64,000 nucleotides of DNA from Chondrosia reniformis (Eukaryota; Porifera; Demospongiae; Chondrillida; Chondrillidae): NCBI GenBank assembly GCA_947172415.1, contig OX359195.1:434001-498000 (forward strand). Direction: 5' to 3'. Positions 1 to 64,000 of this stretch are shown here, one piece after another. Below the pieces are notes generated by a model. The model saw only the letters and a list, made by a program, of their open reading frames with translations, did no database searches and was not told where the DNA came from. The first letter of the stretch is position 1. Every line of letters begins with the position of its first letter. The translations under genes were made by a program, and so were the position numbers.

Positions 1-3000
1 GCTGGGTCAAATGAGGAGCCATTTATTATGAACCCCGCCCCCTTAATAACAATATGGGTACCACCCGTAGCTGGTCCTGTTGTTGGTGTGACTGATAAGA
101 TGTGGCTGCAACCACAATCATTTCCTCCACAAGTGCCACATGAATCTACCACTACCCCACTACCAGTGACATTATCACACCCAACACAGGAACTGTTATC
201 ACCTCCACACACACCACATGCATCCAAGGTAGTGTTAGGAGTCTGGATATCACTGGATCCACCATAGCAGACGCCACACAGATCCACCTCAGCCTCACCA
301 AAGCACTCACCCATACAATCTCTGTAGACTTGTGGACCTGACGGAGAGACTGGGTTGTAGCATATACCACATTCCTGTACAAATGTGCCTTCACATATTC
401 CACTACAATCCAACGCTTGGTTGAACTGCAGTCCAGTTGTCCCATTGGAGCAGGTACCACAACCATCTACCACAGCCTCACCAAAACACACTCCGGCACA
501 ATCCCTATGGGAGCAGATTAATTATATATAAGTCACTGGATCATTTATATTATAATCGAAATACGTACCTATACATATATGTACGTATTATACAATAGTA
601 AATCTATCCTATATAATACATTTGCCCAGTGGAGCAAAAGAAGGAAGAGAAGAAAAGAAGACAGAAAGAAAAGACTCCTGTATCTTTATCCAAAGCTCTC
701 TCCAGGTTTAGTGTACAATGGTGTATTCATAGGTGTCGGAAGCACTTACAAAGTGGAGAGGCCTTACTATTAGCATTGATAAAAATAGGTTGTACTATTG
801 TTGGCTATATATCTTTGCTACATTGACAAGCTATAAGCTTTTGTTAAAAAGAAGAGGAGTGAAGCAAAAGTGGGGCGGCCAAAACTGCCACAGACGCCCC
901 AGCTCCAACGCCAATGGTATTGTATAGATTTTTCATTTATATGTATAAACATGTAATATAAAGGTTACTTGTACATCAAAGTGGAATCAGTACACTCACT
1001 TGTCAATGTTATAGCTGTGACCTGAAATAACTTCTGAACACACTCCACACTCGTCTATCAAAGCTGACCCATAGCATGCCCCTGAACAATCTACCAGGTT
1101 GGATTGGGACCAATATCCACTTGATGAATTTAGATTTGATGTCAGGACTGACACCATAGAGAGACAGGCTTCGCAGAGACTTTCAGAAGATGTTGAAAAT
1201 GGAATGAGGTCACACCCGAGACAGCCAACACCTTCACCTCCACACTCACCACATACATCGTAGGAGAGACCTTCCTCAGTCTGAGAACACCCAGAGCAAG
1301 ATGAACCATCTCCTCTGCAGACACAGCAAGTGTCATGAATCAGCCCTGATCCCACCTCTCCATCACACCCATACCGCATGACAGTCAGCCTGATGGATCC
1401 ATCAGTGAATCGACCAATCGGATTCACCTTTGCCCTAATATCATCAGTATATGGATCCGTATTCACATAGTAAAAGTCAATTTCAGCAGATGCACCATTT
1501 TGTGGTTGCCATAGTGATAGATCCCACCCTTTGATTAGGAGATGAGGTAATTGGTTGGAATTGTTCCCCCAAAAGATGTCAGGTCTAGGAACAAAGCGAA
1601 TGTAATCTTGAGGTCTCAAAAGTAGAGCAGCTGTCTCTGAGACTTGCAGAGGAAGATTGGCCCAGGGAAGGAGTGAGGGATGGTAGGTGTCAGCCAACCA
1701 ATCAGTGTAGTTTGATCTGAAATACTGCCACACACCTTGCAAGGGATATGGAACTGACTGACCAATGATAGCCATCCCTAACACCCGAGAATCATCGTCA
1801 GTGGCAACCACTGACATTACCTGTTGCACCTGTGTGCCTTGAATTTCCATTGGCTGAGGACTGTCTCCATAGCAACCAGCTCCTGGACCATAAAATCCAT
1901 CTACATTGCACACAAAAGACAACCTTGAAGATTAAGTCCAAATTTGCACAATTACATACACGTACATAAATACAGTAGATTGAATGATATATATACAGTA
2001 TATACATATATTTAGTAAAGTGACAATGTACATACCATTTCCAACATTAATGATGTCAGCAATAATATCTCTCAAGGTTGATCCAAGAACTCTCTCCCTC
2101 ACCATCTCAACAGACATACCATCTCCGTCCAATGAGAACCAAACAATGGAGCTACATACAAACACAGAATCGAAGTAATAATGAAACCACAAGTACCTAC
2201 GTATAATCAGTCTTACAGAGGGAAAACACAAACGAAGCAATTGCTGGGAATCAAACCCAGGACAGCTGGTTAAGCGCATTATAAGTAATAATGAATAGAA
2301 ACAACTATATACAGTACGTATATACGTATATATATATATACGTACATGTAGCTCAATGTAAATTGGTCCATTATATGTTGACTGTAGTGATGTAATGTTC
2401 TCATGTACGTACGTACCTGCTGTCTGAAGTTGGGAGGTATCGTTTAATGTCTACTCTGGCCCCTAGTGCTACAAACAGAAGAGTGTCAAGACTGGCCTGT
2501 TCCATCAGGTTACCAAGGCTAGTCTCAAACTCAACGCTAAACAATCTCTCGTATTGATACTTTATGACATAAGGGATTGGTGGTAGGAGATATTCGCTGG
2601 CTGTGAACTGCGGATTATCCAGTACACTTATAACTTGCAGTGACACTCTTTGATTTGCTGTCACATTGATTCCACTCTCTATTAGATTTGTAACAATGTA
2701 TTTGCCAATAATGGTTCTGGTTAAGTTTGCATTAACTACTCCATCCCAAGGATGTAAGAGCAGAGATACGTTGCCATGGAAGTCCTGGTTTGGTAGAAAT
2801 CTGATTCTGGCTGTTAGGTTGAGGAAAACCCCATCGTTAGTGCCGATAATGGTATCCAAATACCTCCATTCAAATATAGAACCAGATTCACTGATTTGCC
2901 AGCGACCAGGAGCAGGATCTAAAGGTGATTCAAAGGAGAGCAGAATGCCAGGATCTTGCCCACCTTTCCTAGCCTTTTCCCTTGCTGTTCTGACTTGATT

Positions 3001-6000
3001 TACAAACTCAGCTGTTGAGAGGTACAACTCTACCTCTTCAGCTGGCAGCAGCTCCTGGTAGTGATCTATTGGAACGTAGTCAGGAGGGATGGGGAATCCC
3101 CCAATTACTGTATCATCAACCGGAGGGAGATCAAGCAGTCCAATTCCATCAGTCACTTCATTAATAATGTCACCTCTGTTGTCAATGGGGCGCTCCTCCT
3201 CGTTAATACTTGAAAATGTAATGGACATGCCTTCTTTCCCAAAAGTGGGCTGGGTCAGGTAAGGATGCAGTAAAGTGACCAATAAGACTGTAGACTCACT
3301 AAAGGCACCACTACTAATAAAGGGGATGGTTGATTGGTGGGAGGGAAGGTGACTACGAGTGAGATTCTTGGTGGAACTCAAGTATCCATCTGTGTTGCCA
3401 TCCCAGAGTTTAACAGACAGCCAAACTGCTTCTTCTAGACGAGCTGACTTTCTAACAAAGCGAATCCTAGAGTCAGGTGGCAGTAGGAAAGAATTACCAT
3501 CAGATACTGATTTTGGTACAGATTTCCACTTTGATATCAAATTGCTGCATTCGCCAAATGAATCAGATTCAGAATCAGAGCACAGGACATATTGCCATTC
3601 ACCCAAATCTGATGGAACATCAGACACACCCACAATAGCCACACCCAATTCTTCTCCCTGACTATCAATAGCAGTATCATTGGAAGAGCTTATCACATGA
3701 CCAGTCACATGACCCATGCCACTAAATATATCATCAGGAACAAATGACATCATAGATGCCACCAACACAAGATGTTGATCCACCAGAGGAGCAACGTTGG
3801 GCAACAAACATCTAATATTTGTAGGTAAACAAACCCTCAGTGCATCACAATAAGTTTCACCAGGAGGACAACAAAGGAGTGGATCAGATAAACAAGAATC
3901 TGTATGTTGACAGTAGTACTTATCAGATGGGCAGTGTTGACAAAGGTGAGGAGCAGACAGATTAAAACAATCATCAAGGAGTGTGCAGTAGATGTAACCA
4001 ACACTGGTACAGCTCCTACCATTTGATGGCAATCTAAATAAAATAAAATATACTAATACATAACCAATATACATATAATACACAACATACACACATGGTG
4101 ATTTAAAAATGAAAAGCTATAGGCAAATTTGAATAATATAATCTTTACACAGACAAGATGAGTATACAAGACTCCCAGGGTCACTGATGAAAGGTAATAT
4201 AAGAAGTGGCTATCTCACCCAGTGGAGCAGAAGAATAAAGAGGAGAATCCTGTATTCTCATACAAACCCCCTATAGGCCCTTTACTGTAGAATAGACATC
4301 GTATTTAGAAAATGATTACTTACGTACTTAGGCATCAATTCTAGTTTACACACTGGCTGTATTCTAATGGGGGAATTCCCTTAAGAGCTACCTGAAATAC
4401 GTATGTGGTAACGTATACCTACTTGCATACCTATCAAGTAATATATTAGGTGTTGTTTGTATATAATAATAATTAACAATAAAAATAATAATTAAAAATA
4501 ATTACTCTAAAACTGCTTTATCTACCTGTTGGGCCTCTCACAGTATCTCTCTCCAGTCTCATTTTCAACTAGTACCTGTCCCAAGAGACATGTCAGATTG
4601 GAGCCATCACATGTGGTTGTCATGGAAACAGGATGACATGAGTCAGTAGTTGGACAGACAGCTTCTCCAGCGGGACACTCTCCAGCACAAGCATAGCCAA
4701 TCAGATTACAGGACCGTGAGATCACGCATGGATACTATAAAAAGAAATAAAGTTTGTGTATATGGTAATATAATTATGTTTTTGACATTCATATGCAACA
4801 TTACAGTAACATAATCATCTTCATAAGATAATTCAGTGCTTATATATGTATATATGTATGTACGTATGTAGATAGTTTATAACAGACTTACAGTGTTGGT
4901 AGAGTTGCAGAAGTAAGTCAAACAAAGTTCCCCATCCGGAGATGGCACCTACGTACGTACATGAGAAATCATGTTTCACCTCTTTAAGAACAGAATTCAG
5001 AAACCCGTTAGTCATTTTATCATAATTATCTATGTAACTCTTAAGTTTCACTCAAAAGGATGGATTATCCAAGTTTTATATACAATTTGTATTAATATTT
5101 GGACCATTTTACAGAAAAAGGGAAAAGGGTCCTTTGTATATACCCACTTGAGATCAATTAAATGAAATAGTGAAAGCTGATATTTCATGTAAAATAAGTG
5201 CTAATTACAGGGATCGTACTCACCAAGTCATCTGGACATCTAATCCTCAATCTGTCTCGTATAGTGGTACAGAAATCTCCTTCACAGTAGGTACCATCAG
5301 ATAAAACAGCTATCCTTAACTGAGCAGTTGATGACAATTTTCCATCAGTTGCTAATATGGTCAGGTCATACTCACTTAATGAGGTAACTTCTGGTATCTC
5401 TCGAATTGTTTGTACTTGACCTGTCGTTACATTTATCTCAAATAGTCCATCTGTATCACCCGACTGGATGCTGTACTGAGTTGCCATGCCAACTGTATCT
5501 GGATCCTCTGCTGTCACTATGGCAACCACTGTTCCAGGTTGCTGCCTTCGGTAGACAATGGAAGTGTAATCTCCAGTGAAGCTAGGCGGGCTGTCGTTGA
5601 GATCAGTAACAAACACTCTAGCACTGATGCTATTGGATCTCTGAATAGGATAACCTATATATAATATATAATATATTAGGAATATATAATATTACGTACA
5701 TATGTAGGAACTGAAATTAAATTATATACATTCCTATGCCTACCAACCAGTATCAATAGCTGATATTATTAGTTCATGCTCTACTGCTCTTTCATGATCC
5801 AGTTTAGCCTGAGTTGTGACAACCCCAGTATTCCGGTCAATGGTGAAGAGTTCCATTCCCGTTTCAGAATCAAATGAATTTAAACTGATTTGAAAATAAA
5901 TGAGTACAGCATCTGGATCTGTAGCGGAAATATTAAATACAGCTGTTCCTATGGTGATATTCTCCAAGACAGTCACAGTGTAATCTGATTGGTCAAACAC

Positions 6001-9000
6001 AGGGACATGATTATTCACATCTTCCACTTGGATGTTTACAGTTGTCGTAGATGACAGCCTTTCTGGTTTACCATTGTCCATTGCCATGACAACAAGGCTG
6101 TAGATATTTTGCTGAAGGAAATCCAATTCAGTTACCACTCTAATGGCACCGCTAGTTGCTCCTATAGAGAAGTGTCCCAGACTGTTTCCCGCTACAATGG
6201 AGTAGGTTACTCCAGTACTGGTGTTAGTGTCCGCATCAGTAGCTGTCAGTGTCAGAACAATTGACGGTGGCATAGTCACCTCGGAGATGGTGAAGTTGTA
6301 ATCTGATTGGTCAAAAATTGGAGGATGGTAGTTGATTGAAAACACGTCTATGAATATCATTGCAGAGGCGGCCTGAGGAATGGGGGTTCCCCTATCGTTG
6401 ACATCAATGCTGACCTCATAGCCGGGGGAATCCCTAGGGGGAAGTACCTTTAGAGTGGAGAGCGTTCCAGTGAAGGTGTCCAATTCAAAGAGACCTGGAA
6501 CAGATTGGTGAGTGAGATAAAACACTGCCTCACTATTGGATCCAATATCCTCGTCAGTTACACCTACCACAAATATCTCTGTTCCTATGGTTACATTCTC
6601 AAGCAGCTCAATGTGATAAATAAACTCGGCAAGTACGGGAGGGTTATCATTCTCATCATAAATCTCAAACACTACAGTCACGTCTGATGCTAAAGGGAGG
6701 TGACTGTCATAGTTAGTGGCCCTGATACTGAGATTGAACTGTTCAGTGAGTTCCCTATCAAGTTCAGACACAATCACAATATCTCCCGTTTCATTGTTGA
6801 TGGCAAACTTCTCCTCTTCATTACCGCCCACAACACTATACATGACAGCTATGTTGGCCTGATCGTGGTCAAGATCATAGGCAGACACACTCAGGACAAC
6901 AGTTCCCATGGCAACTCCTTCTGATAACAAACCATAATATTCTGGAGCATCAAAGATTGGCGGATTATCATTTCCATCCTCCAATCGGATGGTCACCAAA
7001 CTCAGTGTAGTCTCCATGGAGTCTTCATTGTAGGCCTCAAGAGGTAACAGGATTACATCACACCGCTCTCTATCAAACAGTTCAGGATTCCTAATCAAGA
7101 TAGTTCCGTCTTCTTGGACTTCAAACATACTGGACAACTCCATCAGGTACACACTGTTAGGGGGTGTGTCATAAGGAGGTGTGGTTGGAAACCTCACAAT
7201 GACCCTGCCAGTGTTGGTTACCGTGCTTACCGTTGTCAAGATGGAGTCTTTGGTAACTAACTCTGATGTTACAATCTCCATGGCAATGGGTGCAAAGTGA
7301 GGGATTGAATTTAACGCTGGCTCTATGGTGACTCTCACTTGAATGGTGGAGTTCAAGGCTCCATCGCTAACGGTAACATTGATATCGTAGCTTCCTTCTC
7401 TTCCGCTGGGAGAACCAACTAGACTAGCCGTCCCAGTAGAAGAGTCAACTGTGAAGAGAGTAGTATCACCTGAGGTCATTGTATAGGAGAGACCTCCAGC
7501 TCTGTAAGTGTCCTCATCATTGGCCCCCAGATACAGCAGAGTGGTGCCAGGAGGTGAATTAGAGGGGACATTGATTTGAATTGGGGTCACCTTGGAGAGG
7601 GGCGGATGAAGATTCGAATCTACAACTACAAAATTGACAATGGCTGTATTATCAAGCATTGGATCACCGCTGTCTTGCACACGTAAGCTTATTGTAAATG
7701 ATTGTTCACTTTCAAAGAATACAGGACCAGTGACTGTTATATCACCAGCAGCATTGATCGAAAAAGTGTCCTCATTCCCACTTACAATTTCAAATTTGAC
7801 ATCAGAATTAGGACCAATGTCCTCGTCAACAACATCAATACCATTCACAGTAACACTCTCACCATCTCTGAGTTCATTTACACTAAAGTGGTAGATTCGT
7901 TGTGTGAACCTCGGCCTATTATCATTCTCGTCCAACACTCCAACAAACAGCTTGGCTGTGGCAGTAAAGGGGGGTTCCCCTTGATCAACTACCTGAAGAT
8001 CCATCTCGTAGGAGGACTCCTGTTCTCTGTCTAAGTGCGTGTTGACAGTGATGTCGCCTGTAAATTCGTCCAGTGCAAAATGGGATCCTGTATTCCCGCT
8101 TGTAATGGTGTACCTCAGTGCTCCATTGGAAGTGGAATCCTCATCTGTAGCAGGAATATGGAACAGTAGAGCTCCCAGGACACTGTTCTCTGTGATGTTG
8201 CGACTGTAGGATGGTTGGTCAAATATTGGTGGATTGTCATTCAAATCTATAACCTCCACTTCAACCTGAACAGAGGTGGAACGTGAAGCATTCCCCATGT
8301 CCCGGACAACAGCTGTAATATTGTAAAATGGCCGCTCTTCATAGTCAATAGGTGCAGATGTTGTAATTAATCCAGACATTGGATCAACTGCAAAACTATC
8401 AAAGTGGCCTTCGGTCAAAGAAAAATAAAATTGTCCATTCTCATCTATATCTCTGTCAGTTGCTGCCAACATTGCCACACCTGTTCCTGTCATGGTATTC
8501 TCCATTATGACAGATGTATAGCGAGGCTGTACAAATACTGGATTATTGTCATTAATATCTAGAATGAGAATGAGGATGGCTGTTACCATGGAAAGGGGAG
8601 AATCCCCCTCATCAGTGGCTTCGACTTCAATGGTAAAGGAGTCCTGTACCTCTCTGTCAAAATTCTGATTGGTTGATATTTCACCAGTTGTTGAATTGAT
8701 GGTAAAATAAAGAGCATCGTTGCTTGGCAACAAACTATATTTCACTACACCATTTGATCCTGTATCAAAGTCCAAAGCTGAAATATTTAAAATGGGAGTT
8801 GGAATCGGAATATCCTCAAATACTGAAGTTCCATACATATCTGATTCAAATAGTGGTGAATTGTCATTCTCATCAATAATAGCAATCAACACTTCAACAG
8901 TTGCATAGCGAGTGACTCCATTTACACCGATATCCTCCACCGTCACATTGATGACATAAGACGACTGCATCTCACGATCCAAACTTCCAATTGTGAATAG

Positions 9001-12000
9001 CTCTCCAGTTTCCGAATCTATCACAAAATTGGTAACATTGTGAGTCTCTTCTATGAAGTAGGTTTGGTTGGAGATATCTGCATCAGAAGCTGTCACTTGA
9101 CCAATCATCTGTGGAGGAGCATTCTCCTTGACAGAGAAATTATAGGATGGCTGTGAAAACACTGGAGTGTTATCATTGTGGTCCTGTACATAGACTATCA
9201 CTTGAGTTGATGCTGAGAGGGTGGGGCTTCCTGTATCCATAGCAACCAAATCAAATTCATACCTTTTGATATTTTCAAAGTCCAGGTTTGATGATAAAAT
9301 GAGAGTACCATTGGAGAGAACTGAGAATGGATTTGAGGCGTTTCCAGTAGGGATTGTGGTGTTTCCAATTGAATATATAATATTTGAATTTGAACTGGAA
9401 ATGTCATCATCAGTGGCAACAATGACTATCAATTGAGTCTCCAGTGGTGCAGCCTCACTGATTGCTGCCTGATAGACGTTAGACTCAAAGATGGGAGGGT
9501 TATCATTGGTGTCCAACACTGTAATAGTCACTTCAACACTGCTAGATTGTAAAGGGATTGCATTAGGATTGTATGCCTGAATTGTCAGAGTGTAGAGGAA
9601 GGACGTTTCAGAATCTAAAGAAGTTAGCAATGATATTATACCAGTGTCTTCACCTACTGTGAATGCATTGCTTGCGGGAACCACGCCCACTAAACTATAG
9701 GACACTTGGGCATTCACGCCCACATCCTGATCAGTGGCGTTCACCGTTAGCAGCTCTACGTTATGAACATTCTCATCAGTGGCAGCTGCATAGAGTGGGT
9801 CACTGAAGATCGGTGCGTTGTCATTGACATCCAACACAGTAACAATGAGCACAGTTGATCCTGAAAGTGGGAGGAGTCCACCATCTGTAGCAGTAATTAC
9901 AAGGATGTACTCTTCGGTAGTCTCCCTGTCCAGACCCTCCAAAGTGGTAACATTACCAGTAATTGGATCAATGGTGAAATGGGAAAGACTAGCATTGTCA
10001 GTTAAGCTGTATCTTAGCAAGGCATTCTGACCGCTGTCGTCATCCCTAGCCGAGAGCATTGTGACCTCACCTCCTGGGGGCAGATCTTCCAATACCTGGG
10101 ACTGGTAGGTTGCTAAGGGAAACTGTGGTGAATTGTCATTCCTATCCTCGACGAAGACAGTTACAAGTGTGGATGCTGATAAATATGGTGGAGCAGTGTT
10201 TTTGGCTACAACTGTTAAATTGATACTTTCAGCAACCTCACGATCTACTTCACTAATGACATGCAACTCTCCAGTCAAGTTCAAACTAAAGGAATCACCT
10301 CCAAGAGTAAAGCTAACTATTTCAAAGGTAGTCTCTCCCAAGGCTGGTGTGTCTGGATCTGTGGCAGTGAGGATTAAAATGGCTGACAACAGAAGGGTCT
10401 GCTCCTCCAGACTCACTTCATAATTGTCTGATGTAAACTGTGGTGGATTATCATTAATGTCTATGATCTCTATGGCAACACAAGCTGAGGAGGAAAGGGG
10501 TGGGTCAAATGGAGGATTACCACGATCTGTTGTCATAACAACCAGCACATAAAAGTCAATATTTTCTCTATCAAAGCTATCATTGGAGGACAAGATTCCG
10601 GATGATTCTTCAAGTGAAAAGAGTGATTGATAAACCGAGCTATTCAGAGAGTAACTATTATTTCCCAGCCTGTCACATACTGTAAGAGAACTGCACTGAA
10701 GTTGACATTGATACTGGTCCTGTAAGACGTCAGCAATGCTATACATAACTATAGCATTGCTACCAATATCATCATCTGTTGCTTGCAATTCAGTGATAAT
10801 CTGTGAAGCTGTATTTTCTGCAATACTGGAAGTGTATGCAGGTTGGGTGAACTGGGGAATGTGATCATTGCGGTCCAGGATCTCAATTGTCACTTTGGTA
10901 ATGGCAGTATGAGGGGGTGTGGCTGTATCTGCTACCATGACAACCAAGTCATATAGGGAGTCTCTTTCCCTGTCAATATGACCAGCTGTAGAAAGAGTTC
11001 CATTCCCATTTATGCTAAACAAACTGGAATTGGGGACACTGGAAATAATTGTATAATTGAGCACATCAAATTGGTCCTCATCCACTGCTTGTACTGTTAA
11101 CACAGGTGTGCCAAGAACTGAGTTTTCATAAACTGTAACCTCATAGAGACTGTATTCAAAAACAGGTACATTATCATTGATATCTTCGATGAATATTGTA
11201 ACTTCTGCAGTTGCTGAAAGTCTTGAGGAGAGAGGTGCCATGTCATATGCTACCACTATGACATCATGCTGTTGTTCAGTTTCAAAATCCAATTCAGATA
11301 TAACCAAAATCTCACCAGATGTAGAATTGATGTCAAACAATAAACTTGGAACAAGAATAATCTTTTCTTCTAAACGAGTTTCTGAATCTATAATTTCATA
11401 AGTACAGTTCTGTAGTCCCAAAGTCATATTGTACGTTGCCATGGTGATATTCTCCATTTCCATAGTATTATTGATCGCAGTGATATTCTCAAACTCATTG
11501 GTACAGTTTACCGTGATAGTGGTGTTTATATAGGTTTCCACGGTTACCATCTCCTTGGCAAGGAGATGGTATAATATGGTACCATTTATGTCAGTGTCAT
11601 TGTCTTCGGCAGCAACTTCAAGAAAGGGGATTTCAAGTCCCATATTTTCTGGAATGAGAATTGAATAATATGGGTTTGGAAACTTTGGAGCATTGTCATT
11701 TTCATCATTAATATATATCACTAATTGGGCACTTCCTGTCAGACGGGGAATCCCCATATCCATAGCCACCAATGTCAGGTTATACACAGGTACTGTCTCC
11801 CTGTCAAGTTCTCCTAAAAGAATGACCTGCCCACTAAGTGGATTGATGGAGAATAAACCATCCTCATTTCCAAACTGAATTTGATATGTAAAATTAGAAC
11901 TGGGTCCTGTTTCATCATAGTCATTAGCAGATGCTTCATAAACAATAGTATCATTCATAGTATATTCTGAAATGTTTGTTACCATGGTAGCAGCAGGAAA

Positions 12001-15000
12001 CATGGGCGGGGTATCATTAATATCTGTTATGACAACTGTTAGATTGGCAGCAGTTGACAATCCCCCTCCGTCTGTGGCAAGTAGTGTCAGATTATACAAC
12101 GATTGCCTCTCACGATCCAATGCTGTTGCTATGGTTACAACACCAGTGGCATTATCAATACTAAACTCTCCATTCTTGTTTCCGCTACTGATTGAATAGC
12201 TTACAAGTCCATTAGTTACATAGTACACTATAGTTCCAGTCACATTTGCCAGGTCAATTTGGTCTTCATCTGTGGCCCTGACTTTCAGTATACTAGTTCC
12301 TGGGCTTGTATTCTCCAGGATACTAATTGCATACGCTGACTCCTCCCAAATTGGATAATTATCATTTACATCAATCACAGCAATTGATATAGTAAGAGTG
12401 GCTTTTTGTGGGGACTTTCCCCTATCAGAAAGATGGATTACCAACTCATAACTAGATTGTCGCTCTTGATCTAAATCTTGAGCTACAGTTAGTACACCAG
12501 AGAAGGAATTAATCTGGAAATCAGTATATCTATGGTTACCAGTGAGACCAAAAGTGATTTCGGAATTGGAGCCAAAATCCTCATCTGCTGCAGTAAATTG
12601 GAACACAAAATGGCTAATATTAACATCTTCTAAAAGATTAAAGGTAAAGCGTGGCAACACAAAGTATGGAACATTGTCATTCTCCTCTAAAACAACAACA
12701 GTAATAAGAGTAGTATCACTATATCCATCAGCATCGACCACCTCAACAGTAAGATTAAAGCTTTCAGCACCACCATCATGATCAATATCACTGCTGAGAA
12801 TAAGATCCCCGGCAGTCATGTCTACTGTGAAAGGAGTTGCTGTCTCTAATAGTTCATATTGGAGTGCCTCCTCTCGTCTGTCAAGATCCTGTACTGGAAG
12901 ATGAAGCAATGTACTGTGTAGTGATGTAGTTTCTGGTACAGCAATGAAATAGTGAGAGTTTGAAAAACGTGGTCCAAACTCATTCAAATCATTCACTCTG
13001 ACATGTACCAAAACATAAGCATATTCCCCAGTAGCTGTGTTATTAGCTTGGATGGAGAGAAGATAGGAGGATGTAGTCTCGTAGTCCAGCACACCCAAAG
13101 ATGTCCGACGTACAATTGCAGAATTGCTTACAGAGAAATGATCCAGATGGTTGCCAGATACAATAATAAAGCTATCAGCATTTAAAACCTCCAATGTGAC
13201 TAAATCTGTATTCACAGCATTTTCATCAATATCAACACTGTATAAGGATTGTAATAGCACTGGATGAGTGGAAGTTGCACCAGTGATGTGGACAGTGATG
13301 ACATGCGTTGTGTTATGCAAGCCATCTGAGAGTTGTAGGGTGAGGGTGTGATTTTCCAGTGAACGTCCAGAAAGCAAAGAGTTAGTACTAACAACACAGG
13401 TTTCCTGATCTCGAAGGCCGAACAGACCATCACCATTTCCACTGATAATGGAGCACATGTAGTCCCCAACAGTATCCAAGTCATTGAACTCAATCTCAGC
13501 CACCGTTGTGCCACTAGTCAAAGCATTGGAGATGGAGATAAATGACTCCTCAGATGGAAAGACGGGAGGATTATCATTCAGGTCATTCACGTGTACATAT
13601 ATGGTAGTGTAGTTGGTCAGCTGTTGGACGCTCCGGTCTGTAGCTGATACAGTCAATACATATATAGTCTGATTAACCTCATAATTATGAGGTTTCTGGA
13701 GTTCCAACAACCCACCGGTTGAGTTGATTGCAAACAGGTTTTCCTCATTTCCACTCACTATGGCATAAACTATTGTGCCATTTTCGCCCAAGTCACCGTC
13801 AGTAGCTGTTACTATGGGAAAGACTCCTCCCACTTTATTTTCATCAATATAAACATCATATCTGGGGAGGTCAAAGGTCGGATGATTGTCATTTTCATCT
13901 AACACTGAAATGGAAATGGGAACGGTGCTATTGAGAACTACATCGCCAAGGGGATTGGTTGCAATGACAACAAGAGTAAGGTTGGGTGTAACTTCATGAT
14001 CAAGATGGCCGTCTGTGTAGAGGACACCAGTGACTGGATCAATTCCAAAGTATTCACTCCCAAACCCATTCTGGAGATGGTAGTTGATGATTGAATTTGA
14101 AGTGGAATCAGCATCCATAGCTGTTACTTGAAGTATGGTAGTGCCAATGGCAAAATTTTCTGGAATCTCACCCAAGTAAGGTACATTAAGGAAGACTGGG
14201 GGGTTGTCATTGACATCAAGAACATGGATTTCAACGGGGACAGTGGTAGAGAATGAAGGAGTTCCCTGGTCCGCAGCTTGTACTGCGAGCTTGTATCCTT
14301 CAGTCATCTCAAAATCATAAGAAAGCTCTTTAGCCATAATGAGACCAGAGGTGGAATTGATGAGGAAGAGGTTAGATTCATTTCTGAGAATGCTGTACTC
14401 AATATTGCCGTTAGCATCGATATCCTGGTCAGTGGCTGTGACCTGTAAAATGGGTGTGCCTTCAGGGGCATCCTCCCTCACACTACCAGTGTAGGAGAGA
14501 TGCTGAAATACTGGAGTGTGCTCATTGCTGTCCAATATTGAAATCACAAGTTGGACTTCTGTCATCTGCTGGGGATTTCCCTGATCGATAGCCCTGATAA
14601 TGATGTCATAAGTGTCCTGTTCTTCACGATCAAATGTCTCAGTAGTTATTACGGTACCATTCTCAAGGAGGATGAATTTTCCTCTGGTAAAGTCAGCTAA
14701 AATAAAATATTGGATATTGGAATTATTTCCTGGTCCATCTGCATCCATAGCAACAACCGCTCCAACAGTAGAACCAGGGGGCATCCCCTCAGGTACAGCA
14801 AGCAGGACTGGATCAGAATCAAAAGATGGCGCATTGTCATTGACGTCCAAGATGTCGATGATTAGGAGGGCTACATGGGAATATTTCGGCAGACCTCTGT
14901 CTTTGGCTACAACCTCTATAGAATGAACTGTCTCCTTTTCATAATCTAATGACCCATTCACAAATATGGTGCCTTTATCATCAATGAAGAAGGGTCTGGA

Positions 15001-18000
15001 GTCAGAGCCTTCCAGTGAGTACTCAATGTCCTTATTTGGAGAATCACGGTCGGAGTCCCCTGCTGTGACTTGTGCAATACTAGTACCTGAAGGAGAGTTC
15101 TCGACTGCACTGGCTTTGTAAACTGCTTCAGGGAAGAAGGGAGGGTTATCATTTACATCTATAATATTGACTGTCAGTTCAGCGGAAGAAGACAAAGGTA
15201 TCACACCCATATCAACTGCTACAATCACTATGGTAACATTGGTCACATTTTCTGCATCAAATATTTCATTACTTGTCAGAAAACCACTAATTGGATCAAT
15301 TATAAACTGATGAGAAGATTCCGACTCCAAAATTGAAAATCTCAGTATGGAATTGCTGCCAACATCACTGTCAGTGACATTGATATGATGAAATACAGTT
15401 CCAGCAGGACGATTTTCAGGAAGTTGGGCAAAGAGGGTGGATTCAATGAAGGAGGGAGCATTGTCGTTAAAGTCAAGAACCTCAATATTAACGTAGCCAA
15501 GGTCCTGTGTGTATCTTGCTGGTTCTCCATGATCAACTGCCATGATCCCAAGTTGATAGTACTTTTGGACCGTCTTGTTCAGCACTTCTGCTGCAAACAC
15601 AGTCCCGTTGTGAGGAATAATCCCAAATCTTTCCTCATCATTTCCCGAGTAGATGGCATAGGTGAATCTTGCATTCTCCCCTACATCTTCATCATCTGCT
15701 TCTATGGTAACAATTAGTTCACCGACTGAATTGAATTCAATAATGGTACCACTGACATTGGATGGAAAATAGGGATTATGGTCATTTCTATCCAGGATTG
15801 CTATGGTGATATTCACATAGGAGGTGAGAGAAGGGTCACCAAAATCTCGGAGCATAATCTCAATTTTCGGAAACGGTTCACTTTCCCTGTCAAAACTCCT
15901 TCCAGATGTCAAAATACCAGTTTGTGTGTCCAACTCAAAATGAATGAGGTAACGTGGACCGATTTCAACTTCAGAAATCAAACTGTGAAAGGGTATTGTA
16001 CAAATGGCCTCTATAATGGTGGAGTCAGTGATGGAATCATTTCTCGTTAAATTTTCAAATTCAGGCATGCTGGATGAAAAGTTGAAACTTAGTGATAAGT
16101 TTTGTTGATTTAGAAACTCATTTAAGTCGTTCAAAAAGATATTAGTCTCATTCCAAATTTCCCTGCTTCCATTCCAAATTTGAGTAACTTGATCCAAAAC
16201 AGAGTCCAAGGTTTCGTTGCCGCTAGTAAAATTACAAAACAAATTTAAAAAGTCCATCCAAAATATAATCTCAGGGTTTTCCTCAATCTCAATTTGTGGC
16301 AGCACAATGAATCCCCCAGCATTGAGTGAGAAATTAAAAAGGCCCCCTTCCCCAGTGTCAGGGTCCATAATATACTCAGTGAGGTTGGCAATGACTACAC
16401 CAGGCGGACTGTTTTCAAGAAGACTAAATGTGAAGTTGCTTGGATCAAATGTGAATGAAGGAGGGTTGTCGTTAATGTCTAACAGGTGTACTGTGACATT
16501 GGCAGTATCAGTGAATGGGATTGGATAACCTCCATCATATGCTTCAATCTGAAACTGAATTATTGATCTGAAAGTGGAAATGAGACCAAAAAATATCACA
16601 TTATACGGAAGGAAATATGTGAATATGTACGTACATACGTACATGGTTAATGTATACGTATCTTTGTTATACAGCAATTACACTGAATGTACTTGTATAT
16701 ATACGTACCATTAAACACAAACATACTTACGTATGTACAATGTACATATGTACGTACCTAAAATCATAGTCAAGTTGAAAAGCGGTGATGTTCCCAGAAA
16801 CTGGATCCACTCTGAAATACCCTGCTTCATCAAATTCAGTGACAATACGATATCTGCATACAAACAAAAGTACACACAATATCACTAAAGAGTTCCGCAC
16901 TAATAAAAAGAGTAAAAACAACTCCTCTTACCTGACTCGTCCTATCAATCCATCATCCTTGTCTCTAGCTGATACGGTCAGAACATTTGTTCCATCAGGA
17001 ATGCTTTCAGATAGTGTGATATTGTGTCTTCGAGGTCTGAATCTTGGTCTTTTTTCATTCACATCATGTACTGTGATGTAAAGTTGAATTTCTAAGCTGG
17101 GAAAGGGAGGCGTTCCCATATCAGTTGCTATCACAGTAAAGTTGAATTGGGACTGGTCCTGGTAGCTGAGAGGGCCATTGACTCGGACTATACCAGTTGC
17201 AGCTTCAAGAGAAAACGTTACAGTCTCTCCTAAGAGCACCTGCCAACGGACTTGTGCGTTAATACCAGTATCATTATCTAGTGCAGTCAGAGTTGTGACA
17301 ATTTCTCCAGTGGTTGCATTGTCAAGGACGTCAGCTGTGAAATATGACACATTAAAATATGGTATGTTGTCATTAATGTCTTCTACTGTCACATTCACTG
17401 TAGCAAAAGAGGTTAAACTAGTGCCATTTCCTCCATAATCACGGGCTCCGACAGTCAATAGATAATATGGTACCTTTTCTCTGTCTAGGATAACACTTGT
17501 GGTTATGAGGCCTGTGATGTTATCAATGGAGAAAGGATCACTTCCATTATAAAAGTAGATCACGTCACCATTTGGGCCTTCATCAGGATCAACAGCTGTC
17601 ACTGTGATCACACTTGTACCTACTCTGTCAATGGATTCTCTTACACTAGCCTGATAGATGTCCTTGGTGAACTTTGGGGGAGAATCATTTACGTCAACCA
17701 GGACTATACTTACAGTGACAGTGTCACTCAAAGGGGGTTCACCTTGGTCAATTGCAGCTATTATGAGTGTAATATGACTGGCTACCTCGCGGTCCAACTG
17801 TCCAGTCACAATTCTACCAGTTTTCTCATCAATTTCAAACATTCCAGTTGGGTCACCATTAATGATGGAAAATCTAACTTCTGCATTAATGCCATGATCA
17901 TCATCTGTTACATTAATCCCATCAATGATGGTAAAGTCAGGACTTGTGTATTCTGATATTGTCCATGATACATTAAAAGGACCAAGAATAACAGGTTGAT

Positions 18001-18793
18001 GGTTATTTGAATCCAACACATGTATAATTAGCTGACTGTAATCTGATTGGTTGTCCCCGTCCCTCGCTCGCACAGTCAAATTATAGAAATTGATAATGTC
18101 ATAATTTAATGTCGCACCACTGGAAATACTCACTTCCCCAGTATCAGCATTTATGAAAAAATGACCCTCGCTATTACCTTCCACAATATCATAGATAATT
18201 CGGCCATTTTCAACTTCATATCTCTGACCCAGGATTGTCTCACCCTCGTAGTCTATATCTTGAACAATTTGGATTGAATCAGGGTCTGTGGCAGATACAT
18301 TACCAAATATGGTGTTGCTAGGCGTCACCTCGTATACAGATAGATTAAACACTCTGCTAATAAACTGGGGAGTGTTGTCGTTGATATCAACAATACTTAT
18401 GCGGAGAGGCAATGAAAGGGTGGTATTAGAGGGTGTAGTATAGACTATCTGAAGTGTAAAGAGAAATGGGCGAGTTTTGGGATGCGTGTCCCAGTCAAAC
18501 ACCACCAGATTGGTCAATTCACCATCAGTTGAGTTGATGGCAAAATACTCATGATCTCCATTTTCTGATCTGAGAGAAAATATTCCATCTCTTTGGATAG
18601 TCCCAGCTGTATAGTGTGCTGTGAAGTTGTATAGAGAAGTACCAGGAGGCAGTTCCTCATTGATTGGTAGCAAGGGGACATAGTTGTCAAAGATTATCAC
18701 TTCACTCTGTGCATGTGTATCATGTGACCAGAGTGACAACAGAATGATGGTTAAATAGAGGGTTTTACTCTTTAATAATGCACAGTGATCCAT
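1..18793 (-). CDS. Giant cadherin-repeat protein (3' end outside window)
   Basis: Ten exons, all GT-AG and in phase: 18793-16932, 16853-16758, 16567-5748, 5654-5224, 4948-4892, 4734-4526, 4033-2417, 2151-2036, 1900-1000 and 504 to the left edge, giving about 5540 residues so far. The start at 18793 is chosen because it opens a signal peptide (hydrophobic LYLTIILLSLW, cleavage near HAQS); an upstream in-frame ATG at 18865 lacks this. About 39 cadherin repeats follow to residue ~4390, counted from linkers such as DINDNPPSF, DVNDNAPSF and DENDNRPRF, with many LDRE/LDFE motifs. Such proteins bind calcium and mediate adhesion outside the cell. After the repeats come cysteine-rich segments, modules with WQY and WDG motifs, CGVCGGDNSSCVGCD-type repeats and the start of an IPT/TIG domain. 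No membrane span or cytoplasmic tail is in view. No EGF or laminin-G domain was seen, so this is not a standard Fat or Dachsous. Confidence 0.9.
600..740 (+). repeat. Dispersed repeat fragment (family A) in cadherin intron 9
   Basis: Contains CCCAGTGGAGCAAAAGAAGG, a purine-rich GAAGA stretch, AAAGACTCCTGTATC, TCCAAAGCTCTCTCCAGG and TTTAGT. The same blocks in the same order occur near 39195 and 42683 and elsewhere. The intron spans 505-999 and is otherwise plain AT-rich sequence. Confidence 0.7.
2196..2282 (-). repeat. tRNA-like fragment, probable SINE remnant
   Basis: On the minus strand the intron carries GCTTAACCAGCTGTCCTGG followed by GGTTTGATTCCCAG, which resembles an anticodon arm plus the T arm with a polymerase III B box (GGTTCGANTCC with one mismatch). 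I could not fold a complete tRNA cloverleaf, so a decayed tRNA-derived SINE is more likely than a functional tRNA. It lies in cadherin intron 7. Confidence 0.4.
4150..4310 (+). repeat. Dispersed repeat fragment (family A) in cadherin intron 6
   Basis: Has GACTCCCAGGGTCACTGATG, then CCCAGTGGAGCAGAAGAA, AATCCTGTATTCTCAT and CCCCTATAGGCCCTTTAC. These match in order the blocks of the longer copies at 39195-39410 and 42683-42898, with several deletions. Confidence 0.75.
5748..16567 (-). other. 10.8-kb single exon of the cadherin gene
   Basis: One uninterrupted exon of 10820 bases codes for about 32 consecutive cadherin repeats. Flanks fit splicing: the acceptor is ...CTTTCAG before ATCAATAATTC, and the donor is ACTG before GTTGGTAG. 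Both neighbouring exons continue the frame (DYDF/RSIIQFQ and AIDT/GYPIQ). A few repeats carry long insertions rich in N-x-S/T sites: around 15990-16290 in an early repeat, around 11380-11570, and a cysteine-containing one near 10630-10720. Some linkers have lost the canonical DxND (positions 13270-13300, 7300-7330, 7590-7620), so those calcium sites are probably weakened. Confidence 0.9.
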
Positions 18794-19733
18794 GTTTCTA
18801 ATATAAAAAGACAAGAATATTATTTCAAGGTGAATAAATTTACAAGATGCAGTCACATTGAACAATGAATTGAAAATATTAAACTAATCTACTAAATATA
18901 TCTCTGGATTTGAAGCTTATTAATGTTAGTAGGAACCTTAGTATTTCAATTGGTAGAAAAATTACTGTTATAAAAGGCATGTTTAGCCGATGAGGTGAAT
19001 AGGGTCCGGGTTGACATATAAATGATAAGTTAGCAATTCATTGATATTTTCCATTAAAAATATTTAAACTTTCTCAACCTGCATGAACTATTGAATATTT
19101 TAAGGTTCCCTGTTTATACCAGCCATGGCTGATGGGGCTGTACCTATTATACAATAATACTAATACTACTACTAATACTACTAATAATAAGTGATTATAA
19201 GATCACATTTAGATGCAGTTGCTAAATAAATTAAGCAAAGAAACCATATAAATGTACACGTACTGTAATATTGCTAAATGGTCTACAATCATCTCCTCGC
19301 TATAACAACGCATCTGATTTTAACAAGAAAAGTTCAAAATTTCCCATTTAACCATTAGGGGTGTGAATGATGCAGCCGTACCTTGGCGATCTGTGACTAT
19401 CCTCTCCGCCCATTGACACACCCTCTAATCCTACTGGCTTCAGCCATTTATGAAGGCATTTGTTTACCTAGTTGTCATGGTGACTAAACAAAACCAACAA
19501 ATCGAAAAGTAAACAGTTGTTATCGCAATATTAGCTACAGCTACAAAGAACAGAAAGCAAGACTTGGTCGTGAAGCCACAATAATGGTTGAGCTATAAAT
19601 CCTTCAGGAAATATACGGAAGATAACGGAATCGTACTAATTGTGCAATCTATAACAAAGGACTATGGTGCAGCCTCAACGGACAACATTAAGTCTAGATC
19701 TATTAAAAACAAAATTTCAAAGAAATCTTTTCA
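18794..19733. other. Intergenic, divergent promoters of cadherin and sulfotransferase
   Basis: No coding potential was seen. The cadherin start and the first sulfotransferase start diverge from this 0.9-kb gap, so it should contain both promoters. It includes a short (ACT)/(AAT)-rich stretch near 19150-19190. From about 19556 onward it matches the region upstream of the second sulfotransferase copy, so that part belongs to the duplicated unit. Confidence 0.6.
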
Positions 19734-21965
19734 ATGGAGATGAAGAAAGTGCGATTATGTAAACGAGTTCTCCTGATACTGCTTTTTGTGGTCTTAATAA
19801 ATACAGTAATGTATTACAACAAACTAGAAAAAGAAATCTATAAGGATGAAAGTGACGGCATTCGTACTTTTACCTCTCGCATTTCTGAACTACCGTTCTC
19901 CGTGGCTTCAGTGTCGAGGCGACCAGATGAACATGCGAATGGTGCGGCTGATCTAGCTGAAGCGAGCCAGGTTGTAGAAAGACAGTTATCTCCCGTTCTG
20001 GTAACTTCAGCAACAACGCGTAGCGGTCTAAAAGCATCGTATTCACCTCATGCACAAGCCAGGAAATCTTACTCTCCTGTTATCCCCGTAGAATTAAATT
20101 TCTCATTGAATCACCAGGAGAATATGAAGCTGAAGGAGAGTACAAAATATCCACCACCGACTGGTGTAAACAATTTGAAAGAAAAGCGTGTAGTTTTACA
20201 GAGAGAAGCAAAAGATTTCAAGGATAAGCTTGCTAGCTCTTTTAACCGCACAGAGACTTCTCCAAACCACGCGAAAGAGTTTAAGAAACTTAAACCCTCA
20301 CTAGCTAACGCGAGCCACGCTGACGAATTAAATGGGAAGAGAGAACAAGCTTTAGAGAAAACTCGAGAATCATTAACTTCTGAACGTGTTGATGTCTTCA
20401 AGCAACCTAATTCGAGTAACTACCATACGTTTCGCGATGATTTTAGAGAACAACTTGGAATGAAAAGGAAGGAACATGTGAAAGAACGCCTGTCCAGAGT
20501 AAATGAATTAAGAGATCTAAAATTAAGAGAATTAAGAGCATCCTCGCGATTCAAAGACACTGTTCAAAAAAATTCAATTCTTTTTAATAAAACTGGAAAA
20601 CTATTTCCTAACAGAAACTATCCTTCTGGAATAAATCTTTCCTTCTCTAATGGTTTGTTACCTTCAAAAGTTCAGTTTGTGGATGGATTCCCGTCTACTT
20701 GGGCAGATGAGAGGAGAGTTCACACAATTAAGAATGTATTAGAAAGCTTTAAAGCAATGCTACCCAATGAATTTCTACCACAGTTTAAAAATCCATGCTG
20801 GTACTGGGGCTTTGATAAAAGTGTTAAAAATGACACAATTCCTTGGTCATCCTTAACAAGTTTAAAGATCGCAAAAGAATACTTTGCCAAGATTAAAGGT
20901 AATACAGGCAATGGTAAGAGTCTTCAATGTCTGCCATATTTTTATATCATGGGATACTCAAAGTGTGGCACCACCACACTATGGAAACTACTTAGCCTCC
21001 ATCCTGATTACAAGATGCCGATGGGGAAGGAGGCGGCCATTTTGAGCAAGACACAACATTTTAAGAAATTTGTTCCCCCCTTTCCTGGAATCCCAAAAAC
21101 TGTGATGGATTACATGGACTATTTTGCACCCGCAGTCTTTTCTATATACTTAGATAAAAACCATTCTGTGACGGGAGATTGTAGTGCAGATGTGGTGTGG
21201 GAACTTCCTTTTCAAATGAACCTTACTCTCACCTACGAAGGAGCAATGCCATTCCTATTATCCCAAATACTCCCACAAACCAAATTTATTGTCATTTTAC
21301 GGGATCCTGTTAAAAGACTAGTGTCTGATTTCTACTGTTTCACATACCACTTTTGTAAAAAGGAAAAGAAGCACTTAGCTCCCTCTGCAGAGCTTTTGGA
21401 CTCGGCCTTAAAGATGCACATCACTGCATTCTCAGATTGCCTTGCAGACAAGCATGACGAGACTTATTGTATGTACATGTACAAGAATTGGCTGAAATCA
21501 ACCAGAAAAGTTCCTTCTTGTGTAAATATACGATTGGCTGCCAACCTGTACTACTACAGTCTGGTTCAGTGGTACAAGTACTTTCCAACCAATCAGATTC
21601 TGGTCCTGCTCAGCAGCGACCTGGAAGAAGATCCTGCTGGAATTGCACTGCAAATGTACAAATTTCTAGGGTTTTCCCCTCCTAGTAGAGAACTTGTGGA
21701 AAAGTTGGAGTTAAGCACTGGTTTCAAAGCGAATGCAAATCATGAACTTCCCTTATTTGAAAGACATTATGGACGTTTAATATCAAACGTTTCTTTTAAT
21801 GCAGCACTTCAATTCTTCAAACCTCATAATAGAAAATTAGCAGAATTGATTGGTAACCCCAAGTTTGCCTGGACATGATTATAAATGTTGCCTGGGTTTA
21901 ATATATTTCACATGCAATGTAAATGAAATTGTGAGTGCTTCTTATATTTTCCTTATGTATAAAGC
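19556..21965 (+). repeat. Tandem duplication, unit 1 (sulfotransferase copy A)
   Basis: The unit begins at GCAAGACTTGGTCGTGAAGC and ends after the 3' flank TTATATTTTCCTTATGTATA. The same sequence, including about 150 bases upstream and 80 downstream of the coding region, recurs at 22011-24395. Differences are scattered substitutions and small indels, so the duplication is recent or kept alike by gene conversion. Confidence 0.9.
19734..21878 (+). CDS. CHST15-like carbohydrate sulfotransferase, copy A
   Basis: Single-exon gene of 714 codons. Residues ~10-27 form one hydrophobic segment after a short basic tail, the layout of a type II Golgi membrane enzyme. Residues ~30-370 are a long charged stem. 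The C-terminal sulfotransferase domain (~390-710) has the 5'-phosphosulfate loop GYSKCGTTT (~406-414) and the 3'-phosphate motif ILRDPVKRLVSDF (~520-532), which bind the sulfate donor PAPS. The family transfers sulfate to sugar hydroxyls; the arrangement resembles GalNAc4S-6-sulfotransferase (CHST15), but the acceptor cannot be read from sequence. The ATG at 19740 is shared with copy B and may be the true start; the ATG at 19734 is unique to this copy. Confidence 0.9.
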   Translation: MEMKKVRLCKRVLLILLFVVLINTVMYYNKLEKEIYKDESDGIRTFTSRISELPFSVASVSRRPDEHANGAADLAEASQVVERQLSPVLVTSATTRSGLKASYSPHAQARKSYSPVIPVELNFSLNHQENMKLKESTKYPPPTGVNNLKEKRVVLQREAKDFKDKLASSFNRTETSPNHAKEFKKLKPSLANASHADELNGKREQALEKTRESLTSERVDVFKQPNSSNYHTFRDDFREQLGMKRKEHVKERLSRVNELRDLKLRELRASSRFKDTVQKNSILFNKTGKLFPNRNYPSGINLSFSNGLLPSKVQFVDGFPSTWADERRVHTIKNVLESFKAMLPNEFLPQFKNPCWYWGFDKSVKNDTIPWSSLTSLKIAKEYFAKIKGNTGNGKSLQCLPYFYIMGYSKCGTTTLWKLLSLHPDYKMPMGKEAAILSKTQHFKKFVPPFPGIPKTVMDYMDYFAPAVFSIYLDKNHSVTGDCSADVVWELPFQMNLTLTYEGAMPFLLSQILPQTKFIVILRDPVKRLVSDFYCFTYHFCKKEKKHLAPSAELLDSALKMHITAFSDCLADKHDETYCMYMYKNWLKSTRKVPSCVNIRLAANLYYYSLVQWYKYFPTNQILVLLSSDLEEDPAGIALQMYKFLGFSPPSRELVEKLELSTGFKANANHELPLFERHYGRLISNVSFNAALQFFKPHNRKLAELIGNPKFAWT

Positions 21966-22010
21966 ATGCATGCATGCAATTGAGGCTATGGTTTATATAT
22001 TTAATTAAAT

Positions 22011-24395
22011 GCAAGACTTGGTCGTGAAGCCACAATAATGGTTGAGCTATATGTACCTGGATAAATCCTCAAGGAAATATACGGAAGATAACGGAATCGT
22101 ACTAATTGTGCAATCTATAACAATGGACTATGGTACAGCCTCAACGGACAAGTAAATAAGTTTAGATATGAAGAAAGTGCGATTATGTAAACGAGTTCTC
22201 CCGATACTGCTTTTTGTGGTCTTAATAAATACAGTAATTTATTACAACAAACTAGAAAAAGAAATCTATAAGGATGAAAATGACGGTATTCGTACTTTTA
22301 CCTCTCGCATTTCTGAACTACCGTTCTCCATGGCTTCAGTGTCGAGGCGACCAGATGAACATGCGAATGGTGCGGCTGATCTAGCTGAAGCGAGCCAGGT
22401 TGTAGAAAGACAGTTATCTCCCGTTCTGGTAACTTCAGCAACAACGCGTAGCGGTCTAAAAGCATCGTATTCACCTCATGCACAAGCCAGGAAATCTTAC
22501 TCTCCTATTATCCCCGTAGAATTGAATTTCTCATTGAATCACCAGGAGAATATGAAGCTGAAGGAGAGTACAAAATATCCACCACCGACTGGTGTAAACA
22601 ATTTGAAAGAAAAGCGTGTAGTTTTACAGAGAGACGCAAAATATAAAAAGGATAAGCTTGCTAACTCTTTTAACCGCACAGAGACTTCTCCAAACCACGC
22701 GAAAGAGTTTAAGAAACTTAAACCCTCACTAGCTAACGCGAGCCACGCTGACGAATTAAATGGGAAGAGAGAACAAGCTTTAGAGAAAACTCGAGAATCA
22801 TTAACTTCTGAACGTGTTGATGTCTTCAAGCAACCTAATTCGAGTAACTACCATACGTTTCGCGATGATTTTAGAGAACAACTTGGAATGAAAAGGAAGG
22901 AACATGTGAAAGAACGCCTGTCCAGAGTAAATGAAATGGCAAAATTAAGAGCATCCTCGCGTTACAAAAGGGAGCGATTCGAAGACACTGTTCAAAAAAA
23001 TTCAATTCTTTTTAATAAAACTGGAAAACTATTTCCCAACAGAAACTATCCTTCTGGAATAAATCTTTCCGTCTCTAATGGTTTGTTACCTTCAAAAGTT
23101 CAGTTTGTGGATGGATTCCCGTCTACTTGGACAGATGAGAGGAGAGTTCACACAATTAAGAATGTATTAGAAAGCTTTAAAGCAATGCTACCCAATGACT
23201 TTCTACCACAGTTTAAAAATCCATGCTGGTACTGGGGCTTTGATAAAAGTGTTAAAAATGGCACAATTCCTTGGTCATCCTTAACAAGTTTAAAGATCGC
23301 AAAAGAATACTTTGCCAAGATTAAAGGTAGTACAGACAATGGTAAGAGTCTTCAATGTCTGCCATATTTTTATATCATGGGATACTCAAAGTGTGGCACC
23401 ACCACACTATGGAAACTACTTAGCCTCCATCCAGATTACAAGATGCCGATGGGGAAGGAGGCAGCCATTTTGAGCAAGACACAACATTTTAAGAAATTTG
23501 TTCCCCCCTTTCCTGGAATCCCAAAAACTGTGATGGATTACATGGACTATTTTGCACCCGCAGTCTTTTCTATATACTTAGATAAAAACCATTCTGTGAC
23601 GGGAGATTGTAGTGCAGATGTGGTGTGGGAACTTCCTTTTCAAATGAACCTTACTCTCACCTACGAAGGAGCAATGCCATTCCTATTATCCCAAATACTC
23701 CCACAAACCAAATTTATTGTCATTTTGCGGGATCCTGTTAAAAGACTAGTGTCAGATTTCTACTCTCTCACATCCTACTTTTGTAAAAAGGAAAAGAAGC
23801 ACTTAGCTCCCTCTGCAGAGCTTTTGGACTCTGCCTTAAAGATGCACATCACTGCATTCTCAGATTGCCTTGCAGACAAGCATGACGAGATTTATTGTAT
23901 GTACATGTACAAGAATTGGCTGAAATCAACCAGAAAAGTTCCTTCTTGTGTAAATATACGATTGGCTGCCAACCTGTACTACTACAGTCTGGTGCAGTGG
24001 TACAAGTACTTTCCAACCAATCAGATTCTGGTCCTGCTCAGCAGCGACCTGGAAGAAGATCCCGCTGGAATTGCACTGCAAATGTACAAATTTCTAGGGT
24101 TTTCCCCTCCTAGTAGAGAACTTGTGGAAAAGTTGGAGTTGAGCACTGGTTTCAAAGCGAATGCAAATCATGAACTTCCCTTATTTGAAAGACATTTTGG
24201 ACCTTTAATATCAAACGTTTCTTTTAATGCAGCACTTCAATTCTTCAAACCTCATAATAGAAAATTAGCAGAATTGATTGGTAACCCCAAGTTTGCCTGG
24301 ACATGATTATAAATGTTGCCTGGGTTTTATAAATTTTACATGCAATGTAAATGAAATTGTGAGTGCTTCTTATATTTTCCTTATGTATAAAGCAT
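22011..24395 (+). repeat. Tandem duplication, unit 2 (sulfotransferase copy B)
   Basis: Second copy of the unit at 19556-21965, head-to-tail and separated by only about 45 bases. Upstream of the start the two differ by an indel: copy A has extra sequence between the AACGGACAA block and the ATG. Confidence 0.9.
22168..24306 (+). CDS. CHST15-like carbohydrate sulfotransferase, copy B
   Basis: Single-exon gene of 712 codons, nearly identical to the copy 2.4 kb upstream. It has the same N-terminal membrane anchor, charged stem and sulfotransferase domain with GYSKCGTTT and ILRDPVKRLVSDF. Differences cluster in two places. In the stem, NEMAKLRASSRYKRERFED replaces a related segment with in-frame indels. 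Directly after the 3'-phosphate motif, FYSLTSYFC replaces FYCFTYHFC, four changes within seven residues. The second site is close to the active centre and could alter substrate choice. No frame break is seen, so both copies look functional. Confidence 0.9.
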   Translation: MKKVRLCKRVLPILLFVVLINTVIYYNKLEKEIYKDENDGIRTFTSRISELPFSMASVSRRPDEHANGAADLAEASQVVERQLSPVLVTSATTRSGLKASYSPHAQARKSYSPIIPVELNFSLNHQENMKLKESTKYPPPTGVNNLKEKRVVLQRDAKYKKDKLANSFNRTETSPNHAKEFKKLKPSLANASHADELNGKREQALEKTRESLTSERVDVFKQPNSSNYHTFRDDFREQLGMKRKEHVKERLSRVNEMAKLRASSRYKRERFEDTVQKNSILFNKTGKLFPNRNYPSGINLSVSNGLLPSKVQFVDGFPSTWTDERRVHTIKNVLESFKAMLPNDFLPQFKNPCWYWGFDKSVKNGTIPWSSLTSLKIAKEYFAKIKGSTDNGKSLQCLPYFYIMGYSKCGTTTLWKLLSLHPDYKMPMGKEAAILSKTQHFKKFVPPFPGIPKTVMDYMDYFAPAVFSIYLDKNHSVTGDCSADVVWELPFQMNLTLTYEGAMPFLLSQILPQTKFIVILRDPVKRLVSDFYSLTSYFCKKEKKHLAPSAELLDSALKMHITAFSDCLADKHDEIYCMYMYKNWLKSTRKVPSCVNIRLAANLYYYSLVQWYKYFPTNQILVLLSSDLEEDPAGIALQMYKFLGFSPPSRELVEKLELSTGFKANANHELPLFERHFGPLISNVSFNAALQFFKPHNRKLAELIGNPKFAWT

Positions 24396-24746
24396 GGAAT
24401 TGAAAGCAACAGAGAGGCTATGGTGTATATATATATGGTTTATAAAATGCAAAATATTGATCATGAAAAACCAAGATACCATTTTCCTACATGCTATGCC
24501 TAGTCTGTAAAAGAGCCTATAGGGGAACTAAACCTAAACCATGTATTGATTCAATCAATATGCATATACACCAGTGTAAAGATACAAATGACATTGTGTG
24601 TATATATAAACAAAGCAATGTTACAGAGTTAAAAATACGGAGGCTTGTCCACCATTATAATGTGTACATCTATAGATATACAACTATATAGCAAAGTGAT
24701 CCTTTGGCTGGTAAAAGGAATAAATAAGATGTTATCATCAGATACT
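24396..24746. repeat. Non-coding gap with inverted family A fragment
   Basis: Between the sulfotransferase and the 3' end of the adenylate-kinase-like gene. At about 24490-24540 it carries the complement of family A's end: CTGTAAAAGAGCCTATAGGG followed by GAACTAAACCTAAACC. The rest is AT-rich with no gene seen. Confidence 0.6.
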
Positions 24747-27700
24747 TTAGGCTCGTTTTGAAGGATGCTTCTCTGACATAAGCAGTGCGATATGCTTACA
24801 GAATGCATCGTTAACGGTTACCGGAAAGAGAAGAGTTTCATCTTCAGAAGAACAGACGGCCTTGAATTGTGGATCTCCTCCACAGAGCTTATTTAAATGG
24901 ACAGAAAACTTGTTGATACATGTTGACTGATCATGTCTTCGGTCTGAGAATACTATTGCATTCTTGGATAACTGTAGATAAGACAATTAATATTATTCAA
25001 TAAATATCTGTATGGTATATGTACAAATTACAATATTATAACAAATTATAATATTGTGATAAAGGCTCAATAATTGGAATTTCACAGAATTTCACAACGT
25101 GTACAATTCACATTAATTAATGCATAAAACCACCAAAACTATACTGTAGTGTAAAAGTTTAACTGTTAGAAATCTTATTGCAGACTATTTATAAATATCA
25201 TTACTTTCCCTACTCCTCTTCTCCAGAGGTGCTCCCAAACCCACCTCAATTTAAGCATCTGATATACAATCTAAGATTTTGCTAGATAAACCAAACTTGC
25301 ACAAACAGGCAAATTGATTTGATTAAGTTAACCAGCTATAGGTAATTATCAGTATATACGTATATTATTTGCATTGTTCACAGACACAACCCACATAATC
25401 AGAGCATTGCATTAGCAAGGCTGCTTGATGACCCTCAATCTAATAAGTTACACACTAACTAAAAATGTGTATATACACACTCCATACAACATATATAAAG
25501 GTCAGTTCAGCTACCTACCTATATACAACATAACCATTTCAGCTCCTACCTACCTATATACAACATAACCATTTCAGCTCCTACCTATATACAACATAAC
25601 CATTTCAGCTACCTACGTTCATACCTCCTGTGTACTGTTGACATAACTCATAATTGTGGTCCCCAGTGGGTCAATCACAAAATGGTGGTTCTTATCAGCC
25701 ATTTCATTATCAATGTAACAGCATAGGCTCTCCAGCAAGCCATCCAATGTACCGGCTGGGTCATCAGCAATGTCCTTCAAGGTAATCACTGGCATCTCTG
25801 TCTCAGTAAAATCTAGGTTTCCCACTTTCATCCCACCTATATACACACAGGAATAATCAAGCTGATAATCAAACCACAACTGTTTAATCACAACTTGTTA
25901 GAGATAAGAGGGAAAACAAAATAAAATAGGAAAGGACATCTAGTGTCAGGGTTGAGTACTATACAGCTGCACTATACAACTGGCACAGCGATGACTCAGA
26001 CTTGAATATATACTTCTATACTATACAGTGAGACTGTACAAAAGGAAATTGGCTGAGGTTTTATAGTCAGGTGACATGTTAACATCGGATTACATTTTTT
26101 CTCATATCTACGTATAAACTGTAGATACATAATTCTGTAACCTCTCTTTGTTTGCAAACCTCTACTAAACCACAGCATGCAGTGCAACACAATATTCACA
26201 GATTATGGAAAACTGCCTATAAAATGTCCTCTGTGAGTCAAAGGTGCCCATTCTACTATTTTAATGGCTTTCTCCTTCACATAATGTACTCGTTGAAAGA
26301 AATGAAAATGTTGCATGTCATAGGATGTATAGGAAGATGTGTTTCAGATATACACACATACTTTATCGGATAATGACTTACTCATGGCAAACACCATGAC
26401 CGAGTAGACTGGTCTCCAGGCATGGAGGTCTATGGTGGTAAAGAATTCATGAATCTTGTCCCAAATGGCTTCCTCTAGTCCACTGCTGACATCCACACTC
26501 ACCAGTCGTTTCTGCTTTGAAAAGTAGTCCACAAAAGGTGCTGCAGCCTTCTGGTGCATGCTGAAGCGACGCTACAGGAAGATTACCAAAACATTAGAAT
26601 AAATAAGAGGCAAAATGATGAAGAAAAGATTGTATATTAAAGTACTTTTTATAGTGACATATAAATCAAAGCTAGTTGGGACTAATATCAGTTGTATGGC
26701 AGGTCACAATAATACATAACTATCTTCTTTCAGCTTTTTGCCCAAGGGGGGGGCAAAAAGTATTCACAGCATATTCAAGGGGGGGGGGGGGCAAGCCAAA
26801 GCCAAGGGGGGCAAATGCCCCCCCCCCCCAAAAAATAACAATAACAAATAAACATATTGAACTCAGTTTCTCACAAATTTCACTGAATTGTATCACCCCT
26901 TTATGATTGTCTAAACAAAACCTTTTCACATTTTTTGCCATCAGAGTATAGGGTACAGTCATGTGACTACCGTAGTTCGGGAAATTTTCGTGGGAAAAAT
27001 TTTCGTGGTCTGGGGGCTACCACGAAAATTTATACACGTTACGTAATTACGTTGAGAAATGGAGGATTTCGGAAGAAAGTGAAGCCCTTTGGGTCCGGTA
27101 AACCGTCCTTGCACTGCAGGGAATCGCAGTAGAGCCATTTTGGCCGCGCTCAGCTGTGTTGCGTTTACATATACGTAGATTGTACAACGTGTTATTATTC
27201 GTTGTTAAAAATATTTCGTGTGATAAATTTTCGTGGTTTGAGCCAACCACGAAAATATTTTAACAACGAAAATTTCCCGAATTACGGTATCACATGACTT
27301 GTTCACAAACCTTGGCCCTTGAGTTGTCTGCTTCGTCTCCTACAGTAGCCCCAGCAGGCTTCATGTTGGAGGTGTTGTGATGGGAGTAGTCCAAAGTGTT
27401 CTCTAGACTGTCCTGTGTCAGGGAGAGGTTCAGGGCAAACGGTATCTTCACCTTAAAGGGAGATGGAAAAAGAAAGATATATGGCTGAGATGAAATGAAA
27501 TACTTGTAAGACTCTTTAAATATAATGCAAATGAAGAAACCCCAAGGTGTCCTTTAGAGGCATACATACGTACATATGTATATCAGCAGATGGACTATAC
27601 AGTCTCATATATTTTGCTGCAGGGCTCAAGTATTATACAGCTGTTGATATTACCTCATGAATATCATTAACAAAAAGTACAGCATAACCTTGTTGATACT

Positions 27701-29688
27701 CTATAAAATGCACCAGTATTGACATACATGCCATACCAAACAATATTTACCTTATATCTTAACAATATTTACCTTATATCTTAACAATATGCTTCTATAC
27801 TGAAAAGGTCTTAAAAGGTACATTACAAACTCACAACTAAGATACCAACCTTGCCTTCTTAGCCTATAAGTTGGGGCCATAGTCAGATTTCACTATTTCT
27901 GCCGTGATGGCAAGACAAATTTAGGATTATAGTATACAGCTTTTAACAATATGCTGGTTTTTCTCATTCTAAGGATACACGCATGTCTAATGTATCAGTA
28001 GCTCTTATGTCAATAGTACCATAACAGAGGTTTCAATACCTGTACAACAGTGCTAATCGTGAACGTACCTTTTCTTCAAAAACTTTGAGATGTTCCTCAC
28101 AGTTGGCAATCAGGCACTCATTTCTCTGAAGCCACTTCAGATTGGGTAGAATGTCAATAATGTAGGTCTTTCCCGGCTGCTGTTCCACCTGGTGCTGTAC
28201 CAGACGCAGCACCCAATCCAGTTGCACCCTCTCCGGCTCCTTCCGTAGGAGATCCATTATATCCTTTGTAGTCTTTAGTTCTAGTGTGTGTGCCACCTAT
28301 AGTATGTATATACGTACAGTGGAACAACATACATAAAATGGTACGACTGTGTTTATTGATATACCGTAAAACGGGAAATTTTCGTGAGGTTTAATGTTCG
28401 TGATTTTTGCGATTTGACCTACGTAATTTGTGAAATTTTCGCTTCATGAAGTAAGCAATATACAGGTATAGGAATCACAAAATGCTTCAAATCATGAAGT
28501 TAATACCGCAAAATGTTCAATTTTGCACGAAATCGCGAAATTTCCTGCTATATGGTATCCATATTTAGTTTTAATTTACGTATATTTATAAGCACCAAAG
28601 AATTGTATAATAATAAAAAGAAGAATTTGCTCCAGTAGCAATTGAGACAACTGGTGTGCTTGGACCAGAAACCATGAATTTCATTCATAATCTGTCTTCC
28701 CGAATCAGAGCCACCACACGAGGACATGGCCTACTTCCATCTCATCCAGCAGCTAGCAGTCGTCACCCAGAAGAGCATTACATGTCCATTATGTCAACAA
28801 TAAACTAGTTTTATTATTTCCTGTTATTTTGATACTTATTATTATAATAAAATAAATAATAAGACCAGCATTGCTGAAGGGGTACTTTCAAAAAAATCAA
28901 AATTTACCTATCTATCCATCTAAGATGAAAACTTGCCTTTTTAGGAAGAAACTTGAGTACCAGGTCCTCTGCTGACACGAGAACCATCCCGTACATTGAG
29001 CACAGGTTGGCTACCACCCTACCTTTGCCTGAACCAGGGCCTCCTAAAAAAGAGAAAGAATACTATCTCATAAAGGGGGTGCCTAGGTACGTAGCTCTGA
29101 CATATCTAGTTTCATAATAGAATAAGGATTCCTTCTTCCCTCTTTCCTTTTAAATGCTCAAAAATCAAAGGATGTACCACCCCAAAGATATCTAGTTTTG
29201 TTCACACTATATACGTACATTCAGGCTTAGTCTCACTACAGACTGGTACATGCAGTCAATTTAATTCAACTATTATTTAAGCTTAGAAATCCAATTAGCT
29301 GATGACCACTCTACAGAGGACGATGAATATGTAAAGCAATGGAAAAATATGGCCAATTTGAAAATACTGTATCAGTATGTTTATATGTATGCTAATAAAA
29401 TCATTTTAAGTGATACAAAGTGTTTCAACAACTATATAATAAATAACCAATAAAATGGTTTGTATAAATGACCATTAAATAAAAGGGTTTATTGTGTGGA
29501 ATATTTACATTACGTGTCCATAGGTACGCACCTACAATTACAAAGGCCCTTGGTTGCGGTGTAGCTGGAAATCCCTGGACATTTTCACCAACGTTAATGT
29601 TGATTGCTACTGGAGGCTGAAGCACTATAGACTTTCTCGGGGAGATTGTTGGAGACACTGCGTCCGCCTTGCTACCTCCACAACCCAT
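24747..29688 (-). CDS. Adenylate-kinase-like P-loop protein with myristoylation-type N-terminus
   Basis: Seven exons: 29688-29532, 29043-28937, 28296-28069, 27451-27311, 26571-26382, 25836-25625, 24971-24747, all in phase, 419 codons plus stop. The protein starts MGCGGSK, a typical N-myristoylation signal. VIVGGPGSGKGR (~49-60) is the P-loop. Later segments align with adenylate kinase: YIIDILPNLKWLQ in place of the IDGFPR...Q region, then DEADNSRAKRRFSMHQKAAA and PFVDYFSKQKRLVSVD near the LID and last strand. The arginine of the GFPR motif is replaced by asparagine, so nucleotide phosphotransfer may be altered. The last ~150 residues form a second domain I do not recognise. Intron 2 has a GC donor (AAAAG|GCAAGT); all other introns are GT-AG. 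The start is head-to-head with RPL32. Confidence 0.8.
25505..25617. repeat. Short tandem repeat, ~34-bp unit, three copies
   Basis: Units built from CTACCTATATACAACATAAC followed by CATTTCAGCT lie in the last intron of the adenylate-kinase-like gene, ending next to the donor of the preceding exon (25625). Confidence 0.8.
26737..26832. repeat. G- and C-homopolymer cluster with inverted TTTTGCCC/GGGCAAAA ends
   Basis: Within one intron there are G runs of 8 and 13, then a C run of 12, each flanked by variants of TTTTGCCCAAGG or GGGGGGCAAAA. The flanks are inverted with respect to each other, suggesting a small palindromic element whose ends expanded into homopolymers. The G runs could form quadruplexes. 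Confidence 0.6.
26957..27299. mobile_element. Palindromic MITE-like element, family B, copy 1
   Basis: The ends are inverted repeats: AGTCATGTGA then TACCGTAGTTCGGGAAATTT on the left, and the complement (AAATTTCCCGAATTACGGTA then TCACATGACT) on the right. Inside, TTTTCGTGG and CCACGAAAA repeat in both orientations. No coding capacity was seen. It sits in an intron of the adenylate-kinase-like gene. Related elements lie at 28362-28557 and 33939-34047. Confidence 0.75.
28362..28557. mobile_element. Palindromic MITE-like element, family B, copy 2 (diverged)
   Basis: It starts TACCGTAAAACGGGAAATTT and ends GCGAAATTTCCTGCTATATG then GTA. The interior contains TTCATGAAG and CATGAAG blocks in inverted arrangement. 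The ends are only partly complementary, so this is a diverged relative of the 26957 element. It sits in the GC-AG intron. Confidence 0.65.
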
Positions 29689-29836
29689 CTCTTCAGTATC
29701 TTATCTCATTCCGCCTCTGTTTTGCAGCATTATCAGTGCAGCTGTCGACTTTATGAATATATGAATATAATTAAAGGAAAAGGGTATAACCCTACTCATT
29801 ATCCCTCTTCACCTAGCTATACCAGGAAGAAAGCGT
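29689..29836. promoter_or_regulatory. Short bidirectional promoter between the adenylate-kinase-like gene and RPL32
   Basis: The minus-strand ATG is at 29688. The plus-strand RPL32 transcript probably begins in the pyrimidine tract near 29803-29812 (CCCTCTTCACC), which resembles a 5' TOP start of ribosomal protein mRNAs. A likely non-coding first exon ends at 29837 (GCGTG|GTAAGA) and joins exon 2 at 29937. Only about 120 bases separate the two likely start regions. The start site is inferred. Confidence 0.5.
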
Positions 29837-29939
29837 GGTAAGAAACATCGGTCGAATCTTCATTTCTTATCGAATGTATTTGCAACCAAGCTTTAGGGCT
29901 ACAGTTTAGACTTTATTTATTGTGTCATGTTTGCAGAAG

Positions 29940-31446
29940 ATGGTCAAGTCGCTGAAGCATATAAACATTGTAAAGAAGCGAACAAAAAAGTTTATTCGCC
30001 ACCAATCGGATCGCTATCACAAGCTAAAGGTAGAGAACCATTGTTTGTGTTAAATGGGTTGCCTTTGTGTATGTTCTAGTTAGACATGAAGCTTCACGGT
30101 CAAGGCGATAGACGTTTAAACGGTGATCAGCCATATTTTAAGGGTTAGACAGGGGGAGATGGGTTTTGGGCGCCGAAGCAGTGATTTGTATTTCAAGTAT
30201 TGTATTTGAAAGGCAGTTCACTGGAGATCAGTAGGGTGGTAGCAAAATGTATTAATTTTTAAAGTATAAAAATGGCTGACATCCTCCAACTATTAATGTA
30301 GGTCTCTGCATTGTATTGCTGTTCATTCTTGTGTGTGTGTGTGTGTGCTATAAAGTCTGCCGGCTTTGAGCTGAAATAGGCTCTGTCACATCAGTATTGT
30401 TACAAGTGTCACTCTATGAATTTCTTTACAGCCAAACTGGAGAAAGCCAAAAGGAATCGATAATCGAGTCAGGAGGAGGTTTAAAGGAACCTATCTGATG
30501 CCAAATATAGGTTATGGCTCCAACAAGAAGACCAGACATATGCTACCGAATGGATTCTTCAAATTTACAGTATCTAATGTAAAGGTTGGTTCATTAATCC
30601 ATCTCACAGTTGTGGGAACATGCACAGTAAAGTAGTCTGTAGCTAAGAGGTTTCAGAGTATAAATAGTTCTTATTGATCACAAGGATTTCTTCAAACCTA
30701 TAACTTAATGGTTCATCGGTCCAGAAGACCCCAGAGTCGAAACATTTTAACTGATTATAAAAAAAGGAATTGTGTCTCCAGATGCTCAAAGACTAAAGAT
30801 GAACCATCTCAATGATAATTCCTATTAAATTGTGGTAAAGTATAGATAGGGCAGACTGGTGTCACAGTTAAGCATAGAAAGGGCAGACTGGTGTCATAGT
30901 TAAGCATAGAAAGGGCAGACTGGTGTCACAGTTAAGCATAGAAAGGGCAGACTGGTGTCACAGTTAAGCATAGAAAGGGCAGACTGGTGTCACAGTTAAG
31001 CATATAAAGGGCAGACTGGTGTCATAGTTAAGCTGTGATTGAAAGTGAATTGTCATGTTTTCAAACATTGTGTTATTATTTTGATGGAAGTCCATCATTT
31101 TTAATAACCTTTTTCTAAGCCGTGGTACAAATAACTTTGCATTTGCTATCAGCTTCTATTTTTACATACACACTCACTGTTATCAATATATGTGAAATTG
31201 TTAGAATTGTTAAGATGAAACAGTGCCTTTGTCACAGACACCATTTTATTTTCCTACTACTAATTGTTTCATTTTTCTGCTCTTCAGGAGCTAGAAGTGT
31301 TGTTAATGTCTAACAGAAGGTATGCAGCAGAAATAGCACACAACGTCTCCTCAAAGAAGAGAAAGGAAATTGTAGAAAGAGCTCAGCAGTTAGACATCAA
31401 AGTCTTAAATCCAGGTGCTAGATTACGTTCGGAAGAAAACGAATGA
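29940..31446 (+). CDS. RPL32: 60S ribosomal protein L32 (eL32)
   Basis: Coding exons 29940-30029, 30432-30584 and 31288-31446 give 133 residues, close to the usual ~135. The translation begins [20 protein letters not shown] and contains [37 protein letters not shown] and [19 protein letters not shown], all hallmarks of eL32, a structural protein of the large ribosomal subunit. TTTGCAG directly before AAGATGG marks the acceptor of a 5' UTR intron. A possible poly(A) signal, ATTAAA, is at 31453-31458. The second coding intron holds a 32-bp tandem array. Confidence 0.97.
30848..31034. repeat. 32-bp tandem repeat in RPL32 intron
   Basis: About 5.7 copies of a unit containing GGGCAGACTGGTGTCACAGT followed by TAAGCATAGAAA, with few substitutions. 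A degenerate dispersed repeat (GGTCCAGAAGACC, AGATGAACCATCTC) precedes it at about 30700-30830. Confidence 0.9.
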
Positions 31447-32028
31447 CACATTATTAAACATATTGTTTACTTCTCTTGTGTATTGAATTATGATACATTC
31501 ATGTATACGTATACGCTATGTGATTATTGCATGCAATATGTTAGCTATATAAATGGCGTAATAGTACAGAATAGCTGTAATAGCAAAAATGAGAATATTG
31601 ATAAATCTTTGACACTGTTTTCCAACACGATGGTTGATATCCATGTAAGGGTACGACATTGTAACAAACCTACAAATGGACTACTCATTTATACTTTGGG
31701 AAGGTACGTATATATATACAGGAAGTGTTTTGAATGAAGATGTTTATATATGTACATATTGTATATATCCACTAGGACTTATAAAGTAAAACAGGTGACA
31801 TGAACTCCTACACATCCTGTTAGTAGAGACGGTAATTAAGAGTTTAGTAATCCATTTACAAGTAAAGAAAATAAAGTACAAATTTAAATAGAAATATTTA
31901 TTCTTTGTTTATTATATACACTGAAAATATATACATTAATATTACACAGAAAGTTAGATATTTTGTAAGAGTTAACTTATCAGACAGTATCAAGAAACAC
32001 AGCACTGCTTGTATAGGAGACTAGCTAG
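31447..32028. other. Gap between convergent genes; poly(A) signals
   Basis: 3' ends of RPL32 (plus) and the CARD/GTPase gene (minus) face each other. ATTAAA at 31453 may serve RPL32. TTTATT at about 31897 and 31909 reads AATAAA on the minus strand, 120-130 bases after that gene's stop. No other gene was seen. Confidence 0.55.
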
Positions 32029-33801
32029 TTATTTTGTTGTTACTTTAATATTCTGGGCATCACAATTCAGAATTGCAAGTGCTAAATAATCAAAACAGTC
32101 TTGAATGCCCACCTGCAACTTGGCAGACACTTCAAACCACTTCAAAAGCTTGTGTTCGGTCGAAAATCGTGTAAGAAAATCCTTCTGTTCTATACTGGGT
32201 CCCTTTCCATCACATTTATTGACCACAAGCACCATAGGGGCTTTCCCTCTTTTTAGAAGATGCAAAGGAACTACTTCACGCTGAATGCTAACAGCTTCGG
32301 CTAGGCTGTCATCAAATCGAGTCAAATCAGTCACAAAGACAAATCCATCTGCCTCGTCAATGATCGCCTTCATTGATTTAATGGACTTTCTGGCACATTC
32401 CCAAATGATAATCTTGATGTTTGAGAAGTTATTCCAATTGATGACCTTTTGGTTTGTGGTTACTCCATCGTTTTCTTCATCTGCAATTGACCCACCTGCA
32501 TAGCACCTTAACAGACTGGTCTTCCCTGAATTCTTTGGCCCAAGCAAGATAAAATTCAAAGAATAAATCTTTTTAAGAAATGTTCTAGTGAGGCCACCAG
32601 GAGACCAAGAGTTGGTCTTTCTTTCACGACTTCTAAAGCGTGCATCAAACTCTTCTGGGCCTTCCTGAACTGATATTCTGTTTTTTACCTTACAAAGCTT
32701 TTTAGCTTCTAGATGTCTCTCTGAGATTGCAGTTGGTCCACCACGAGTGATTGTGAGGCTATTGATTTTGTTTTCTTTATCCATTCGACCTGTTCTTGAG
32801 GTGCTTGGTGAGTGACTCGGATCCAGTTGTTCCTGCTTATAGGAACAACTATAGGATGACAATGTCTGGTGCTCTACACCATCCTTCAAGTTGCATTCAA
32901 TTTTTTGGGTATCAGTTCGTATGATGATCTTTGATACATCGCTCGTTTTCAAAACCTCCATCTGATCTATCTGTGTTGCTACATTCATCCACGTGTGAGA
33001 GTAGTAGAGGGGAACTTGGAAAAGGAGTGATTTCTGGATATTTCCTATGTATTGAAAGTGATGTAATTCCATCTTTACTATCTTGGAAAGGAGGCCCTTG
33101 ATTCCGACTATCAGAGGCGATAATAATGGACCACAGTGGTCCTCATTCAAATGAACTGAAATCAGAAAGCTACCAGATATTGGTATTACAAAATCTCTAG
33201 CATCCTGAACATAGAAACTTTGCTTTCTAAACTTTTCCAAGGGACCAACTATGAAGTCCAGTCGACAAAACTCTACGGCCTTTTTCAGCAAATCGGTGTC
33301 GTAACAATGGACCAATTTATTGGCTCGGAGGTTGTCGAGTAGACTAATCCAGTCCGCTGTGCCTTGAAAGAGGGAGAAATGGAACATGCGAAGGCCTTGA
33401 CTTATCTCGACAGAGCAAAAGAAATCAAGCATCTCTTTGAGACACTTTGCTTTATCCTTCTCCAGTAGAGTTGTCGTAAAGAGCGAGATTATCTTCTCAA
33501 ATTCATACTCGGGCCCACGGATAATACGCAATAACTCTTCGTGTCCTAAATGGTGGTCTTCGCTTTGAATGTTTTCCGCTAGAGCATTAACTAACAAGTC
33601 AAAGCCATTCGGTTTCGCCCTGAAAAACTCTACTGCACGCTGCCTAGCCTTGCGTGGCGTTAATCCCTTCAGCTCCTCGTATTCTGCTAGTGTGATAGCA
33701 CCCCACTTTATCAGATAGCTCTGACAGTCATCTGTACTCAACAGAGTTGAAATATCGGGACAATAGAAAGAGAGAGGATCAACCTTTGTAGTCATTTTCA
33801 A
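32029..33801 (-). CDS. CARD-like + DED-like + small-GTPase fusion protein
   Basis: Single-exon gene, 590 residues. Residues ~15-85 read as a CARD: LLSTDDCQSYLIKWG, then ITLAEYEELKG, RKARQRAVEFFRAKPNGFD and LLVNALAE. Residues ~110-205 look like a DED-type death fold (FHFSLFQGTADWISLLDNL, LLKKAVEFCRLDFIVGPLE). Residues ~205-330 are unrecognised. The C-terminus (~410-585) is a Ras-like GTPase with P-loop GPKNSGKTS, guanine motif NKCD and SAK. The usual DxxG switch II motif is replaced by WECARKS, so hydrolysis may be impaired. CARD and DED domains recruit partners in innate-immune and cell-death complexes; a GTP-switched scaffold is inference. No COR domain follows, so it is not a Roco protein. 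An alternative start lies two codons downstream. Confidence 0.8.
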   Translation of the reverse strand: MKMTTKVDPLSFYCPDISTLLSTDDCQSYLIKWGAITLAEYEELKGLTPRKARQRAVEFFRAKPNGFDLLVNALAENIQSEDHHLGHEELLRIIRGPEYEFEKIISLFTTTLLEKDKAKCLKEMLDFFCSVEISQGLRMFHFSLFQGTADWISLLDNLRANKLVHCYDTDLLKKAVEFCRLDFIVGPLEKFRKQSFYVQDARDFVIPISGSFLISVHLNEDHCGPLLSPLIVGIKGLLSKIVKMELHHFQYIGNIQKSLLFQVPLYYSHTWMNVATQIDQMEVLKTSDVSKIIIRTDTQKIECNLKDGVEHQTLSSYSCSYKQEQLDPSHSPSTSRTGRMDKENKINSLTITRGGPTAISERHLEAKKLCKVKNRISVQEGPEEFDARFRSRERKTNSWSPGGLTRTFLKKIYSLNFILLGPKNSGKTSLLRCYAGGSIADEENDGVTTNQKVINWNNFSNIKIIIWECARKSIKSMKAIIDEADGFVFVTDLTRFDDSLAEAVSIQREVVPLHLLKRGKAPMVLVVNKCDGKGPSIEQKDFLTRFSTEHKLLKWFEVSAKLQVGIQDCFDYLALAILNCDAQNIKVTTK

Positions 33802-33938
33802 ATGGAAGGGAATTGGGGAAAGTCACTGGGAAGACACCTATATAGCTAGCCGACAATTAGGGTTAGGGTTATTGCTCCTGAGCAATAATTGCGTAAAGGG
33901 TGAACGCGATTTCATCATACCATAACATTTTTAATAAA

Positions 33939-34047
33939 TACCGTAATTCGGGAATTTTCGTGGTAGCCCCCAGACCACGAAAATATTTTAACACGAAAAT
34001 TTTTCCTACGAAAATTTTCGAACACGAAAATTTCCCAAACTACGGTA
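33939..34047. mobile_element. Palindromic MITE-like element, family B, copy 3 (short)
   Basis: It begins TACCGTAATTCGGGAATTTT and ends with AAATTTCCCAAACTACGGTA, an imperfect inverted repeat, with CGTGGTAGCCCCCAGACCAC inside. The same GGGGGCTACCACGAAA block (in complement) occurs in the 26957 element. It lies just upstream of the CARD/GTPase gene and may affect its promoter. Confidence 0.75.
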
Positions 34048-34541
34048 ACTGGTACAATAAAGCAATTAACATATAATGTATATTTATGTTACATTAAATA
34101 GGATTTGTTAAGCAGAGTAAAATCAGTTCACTACAAGTCTCCAATCACTAGTTGCGAGGTCTATGGGTGAAACGGCACCACTCTTGTTAGTGAATTGGTG
34201 GTTGGAGGAACGTGCACCTCTAAGACACATGATAGTTGAGCCATACCATAACATAGTTACATTGCTTGTCCATACATACGTATGAGTATATCGCTGAATT
34301 TAGTGGCCGTTGCTTTGGCTGAGATTCATCTTATTGAACACTAGTTAGTTTTTAGTATTGCAATGCAGGTTTTCAATTAGGTCTATGTCTAATGTGTATA
34401 CTAATATATTATTACTATATTATTATTATTATTAACGTGCCACATGCATAGCACTAGGACAAACTGTCCTATGAGGCACACACCAATACATCATGACAAA
34501 TAAATCAGTTCAACAAAACATTAAGTCATCAATCAAAAAGG
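34048..34541. other. AT-rich non-coding stretch, partly retrotransposon 3' flank
   Basis: No gene seen. It has a (TAT)n run near 34410-34435. The 100 bases next to the reverse-transcriptase remnant may be its 3' untranslated tail. Confidence 0.4.
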
Positions 34542-34817
34542 TCAACTAAATCTAGCAGTCCACATCTTCAAAATAATCTTAAGGATTGAGTGATGCTTGC
34601 ATCCTTGATCCAGAATGGCAAATAGTTTATCATCATCAGTCATCAAATCAAACCCCAGTGCTACCCGTGACACTGACTGAAAAAGGTCCACTCGCTCATC
34701 CTTCCATCTCTCGCACTCCAGCAGCCAATGTTGCACATCTTCCACCTTCCCCAAATCACACTCCCCACATGTTCTCTCCGCTCTCTCGAGACCCCTCCAC
34801 CTTCCACATTCAATCCT
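34542..34817 (-). mobile_element. 3' end of a retrotransposon reverse-transcriptase ORF (fragment)
   Basis: A 91-codon open frame ending at a TGA reads RIECGRWRGLERAERTCGEC, then DLGKVEDVQHWLLECERWKD. The CxxC...H....C spacing after R-rich sequence is typical of the C-terminal zinc-knuckle-like region of LINE reverse transcriptases. Nothing upstream matches the polymerase domain, so this is a 5'-truncated, dead insertion. Confidence 0.65.
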
Positions 34818-35130
34818 ATGTGTCTATATCTAATGTGTATATACATTGCTAGCTCTGAAGTAACATCTCAAAGTTTATAACTGCCTGGAACTGTTATGTG
34901 CTTTCACAAATATAGATGAGTGAGTCTGAGCGCCTCCGAGGGTTAAACATGAATTCACATGAAGCCACCAAAGTGGCTAAGTTCTAGGTCCAAGCGGAAG
35001 GTGGCCGCACTGGAATGCAATTATCGCAAAAAGTATGGTATATATGGTACTTGCAGACTTTTGAGAAGTTGTATATTACCGTTGACTAGAATCGTCTCTC
35101 AGCACCAGCCTATATTGTAAGCTGTGAAGA
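34818..35130. other. Upstream region of sulfotransferase 3
   Basis: No coding potential seen; presumed to contain the promoter of the gene starting at 35131. No clear TATA box or other site recognised. Confidence 0.4.
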
Positions 35131-36624
35131 ATGGTGCATAAATTTAGGTTGAATTGTTGCCATAAGCGTCATATTCTTTTAATTGTCGCTGTATCTTTGC
35201 CACTGACAGCGTTAATCTTAGTACTACAGGCAAGTAGCCAGTTGGAGACGGGGAATCTATCGGCTAGAACCGGTACATCTTCATTTCTCAGAACTTCATC
35301 TGCTCCTTCAACTAGTGTATACAAAAGAATAGAGACAGCTCAACCAACGACCGCAATCTTATCTTCAAGTAGTATACAAAGGTATTTAGTGGAAAACGTT
35401 CGTAAGTTGTCACCGGATGATGAGTTATATCAGAAACTATTGAGAATGGACAAATACATAGCATCACTTCGATCCCATCTTCCAGATGAGTTCCTCCGCG
35501 AGTTTAAAAATCCTTGCTGGTACTCCGAAATCAAGATACCTTCTTCTATAAATGATTTGACAATTCCACTTATTACCCAGAAGCTGAACACAAGTTTGTT
35601 TAAACTAAAGGAGGACAGATTGTTGATGCAATCATCGGACATGCCTGTTCCAAGATTACATTCCAAAAGTACAAAGGGTCAAGATAAATTCCTTTACTGC
35701 TTACCATACTTCTTTCTCCTTGGTTATGCTAAAACAGGCACTTCCACAGTCTACTCTTTGATAACAAAAATCTCATTATTTGCCAAACCGGTAGGGAAAG
35801 AGCTACAATGGTGGACATGGTACCCCTACCAGACCACTGAAGCGCTCAGTTCACTGTATTTCAAGCGCTACCTTGCTCATTTTGTTCCAGCTGCCTTCAA
35901 GATTAGTACTTCCACTGAAATGATAACTGCTGATTGTAGTGTTTTGGCAGCATTTGGCCCTCCATTCAGGACTAACAGTACTTCAGTGTTACCCGGATTC
36001 ATGCCATACATGTACTCCCAACTCTTCAAGCAACAAAAGTTTATAATTGTAATGCGAGATCCAGTTTTTCGTGTTCGTTCCGGATTTTACTACCACAACT
36101 TAGAATATTTTGCAGGTTTGCAAGAGAAAGGTACATTTACACCAAACATCACAACATATTTACTGCATTTAACAGTATTACAGCACACTGCTGCCTTTGA
36201 AAAGTGCATGGAGCTTACTCAAGGTGATGGAAGTATGTGTATATATGACTACTATGACCACATTGTACCTGATGAGCGGATACCCAGCTGCATTATTCTG
36301 CCTCTAGGAAGCTCAATCTATTACTATTCACTGTACTACTGGCTTTATTACATTCCACGAGAGAGATTTCTTTTCATTCGAACAGAAGAACTTCAGAATC
36401 AGAGTGTACTTTTACATGAGCTTGTAAAGTTTTTGGACCTTCCGGAGCATGTTGTTCCAGATAGAGTAAGGAACATGCATAGCAACCAAGGAGTGTCCTC
36501 AGCTTCAAGTAGCTCTATTTATATGGAGACTGAGACAGAGAAGATATTAAGAGACTTTTTTATTCCTTATAATAACAAACTTGCTGCATTACTTAACAAT
36601 AGAAAATATCTTTGGAAAGGATAA
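35131..36624 (+). CDS. CHST15-like carbohydrate sulfotransferase, third paralogue
   Basis: Single-exon gene of 497 residues. A short basic N-terminus precedes a membrane anchor (residues ~14-34, ILLIVAVSLPLTALILVL). The stem is shorter than in the two copies at 19734 and 22168. The catalytic domain has LGYAKTGTSTV (~195-205) for the 5'-phosphosulfate and IVMRDPVFRVRSGF (~305-318) for the 3'-phosphate of PAPS. Shared features with the other two include FKNPCWY before the domain, a DCS motif, and ...NNRKYLWKG at the end (compare GNPKFAWT), so all three descend from one ancestor, but this one diverged much earlier. Acceptor sugar unknown. A possible AATAAA signal lies near 36880. Confidence 0.88.
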   Translation: MVHKFRLNCCHKRHILLIVAVSLPLTALILVLQASSQLETGNLSARTGTSSFLRTSSAPSTSVYKRIETAQPTTAILSSSSIQRYLVENVRKLSPDDELYQKLLRMDKYIASLRSHLPDEFLREFKNPCWYSEIKIPSSINDLTIPLITQKLNTSLFKLKEDRLLMQSSDMPVPRLHSKSTKGQDKFLYCLPYFFLLGYAKTGTSTVYSLITKISLFAKPVGKELQWWTWYPYQTTEALSSLYFKRYLAHFVPAAFKISTSTEMITADCSVLAAFGPPFRTNSTSVLPGFMPYMYSQLFKQQKFIIVMRDPVFRVRSGFYYHNLEYFAGLQEKGTFTPNITTYLLHLTVLQHTAAFEKCMELTQGDGSMCIYDYYDHIVPDERIPSCIILPLGSSIYYYSLYYWLYYIPRERFLFIRTEELQNQSVLLHELVKFLDLPEHVVPDRVRNMHSNQGVSSASSSSIYMETETEKILRDFFIPYNNKLAALLNNRKYLWKG

Positions 36625-37294
36625 ACCACTATAGCTATGTATGACATAATAGCCTGATTTAATTTCTATATATTTGCTCTGTATATAGTGTATAATATAT
36701 AGATGATTTTATATTTTATATTTGGTCATAATATATATATAGAGGATAGAAGATGGTATCATATCATACCATAAATATCTTTCTTCCACTGTGAGTCTTT
36801 CTGATCGATGGGTTTAGACAATGACTAATTTAAAATACCAATACATACTGTATCTACTGAATCTTTCTATATTTGCTCTAAATAAAGTGTATTATACAGA
36901 CGATTTTATGTATATAGAGGATGCTCACACCACAAATGTCTTCCACTGAATCTTTCTGTAATAAATGGAGAATAATTAATTTAAAATACCAATATATATA
37001 CCTATATACTGTGTCTATAGGGGACTAAACCTAGTGACAGCTTTGGATGAGGATACAAGCGTCTTCTCTTCCACTGCTCCACTGGGGCATGTTTCATTCA
37101 TCGAAGAACTTGACAGAATATAACTTTAAAAATATCCAAATTCTGGAACTGCACGATCCCCTTGCATCCAAACTTTACCTCACAATGCACGATCAGTTAC
37201 GTAAATCAACAGAGATACTAATTCTCTCAATTAAGCTTCAATATATTAAGAGTGTACTAATTCCGCAAGAATACCAAAATGTTTCACTATAAGC
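36625..37294. repeat. Two-copy degenerate repeat and inverted family A fragment in gene gap
   Basis: Segments at about 36664-36865 and 36866-37010 share TATATTTGCTCT, ATGATTTTAT/ACGATTTTAT, TATATAGAGGAT, TTTCTTCCACTG or similar, and AATTTAAAATACCAATA, so they are an old tandem duplication. At 37010-37080 follows the complement of family A (ATAGGGGACTAAACCTAGTG). No gene seen. Confidence 0.6.
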
Positions 37295-40200
37295 CTAAAA
37301 AAGTAGTTTAAGTTCATCCAACAAATTAGAGATGAGTACAGGATCTGATCCTTTGGCATTGATCATCACTTGCCTTTCACCCTAACAGAGAGAAAACTCA
37401 ACTATGTAGCTGACTGGTAATATCACACCAAACATTGACACATGAGACAATTGAAACAGCATTTGCAAGGTGTCTCTATTCACTGAGGACAACAGGTTTA
37501 TAAGGTTGACGTATCCGGACCGACAGAGGTCTCGGTCAACATGGAAATTCACTTCAGAAGGTACGCAGAACAGAAAACATAATATCTGTCCAGTTACCAG
37601 AGGAATATGAAGCTTGACTTTAAGGGTGCCTGCAACATATGTCTATTGTATAACCATATTCACAAATCAAAACAATACAGTATATTTTAACAATACAAAT
37701 GAGTAATCTAAAGTACCATTTTCCTATACATTCTACAGGCCTAATAAGGAAGTAAACCTAGTGAGAACAGTGGATAAGGATAGAATATATTTAGTGTTAC
37801 TACTCTACAGTGCACAAATACACAGAATATACTGAGAACTGACCATAGACTTGACCATCAAGCAGATATGATCGTTACTCAAGGACACTCCGTGTAGTGA
37901 AGCACCATCCTGAACTTGCTCTACAATGGCGAGGTGAAGGGTCTTCACAGCCACCGACAGTACACCAGTGAAGTCTTCGATGGACTTTAGCTCCGTCTAC
38001 AGTGAGAGGGTTAGTGGAGAGGGAGGATGGATGTGTGGGTGGAGAGGGAGGATGGATGTGTGGGTGGAGAGGGAGGATGGATGTGTGGGTGGAGAGGGAG
38101 GATGGATGTGTGGGTGGAGAGGGAGGATGGATGTGTGGGTGAAGAGGGAGGATGGATGGGTGGGTGGAGAGGGAGGATGGATGTGTGGGTGAAGAGGGAG
38201 GATGGATGTGTGGGTGAAGAGGGAGGATGGATGTGTGGGTGAAGAGGGAGGATGGATGTGTGGGTGGAGAGTGAGGATGGATGTGTGGGTGGAGAGGGAG
38301 GATGGATGTGTGGGTGGAGAGGGAGGATGGATGTGTGGGTGGAGAGGGAGGATGGTGTGCGGGTGGAGAGGGAGGATGGATGTGTGGGTGGAGAGGGAGG
38401 ATGGATGTGTGGGTGGAGAGGGAGGATGGATGTGTGGGTGGAGAGGGAGGATGGATGTGTGGGTGAAGAGGGAGGATGGATGTGTGGGTGGAGAGGGAGG
38501 ATGGATGTGTGGGTGGAGAGTGAGGATGGATGTGTGGGTGGAGAGGGAGGATGGATGTGTGGGTGGAGAGGGAGGATGGATGTGTGGGTGGAGAGGGAGG
38601 ATGGATGTGTGGGTGGAGAGGGAGGATGGATGTGTGGGTGGAGAGGGAGGATGGTGTGCGGGTGGAGAGGGAGGATGGGTGTGTGGGTGGAGAGGGAGGA
38701 TGGATGTGTGGGTGGAGAGGGAGGATGGATGTGTGGGTGGAGAGGGAGGATGGATGTGTGGGTGGAGAGGGAGGATGGATGTGCCGGTGGAGAGGGAGGA
38801 TGGATGTGCCGGTGGAGAGGGAGGATGGATGTGCCGGTGGAGAGGGAGGATGGATGTGCCGGTGGAGAGCGAGGATGGATGTGCCGGTGGAGAGGGAGGA
38901 TGAATTAAGCATTAAAATGTTTATTGCCATATAAAGCAAAACAGATTCTATTTGTTGAAGACACACTTACGTTTACAGTCTGAGTATCACAGAGCTGGCC
39001 ACCTTGAAGGAGAGATGTGAAATCTTCCCTGTTAAGATATGAAAAAATATTATTAACCTTACGTATTACAAATTGGTTGTATGCTATAGGTATATAAACT
39101 AAAAGACACATTATATGCACATAATACTGATAATTGGAATGTATTTTTCCCGTAGATATGTTTTACATCCAAGGATTCACAGAAGCCTCAAGATAAAGAA
39201 AAGATAAAGACTCCCAGGATCACTGATGAAGGGTGGAATTCCCAGAAACGGCTGTCTGACCCAGTGGAGAAGAAGATGAAAGAAGGGAAAAGAAGGAAGA
39301 AAAGACTCCTGTATCCTCATCCAAAAGCTCTCTTCAGGTTTAGTTCCCCTATAGGCTCTTTTACAGAATAGGCATATAGCATGTAGGAAAATGGAATCTT
39401 AGATTTTTCATACCTGGGACAAGGAACAGTACAGACAACACTAACACACTAGTGTGTACATACCTGGGACAAGGAACAGTACAGACAACACTAACATACT
39501 AGTGTGTACATACCTGGGACAAGGAACAGTACAGACAACACTAACATACTAGTGTGTACATACCTGGGACAAGGAACAGGAGTAACAAAGTTGGACACTT
39601 TGAAAGACAGCTTAAAGTCAATCTTCTCACTTGTGGTACCAGAGTCATTCTAAAGAAAGTCAGTCACTTAATTATCTTCCAAACAGTACAGAAGTAATAT
39701 CATACCATTATACTTGTTATAGGTATGTATGTATGTATATATGTAAATTTGAAGATTTGACAGAAAACTAAAGATGATAGTGGGAAGAAGAAAAAGAGGA
39801 ATTAAGACGTTCGAGAGGCAGACCAAAATTAAAATGGATAAACAATTTTGATGATTAGAGTCAACTTGAATTTATTAAATTCTTTTAATTACAGTTACTG
39901 CAGATCTGTGTTTTAGATGACCCACTGCATAGGATACTGTATCTTGTTGGCCAAATAATTGATATATGTAAATTGTACAAATATTAAACTACATATATAA
40001 TATGTTTGTAAGTACTAAATTTTACCTACTTTAGACATATATGTTAGAGTGCCACGAAGTTTCTGTGAAGTGTTAACACTTTTAATCTTGAACACAAACT
40101 GATACTCATTTGAAGCACCTGGTAAAAGGTGGAATGGAACAGCGACCCCCTCATCGCTACTAGCAACGCCAATCTAACGAGTGACAAGGACAGAGTAACA

Positions 40201-43200
40201 AGTCACATACAGCATTACTGTACACATTATCTTCTTGTACTACTGAGAGCAGACAATCCCAATCTATTCCCCCCCACCCCGAACTCACTCTTTCCAGTCT
40301 TGTGTTAAGAGAGTCAAGAACGTTAAAGTTGAGAGAGAGGAGTGTCATCTCTGTTAGGTTGCTATATATGGAAATAAGGGGGAGGAGTGTCATCTCTGTT
40401 AGGTTGCTATATATGGAAATAAGGGGGAGGAGTGTCATCTCTGTTAGGTTGCTATATATGGAAATAAGGGGGAGGAGTGTCATCTCTGTTAGGTTGCTAT
40501 ATATGGAAATAAGGGGGAGGAGTGTCATCTCTGTTAGGTTGCTATATATGGAAATAAGGGGGAGGAGTGTCATCTCTGTTAGGTTGCTATATATGGAAAT
40601 AAGGGGGAGGAGTGTCATCTCTGTTAGGTTGCTATATATGGAAATAAGGGGGAGGAGTGTCATCTCTGTTAGGTTGCTATATATGGAAATAAGGGGGAGG
40701 AGTGTCATCTCTGTTAGGTTGCTATATATGGAAATAAGGGGGAGGAGTGTCATCTCTGTTAGGTTGCTATATATGGAAATAAGGGGGAGGAGTGTCATCT
40801 CTGTTAGGTTGCTATATATGGAAATAAGGGGGAGGAGTGTCATCTCTGTTAGGTTGCTATATATGGAAATAAGGGGGAGGAGTGTCATCTCTGTTAGGTT
40901 GCTATATATGGAAATAAGGGGGAGGAGTGTCATCTCTGTTAGGTTGCTATATATGGAAATAAGGGGGAGGAGTGTCATCTCTGTTAGGTTGCTATATATG
41001 GAAATAAGGGGGAGGGGTGTCATTTCTGTTAGGTTGCTATATATGGAAATAAGGGGGAGGGGTGTCATCTCTGTTAGGTTGCTATATATGGAAATAAGGG
41101 GGAGGAGTGTCATCTCTGTTAGGTTGCTATATATGGAAATAAGGGGGAGGAGTGTATTGGAATCTGTAAAATAAAGATAGTCAATATGGCAGTCATTGGA
41201 ATCTAAACTATTCTTCCTCTAAAATTTGAAATACAAAATGTTTTAGTAAAGAATATCACATGTTATAAATCTAGCCGACATGCAGTCTTTAAAAGGCTGT
41301 ATCACACTCAGTATTTGTGGTCCATCTCGAAACTGTGGAAAATGGATAAAATCCAGTCTGTTCCTACATTGGCTAAGGAGAGCAGTAATGCAGACCTACC
41401 TGAATATCACGGGCACAAAGAATTGTTCAGAGTTGATCAGATGAGGTCTGACGGTATAAGTCTACATCTTGTCAAGGATCACATATGGACAACACTAGCA
41501 TGTAATTTGACAAAGTCACAAGTTCAGAGCATTATTAAGCATTGTATTGAAATAAATACCCAAATTGTCCACTTGAAACAGCAAGAACTATTATATATAT
41601 ATATGTACATAGCTAATAACATAGAGTGTGTAAGGTAACGTACATAACTAACACACCAAGGGTTGACATTACGCAATCACCTATGAACATGTATAGAGGA
41701 TACCATTCTAATGCATTGATCCTCTGCCAGTAACTGGTACACTGTAGCTTTTGGCTAGAGGAAGAGAGAAAATTGACATTTCAGTAATTATTAACATTTC
41801 AACTAAGAACCAAACTCTTCAAATATGATACACATACGTATATACTATATATTGGGAATTGAATGTCTAAAGAATGTAAGATTATAAGTTGTGCATCCAT
41901 AATCTTTTGACACCTTAGTAATTCCGCATACTAGTCCATACACCTTACATTTCATCTTTCATTCTTTTGACCACAATGTTTTACGTATATCTGTAATTAT
42001 TTGCAATCTACTTCCTTGGCATTTGATAAATGATATTATATGGTACATATGAATATCATATTGGTGAACTTTGACCTATCAGTACTGACCTCTGCTGCTG
42101 CTGGTCCCATTAGATCCATTTCCCCAGGCTCTTCCTGTTGTGCAATAGATGGTTCCTCAGCATCAGGTTCATCTCTCTTCTTTTTACCTTTCTTGGACTT
42201 TGAACCCTAAATATACCACAGGAAGTTGAGGTCTTAATGATCTCAAATGATCTCAGTGAATCTTTATGACATTCAAAGATATCCCTACCTTGCTCTTTTT
42301 TCCTTTCTTGGCGTTCTTCTCAGTGTCCTCTTTGACAGTGACAGCTGCTGATTCCTTCTTCTCCTTCTTGGGAGGGGTAGAGTTCTGTGGGGCAGAGGTG
42401 GCGGGGCTTGAGAGCCAAAAGTCCAGATCATCTAAATTGCCTTCTTCCTTATTTTCACCTCCTGTTGCTATGGTTACATAATAAAAGCCTCATGATGGTC
42501 ACATGATTGTGGTGAATGAGAGGGATGCATAGGAAAGACTGGAGATAAACAATGAAGCAAGCTTTAGAGAATTAATATGAGAAGTATTGGCTAAGCCTAA
42601 AATAAAAGGTCACTTGAAAGGTCAAATAATTATTACTTGCTCCTAATTAAGACCTTCTTCCTCATATTCAAAGTTTACTTAAAAAAGACAAAAAAGACTT
42701 CCCAGGATCACTGATGAAGGGTGGAAATCCCAGAAACAGCTGTCTGACCCAGTGGAGAAGAAGATGATAGAGAGGAAAAGAAGAAAGAAAAGACTCCTGT
42801 ATCTTCATCCAAAGCTCTCTTCAGGTTTAGTTCCCCTATAGGTTTTTTTTACAGAATAGGCACAGTATGTAGGAAAATGGTGTATTAGATTTTTCATGTG
42901 TGTCCATTCTATGTTGAAGGAAGGTGTTTAGTGTATTAGGTATATGTGGTGTACCTTCAGGTGTCGCTTGGAGTTCCTTTTCTTCTTCTTCTTCCTCCAC
43001 CATCTCCACCAGAGAACTGTTCGTGGTCTCACTCTTTGCAGCTTTATCTTTTTTACTTTTCTTTTTACTCTTTCCCTCCTTTTCCTTTGTCTTCTTCTTG
43101 GATGAAACAGGCTCTTCAACCTCTGCTTCTTCTTCGGCCTAATAACAGCAAAGCAGCACTAATGAGCTAGCTTATATGCAGGTATATCATAGTTCTAGAC

Positions 43201-46200
43201 AAATTAAGGGAAATTGTGTTTCAAAGAATATTCTAGTTAATCAGAAAATGTAGTAAGTACTCTTTAACAATTCATAAAATTATTCTAAAATAGAAAGAAA
43301 TGATTTCCATCTCACATGCTTTTTTTTCTTCTTCTTCTTCTTCTTCTTCTCCTTTGAGTCTTCATCTTCAAGCTTCAAACCAGCTGTCTCAGGTACCACA
43401 CGATGTTTGGGCACGGGAAGAATTTCATCATCTCTCAAAGGCCTTCAGAGATAATAAAACCACAATGATACAGGAGCAGGAAGTGTTGAGAAGAATGGAA
43501 CAACTTAAAACACTTTCTTAATTGCTTCCTGTTGCTAGCCTGTCTGTTACAGTTATTATTGAGGACTGGTAATAATTGATAATGTATAGTCGCATTCAGA
43601 AACCAGGAAGTGATCTGCAAGGTATGCATTTTATCCTTCCTAATTAGTTTATGAGCTATAACTCTAAATAATCCAGCTTCCTGCATAGTTATATACTATA
43701 TGTAAGCAACTAAATATTAGTTACTTAATGCCATAATTCCAGCAAGACCAGAGGTGTGATCACTTAACTATTAGTACACTAACTCTGTCAAGGACCATTC
43801 ACTACATAAGATTAGAACCTAACCACCATTTTATACTCCTGAATCAATTAAGACCATTAGAGCTTTCCATCAATCATTACTACAAAACACACGACTACTT
43901 CTGCAACAAAAATTGGTTCATTGCAAACAAGTACATACATGTAAAACTCATAAATCATTAATACTAGAAGTACCAAATTTCACAATAATAAAAGGATTAG
44001 GAACTTTTTGAGTGCCTAGAGTTGAGTTTTGTTAAGTTTCGACCCTGGGGGTCCGTTTGACTAAAGTTTAACAACAAAACTAGTGGAAGCATGAACCATC
44101 CAAGAGATAAGTTTGAGGCAGTTAGAAGGAATCCTTATTTCGTCAATAAAAGGATTCTTATAACAAAATGCTACATCATTAAAATAGTTCTGCCTAGTAG
44201 CTAATAATGAAGGACATCACACTTCTGTTATACATTACGCTCACTCTGACAAATCAATGTTTAACTTTCTGTGGGCCTCATCAAGTGCATCATTGGTAGG
44301 GTTTTCCTCCTCTTCACTGGACCCGCCCACAGCACCCTCTGGCATTTCCTCCTTTGCTACCATGACAACAGGTCTTGCAATCTCCTCTTCTTCCTTTTCC
44401 TGTTTTCGCCCTATAAATAATATAGTAACATTAAAATTTAATAGTCAATAAATACAGATAATAAAATATAAAACAATCTGATTTTAAAGTTTTACTATAA
44501 GATAATGTATTTCTACCTTTTACTCAAACAGACATGTGTACAACAGGTCAGGATGGTACCTTTTCCTTTTTTCCCTTTTTTCCCTTTCTTTGCTTTCTTT
44601 CCCTTCTCCTTTGCGTCATCTACAAACAGAAAGAAATATCAGAGAGTACATACTGGCAGTGGATCATTCTGATAGCTAATGACATGTTTAGAACAGCAAA
44701 TCAAGTTCTAATTCAGGAGATATTGTATTCCAATGGAAACTATAGAGACGTATGCTAAACCAGATTTCAAGAATGATTCAACTAAAATTACACTATCTAA
44801 AGGACCTCTTACAACTCAGCAGTTCAAGGAATGAGTTATACGTGGCTGGAGAGTATCTACATGTAATCCTACGCTTGGATACAGAAACTGAATGATTTGG
44901 CCTAAAAGCCTTCACATCAGTAATCAAGTAGCTGATGTTCAAAAATAATCCATTTTCTACTAAAAACACAACATATTCCTTTACTATTCATATAATCCAC
45001 TCACCAATTACAAGTGAGAGACTTCCGAGATTCACTTTTGAAATGGGAATGGAATCAGTAGCTTCTCCTACCTCTGGGCTATCCTATTAAACAGTTACCA
45101 CACATAGGAACAAATATAATTTCAGTCACTAACAACTAAATGAAGTTAGAGGTTAATCTACACTTCTAATTGACATTTTAGCTATTCTACAAAAATCAAA
45201 ATGGCTTCCAGGAAGTGACAGTAAATATGATTGTCAGCACATACTTTGTTCTTTCTGGTTCCTGAAGTCATTGGGAGATAATGAGGATTGCTGGCTCTTT
45301 CCACCTCCCTCTGCTTTCTCATCTAAGAGAAAAAAGACACAAGAATAATCTAACACACCATTTTTCAACATGCTACATCTACTTTAGAATAAACTGAAAA
45401 ACTAAACCTAGTGAGAGCTTTGGGGGAGGATACAAGAATCTTCTCCTTCTCCTTCTCTTCTTCTCCACTCTAAGCATGTTGTCATGGATACAAAGACAGC
45501 CATTAGAGTACTCTATAGGTATTCCATCTCAAGTGTCAACCTCCTGCTTATCATCAATTTGCAATTCTTCTGATTCTACTCATGACTTTTAGTTCTAGCT
45601 CTTACCCTCTCCATCTCCTCTCCCACCCCCTCCATCTCCTCTCTTACCCTCTCCATCTCCTCTCTTACCCCCTCCATCTCCTCTCTTACCCCCTCCATCT
45701 CCTCTCTTACCCCCTCCATCTCCTCTCTTACCCCCTCCATCTCCTCTCTTACCCCCTCCATCTCCTCTCTTACCCCCTCCATCTCCTCTCTTACCCTCTC
45801 CATCCCCTCTCTTACCCCCTCCATCTCCTCTCTTACCCCCTCAATCTCCTCTCTTACCCCCTCCATCTCCTCTCTTACCCCCTCCATCTCCTCTCTTACC
45901 CTCTCCATCTCCTCTCTTACCCTCTCCATCTCCTCTCTTACCCACTCCATCTCCTCTCTTACCCCCTCCATCTCCTCTCTTACCCCCTCCATCTCCTCTC
46001 TTACCCCCTCCATCTCCTCTCTTACCCCCTCCATCTCCTCTCTTACCCCCTCCATCTCCTCTCTTACCCTCTCCATCTCCTCTCTTACCCCCTCCATCTC
46101 CTCTCTTACCCTCTCCATCTCCTCTCTTACCCCCTCCATCTCCTCTCTTACCCCCTCCATCTCCTCTCTTACCCTCTCCATCTCCTCTCTTACCCCCTCC

Positions 46201-49200
46201 ACCTCCTCTCATACCCTCTCCATCTCCTCTCTTACCCCCTCAATCTCCTCTCTTACCCTCTCCATCTCCTCTCTTACCCTCTCCACCTCCTCTCATACCC
46301 TCTCCATCTCCTCTCTTACCCCCTCCACCTCCTCTCATACCCTCTCCATCTCCTCTCTTACCCCCTCCATCTCCTCTCTTACCCCCTCCATCTCCTCTCT
46401 TACCCCCTCCATCTCCTCTCTTATCCTCTCCATCTCCTCTCTTACCCTCTCCATCTCCTCCTGTTCCTCCTTCTCTTCCTTCTTGCTCTTCTTCTTGTAA
46501 GTCTTCTCAATGCCTCCATTGTAACTGCTATCCTTACCAGACACAAAGGAGAAGGAATCCCCCAGACTGAAGTCTTCATCCTTGTCACTCTCATCAAGCG
46601 GCTCGTTGATCCATTTATCCAAATCGAGACTATAAACAGATAAGCACAATTGAAATTATCTTTTGAAAGGATCATCTTTTGACTTTTAGAGCATCTACAG
46701 ATGCAGTCTCTTCTTGGTTGAGATGTTTCAACCCTACTCTAAAAGTCGTAAGAAGATCCTTTCAAAAGATAAGTTCGATGCAGTTAGAAATCCTTATTCT
46801 ACAATTGAAAGTACTCAGTATACTAAGGTATTAAAATGTAGTGGGCGTGGCAAGGCTGAGGTGTAAGGGGCGTGGCAGGACCCACCCATCTGGTACTGGA
46901 ACTTTCTTTTGAGCTTTTGGTGCAACTGGATTGAGCTCCCCGGCAAACAGAGCGGCCAAATCTCCACTCACACTGGCACCTTTTATATGCAAACATACAC
47001 AGTACTATTGTATAATATACATAGTACGTATATATTTATAGTACGTACATACATACATAGATATAATAGTATATACTATAATGTACTAATAAGGAGTCTA
47101 TTACACTAAGCCTGTGCAAAGGCTATGATTGCATGTGAATAATTACTGGAAGGTATTACGCCAACCAGCCAAGTCACCACAGTCTTATCTTGGTTGGTGA
47201 ACTGAAGTCTTTTCAAAAGGCAGCACAAGATATAAGACAATAAGATTTTGGTCACTACTGGTAGTACTACTGGTTTGGCACAATAATTACTTTTCTTAGT
47301 ATAATTACAATATACATTACTTACATTTGAAAAGCAAAAATCATCATTGGAAAGTGATATTAAATTGGCAACCAGTGATCGCCTCCCAGTCAATCACTGG
47401 TTGCCATTTTAATAGGACTTCTGTCCCCCAGCTAATATTAGACTTCGTCACTTGGTTGGTTGGCGCAATACTTTCCAGTGACTATTTTTGTTTATCTTCA
47501 CAGCCTTTGCACAGGCCAAGTGCAATTAACTCCCTTTATTCACATTACGTACATATATACATAAATACATGCAAGATCAAGAAAAAGACAAAGATTCCAG
47601 GGGTCATTGATTCTTCATGCAGTCAACTACGAATATACATGAAGACTGTGAGTTAAAAGTATGATTAAGATGAAGGAGGCGTGGCAGGACCCACCCACAA
47701 GGTAGAGGCTGATAGTAAAAGAAATACTAACTATTCTTCATACGTACCTTTGCCTTGCAGTTTAACGATGTACTTCATCAGCTGCAGAATACAACATGCC
47801 TGGAGAAACAGGAAGTGGATCAAAGGAGAATGACATTAAAAACAGGAAGTGGATGCAAACTTACTCTTTCCTGTACTTCCAGATCTCCACTTTGTACAAA
47901 AGCTGGAAGCTTGTCCACCAACATTCCTCCGACCTCCTCAATGGTCTCCTGGGCACCCTGGGAAGGGAATTCATACACATGGCATGCTCAGCTTACTATA
48001 TAAATACTACCAGTCGAAACATGATGTAATGTCACCAGTTAAATGTTCTGTGGTGATTAGGTGTAAGGACACAAATGTACCTGAGATTCAGCTTGTACAA
48101 GAATGCTAGCGTACAACTTGAGTATGTTTTGCACAAACACTGCTTGAATGTGGCCGGGGAGAGAAGTGACCTTCGGGTTCAGCATTACGTCCAGGACCTC
48201 CCTTGGGTCCGACAGGTATCTACAGTGTCAGGTCATAGGAAGTGAACAGTGTGTTCACATGTGTCTATTAAGTACCACGTTGCCATAGCAACAAGCTGCT
48301 AATGAGGAAATTTTCATGAATTCATATAGTCATCACATCTGGGCTATAACTATTACATATACAAACTGTTCATAACTACATATATCAGAGAGTACGGTTG
48401 GCCAAAAAAATGGCCTCCCTATCAGACAACTCACTCAGAGAACTCTCCCACTACCCAGGCTGCAGCATAGAGAACTTCACATATTCCATCTTTGCTGGTC
48501 TTTGAGAGAAAGAGGTGGGTGTTGTCCAAAATAGTGACCATTTGCTTGACACTAAACTGGCGGACATCTTTGACCCTGATTGTGACATCCAGTATTTGAG
48601 AGGCTAACAACTTCCCATGTGTAGTGCCTTCAAACTTGGTCATACCAACCAGCACTGTGATGTACCTGTGGGCGGGGATGGGCGGGGATGGGATGGGATG
48701 GGATAGGTGGGCAGGTGTGTGGGTGTGTGGTGGATGGGTGTGTGTGGGTGTGTGTGTGTGTTGGATGGATGGATGGGGATGGATGGATGGATGGGGATGG
48801 ATGGATGGGGATGGATGGGTGGATGGATGGATGGATGGATGGATGGATGGATGGATGGATGGATGGATGGATGGGGATGGGTGGATGGATGGGTGGATGG
48901 ATGGGTGGATGGATGGATGGATGGATGGATGGATGGATGGATGGATGGATGGATGGATGGATGGATGGATGGATGGATGGATGGATGGATGGATGGATGG
49001 ATGGATGGATGGATGGATGGTGTAACGATGGCTTACCATTCAAAGTCAGTGATGTACTGATAATTTGATTGACGACACATGGAAATGACCTTTGAAATCA
49101 CCTCATCACGATAATCTAGACCACAACGTGATAGATAAGATGTGACACTTAATAGTGACACGGAGTAATGACAAGTGACACAGAGTAGTGACATGTGACA

Positions 49201-50953
49201 CAGAGTAGTGACATGTGACACTGAGTAGTGACATGTGACATGGAGTAGTGACAAGTGACACTGAGTAGTGTGACACTTACAAGTGCTCTCGCTCTCCTCG
49301 ATGTGTGTAACCAATCGCTTTACAATCTCCACCAGGTTCTTCTTGGTTACCATGCCAACAATGAGGTCCAAAGCTCTCAACCTTATTGAGTCATCGTGGC
49401 TGTCCAGACACTCCATTACCAGATCCCTAGGGTTGAGGGATTTATTGGTATGAATGGCATAAATGTGTTCAGTGCAGAAAAATGAAAACAAAATGGCTGC
49501 CTCACTTGAGCTGAAGGAGAGCTTTGGGCTGGTGTGGGAGAATCTTGGACATGGCAAGCAATCCCAGGTACCTCACTGCACAAAAAATTGCAACTAATAC
49601 ATTGCATATTTATATTAATCTAACACATTGGATATTTATATTAATCTAACACATTGGATATGTATAATATTGGATATTTATATTAATCTAATATATTGGA
49701 TATGTACATCTTTGAAGAATACAATATATGTACATGTGCTACATACAGAGAGAATAAAATGAAGTGAGTGCATGATTGGACTTGGAAGAGCTGCTCACAG
49801 TTCTGATCCGAGTCTTCTACAAACAGTCTCAGCTTGGAGACACAGAGTTGCATAAGATTGACATTCTTTGGCATTCCAGAGATGACAGTCATCACACACT
49901 CGAAGAGAAGGGACATTGCTGAGGTCGAGTGGATGAGGGTCGTTAGGGGGTCCTGAAGCTTCTTAGCCAGTCTGGGCTCCAGTGGAGTGATAGCTCCAAA
50001 CTGATCGAGGGAGGGTAAGAGAGGTGGAGAGGGAGGGTAAGAGAGGTGGAGAGGGAGGGTAAGAGAGGTGGAGAGGGAGGGTAAGAGAGGTGGAGAGGGA
50101 GGGTAAGAGAGGTGGAGAGGGAGGGTAAGAGATGTGGAGAGGGAGGGTAAGAGATGTGGAGAGGGAGGGTAAGAGAGGTGGAGAGGGAGGGTAAGAGAGG
50201 TGGAGAGGGAGGGTAAGAGATGTGGAGAGGGAGGGTAAGAGAGGTGGAGAGGGAGGGTAAGAGAGGTGGAGAGGGAGGGTAAGAGAGGTGGAGAGGGAGG
50301 GGACAGAGAGGTGGAGAGGGAGGGTAAGAGAGGTGGAGAGGGAGGGTAAGAGAGGTGGAGAGGGAGGGTAAGAGAGGTGGAGAGGGAGGGTAAGAGAGGT
50401 GGAGAGGGAGGGTAAGAGATGTGGAGAGGGAGGGTAAGAGAGGTGGAGAGGGAGGGTAAGAGAGGTGGAGAGGGAGGGTAAGAGAGGTGGAGAGGGAGGG
50501 TAAGAGATGTGGAGAGGGAGGGTAAGAGAGGTGGAGAGGGAGGGTAAGAGAGGTGGAGAGGGAGGGGTCAGAGAGGTGGAGAGGGAGGGTAAGAGAGGTG
50601 GAGAGGGAGGGGTCAGAGAGGACTATTTCATGCATGGAGTTCTCCACTCACTAGTTTGATGATTTTAATAAGCATCCAGTTATTATTGGAGTCTTGCATA
50701 ATCTTGAAGAGAGTTGGAGCGAGAGAAATATAGTTTTTCGGGTTCTTCCTAGCAAGCTCACAGATGACACTAACGGCCGCACACTGAACTGAAGAGTCAG
50801 GATCTTCTATCTTTTCCTAAAATCAAACAGTCGAGGATACATTACTTTGAAAACAAGAGAGGTTGACTGCAGCCGGAATAGGAGAGTCCTTCAAAACACA
50901 CATATACACACACACACATACACACACACACACACACATACACACACATACAC

Positions 50954-51012
<59 letters not shown>

Positions 51013-52991
51013 CAGACTATCACACATGCTGATCCACACTGACCTTCAATCTGGAGAAGGCTGGTCTCAGTGCATCAGGAAATCTTAGGAAAATCTTGTA
51101 CATGACTAGAAGTGCCTTCTTCCTGACATATGGTTTTGATGATACACACTAGAGAGAGGGACAAGTGACAGCTCATGAGTTACCTCCTACTTCTAAAGAC
51201 ACAGGTTTTGGTTTCAACTTCAAAACCAAAAACTGCATCTTTAGATACTCAAAACAGATCAAAAGATGAACTATTTCAAAAAGATAAGTTTGAAGTAGTT
51301 AGAAAAAAACTGTATCGCACTAAGAACATTTTTCAGAGTACCACATATAACTATGTATATTTACAGTTCACAAGTAAGTAAAATATCATAAAGAGCCTCT
51401 GAGGCTAATAATTTTAGCTACTCCCAGTTACAATGTAGTTACATCATGAAACCTTCCTATTGTACAATGTCTACTAATACAATATGTGATTACACAGCAC
51501 TTACTAAGGCTAGGACGTCATTAGCAAGATCCCTGGCAAGATCAGTTGTCACAAAACAAGCGAGCCCATTCATAGCCAATCCAGTGTCGTAAATGTTACC
51601 GGACGAGAGATCCTATGAATGAGTAAAGGAGACAGGTTTGATGATGGAGTAAACTAAAACACCATTTTACTACACCTGTTAGGCCTAAAGGGAACATCTA
51701 CACTTGTTAATTAATCTGCTTTACATATTTCTTAATAAACAAAATGGATTCTTTTAAGTGAATACCAGACAATATGAATAAATTAAAATGGAGTGTTTTC
51801 AGTAACTACGAAAAATGTAAATATTTGGGTTTACGGTTAGTAAATTGAGACTATGACGATCATGCGAAGATAATAAACGCATACAAAATTAATCACTTCC
51901 TACAATAACATAACAGGTACATACATATACGTATATGTATTGCCTAATCGGCATATGTTACATAATCATCAAATGAAGTTGCCCCAATACTATACATGGT
52001 GTTGCGCAATCAGGCCATGGTATTGCTTAATCACCTTCCTTATCAGGTTTGTGCACAACATGACTACATCCGTTCCTTCGTGGAAGCACTGAGTGGCTGC
52101 CAGGTAGCCAATCCTCTTGCAGGTAAACTTGGGGTTGCTCATCACTTCAATGATGTTGAAAGCGGCCCACTCAATGTCGTAACCCAACATTTGGATCTAC
52201 AGGAGACAGTTCACATTGCTTGATATGTACATAAATTTAGGGAGCAATGGTATGAGGTGCATGTCAAACCAGTTTAGGGGTCTGTGTTCTCTATAGGAAG
52301 TTGTCTGGGATAGGTAGGCAAAACAATCCTGAGGGGGAGGGGGGGGGGGATATCCCTGTGTATGCATGGACACTCTAATGATAATGATAAAGACCCTAGA
52401 ATGAATAAACTCTATTTATGTATATTTGTGCTTAATAGTCTACATCTTGCCGAGGGGAAATAATGTGAAATAATAAGCAAAAATGTAATTATACATATGA
52501 CACTATATTTGAGTGTGCATTGTGCAATTAAACTAAATAATAAGAATTATATAATCTTAGGCCATTCATCTCGTGTTTAATACATCTGTACAAACAGTGA
52601 TGGACAACTCACGTAAATCAGCTTTGAAACTGCGTTAGCCTTCACCAAAGGATTCTCCTGTCTCAATTCTGATTTTATTTCAGAAAGACATGATGCAATG
52701 AACGTGCCCTATCAAAGTTAATGTGAGAAAAGATTCAAAAGTTAATGTAAGAAAAGATTCAAAAGTTAATGTAAGAAAAGATTCAAAAGTCAAATACGCT
52801 CCACAAGCAAGAATTGCATTTACATGGAGGCGACTGTAATGGCGTGCTACCACATACGTGAAAGGCTAGTCTTTAGCTGCTAACCTAGATACACATATAT
52901 ATAGACATTTAAGAGTACAAAATTGTCTTACTTCTTCTCCTTTATGAGCTCTGATTCCTCTTACGAGATCACTCAAAGTCTTTTCAAACAT
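37295..52991 (-). CDS. AP3D1: AP-3 complex subunit delta
   Basis: I rebuilt 32 exons, all in phase, 1229 codons: 52991-52932, 52708-52613, 52196-52035, 51612-51505, 51148-51044, 50816-50652, 50000-49799, 49575-49506, 49426-49281, 49115-49037, 48665-48435, 48219-48081, 47957-47865, 47799-47748, 46979-46886, 46629-46446, 45322-45245, 45083-45005, 44619-44560, 44410-44245, 43442-43316, 43138-42955, 42467-42289, 42206-42090, 41754-41704, 41461-41400, 40361-40289, 40173-40030, 39649-39564, 39028-38971, 37996-37844, 37381-37295. It opens [17 protein letters not shown] and has an adaptin HEAT-repeat trunk ([28 protein letters not shown]), a lysine/glutamate-rich hinge with DLDFWLS, and the appendage ([10 protein letters not shown], ending [12 protein letters not shown]). 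Delta is a large subunit of the AP-3 coat, which sorts cargo from endosome/Golgi to lysosome-related organelles. Confidence 0.95.
37429..37629 (-). other. Exon-like 201-base open frame in the last AP3D1 intron
   Basis: It is bounded by an acceptor (ATGTTGCAG|GC) and a donor (TTTG|GTGTGA), and one frame is open throughout (for example [20 protein letters not shown]). The flanking exons join in phase 0, and in that frame this segment meets a stop after 11 codons. Inclusion would therefore truncate the appendage. It could be a poison exon or chance. Confidence 0.3.
37715..37790 (-). repeat. Inverted family A fragment in AP3D1 intron 31
   Basis: Reads as the complement of family A: CCATTTTCCTATACATTCTA, then CTAATAAGGAAGTAAACCTA and GTGGATAAGGATA. 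Confidence 0.6.
38012..38900. repeat. 25-bp minisatellite filling AP3D1 intron 30
   Basis: About 35 copies of GGATGGATGTGTGGGTGGAG+AGGGA (plus strand), with a CCGGT variant in the last six copies. On the gene strand it is pyrimidine-rich (CCCTCTCCACCCACACATCC) and runs to within about 15 bases of the acceptor of exon 31 (37996), so it doubles as an expanded polypyrimidine region. Long open frames across it on both strands are artefacts of the repeat. Confidence 0.97.
39195..39410 (+). repeat. Dispersed repeat family A, near full-length copy
   Basis: Blocks in order: GACTCCCAGGATCACTGATG, GGGTGGAATTCCCAGAAACG, CTGTCTGACCCAGTGGAG, a GAAGA-rich stretch, AAAGACTCCTGTATCC, AGCTCTCTTCAGGTTTAGTT, CCCCTATAGGCTCTTTTACA, ATAGGCATATAGCATGTAGG and AAAATGG. 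No coding capacity or clear terminal inverted repeats were seen, so a SINE or other non-autonomous element. It lies in AP3D1 intron 29 next to the 50-bp array. Confidence 0.8.
39411..39580. repeat. 50-bp tandem repeat carrying the exon 29 splice donor
   Basis: Units start at 39411, 39461, 39511 and 39561 (last one partial). Each contains, on the gene strand, CTGTTCCTTGTCCCAG|GTATGT, that is the last 16 coding bases of AP3D1 exon 29 and its donor. The real junction is inferred at 39564; the other three sites are decoys or alternatives downstream of it in the intron. Confidence 0.9.
40338..41155. repeat. 45-bp minisatellite carrying the exon 27 splice acceptor
   Basis: About 18 almost identical copies of a unit with GGAGTGTCATCTCTGTTAGG, TTGCTATATATGG and AAATAAGGG. 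On the gene strand each unit reads ...CATATATAG|CAACCTAACAGAG..., the acceptor plus first bases of AP3D1 exon 27. The unit equals 15 codons ([15 protein letters not shown]) with no stop, so choosing an upstream copy adds 15 residues per unit in frame. Only the last copy, at 40361, is needed to give a normal-length protein. Confidence 0.95.
42683..42898 (+). repeat. Dispersed repeat family A, near full-length copy in AP3D1 intron 22
   Basis: Same blocks in the same order as the copy at 39195-39410 (CCCAGGATCACTGATGAAGG, CTGTCTGACCCAGTGGAG, AAAGACTCCTGTATCTTC, TTCCCCTATAGG, ACAGAATAGGCAC), at high similarity. Confidence 0.8.
43443..44244. other. AP3D1 intron 20, 802 bases without recognised content
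   Basis: AT-rich. Near 44095-44150 it has GAACCATCCAAGAGATAAGT and GAGGCAGTTAGAAGGAATCC, a short motif shared with 46755-46800 and 51260-51305. No exon or RNA gene was seen. Confidence 0.5.
45400..45475 (-). repeat. Inverted family A fragment in AP3D1 intron 16
   Basis: Contains ACTAAACCTAGTGAGAGCTT, GGGGGAGGATACAAGAATC and TTCTTCTCCACT, the complement of the central and 3' parts of family A. It lies between exon 17 and the 21-bp array. Confidence 0.65.
45602..46460. repeat. 21-bp minisatellite carrying the exon 16 splice donor
   Basis: About 41 copies of a unit reading CCCTCCATCTCCTCTCTTACC on the plus strand. On the gene strand this is GAG ATG GAG AGG|GTAAGA GAG, that is coding sequence followed by a strong donor. 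The first copy is the end of exon 16 (46446, AGG|GTAAGA); exon 17 continues in phase 0. In-frame copies downstream add EEMEGVR per unit until a TGA at 46335-46337, so about four to five alternative donors keep the frame open. Confidence 0.95.
46656..46772. mobile_element. Short palindromic element in AP3D1 intron 15
   Basis: Left arm TTATCTTTTGAAAGGATCAT+CTTTTGACTTTTAGAG and right arm CTCTAAAAGTCGTAAGAAGA+TCCTTTCAAAAGATAA are near-perfect inverted complements around a 45-base loop. It looks like a small foldback MITE. Confidence 0.75.
47110..47516. mobile_element. Foldback element in AP3D1 intron 14
   Basis: The left end, CCTGTGCAAAGGCTATGATT, followed by TACTGGAAGGTATTACGCCA+ACCAGCCAAGTCACC, is matched in complement at the right end (GGTTGGTTGGCGCAATACTT, AGCCTTTGCACAGG). 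The arms are roughly 80 bases. A second palindrome lies inside (GGCAACCAGTGATC...ATCACTGGTTGCC, 47370-47405). No protein is encoded. Confidence 0.75.
48670..49021. repeat. (GGAT)n array filling AP3D1 intron 10
   Basis: Almost the whole intron is GGAT/GGATGGGTGGAT on the plus strand, with GGGTGTGTG and GGGATGGGATGGG at the left edge. The gene strand is (ATCC)n, ending in CCCCGCCCACAG before exon 11. The donor GAATG|GTAAGCC is 16 bases from the array's other end. Confidence 0.97.
49141..49279. repeat. 20-bp tandem repeat filling AP3D1 intron 9
   Basis: About 6-7 copies of GTGACACAGAGTAGTGACAT with variants, beginning at the exon 9 donor (ACTT|GTAAGTGTCAC, gene strand) and ending near exon 10. 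Confidence 0.9.
49600..49705. repeat. Short AT-rich tandem repeat in AP3D1 intron 7
   Basis: Four imperfect copies of TTTATATTAATCTAACACAT+TGGATAT. Confidence 0.85.
50008..50622. repeat. 22-bp minisatellite filling AP3D1 intron 6
   Basis: About 28 copies of GGTGGAGAGGGAGGGTAAGA+GA on the plus strand. The gene strand is pyrimidine-rich and ends at CCTCCCTCGATCAG, the exon 7 acceptor, so the array extends the polypyrimidine tract. The last copies near the donor of exon 6 carry a GTCAGAG variant. Confidence 0.97.
50897..51009. repeat. (CA)n microsatellite in AP3D1 intron 5
   Basis: Long ACACAC tract with occasional TA interruptions; (TG)n on the gene strand. Confidence 0.97.
52718..52793. repeat. 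24-bp tandem repeat in AP3D1 intron 1
   Basis: Three copies of AAAGTTAATGTAAGAAAAGA+TTCA beginning within about 10 bases of the exon 2 acceptor. Confidence 0.9.
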
Positions 52992-53497
52992 CTTTCCTGG
53001 AGTCCTTGGACAAACGGTACAAAAATGGCCGCTACACGTGACCACGTGACAATTATAGTGCAGTGCATAATCGTGATATTCAGAAAAGGTCGAAATTGTG
53101 ATATATTATGGTCCCCAAATCCAATGTACATTAAAACTATATGAAGAGTATATTAAACTATGTCAATCTCAAAATTAATAGAGTAAAATTATTCAACAAC
53201 ATTTAGAATTTTAAAAAAAGAGTGGGTTGTTTATTTAAAAGTTCCTTGCTCTTTATCTATTGTAAGGATCATCTTTAATACTCTCTAATACTCATTCTAT
53301 GCTCCAGACTCCATTGTAGCAGATGATCATATTGTACATGTATATGTTTATGAGATGACAAAGTTATATGAAGAGCAAGGAATAATTAGATAAGAAGACC
53401 ACAAGTGATTCAGAAATCAAATTCATCAGATAAGAAAATCTATCTACACCTCCTGCAGATGTATTTAAATATGAGAAGTAAACACTATAAACATAAC
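52992..53497. other. Gap upstream of AP3D1
   Basis: Presumed AP3D1 promoter side. The 5' leader next to the ATG contains GTCACGTGGTCACGTG on the minus strand, two overlapping E-box-like CACGTG motifs (53028-53048). CACGTG sites are bound by bHLH factors, including TFEB relatives that control lysosomal genes in vertebrates; relevance here is inference. Confidence 0.45.
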
Positions 53498-54740
53498 CTT
53501 CATAAATGATAACAAATTCCACTTCCTGTCCAGTTAATAATTCAAACAAGAGTATGCCAGTCCCCTGAAAATTATAGGGTTTTCCCCTTGGGACCTCTGG
53601 AGCCATGTAATGTGGTGTGTTTGATGTAGCAAGGCTATATAATAAACCTCATAAGATAAGATGAAGGTGACATTGAAGATGCTGACACCACTCAACAGTT
53701 CAAGAAGATATCTGGTCCTTATACCAGAATTAAGTCGTTATGACTCTCATGAGAGCTGATTTTGGCCTGTAAATGTAATTGTTGCTCTGTTTCTTCTTAT
53801 AATATTTTGTTTCTGTAGACACTGACCTTATCTTGCTCTAGGTACTCCTATAAAGTGTCACAGATATGTAGTTCTTTGAGCAATTTTACAGTGTGCATTT
53901 GTATGATTCAATTACTACTCAAGTGTAATTTGTCTTTGTAAATTAACGGCAGAGTTGGTTTGTGAAATCTCACTATGAATAATTATAACCCAGACAACAT
54001 TTTCCTAATGACATACTTGTAAATGGACACTATAATTACTTTATTCACTCCCCGAATATGTACGTACGTAACAAATTAGATTTAATTATACACCTTCTAT
54101 AGTTTGCATATAGCTTAAATTTCAATGTATATATTAAAAAAGTAGGTTTACAAATATTTAAAAAGGAAAAATTTTTGTGATGGTCAATTTGGAATCAAGA
54201 AATTCAAATTTAAACATATACACTTTAAATATAATGCAAGTTCACTGTCAAAAAACGTGTAATCCAAGATAAGTAGACCAAGTCCATCTGTGTCAAGCTG
54301 TTGGACTGCATGTGTTAAGCAACTTTAATGCAGTTAGTCAAATGATTCAACTACACAGAATCAATAATAAGAAGTATAATGACTAAATTTCCAAATACAG
54401 CACATGATACTCCTATATAGCTAAAAATGTTATCTATAGCCTACAATGTACAGCTCGCTTAAAATGTCTAGAAATAACTAAAAAATAGCCTGGGAACAAA
54501 ACATTCTAGACATACAACAGTATATACGTACATAAAGATTACAATTATTAATTAAACCAAAGGCTCAAATTGTATTACTGCACACTTACTATGAAATGAT
54601 ATTGCCATCTCTCCACTTAGTGAGTGCAATGCAGCTGGTAAACTTGATGTTTAGCACTTTTTTTGTTCCTTGAGCGAGATAAGTAGTACGTACAATGCAA
54701 TATTTGAAGTATTGGACCTTGAATGAACCGCAGTAACAAC
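53498..54740 (-). pseudogene. Protein-kinase-like gene fragment, degenerate
   Basis: Two exons join in phase: 54740-54590 (acceptor CTCCCTTAG, donor CATA|GTAAGT) and 53634-53498 (acceptor TTATATAG, donor GAAG|GTTATG). The joined sequence contains TSNTPHYMAPEVPRGKPYNF then GTGILLFELLTGQE, clearly the activation-segment end (APE) and helix F of a kinase domain. The DVYSFG part between them is eroded (KPYNFQGTGILLFELL), and the preceding exon shows IKFTSCIAL where a DFG motif should be. It is either a pseudokinase or a decaying kinase copy. Neither a start nor a stop exon was found. Confidence 0.5.
53640..54585. other. Intron of the kinase-like fragment, no recognised content
   Basis: About 950 AT-rich bases between the two kinase-like exons. 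No exon, RNA gene or clear repeat array was seen. Confidence 0.4.
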
Positions 54741-54879
54741 CTAAGGGAGAGAAACAAGAATGCATTTATATTAATGTTTCTTATGGCATACAGATCTGAC
54801 AAATCTGGAACTGAACCCACTTAAGAATAATCACTTCTTTTTAGTTTGTACTCCTCTTAGTATCAACTTCCAACCATGA

Positions 54880-55165
54880 AAAAGTTGAATCCGGGGCACA
54901 CCACGCGGAGGTGGGAGTACATCGTGCCCCCCACTCTGCCCAGTAGTGCTCCACGTTCTCAGCTAGGAGGGGAGGAAGATGCGCGGGAACGGCTCGGCGT
55001 ACCTAGCCGCCCTGTGACCAGTTACTAGATCAAGGTACAAATGCTACGTGTACAATGACCCGACCCTGGCGGACCTCAAACCTTCTTCATTGAGAATCAT
55101 GACACACCGGCGTAGCACCAGAGAACAGTGCGTCACTTTACCTCAAATCAGACCTGCCTTCGTAT
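54880..55165. other. GC-rich island, left border of the repeat block
   Basis: A sharp change to GC-rich sequence (for example GGGGCACACCACGCGGAGGT, GATGCGCGGGAACGGCTCGG) in an otherwise AT-rich region. No open frame, tRNA or rRNA was recognised. A second GC-rich island lies at 59300-59590; the two do not match each other directly or in complement. Confidence 0.55.
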
Positions 55166-55369
55166 GAGATAGGGACCACTGTATAGGAATGAGAAGAATA
55201 TACTAATTAAGCATGTATATATACATTACAAGTAAAATATGGCTAACATAAATATACATATATATCACTACAGTTGCATGGTATATCAAAACATTATGAA
55301 AACAAAAACTTGAACACATAGGTAGCATGTATTAGTATAAATATTGTATTAAGAAATGCTGTAATTAGG

Positions 55370-55490
55370 CCAGAGAAAAGCTAGTTCAGACCAGCTAAGA
55401 CACACTAAGCCAGACCAGCTCAAATGCCAGAGAAAAGCTAGTTCAGACCAGCTAAGACACACTAAGACAGACCAGCTCAAATGACAATAG
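55370..55490. repeat. 57-bp duplication
   Basis: GCCAGAGAAAAGCTAGTTCA+GACCAGCTAAGACACACTAA occurs twice in tandem. Confidence 0.9.
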
Positions 55491-56294
55491 GACAAAATCA
55501 ACCGGACTACACCAGCATAAAGTGACTAGGAACTGCCAAGCTCATAGCTGTAAATCCATGACCAGAAACAATTAACCAGAACAAACTGACAAACTTAAGT
55601 TGATGAACGCAAGTTTGAACATCTGAAATAGTCCACACAAACTGTAGAATGTAGGAAAAGATATAATGTATACAACTGAATAATGTACTTGTAAATGTAA
55701 ATATGGCAAACCTTTATAAAAATTGCAAGAACTTGGGAATTCTTCAATTGTGAAATTTCAGAAGATGAAATTAGGGACTGCCAGCTGAATGTTGCAAATC
55801 CACATTTGGGACATTCAGGTCAAATCATACCAAATGAAAAGCTTGCAAAACCTGTGGAATGTATGAATATAATAAAACTGAATAATGTACATATATAACA
55901 TGTCAAACCTTCAAAAGATGAAGATCTTGTGGCTGGTGCTTTCTGTTCTGAAGTAATATCTCGGTTCAGAAGTTAACATTGCTCCATTTCTTTGCTGAAT
56001 ATTCTGAATGTCTTTTTTGCAATAAAAGTTGCAATATATGTTGAAGTATAAAGAATGTTATTTTAAATTCACACGGAAATTGAAGTGATTCACAGTCATC
56101 CATGTTTTCTACCAATAATCATGCTGTATATTCTGAATGTCATATATAAGACATTAAAATGCAAAAAAGCCAATCTTGCTGAATCTATATAAATGCAAGT
56201 TACTGAGTGTCTTAATGACACAAATGCCAATTTCTTGAATAAATGGTTGCAAGCAAAGGCCAATATTGAATGTCTCGAGTATAAAGTATAATAA

Positions 56295-56760
56295 TCAACA
56301 GCCAGCTCAAGTGGCAAGTCAAATTAAGCACACAGAACAGGGACAGCCAGCTCAAAGTGGCAAGTCTAATTAAGCACACAGAACAGGGACAGCCAGCTCA
56401 AAGTGGCAAGTCTAATTAAGCACACAGAACAGGGACAGCCAGCTCAAAGTGGCAAGTCAAATTAGGCACAGAACAGGGACAGCCAGCTCAAAGTGGCAAG
56501 TCAAATTAGGCACAGAACAGGGACAGCCAGCTCAAAGTGGCAAGTCAAATTAAGCACAGAACAGGGACAGCCAGCTCAAAGTGGCAAGTCAAATTAAGCA
56601 CAGAACAGGGACAGCCAGCTCAAAGTGGCAAGTCAAATTAAGCACAGAACAGGGACAGCCAGCTCAAAGTGGCAAGTCAAATTAAGCACAGAACAGGGAC
56701 AGCCAGCTCAAAACAGGGACAGCCAGCTCAAAGTGGCAAGTCAAATTAAGCATAGAGTCA
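56295..56760. repeat. ~44-bp tandem repeat, about ten copies
   Basis: Unit GACAGCCAGCTCAAAGTGGC+AAGTCAAATTAAGCACAGAACAGG. Decayed single copies continue to about 57190 (CAGCCAGTTCAAAGTGGCAA and similar). Confidence 0.95.
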
Positions 56761-57193
56761 AAAACAAAACAAAGAGCCAGTACAAAATGGTACATCAGCT
56801 CAAAGTGGTATACAACTCTAAAGAAAGAACAGAGAAGGCTGTGCAGCAATCAAAAGGACAGCCAGCTGCAGCTCAAAGTGACTATATAGTCAAATCTAGA
56901 TGTGGCAAATCAAAAAATTAAACAGAACAGGCAGAGACAATTTAACCAGCTCAAAACAGCAAGTCAGTTCGGTGGCATGTTATTAAACAGAACAGAGACG
57001 GCTAGTTCAAAGTAGCAAGTCAAAATAGGACGTTAACAGCCAGTTCAAAGTGGCAAGTCAAAATAGGATGTTAAACAGGTACATAGTTCAAACTGGAAAA
57101 TACAAAACAGACCAGGGACCACCAGCTCAGTGGCAAGTCAAAAATTGAACAGAGGCAGCTGGTTCAAAGTTGCAATTCCAGGGACATCCAGCT

Positions 57194-59200
57194 CAAATAT
57201 GTCAAAGTAGAAGGAAAATAGCCATGATAAACGTATAAGCTTGCAAAACCTATGGAATGTAGAAAAAATATATAAAGCAACTGAATAATACATATAAAAT
57301 TGCATGGCAAACCTTCAAAAGATGGATCTGGTTGCTTGGAGCATTATTCTGCATGTTCTGAGTACTGAACTGCTGAAGTTAAAATAATTTCTTTGAATTT
57401 CTTAGTTGAAAATGAAGTTAAAAATTTCTTTGCTGAAGTTGAAAAAATTCTTTGCTGCATGGAGTTTAAAATGCTGAAGATAAATATTTTTTTGCTGAAT
57501 TTCTTTGCTGTTCAAAAGTTCTTTGATCTGAAGTTACATTCTTAGCTGAGGTTAATAAATTCCAAGTTTGCTGAAGTTCAAAAAATGTATGCTGAAATTC
57601 TTTGCTACAGTTCCTTGCTGAAGTTAAAATTGCTGAAGTAAAAATTGCTGAAGTTAAAATTGCTGCAGTTAAAAACTGTCTTTGCTGAAATTAAATGTTA
57701 AATTCTTTACTGGAGGTAAAAAACTCCTTTGCTGAAGTGCTGAAGTTTAACAAAAAATCTTTCCTGAAGTTTTGCTGAAGCTAACAATGCCAAAAAACTT
57801 GAAAATGCCAAAAATCTTGAAAAAAAGCCAATCTTCAAAAAAGTCATACAATCTTAATTGAAAACTGAAAAATGCCTTAACTCCACATACTAAAATACAT
57901 ATCACCCATATGCACAAAAAACTTACCTTCAACATAAAAAGTTTAAAATTCTTTGCTAAAGTTAAAGATCTTCAGAAATGTCAAAAATCTTGAAAAAAGC
58001 CAAAAAATCTTGAAAAAATGCCAAAAATCTTGAAAAAATGCCAAAAATCTTGAAAAAATGCCAAAAATCTTGAAAAAATGCCAAAAATCTTGAAAAAATG
58101 CCAAAAAATCTTGAAAAAAATGCCAATTTTGAAATGCCTTCTCCACAATGCCTTTAACTCCACATACTAAAATACATATATACAATCACCCATGTACACA
58201 AAAAAACTTACCTTCAACAAAGAAAATTCAGTTAAAAAATCTTAATGCCAAAATTCTTAAAAATGTCAAAAATCTGATCTTGGAAAAATGTCAAAAAATC
58301 TTAATCTTCTTCAAATTTGCTCAAATATGACAAAGTGGAAGGAAAATAGCCATGGCAAAACTTGTGGAATGTATATACGTAGAAAAATATGCGGCAACTG
58401 AATATAATCTACATTCAAAATTTCCTGTAGTTTAAAAAAATCTTTGCTGATGTTAAAAAAAATTCTTTTTTGCTGAAGTTAAAAAATGTTAAATTCTTTA
58501 AAAATTCCTTTGCTGAAGTTAAAACTTGCTGAAGTTAAAAAATCTTTGCTTAAGTTAAAAAATTTCCTTTGCTGAAGTCTAAAAAATGTTAAAAATTCTT
58601 TGCTGATCATGAAGTTAAAAATCTTGGCTGAAATTAAAAATTCTTTGCTGAAGTTAAAAAATTTCCTTTACTGAAGTTAAAAATTTATTTACTGAATTTC
58701 TTTGCTGAAGTTAAAAAATGTTAAAAAATTCTTTGCTGAAGTTAAAACATTTTTTGCTGAAGTTAAAAAATTTCCTTTGCTAAAGTTAATTTTCCTGAAG
58801 TTCTTTGCTGAAGTTAAAATAATGTTAAAAATTCTTTGCTGATCATGAAGTTAAAAAATGTCTATGCTGGAATTTAATCTTTGCTGAAGCTAAAAAAACT
58901 GAAGTTGTTTGCTGAAGTTAAAATAATGTTAAAAAATACTTTGCTGATCATGAAGTTAAAAATGTCTATGCTGGAATTAAATCTTGGCAGAAGCTAAAAA
59001 ATTCTTTGCTGAACTTAAATGCCAAAAATCTTTAAAAAATGCCAAAAATCTTGAAAAATGCCAAAAATCTTGAAAAATGCCAAAATCTTGAAAAAGCCAA
59101 AAATCTTAACTTTGAAAACTGCCATGAAAAATGCCTTAACTCCACATACTAAAGTACAAAAACTTACCTTCAACATAAAAGCCAACAAATACATGACCAC
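57194..59200. repeat. Higher-order repeat: TTGCTGAAGTTAAAA fields and GCCAAAAATCTTGAAAAAAT arrays
   Basis: Three kinds of block alternate. One is a loose field of TTTGCTGAAGTTAAAAA (57360-57760, 58430-59010). One is a 19-20-bp array GCCAAAAATCTTGAAAAAAT (57785-57830, 57975-58125, 59020-59105). One is a conserved piece with CCTTAACTCCACATACTAAA and AACTTACCTTCAAC (57865-57935, 58150-58222, 59130-59180). A further block, GAAGGAAAATAGCCATG...GGAATGTA, occurs at 57210 and 58338. The order suggests duplication of a composite unit. Confidence 0.8.
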
Positions 59201-59299
59201 GACCAATTTCCAGAAGAAACCAATGCAAATGTATGCAAATGCATGATCGAAGTGTATATGCAATGCAATTACCTTAAAATGGGCAGCCTAAAACAGGGA

Positions 59300-59592
59300 C
59301 TCCGGTCAGAGCTTCTCTTCGCCGAGTCGGTGGGTACTGGTCCCACGCACTGCTTCCAGACCATCAGCCTCTAGTCTTTGGAGAACAAACGCACAAAGGC
59401 GAGTTTGTAGGGAGGAACAACCCCGGATCCTAGGCCATAATGGAGAAGACCATCCCCGCAGACGAAACCTCAGATCCTTCAGCAGCACATGGTCCCATGA
59501 CCGTACTCCAAGCCATGGTTGTCGCACCAAATTCCCGGAGGCTGGCGAACCGTATACTCCGGCGCTGGACAGAGCGGGGCCCGAAGGCCAAA
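59300..59592. other. GC-rich island, right border of the repeat block
   Basis: GC-rich sequence (CTTCGCCGAGTCGGTGGGTA, CTCCGGCGCTGGACAGAGCG) with a 74-codon minus-strand open frame that I do not recognise. The borders with AT-rich DNA are abrupt. Confidence 0.5.
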
Positions 59593-61450
59593 GAATGAAA
59601 TTTACTAGGATCTATTTATAATAAATGTATTTTTTCGTAAATGATTTTCTGGTGGCAAGTTCGGGAACAATAGGTACGTGTAGTACATCTATTCAGCTAT
59701 TCAACGAAGATTTTGCTGTACGTCAAAATAAGTGTTCGCGAATAATGGATGTACAAATGGTACATCCATTCAGCTATTTACCATGTGAATACTTCTGCTT
59801 CATGTCAAGTTCGGTAACAATGAGTTAGTATTCAGCCATTCAGCTATTCAGCTCACAAAACTGGTAAACACGTACGACCTTCTCCATAGAAAGAACATTG
59901 TCAGTCACAACAACGCAGCCGCGACCTTTTTCATTGACTCGTAATCTCCCGTGCATGCATGGCATGAAGCTACGTATTGTGCTTACAAAAACAGTTCATT
60001 TATTATAATTGTCACAATACGTATATAGTGTTGAAGGTGGTAGCTACATTCTTTAATTAGCATTATATGCTTGTTTCTACATTAAGTTTTTTACCAGTGA
60101 ATTGTACTCCGCATGCGTAGATCACATTAAAATCAAGAAATACAATGGTAATATCAATGTATAAAAATAACACATCAAATAAATAATCTGCAAAGACTGT
60201 ACAGTGAAGGTACTTGAGCCAATTAGCACAATTACTATACAGAGAACATGCATGGATACAAAATTAAAGATTGTATAAGTGTACAACTTGTGTGCTGGTA
60301 AATGGTGGCCCATTTCATGTTCAGCTATAGTGATATTAAGGGAGTCATTTGGAGTCATTTGGTTAAGATTCCAACCACTGTGCAAGGACTAGCAGACATG
60401 CCTCTTCTCCATCTACATACGCAGGTCTGATAACTCTTGATAATCAGAATCATCTAACCCTAGTCTTCTACAGTTTATCCTGCAAAGTCATAGACACCTG
60501 CTGCAGTTCACATTTGGTCAGTGGAGAAGACAGTATAATAATCCATTAGCATGAGACTGTCAACAGCTGAACAAACTAAAGAGAAACATTTATTATCATG
60601 GGTATTGTAAAATAGTTCTACTACATACTACAACAAGTAAGAGTGGGTACCTGAGAAATACATACTTTACCAGTTGTTCAATTCTCTAAGGTAACACCTG
60701 GTTAGAGCAGACAAGGAAGAAGTACACTCAATTTAGGCCATTTTAGTTTCTATTTGACAATCTACAGATATTTTACTAACCTGAAGCTGACATAATGTCA
60801 ACACTGCATTCAAACCAACGATTGATCCATAATGATAAATTCATTTAATTCCAAACATTCAGTATAAAACATTAGGGGACTGCCCTCTTTGAAGTATTAA
60901 AGCCCAACTAATACTTCCTCATATCACAGTACCTCTTGGCTAGTAGCTGAGCAGCTTTGATATCCAACCATTTTCTATCAACCTCCATCAGTATTTCCAA
61001 GAGGAAACTCCATTTAATGGGAAGGTGTGATCAGCAGAGGAATTTAGTTATTCAGACATTCAAGGAATGGAGAATAGAGAGGATTGGAGCACCACTAGTC
61101 TGTAGTAGAGATAGCTCTGGATACTGTAAACTCTTGGAAGGAGGCAGGAGATAGCTCTGGAGTCTACAAATAAGTGGAGGAGATTACGAAAATGGATCCA
61201 TTATCTATAAAGAAAGAGCAAAATTTTAAGAATTGACGACACTTTCTGTCAAAAGCATTTCGACTAACCAATCAAACTCTTTTTAGGTGGAAGGAGCTTA
61301 TTAGCCATGCAAATAGGCTACTCTATAAGAGGCCCACCATTCAATTCATTTACATACCATTTAATACCATTCTATACAATCAAATTGTATTTAGTAAATT
61401 ACAATTATACTGTAACACATTACATACTTACTATTCCAATGGCCTCTGCA
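59593..61450. other. Non-coding stretch, possible small minus-strand exon at its centre
   Basis: Near 59690-59850 there are repeated CATTCAGCTATT motifs. At 60910-60990 on the minus strand a short frame reads MEVDRKWLDIKAAQLLAKRY then CDMRKY and stop, which could be a terminal exon, but no partner exon was identified. The rest shows nothing recognisable. Confidence 0.3.
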
Positions 61451-61467
61451 TGTGTTTAATGTGTTTT

Positions 61468-61722
61468 CCACTCCCTCACTACACCACTCCCCCACTACAC
61501 CACTCCCCCACTACACCACTCCCCCACTACACCACTCCCCCACTACACCACTCCCCCACTACACCACTCCCCCACTACACCACTCCCCCACTACACCACT
61601 CCCCCACTACACCACTCCCCCACTACACCACTCCCCCACTACACCACTCCCCCACTACACCACTCCCCCACTCCCCCACTACACCACTCCCCCACTACAC
61701 CACTCCCCCACTACACCACCAT
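61468..61722. repeat. 15-bp minisatellite
   Basis: About 17 copies of CACTCCCCCACTACA, with a single internal deletion near 61670. Open frames across it are artefacts. Confidence 0.97.
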
Positions 61723-61925
61723 TCAATGTACATAACCATATGGTTGTACATGTACAGTAACCATAGCAACACACACTAATAAAAAAAGATAAGTGACATT
61801 ATCAAACATTCCTCTTCAAGACAAACTGTGTAAAAACATCAAAGTGGTTCATTATAACAAGCCCTAATGACCAGAGCTGATAAAGAAGCACTCATATATG
61901 TATTGTATATTGTACTATTATTAAC

Positions 61926-62035
61926 CTAAGGCAGTTGCAAGATCTGTTCCTCTTCTGTCGTGAGCCCTTTCTGTTTCTTCTTATTCTTAGCAAGCACTCC
62001 TTCCAACTGGTTCACCTTATCTTGTTGTATCCAAG
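61926..62035 (-). other. Possible terminal exon
   Basis: After an acceptor (CATGTTAG) the minus strand is open: WIQQDKVNQLEGVLAKNKKK, then QKGLTTEEEQILQLP and stop. The lysine-rich coiled-coil look is plausible for a protein C-terminus, but its partner exon is not established. It could belong to the gene with the 63339-63603 exon. Confidence 0.25.
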
Positions 62036-62169
62036 CTAACATGAACAGAATGTTTTTGAGCAATCACATTGCAAAAGTACAAAAACAGAATTTGTTGGTA
62101 TGGCCGAATGCTGACATAGCAATTGTATTGTAAATGGCAACAAAACAGTTCAGCTGAGTAACAATCAAA

Positions 62170-62195
62170 AGTCAAGTCAAGTCAAGTCAAGTCTG
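62170..62195. repeat. (CAAGT)n pentamer run
   Basis: Five tandem copies of CAAGT in otherwise AT-rich sequence without genes (62196-62620 shows nothing else). Confidence 0.9.
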
Positions 62196-62620
62196 TATGT
62201 TGCCATTCACTTGGCATGTGATGATGTGTTTATGCAATTTCCATGCATAGTGCATCATGACACTCTTGCTCTTTATATAGTGCTATACTATATATATGCT
62301 AATATAGTGTCTCAGAATATCTAACAATATACATGCACCTATGTATATCTCTCAAGTAACTGTAATCAGCTCTATTTCACAATTAGTATGTCATCATTTT
62401 TTCACAATTTCAAATTTATTCCAAACTGCGTACAGTCAATTAAACAATACATAACAAAATTAATCTCAAATTTTGTTACAAAGAAGTCAACTTTAATTTC
62501 AAATGAATCTTGAATGTTTCTGGCATGCAATTCCCTTCAGATTAACTTCATCACTATTGAGGGCATTTAGAAGTTCCTTTAATTCCCAGCCATTTTTATT
62601 AGTCCATAACTCAAAAAGAA

Positions 62621-62818
62621 TTAAACATTTTCTGTCATCCCCTTCTTCATTAAAGTTAAGAACTCTCTAAAATCTGGATGTTTCCAAGTGCCCAGAGTTT
62701 TAGTAAGGGGTTCAATCTTTTGGTGGATCTCAGTTTTGACAGTTAGGTCAGCCAACACAGGCATCACTTGATCTCTCAAATGACTACTACTCTCTCCCCA
62801 ATCACCACACCTGTACAC
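62621..62818 (-). other. Possible exon, unrecognised
   Basis: Open on the minus strand after an acceptor-like GTGTACAG: CGDWGESSSHLRDQVMPVLA, later LGTWKHPDFREFLTLMKKG, then a stop. Its frame does not connect directly to the exon at 63339-63603 (phase mismatch), so an intermediate exon is needed or it is unrelated. Confidence 0.3.
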
Positions 62819-63338
62819 AACACATCCATATAGAAATACAATATTATGGAATTAGTAACTTTTGATTCCAATTTGCTAAATTTTAAAACTTAAGGTATTA
62901 CAAATTTGTGACTTTTTAAACAAGCAATTAAGTTTCATAACAATACAAAATAACATTGGGAGATCTATACAAACAAAATGCACACAGAAGTATATACATA
63001 TAGAGGCAGACCCTATAATTAGTGCACTGGAGAATCAGGTAAATTAGAAAACAGGCTGATTGTCATACACTGCAATGTCTGGTTAGTGATAGTTGTGGGG
63101 ATAACAGCTACCAATCCTCAAATAAGGTCAAAGGTTAGGGGCGTTCTGGGTGTTGAAGAACCCCCTCTAAATTTGAGTTTGTACGTATTAGCAATACTCA
63201 ACTCTTGGCATATTACGTATTATCCAAAAGCCTCATAACCTTCCCCTATATAACTTGGCACTCCCCTTATAACTTTCAACCCATTGATTCAATACTAAGC
63301 AAGCTACAAGCAGTAACGCTCAACTGATACCAACTCAC

Positions 63339-63603
63339 TTGGACTACATGAAACTGGTGTTATCTTTCTCCTTATCTCATTGGAAATATTCTTGTCGATG
63401 ATTGGGTTCAGGAGGACCTGCAGAAGATAATCCCAGGTGGGGCTCACTTCCACCCCATCCACCACCACCTTGCCACCATCAATCCAAGCCTTGAGAAGGT
63501 TATGTGCCAAGTTATGGGACATGGACACTTCCAGCAGTATGGCTGTATTCTCCTGGCCAAGAAGAATGGCAAGTTCCTTCCATTTAAATATTGGAGTATG
63601 AAT
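63339..63603 (-). CDS. Death-domain-like exon
   Basis: An 88-codon exon bounded by TTCCTACAG and CCAA|GTGAGT. It reads IFKWKELAILLGQENTAILL, later LLKAWIDGG, TWDYLLQVLLNPIIDKNIS and NEIRRKI. The W-x-x-LA-x-x-LG start, the central L-x-x-W and the TW-x-x-L-x-x-x-L pattern are those of Death domains, six-helix adaptor modules of cell-death and immune signalling. Upstream, AAAATGGCGACTGAAG|GTACC at 63677-63693 looks like a first exon, but its phase does not fit this one, so the start is unresolved. Confidence 0.5.
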
Positions 63604-63699
63604 CTGTAGGAAAAAAACAATATATTACTGACTGAGTACAGTGATACCAAGCCAAGCATGGTGCACATTTAGGTACCTTCAGTCGCCATTTTTGTAATC

Positions 63700-64000
63700 G
63701 CTTAGCCCTATAAGGTCGGGGAAAATCCCTTTGCCTAATGGGAAAATCCCTTTGCTCATTAGCAAATAATAGCTATAATTGGTAGTTTAAGTCGATCGTC
63801 GTATTAATAAAGGAGTAAAACAAAATTTCTACTGACGTCCTCGACTCTGTTTTAATCACACATAAACAGATGCAATTATTTGTTCTTTATATTTTTCCTT
63901 GAATGTAACATTTTCACAAAATATGTTAATTCAAGCTTCCATGGAAACGCGAACCAATTTCGTCGTATAATAATAATATAGAAACCATTTATTATAGAGA
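63700..64000. other. Window edge, no gene recognised
   Basis: Contains a short duplication, CAAAGGGATTTTCCC twice on the minus strand near 63722-63755. Otherwise AT-rich. Confidence 0.4.

Follow-up and report, generated by a model that had tools for sequence, protein, structure and literature searches.

In the sponge Chondrosia reniformis, a 45-bp minisatellite within a gene that appears to encode the AP-3 delta subunit, a vesicle-coat protein, carries 18 tandem copies of a splice acceptor together with the first bases of the exon that follows. Judging from the homology of the joined exons and from the precedent of similar arrays in amphioxus, this array is probably removed as part of the intron, with the 3'-most acceptor mainly used and normal AP-3 delta made.

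The array is located in the window, that is, the whole stretch of 64,000 nt that was analyzed (G000:C7:434001-498000), which belongs to an assembly of 117,379,552 bases in 15 contigs. TRF detected one array at 40337-41155 of the window, with a period of 45, 18.2 copies, a match of 99% and a score of 1617. On the minus strand, the motif TATATAG occurs 18 times at a spacing of exactly 45 nt, with the G of AG at plus-strand positions 41127 to 40362. The 17 units between successive acceptors include 15 identical ones; units 2 and 3, counted from the 5' side, deviate. Each unit carries a pyrimidine tract and the TATATAG acceptor and repeats the first 25 bases of the exon; within the unit as written, CAACCTAACAGAGATGACACTCCTCCCCCTTATTTCCATATATAG, the order is exon-start bases, pyrimidine tract, AG. 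The array extends into the acceptor-side exon (40361-40289), 25 of whose 73 bases lie inside it, and its length of 819 nt (18 × 45 + 9) spans exactly from one copy of ACACTCCTC to the other. The sequence-only reading had described about 18 copies of a 45-bp unit multiplying the acceptor TATATAG and the exon-start bases, a description borne out by TRF and by the exact spacing of the 18 motifs. The extent that it gave, 40289-41165, does contain the array but also takes in the remaining exonic bases and roughly 10 bases of 5' flank. The tandem consensus unit of the array contains no GT dinucleotide, so that the copies cannot be separate small exons, and a donor or exon-creating role of the units was dismissed on this ground. 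Recursive splicing (AG/GT) at the array was likewise rejected, because AGGT is absent.

Table 1. Features of the putative AP-3 delta gene around the acceptor array, and further arrays in the same gene (window positions; a slash marks the exon-intron boundary).
Feature	Position	Strand	Basis or remarks
Minisatellite, 45 bp × 18.2, unit CAACCTAACAGAGATGACACTCCTCCCCCTTATTTCCATATATAG	40337..41155	-	TRF and acceptor spacing
Intron-side (5') copy of the 9-bp direct repeat ACACTCCTC bounding the array	41147..41155	-	Array flank sequence
Exon-side (3') copy of the 9-bp direct repeat ACACTCCTC	40337..40345	-	Array flank sequence
3'-most TATATAG, acceptor expected in use; exon from 40361	40362..40368	-	Homology across the junction
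Acceptor-like TTTATTTTACAG just upstream of the array; would-be exon start 41163	41164..41175	-	Score 5.4
Exon before the array; ends AG, donor AG/GTAGGT, phase 2	41400..41461	-	Joined product gapless against 9rtx_d
Exon after the array (27 in the numbering of the sequence-only reading), 73 nt, donor GTGAGT	40289..40361	-	9rtx_d alignment
Next exon, IGVASSDEG...LTYMSK	40030..40173	-	9rtx_d alignment
Following exon, NDSGTTSEK...VPCP + AG, donor CAG/GTATGT	39564..39649	-	9rtx_d alignment
Junction sequence: preceding exon ...GTGATATTCAG, then CAACCTAACAGAGATGACACTCCTC, then TCTCTCAACTTT (if the 3'-most copy is used) or CCCCTTATTTCC (if an upstream copy is used)			
Donor-multiplying array, 50 bp × 3.4	39409..39579	-	CAG/GTATG four times, 16 exonic bases inside; out of frame
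Intronic array, 25 bp × 35.6, ending 18 nt before the exon starting 37996	38014..38902	-	
Intronic array, 22 bp × 27.8, pyrimidine-rich on the gene strand, ending 7 nt before the exon starting 50000	50007..50621	-	

The gene lies on the minus strand, with its exons between about 52991 and 37844. Composites of the gene's other exons matched PF01602 (Adaptin_N, E=2.7e-22) and PF06375 (AP3D1, E=1e-6; 29.4 bits, just above the cut-off of 28.2), and the number of Pfam families found on the exons flanking the array was 0. Among solved structures, the AP-3 delta chains 9rtx_d and 9c58_D in the PDB match the gene, with both gene ends covered, and the exons flanking the array match 9rtx_d. The adaptin N-terminal domain, the AP3D1 domain and the match to a solved chain are thus all present, in support of the earlier call of the gene as AP3D1 / AP-3 delta. 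When five exons were joined across four junctions, including the one at the array, with zero units retained, the product gave a gapless alignment of 132 residues with 9rtx_d (E=5.1e-29). This gapless alignment indicates that the conserved message would use the 3'-most acceptor, with the array leaving as intron, and the genuine intron-exon boundary would, by homology, be the last array copy. On the same evidence, the 45-bp unit was set aside as a coding repeat of the normal protein. No retrocopy of the used junction was found by a protein search of the genome, which gave four matches among the best candidates scored, all four of them the gene's own exons.

Minisatellites that duplicate an intron-exon boundary have been described in amphioxus as "mirage" minisatellites, in the Adh, globin and TnC genes, and PGBD5 has been likened to them (PMC3087553, PMC3902484). 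The sponge array is of this known but rarely described kind: its tandem units lie across the boundary (the acceptor and 25 exonic bases), they carry AG signals (18 TATATAG motifs at 45-base spacing), and the genuine boundary, placed by homology only, coincides with the edge of the array that faces the exon. In the amphioxus mirages (Adh3, BflGb6/BflGb9, TnC), as in the sponge, the boundary is present in tandem (there at the 3' or the 5' end of the intron), many units carry AG or GT, and normal protein requires removal of the array, which for the sponge is deduced from homology. In BflGb6, units of 150-160 bp that combine the 3' end of an intron with the 5' part of exon 2 occur 6 times in one haplotype and 3 times in another, and the Adh3 units measure 10-72 bp (PMC3087553), whereas the sponge array has 18 units of 45 bp. 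Furthermore, all sponge copies are in frame and stop-free, which is not reported for amphioxus in the excerpts of PMC3087553 and PMC3902484 used here. Amphioxus mirages differ in length between haplotypes, and that of Adh3 shows somatic instability; the sponge is represented by one haplotype, in which the near-identity of the units is consistent with a recent expansion. As to splicing, Adh3 data and globin RT-PCR suggest that mirages leave regular splicing undisturbed (PMC3087553), and, in the portions of PMC3902484 drawn on here, Adh and TnC mirages yield no aberrant mRNAs. Many mirage units carry AG or GT signals that could act as cryptic sites, and mirages have been proposed as a route to new introns (PMC3087553). 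In one study, duplicated beta-globin 3' splice sites were spliced very inefficiently and exclusively at the distal site, and duplication of the 3' splice site allows a second U2AF35 molecule to bind the transcript (PMC5389562). No earlier report of a boundary-spanning minisatellite in a sponge was found in the open-access literature, which was searched narrowly for sponges.

Joining the preceding exon to each acceptor in turn gave 0 stops and an identical downstream frame in 18 of 18 cases, with intron lengths from 273 nt for the first acceptor to 1038 nt for the 3'-most one. The assertion that the unit is 15 codons long and stop-free, and that any copy keeps the frame, is therefore correct. 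This in-frame, stop-free state is nevertheless unremarkable: the repeated unit is open in two of its six frames, and 12 of 18 3' intron ends of the gene were stop-free when placed in the position of the array unit. Combined with the 1 in 3 chance that the period is a multiple of three, the latter fraction gives a probability of about 0.22 (roughly 1 in 5) for an in-frame, stop-free array, and the open frame was discarded as a sign of selection. In its period (a multiple of three) and its open frame the array resembles coding minisatellites; it differs from them in that 25 of the 45 unit bases are exonic in the last copy, and in that a homolog without the repeat aligns gaplessly. Splicing to the TTTATTTTACAG site just upstream of the array would lead to a stop at the first TATATAG.

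The acceptors themselves were compared using a model based on 18 acceptors elsewhere in the AP-3 delta gene that were picked by eye. The array acceptors score 4.7, within the leave-one-out range of the 18 model acceptors (-6.0 to 12.0), and the TTTATTTTACAG site scores slightly higher (5.4). The identical upstream bases shared with acceptor 18 number from 69 to 609 for acceptors 2 and 5-17, and from 24 to 29 for acceptors 1, 3 and 4; downstream, 25 identical bases are common to acceptor 18 and 15 of the 17 others. Local sequence hardly separates acceptor 18 from the other copies, which differ in their distance to the two donors and in the sequence past the first 25 exon bases. Therefore, the choice among them must rest on distance or on sequence deeper in the exon. 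The unit also contains CTAAC, a word that resembles the branch-point consensus. However, CTAAC is found at just one of the 18 other acceptors of the gene, and a YTRAY word is missing from the 58 scanned bases at 11 of these 18, so that little weight was given to it.

The array may have originated from a 45-bp stretch flanked by ACACTCCTC both in the pyrimidine tract of the intron and in the exon; slippage or unequal exchange would have duplicated this stretch, which then expanded to 18 units. The flanking repeat is the basis for proposing slippage, and a short direct repeat at one boundary would be enough to start the duplication. The identity of 15 of the 17 units, together with the position of the variants near the 5' side, suggests that the rest of the array expanded recently. 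As for the transcript, splicing would occur mainly to the acceptor at 40362, since only this copy opens the complete 73-nt exon with a donor nearby, and the 17 upstream acceptors would be removed within the intron. Splicing factors probably bind the pyrimidine tracts and AGs of these upstream copies, which nevertheless lose out. If an upstream copy were used now and then, the protein would gain 15 residues for each unit and meet no premature stop; an array of which every copy is in frame and stop-free should be easier to tolerate. A counterpoint to the choice of the 3'-most acceptor is that the first acceptor would give the shorter intron (273 vs. 1038 nt), which could favor a 5' copy.

A human minisatellite is said, going by the title of a 1995 report by Turri, to supply multiple splice donor sites to a transcript, reportedly 6-16. 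Like the sponge array, it would multiply the splice sites of one gene, but these are donors, as against acceptors in the sponge. This case, known from its title, is among the observations that speak for appreciable use of several of the 18 acceptors, which would produce a ladder of isoforms with 0 to 17 extra 15-residue units in the AP-3 delta appendage, varying with allele length. None of the 18 products has a stop or leaves the frame, most acceptors are nearly alike in their local sequence, the repeated splice signals of the amphioxus mirages could serve as cryptic sites (PMC3087553), and the binding of a second U2AF35 molecule that becomes possible when a 3' splice site is duplicated (PMC5389562) is in line with such use. 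Yet the amphioxus mirages are described, in the excerpts of PMC3087553 and PMC3902484 used here, as free of disturbed splicing or aberrant mRNAs, the insert would be placed within the region that is gapless against 9rtx_d, and the in-frame status would be expected by chance about as often as calculated above. Such a ladder is unlikely, also as the main product. The broader proposition that many of the 18 acceptors are used, with heritable copy number setting the range of 0 to 17 inserts, and that boundary-spanning arrays are a genome-wide standing source of such variation, appears decidedly unlikely. Variation of the copy number between individuals, by itself, is likely, by analogy with the amphioxus haplotypes and in view of the near-identity of the units.

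Should the first acceptor (exon from 41126) be used as a rule, the exon would measure 838 nt and the 17 extra units would add 255 residues as a coding minisatellite. The intron of 273 nt is the shortest among those of the array acceptors, this acceptor is transcribed first, the frame is open throughout the array, and likely coding minisatellites exist elsewhere in the genome (e.g., L024:9514-9996). Nevertheless, 255 residues, with 7 of 15 per unit being L, I or M, would interrupt a conserved region that, in their absence, aligns with no gap, and acceptor 1 has unique upstream sequence with no preceding unit (29 upstream bases in common with acceptor 18); constitutive use of this site seems highly unlikely. 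An even smaller chance is given to a harmful array that diverts splicing, including to TTTTACAG (exon start 41163, stop), in an allele that makes little AP-3 delta. The score of that site, which exceeds that of the array acceptors, and the stops in its product fit this idea, whereas the five joined exons are open and conserved, and the precedents are reported as spliced normally in the excerpts of PMC3087553 and PMC3902484. Tandem arrays are readily miscounted in assemblies. An artefactual copy number is, however, practically negligible as an explanation here: the array of 819 bp is short compared with HiFi reads of about 12.9 kb, and the 45-bp periodicity and both flanks of the array are clean. 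For the Chondrosia reniformis genome, these data comprise 10.31 Gb in 0.80 million reads, with a QV of 69.8 (PMC12181767).

The AP-3 delta gene contains a second array that spans a boundary, in this case a donor (39409-39579). The last exon bases defined by its four donors are 39564, 39514, 39464 and 39414, and the gapless protein uses the first of the four; donors 3 and 4 lead to stops, and donor 2 causes a frameshift, with no stop within the stretch translated. The two arrays appear to mirror each other, as both would give the conserved protein when the array leaves as intron. A further array in the gene (45599-46460, 21 bp × 41) has a gene-strand (minus) unit that reads EEMEGVR, mostly with GTAAGAG, in an open frame that continues past a phase-1 donor. 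It was rejected as a donor multiplier, because its donors are in phase 0, whereas the next acceptors (by eye) are in phase 1, and a phase-1 CTG/GTAAGG lies 78 nt before; it is treated here as intronic, a provisional assignment. Its minus-strand unit and the plus-strand unit of the array at 50007-50621 share GGGTAAGAGAGG, so that the two are in opposite orientation.

In 264 kb of the genome, including the window, there are 88 non-overlapping arrays with a period of at least 10, and 10 of them were read in context, in addition to the 45-bp array itself and the edges of three others. The sample of WD40 genes comprised 17 arrays in 20 loci (62,238 bases), of which 7 were read in context. One WD40 gene (L031:1287-1494; WD40 E=2.2e-10) has an array of 32 bp × 6.5 with a 100% match that starts from the last two exon bases and presents AG/GTACTG seven times. 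Boundary-spanning arrays thus recur in this genome, with the second one in the AP-3 delta gene and the one in the WD40 gene. A probable fourth is found at L006:2534-2602 (34 bp × 2.2), where an acceptor is duplicated (TTTGTAG, TTTGCAG) along with 13 exon bases and the upstream copy leads to a stop; for this gene, searches of Pfam (up to E=0.1) and of the PDB (up to E=0.01) were both without a match. Further arrays end just short of a splice site (L027, L035, L036). Where an intron barely exceeds its array, as in L035, abutting a splice site is forced, and spanning is the informative case. An automatic scan of 76 arrays with a small codon model returned 6 rows in 5 arrays (L007, L011, L018, L024 and 45599-46460) but did not recover the two arrays already known in the AP-3 delta gene (40337-41155 and 39409-39579); therefore, no rate of boundary-spanning arrays is claimed.

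With three homology-supported cases in a small sample, two in the AP-3 delta gene and one in a WD40 gene, boundary-duplicating minisatellites are extended from amphioxus to a sponge, which bears on intron growth and on the possible origin of new introns. The acceptor array also constitutes a natural test of acceptor choice, in which one donor faces 18 acceptors, mostly with long identical upstream sequences and 25 identical downstream bases. The winning copy would separate "first usable AG" from "exon definition" without engineering, and published RNA-seq could decide between them.

Other repeats were noted in passing. Two arrays are likely coding minisatellites: one at L024:9514-9996, where PSGTTPA repeats and a TPR-encoding stretch lie in one open frame, and one at L017:1920-2283, a 30-bp repeat encoding NKDTAGNTDV. 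A long, diverged 13-bp satellite, AACTAGTACATAC, fills much of each of four 10-kb stretches (L008, L014, L018 and L023) on the contigs C1 to C4, all different. Finally, G000:C14:0.59-1.04 Mb holds a cluster of many equal-scoring WD40 matches, possibly a recent expansion.
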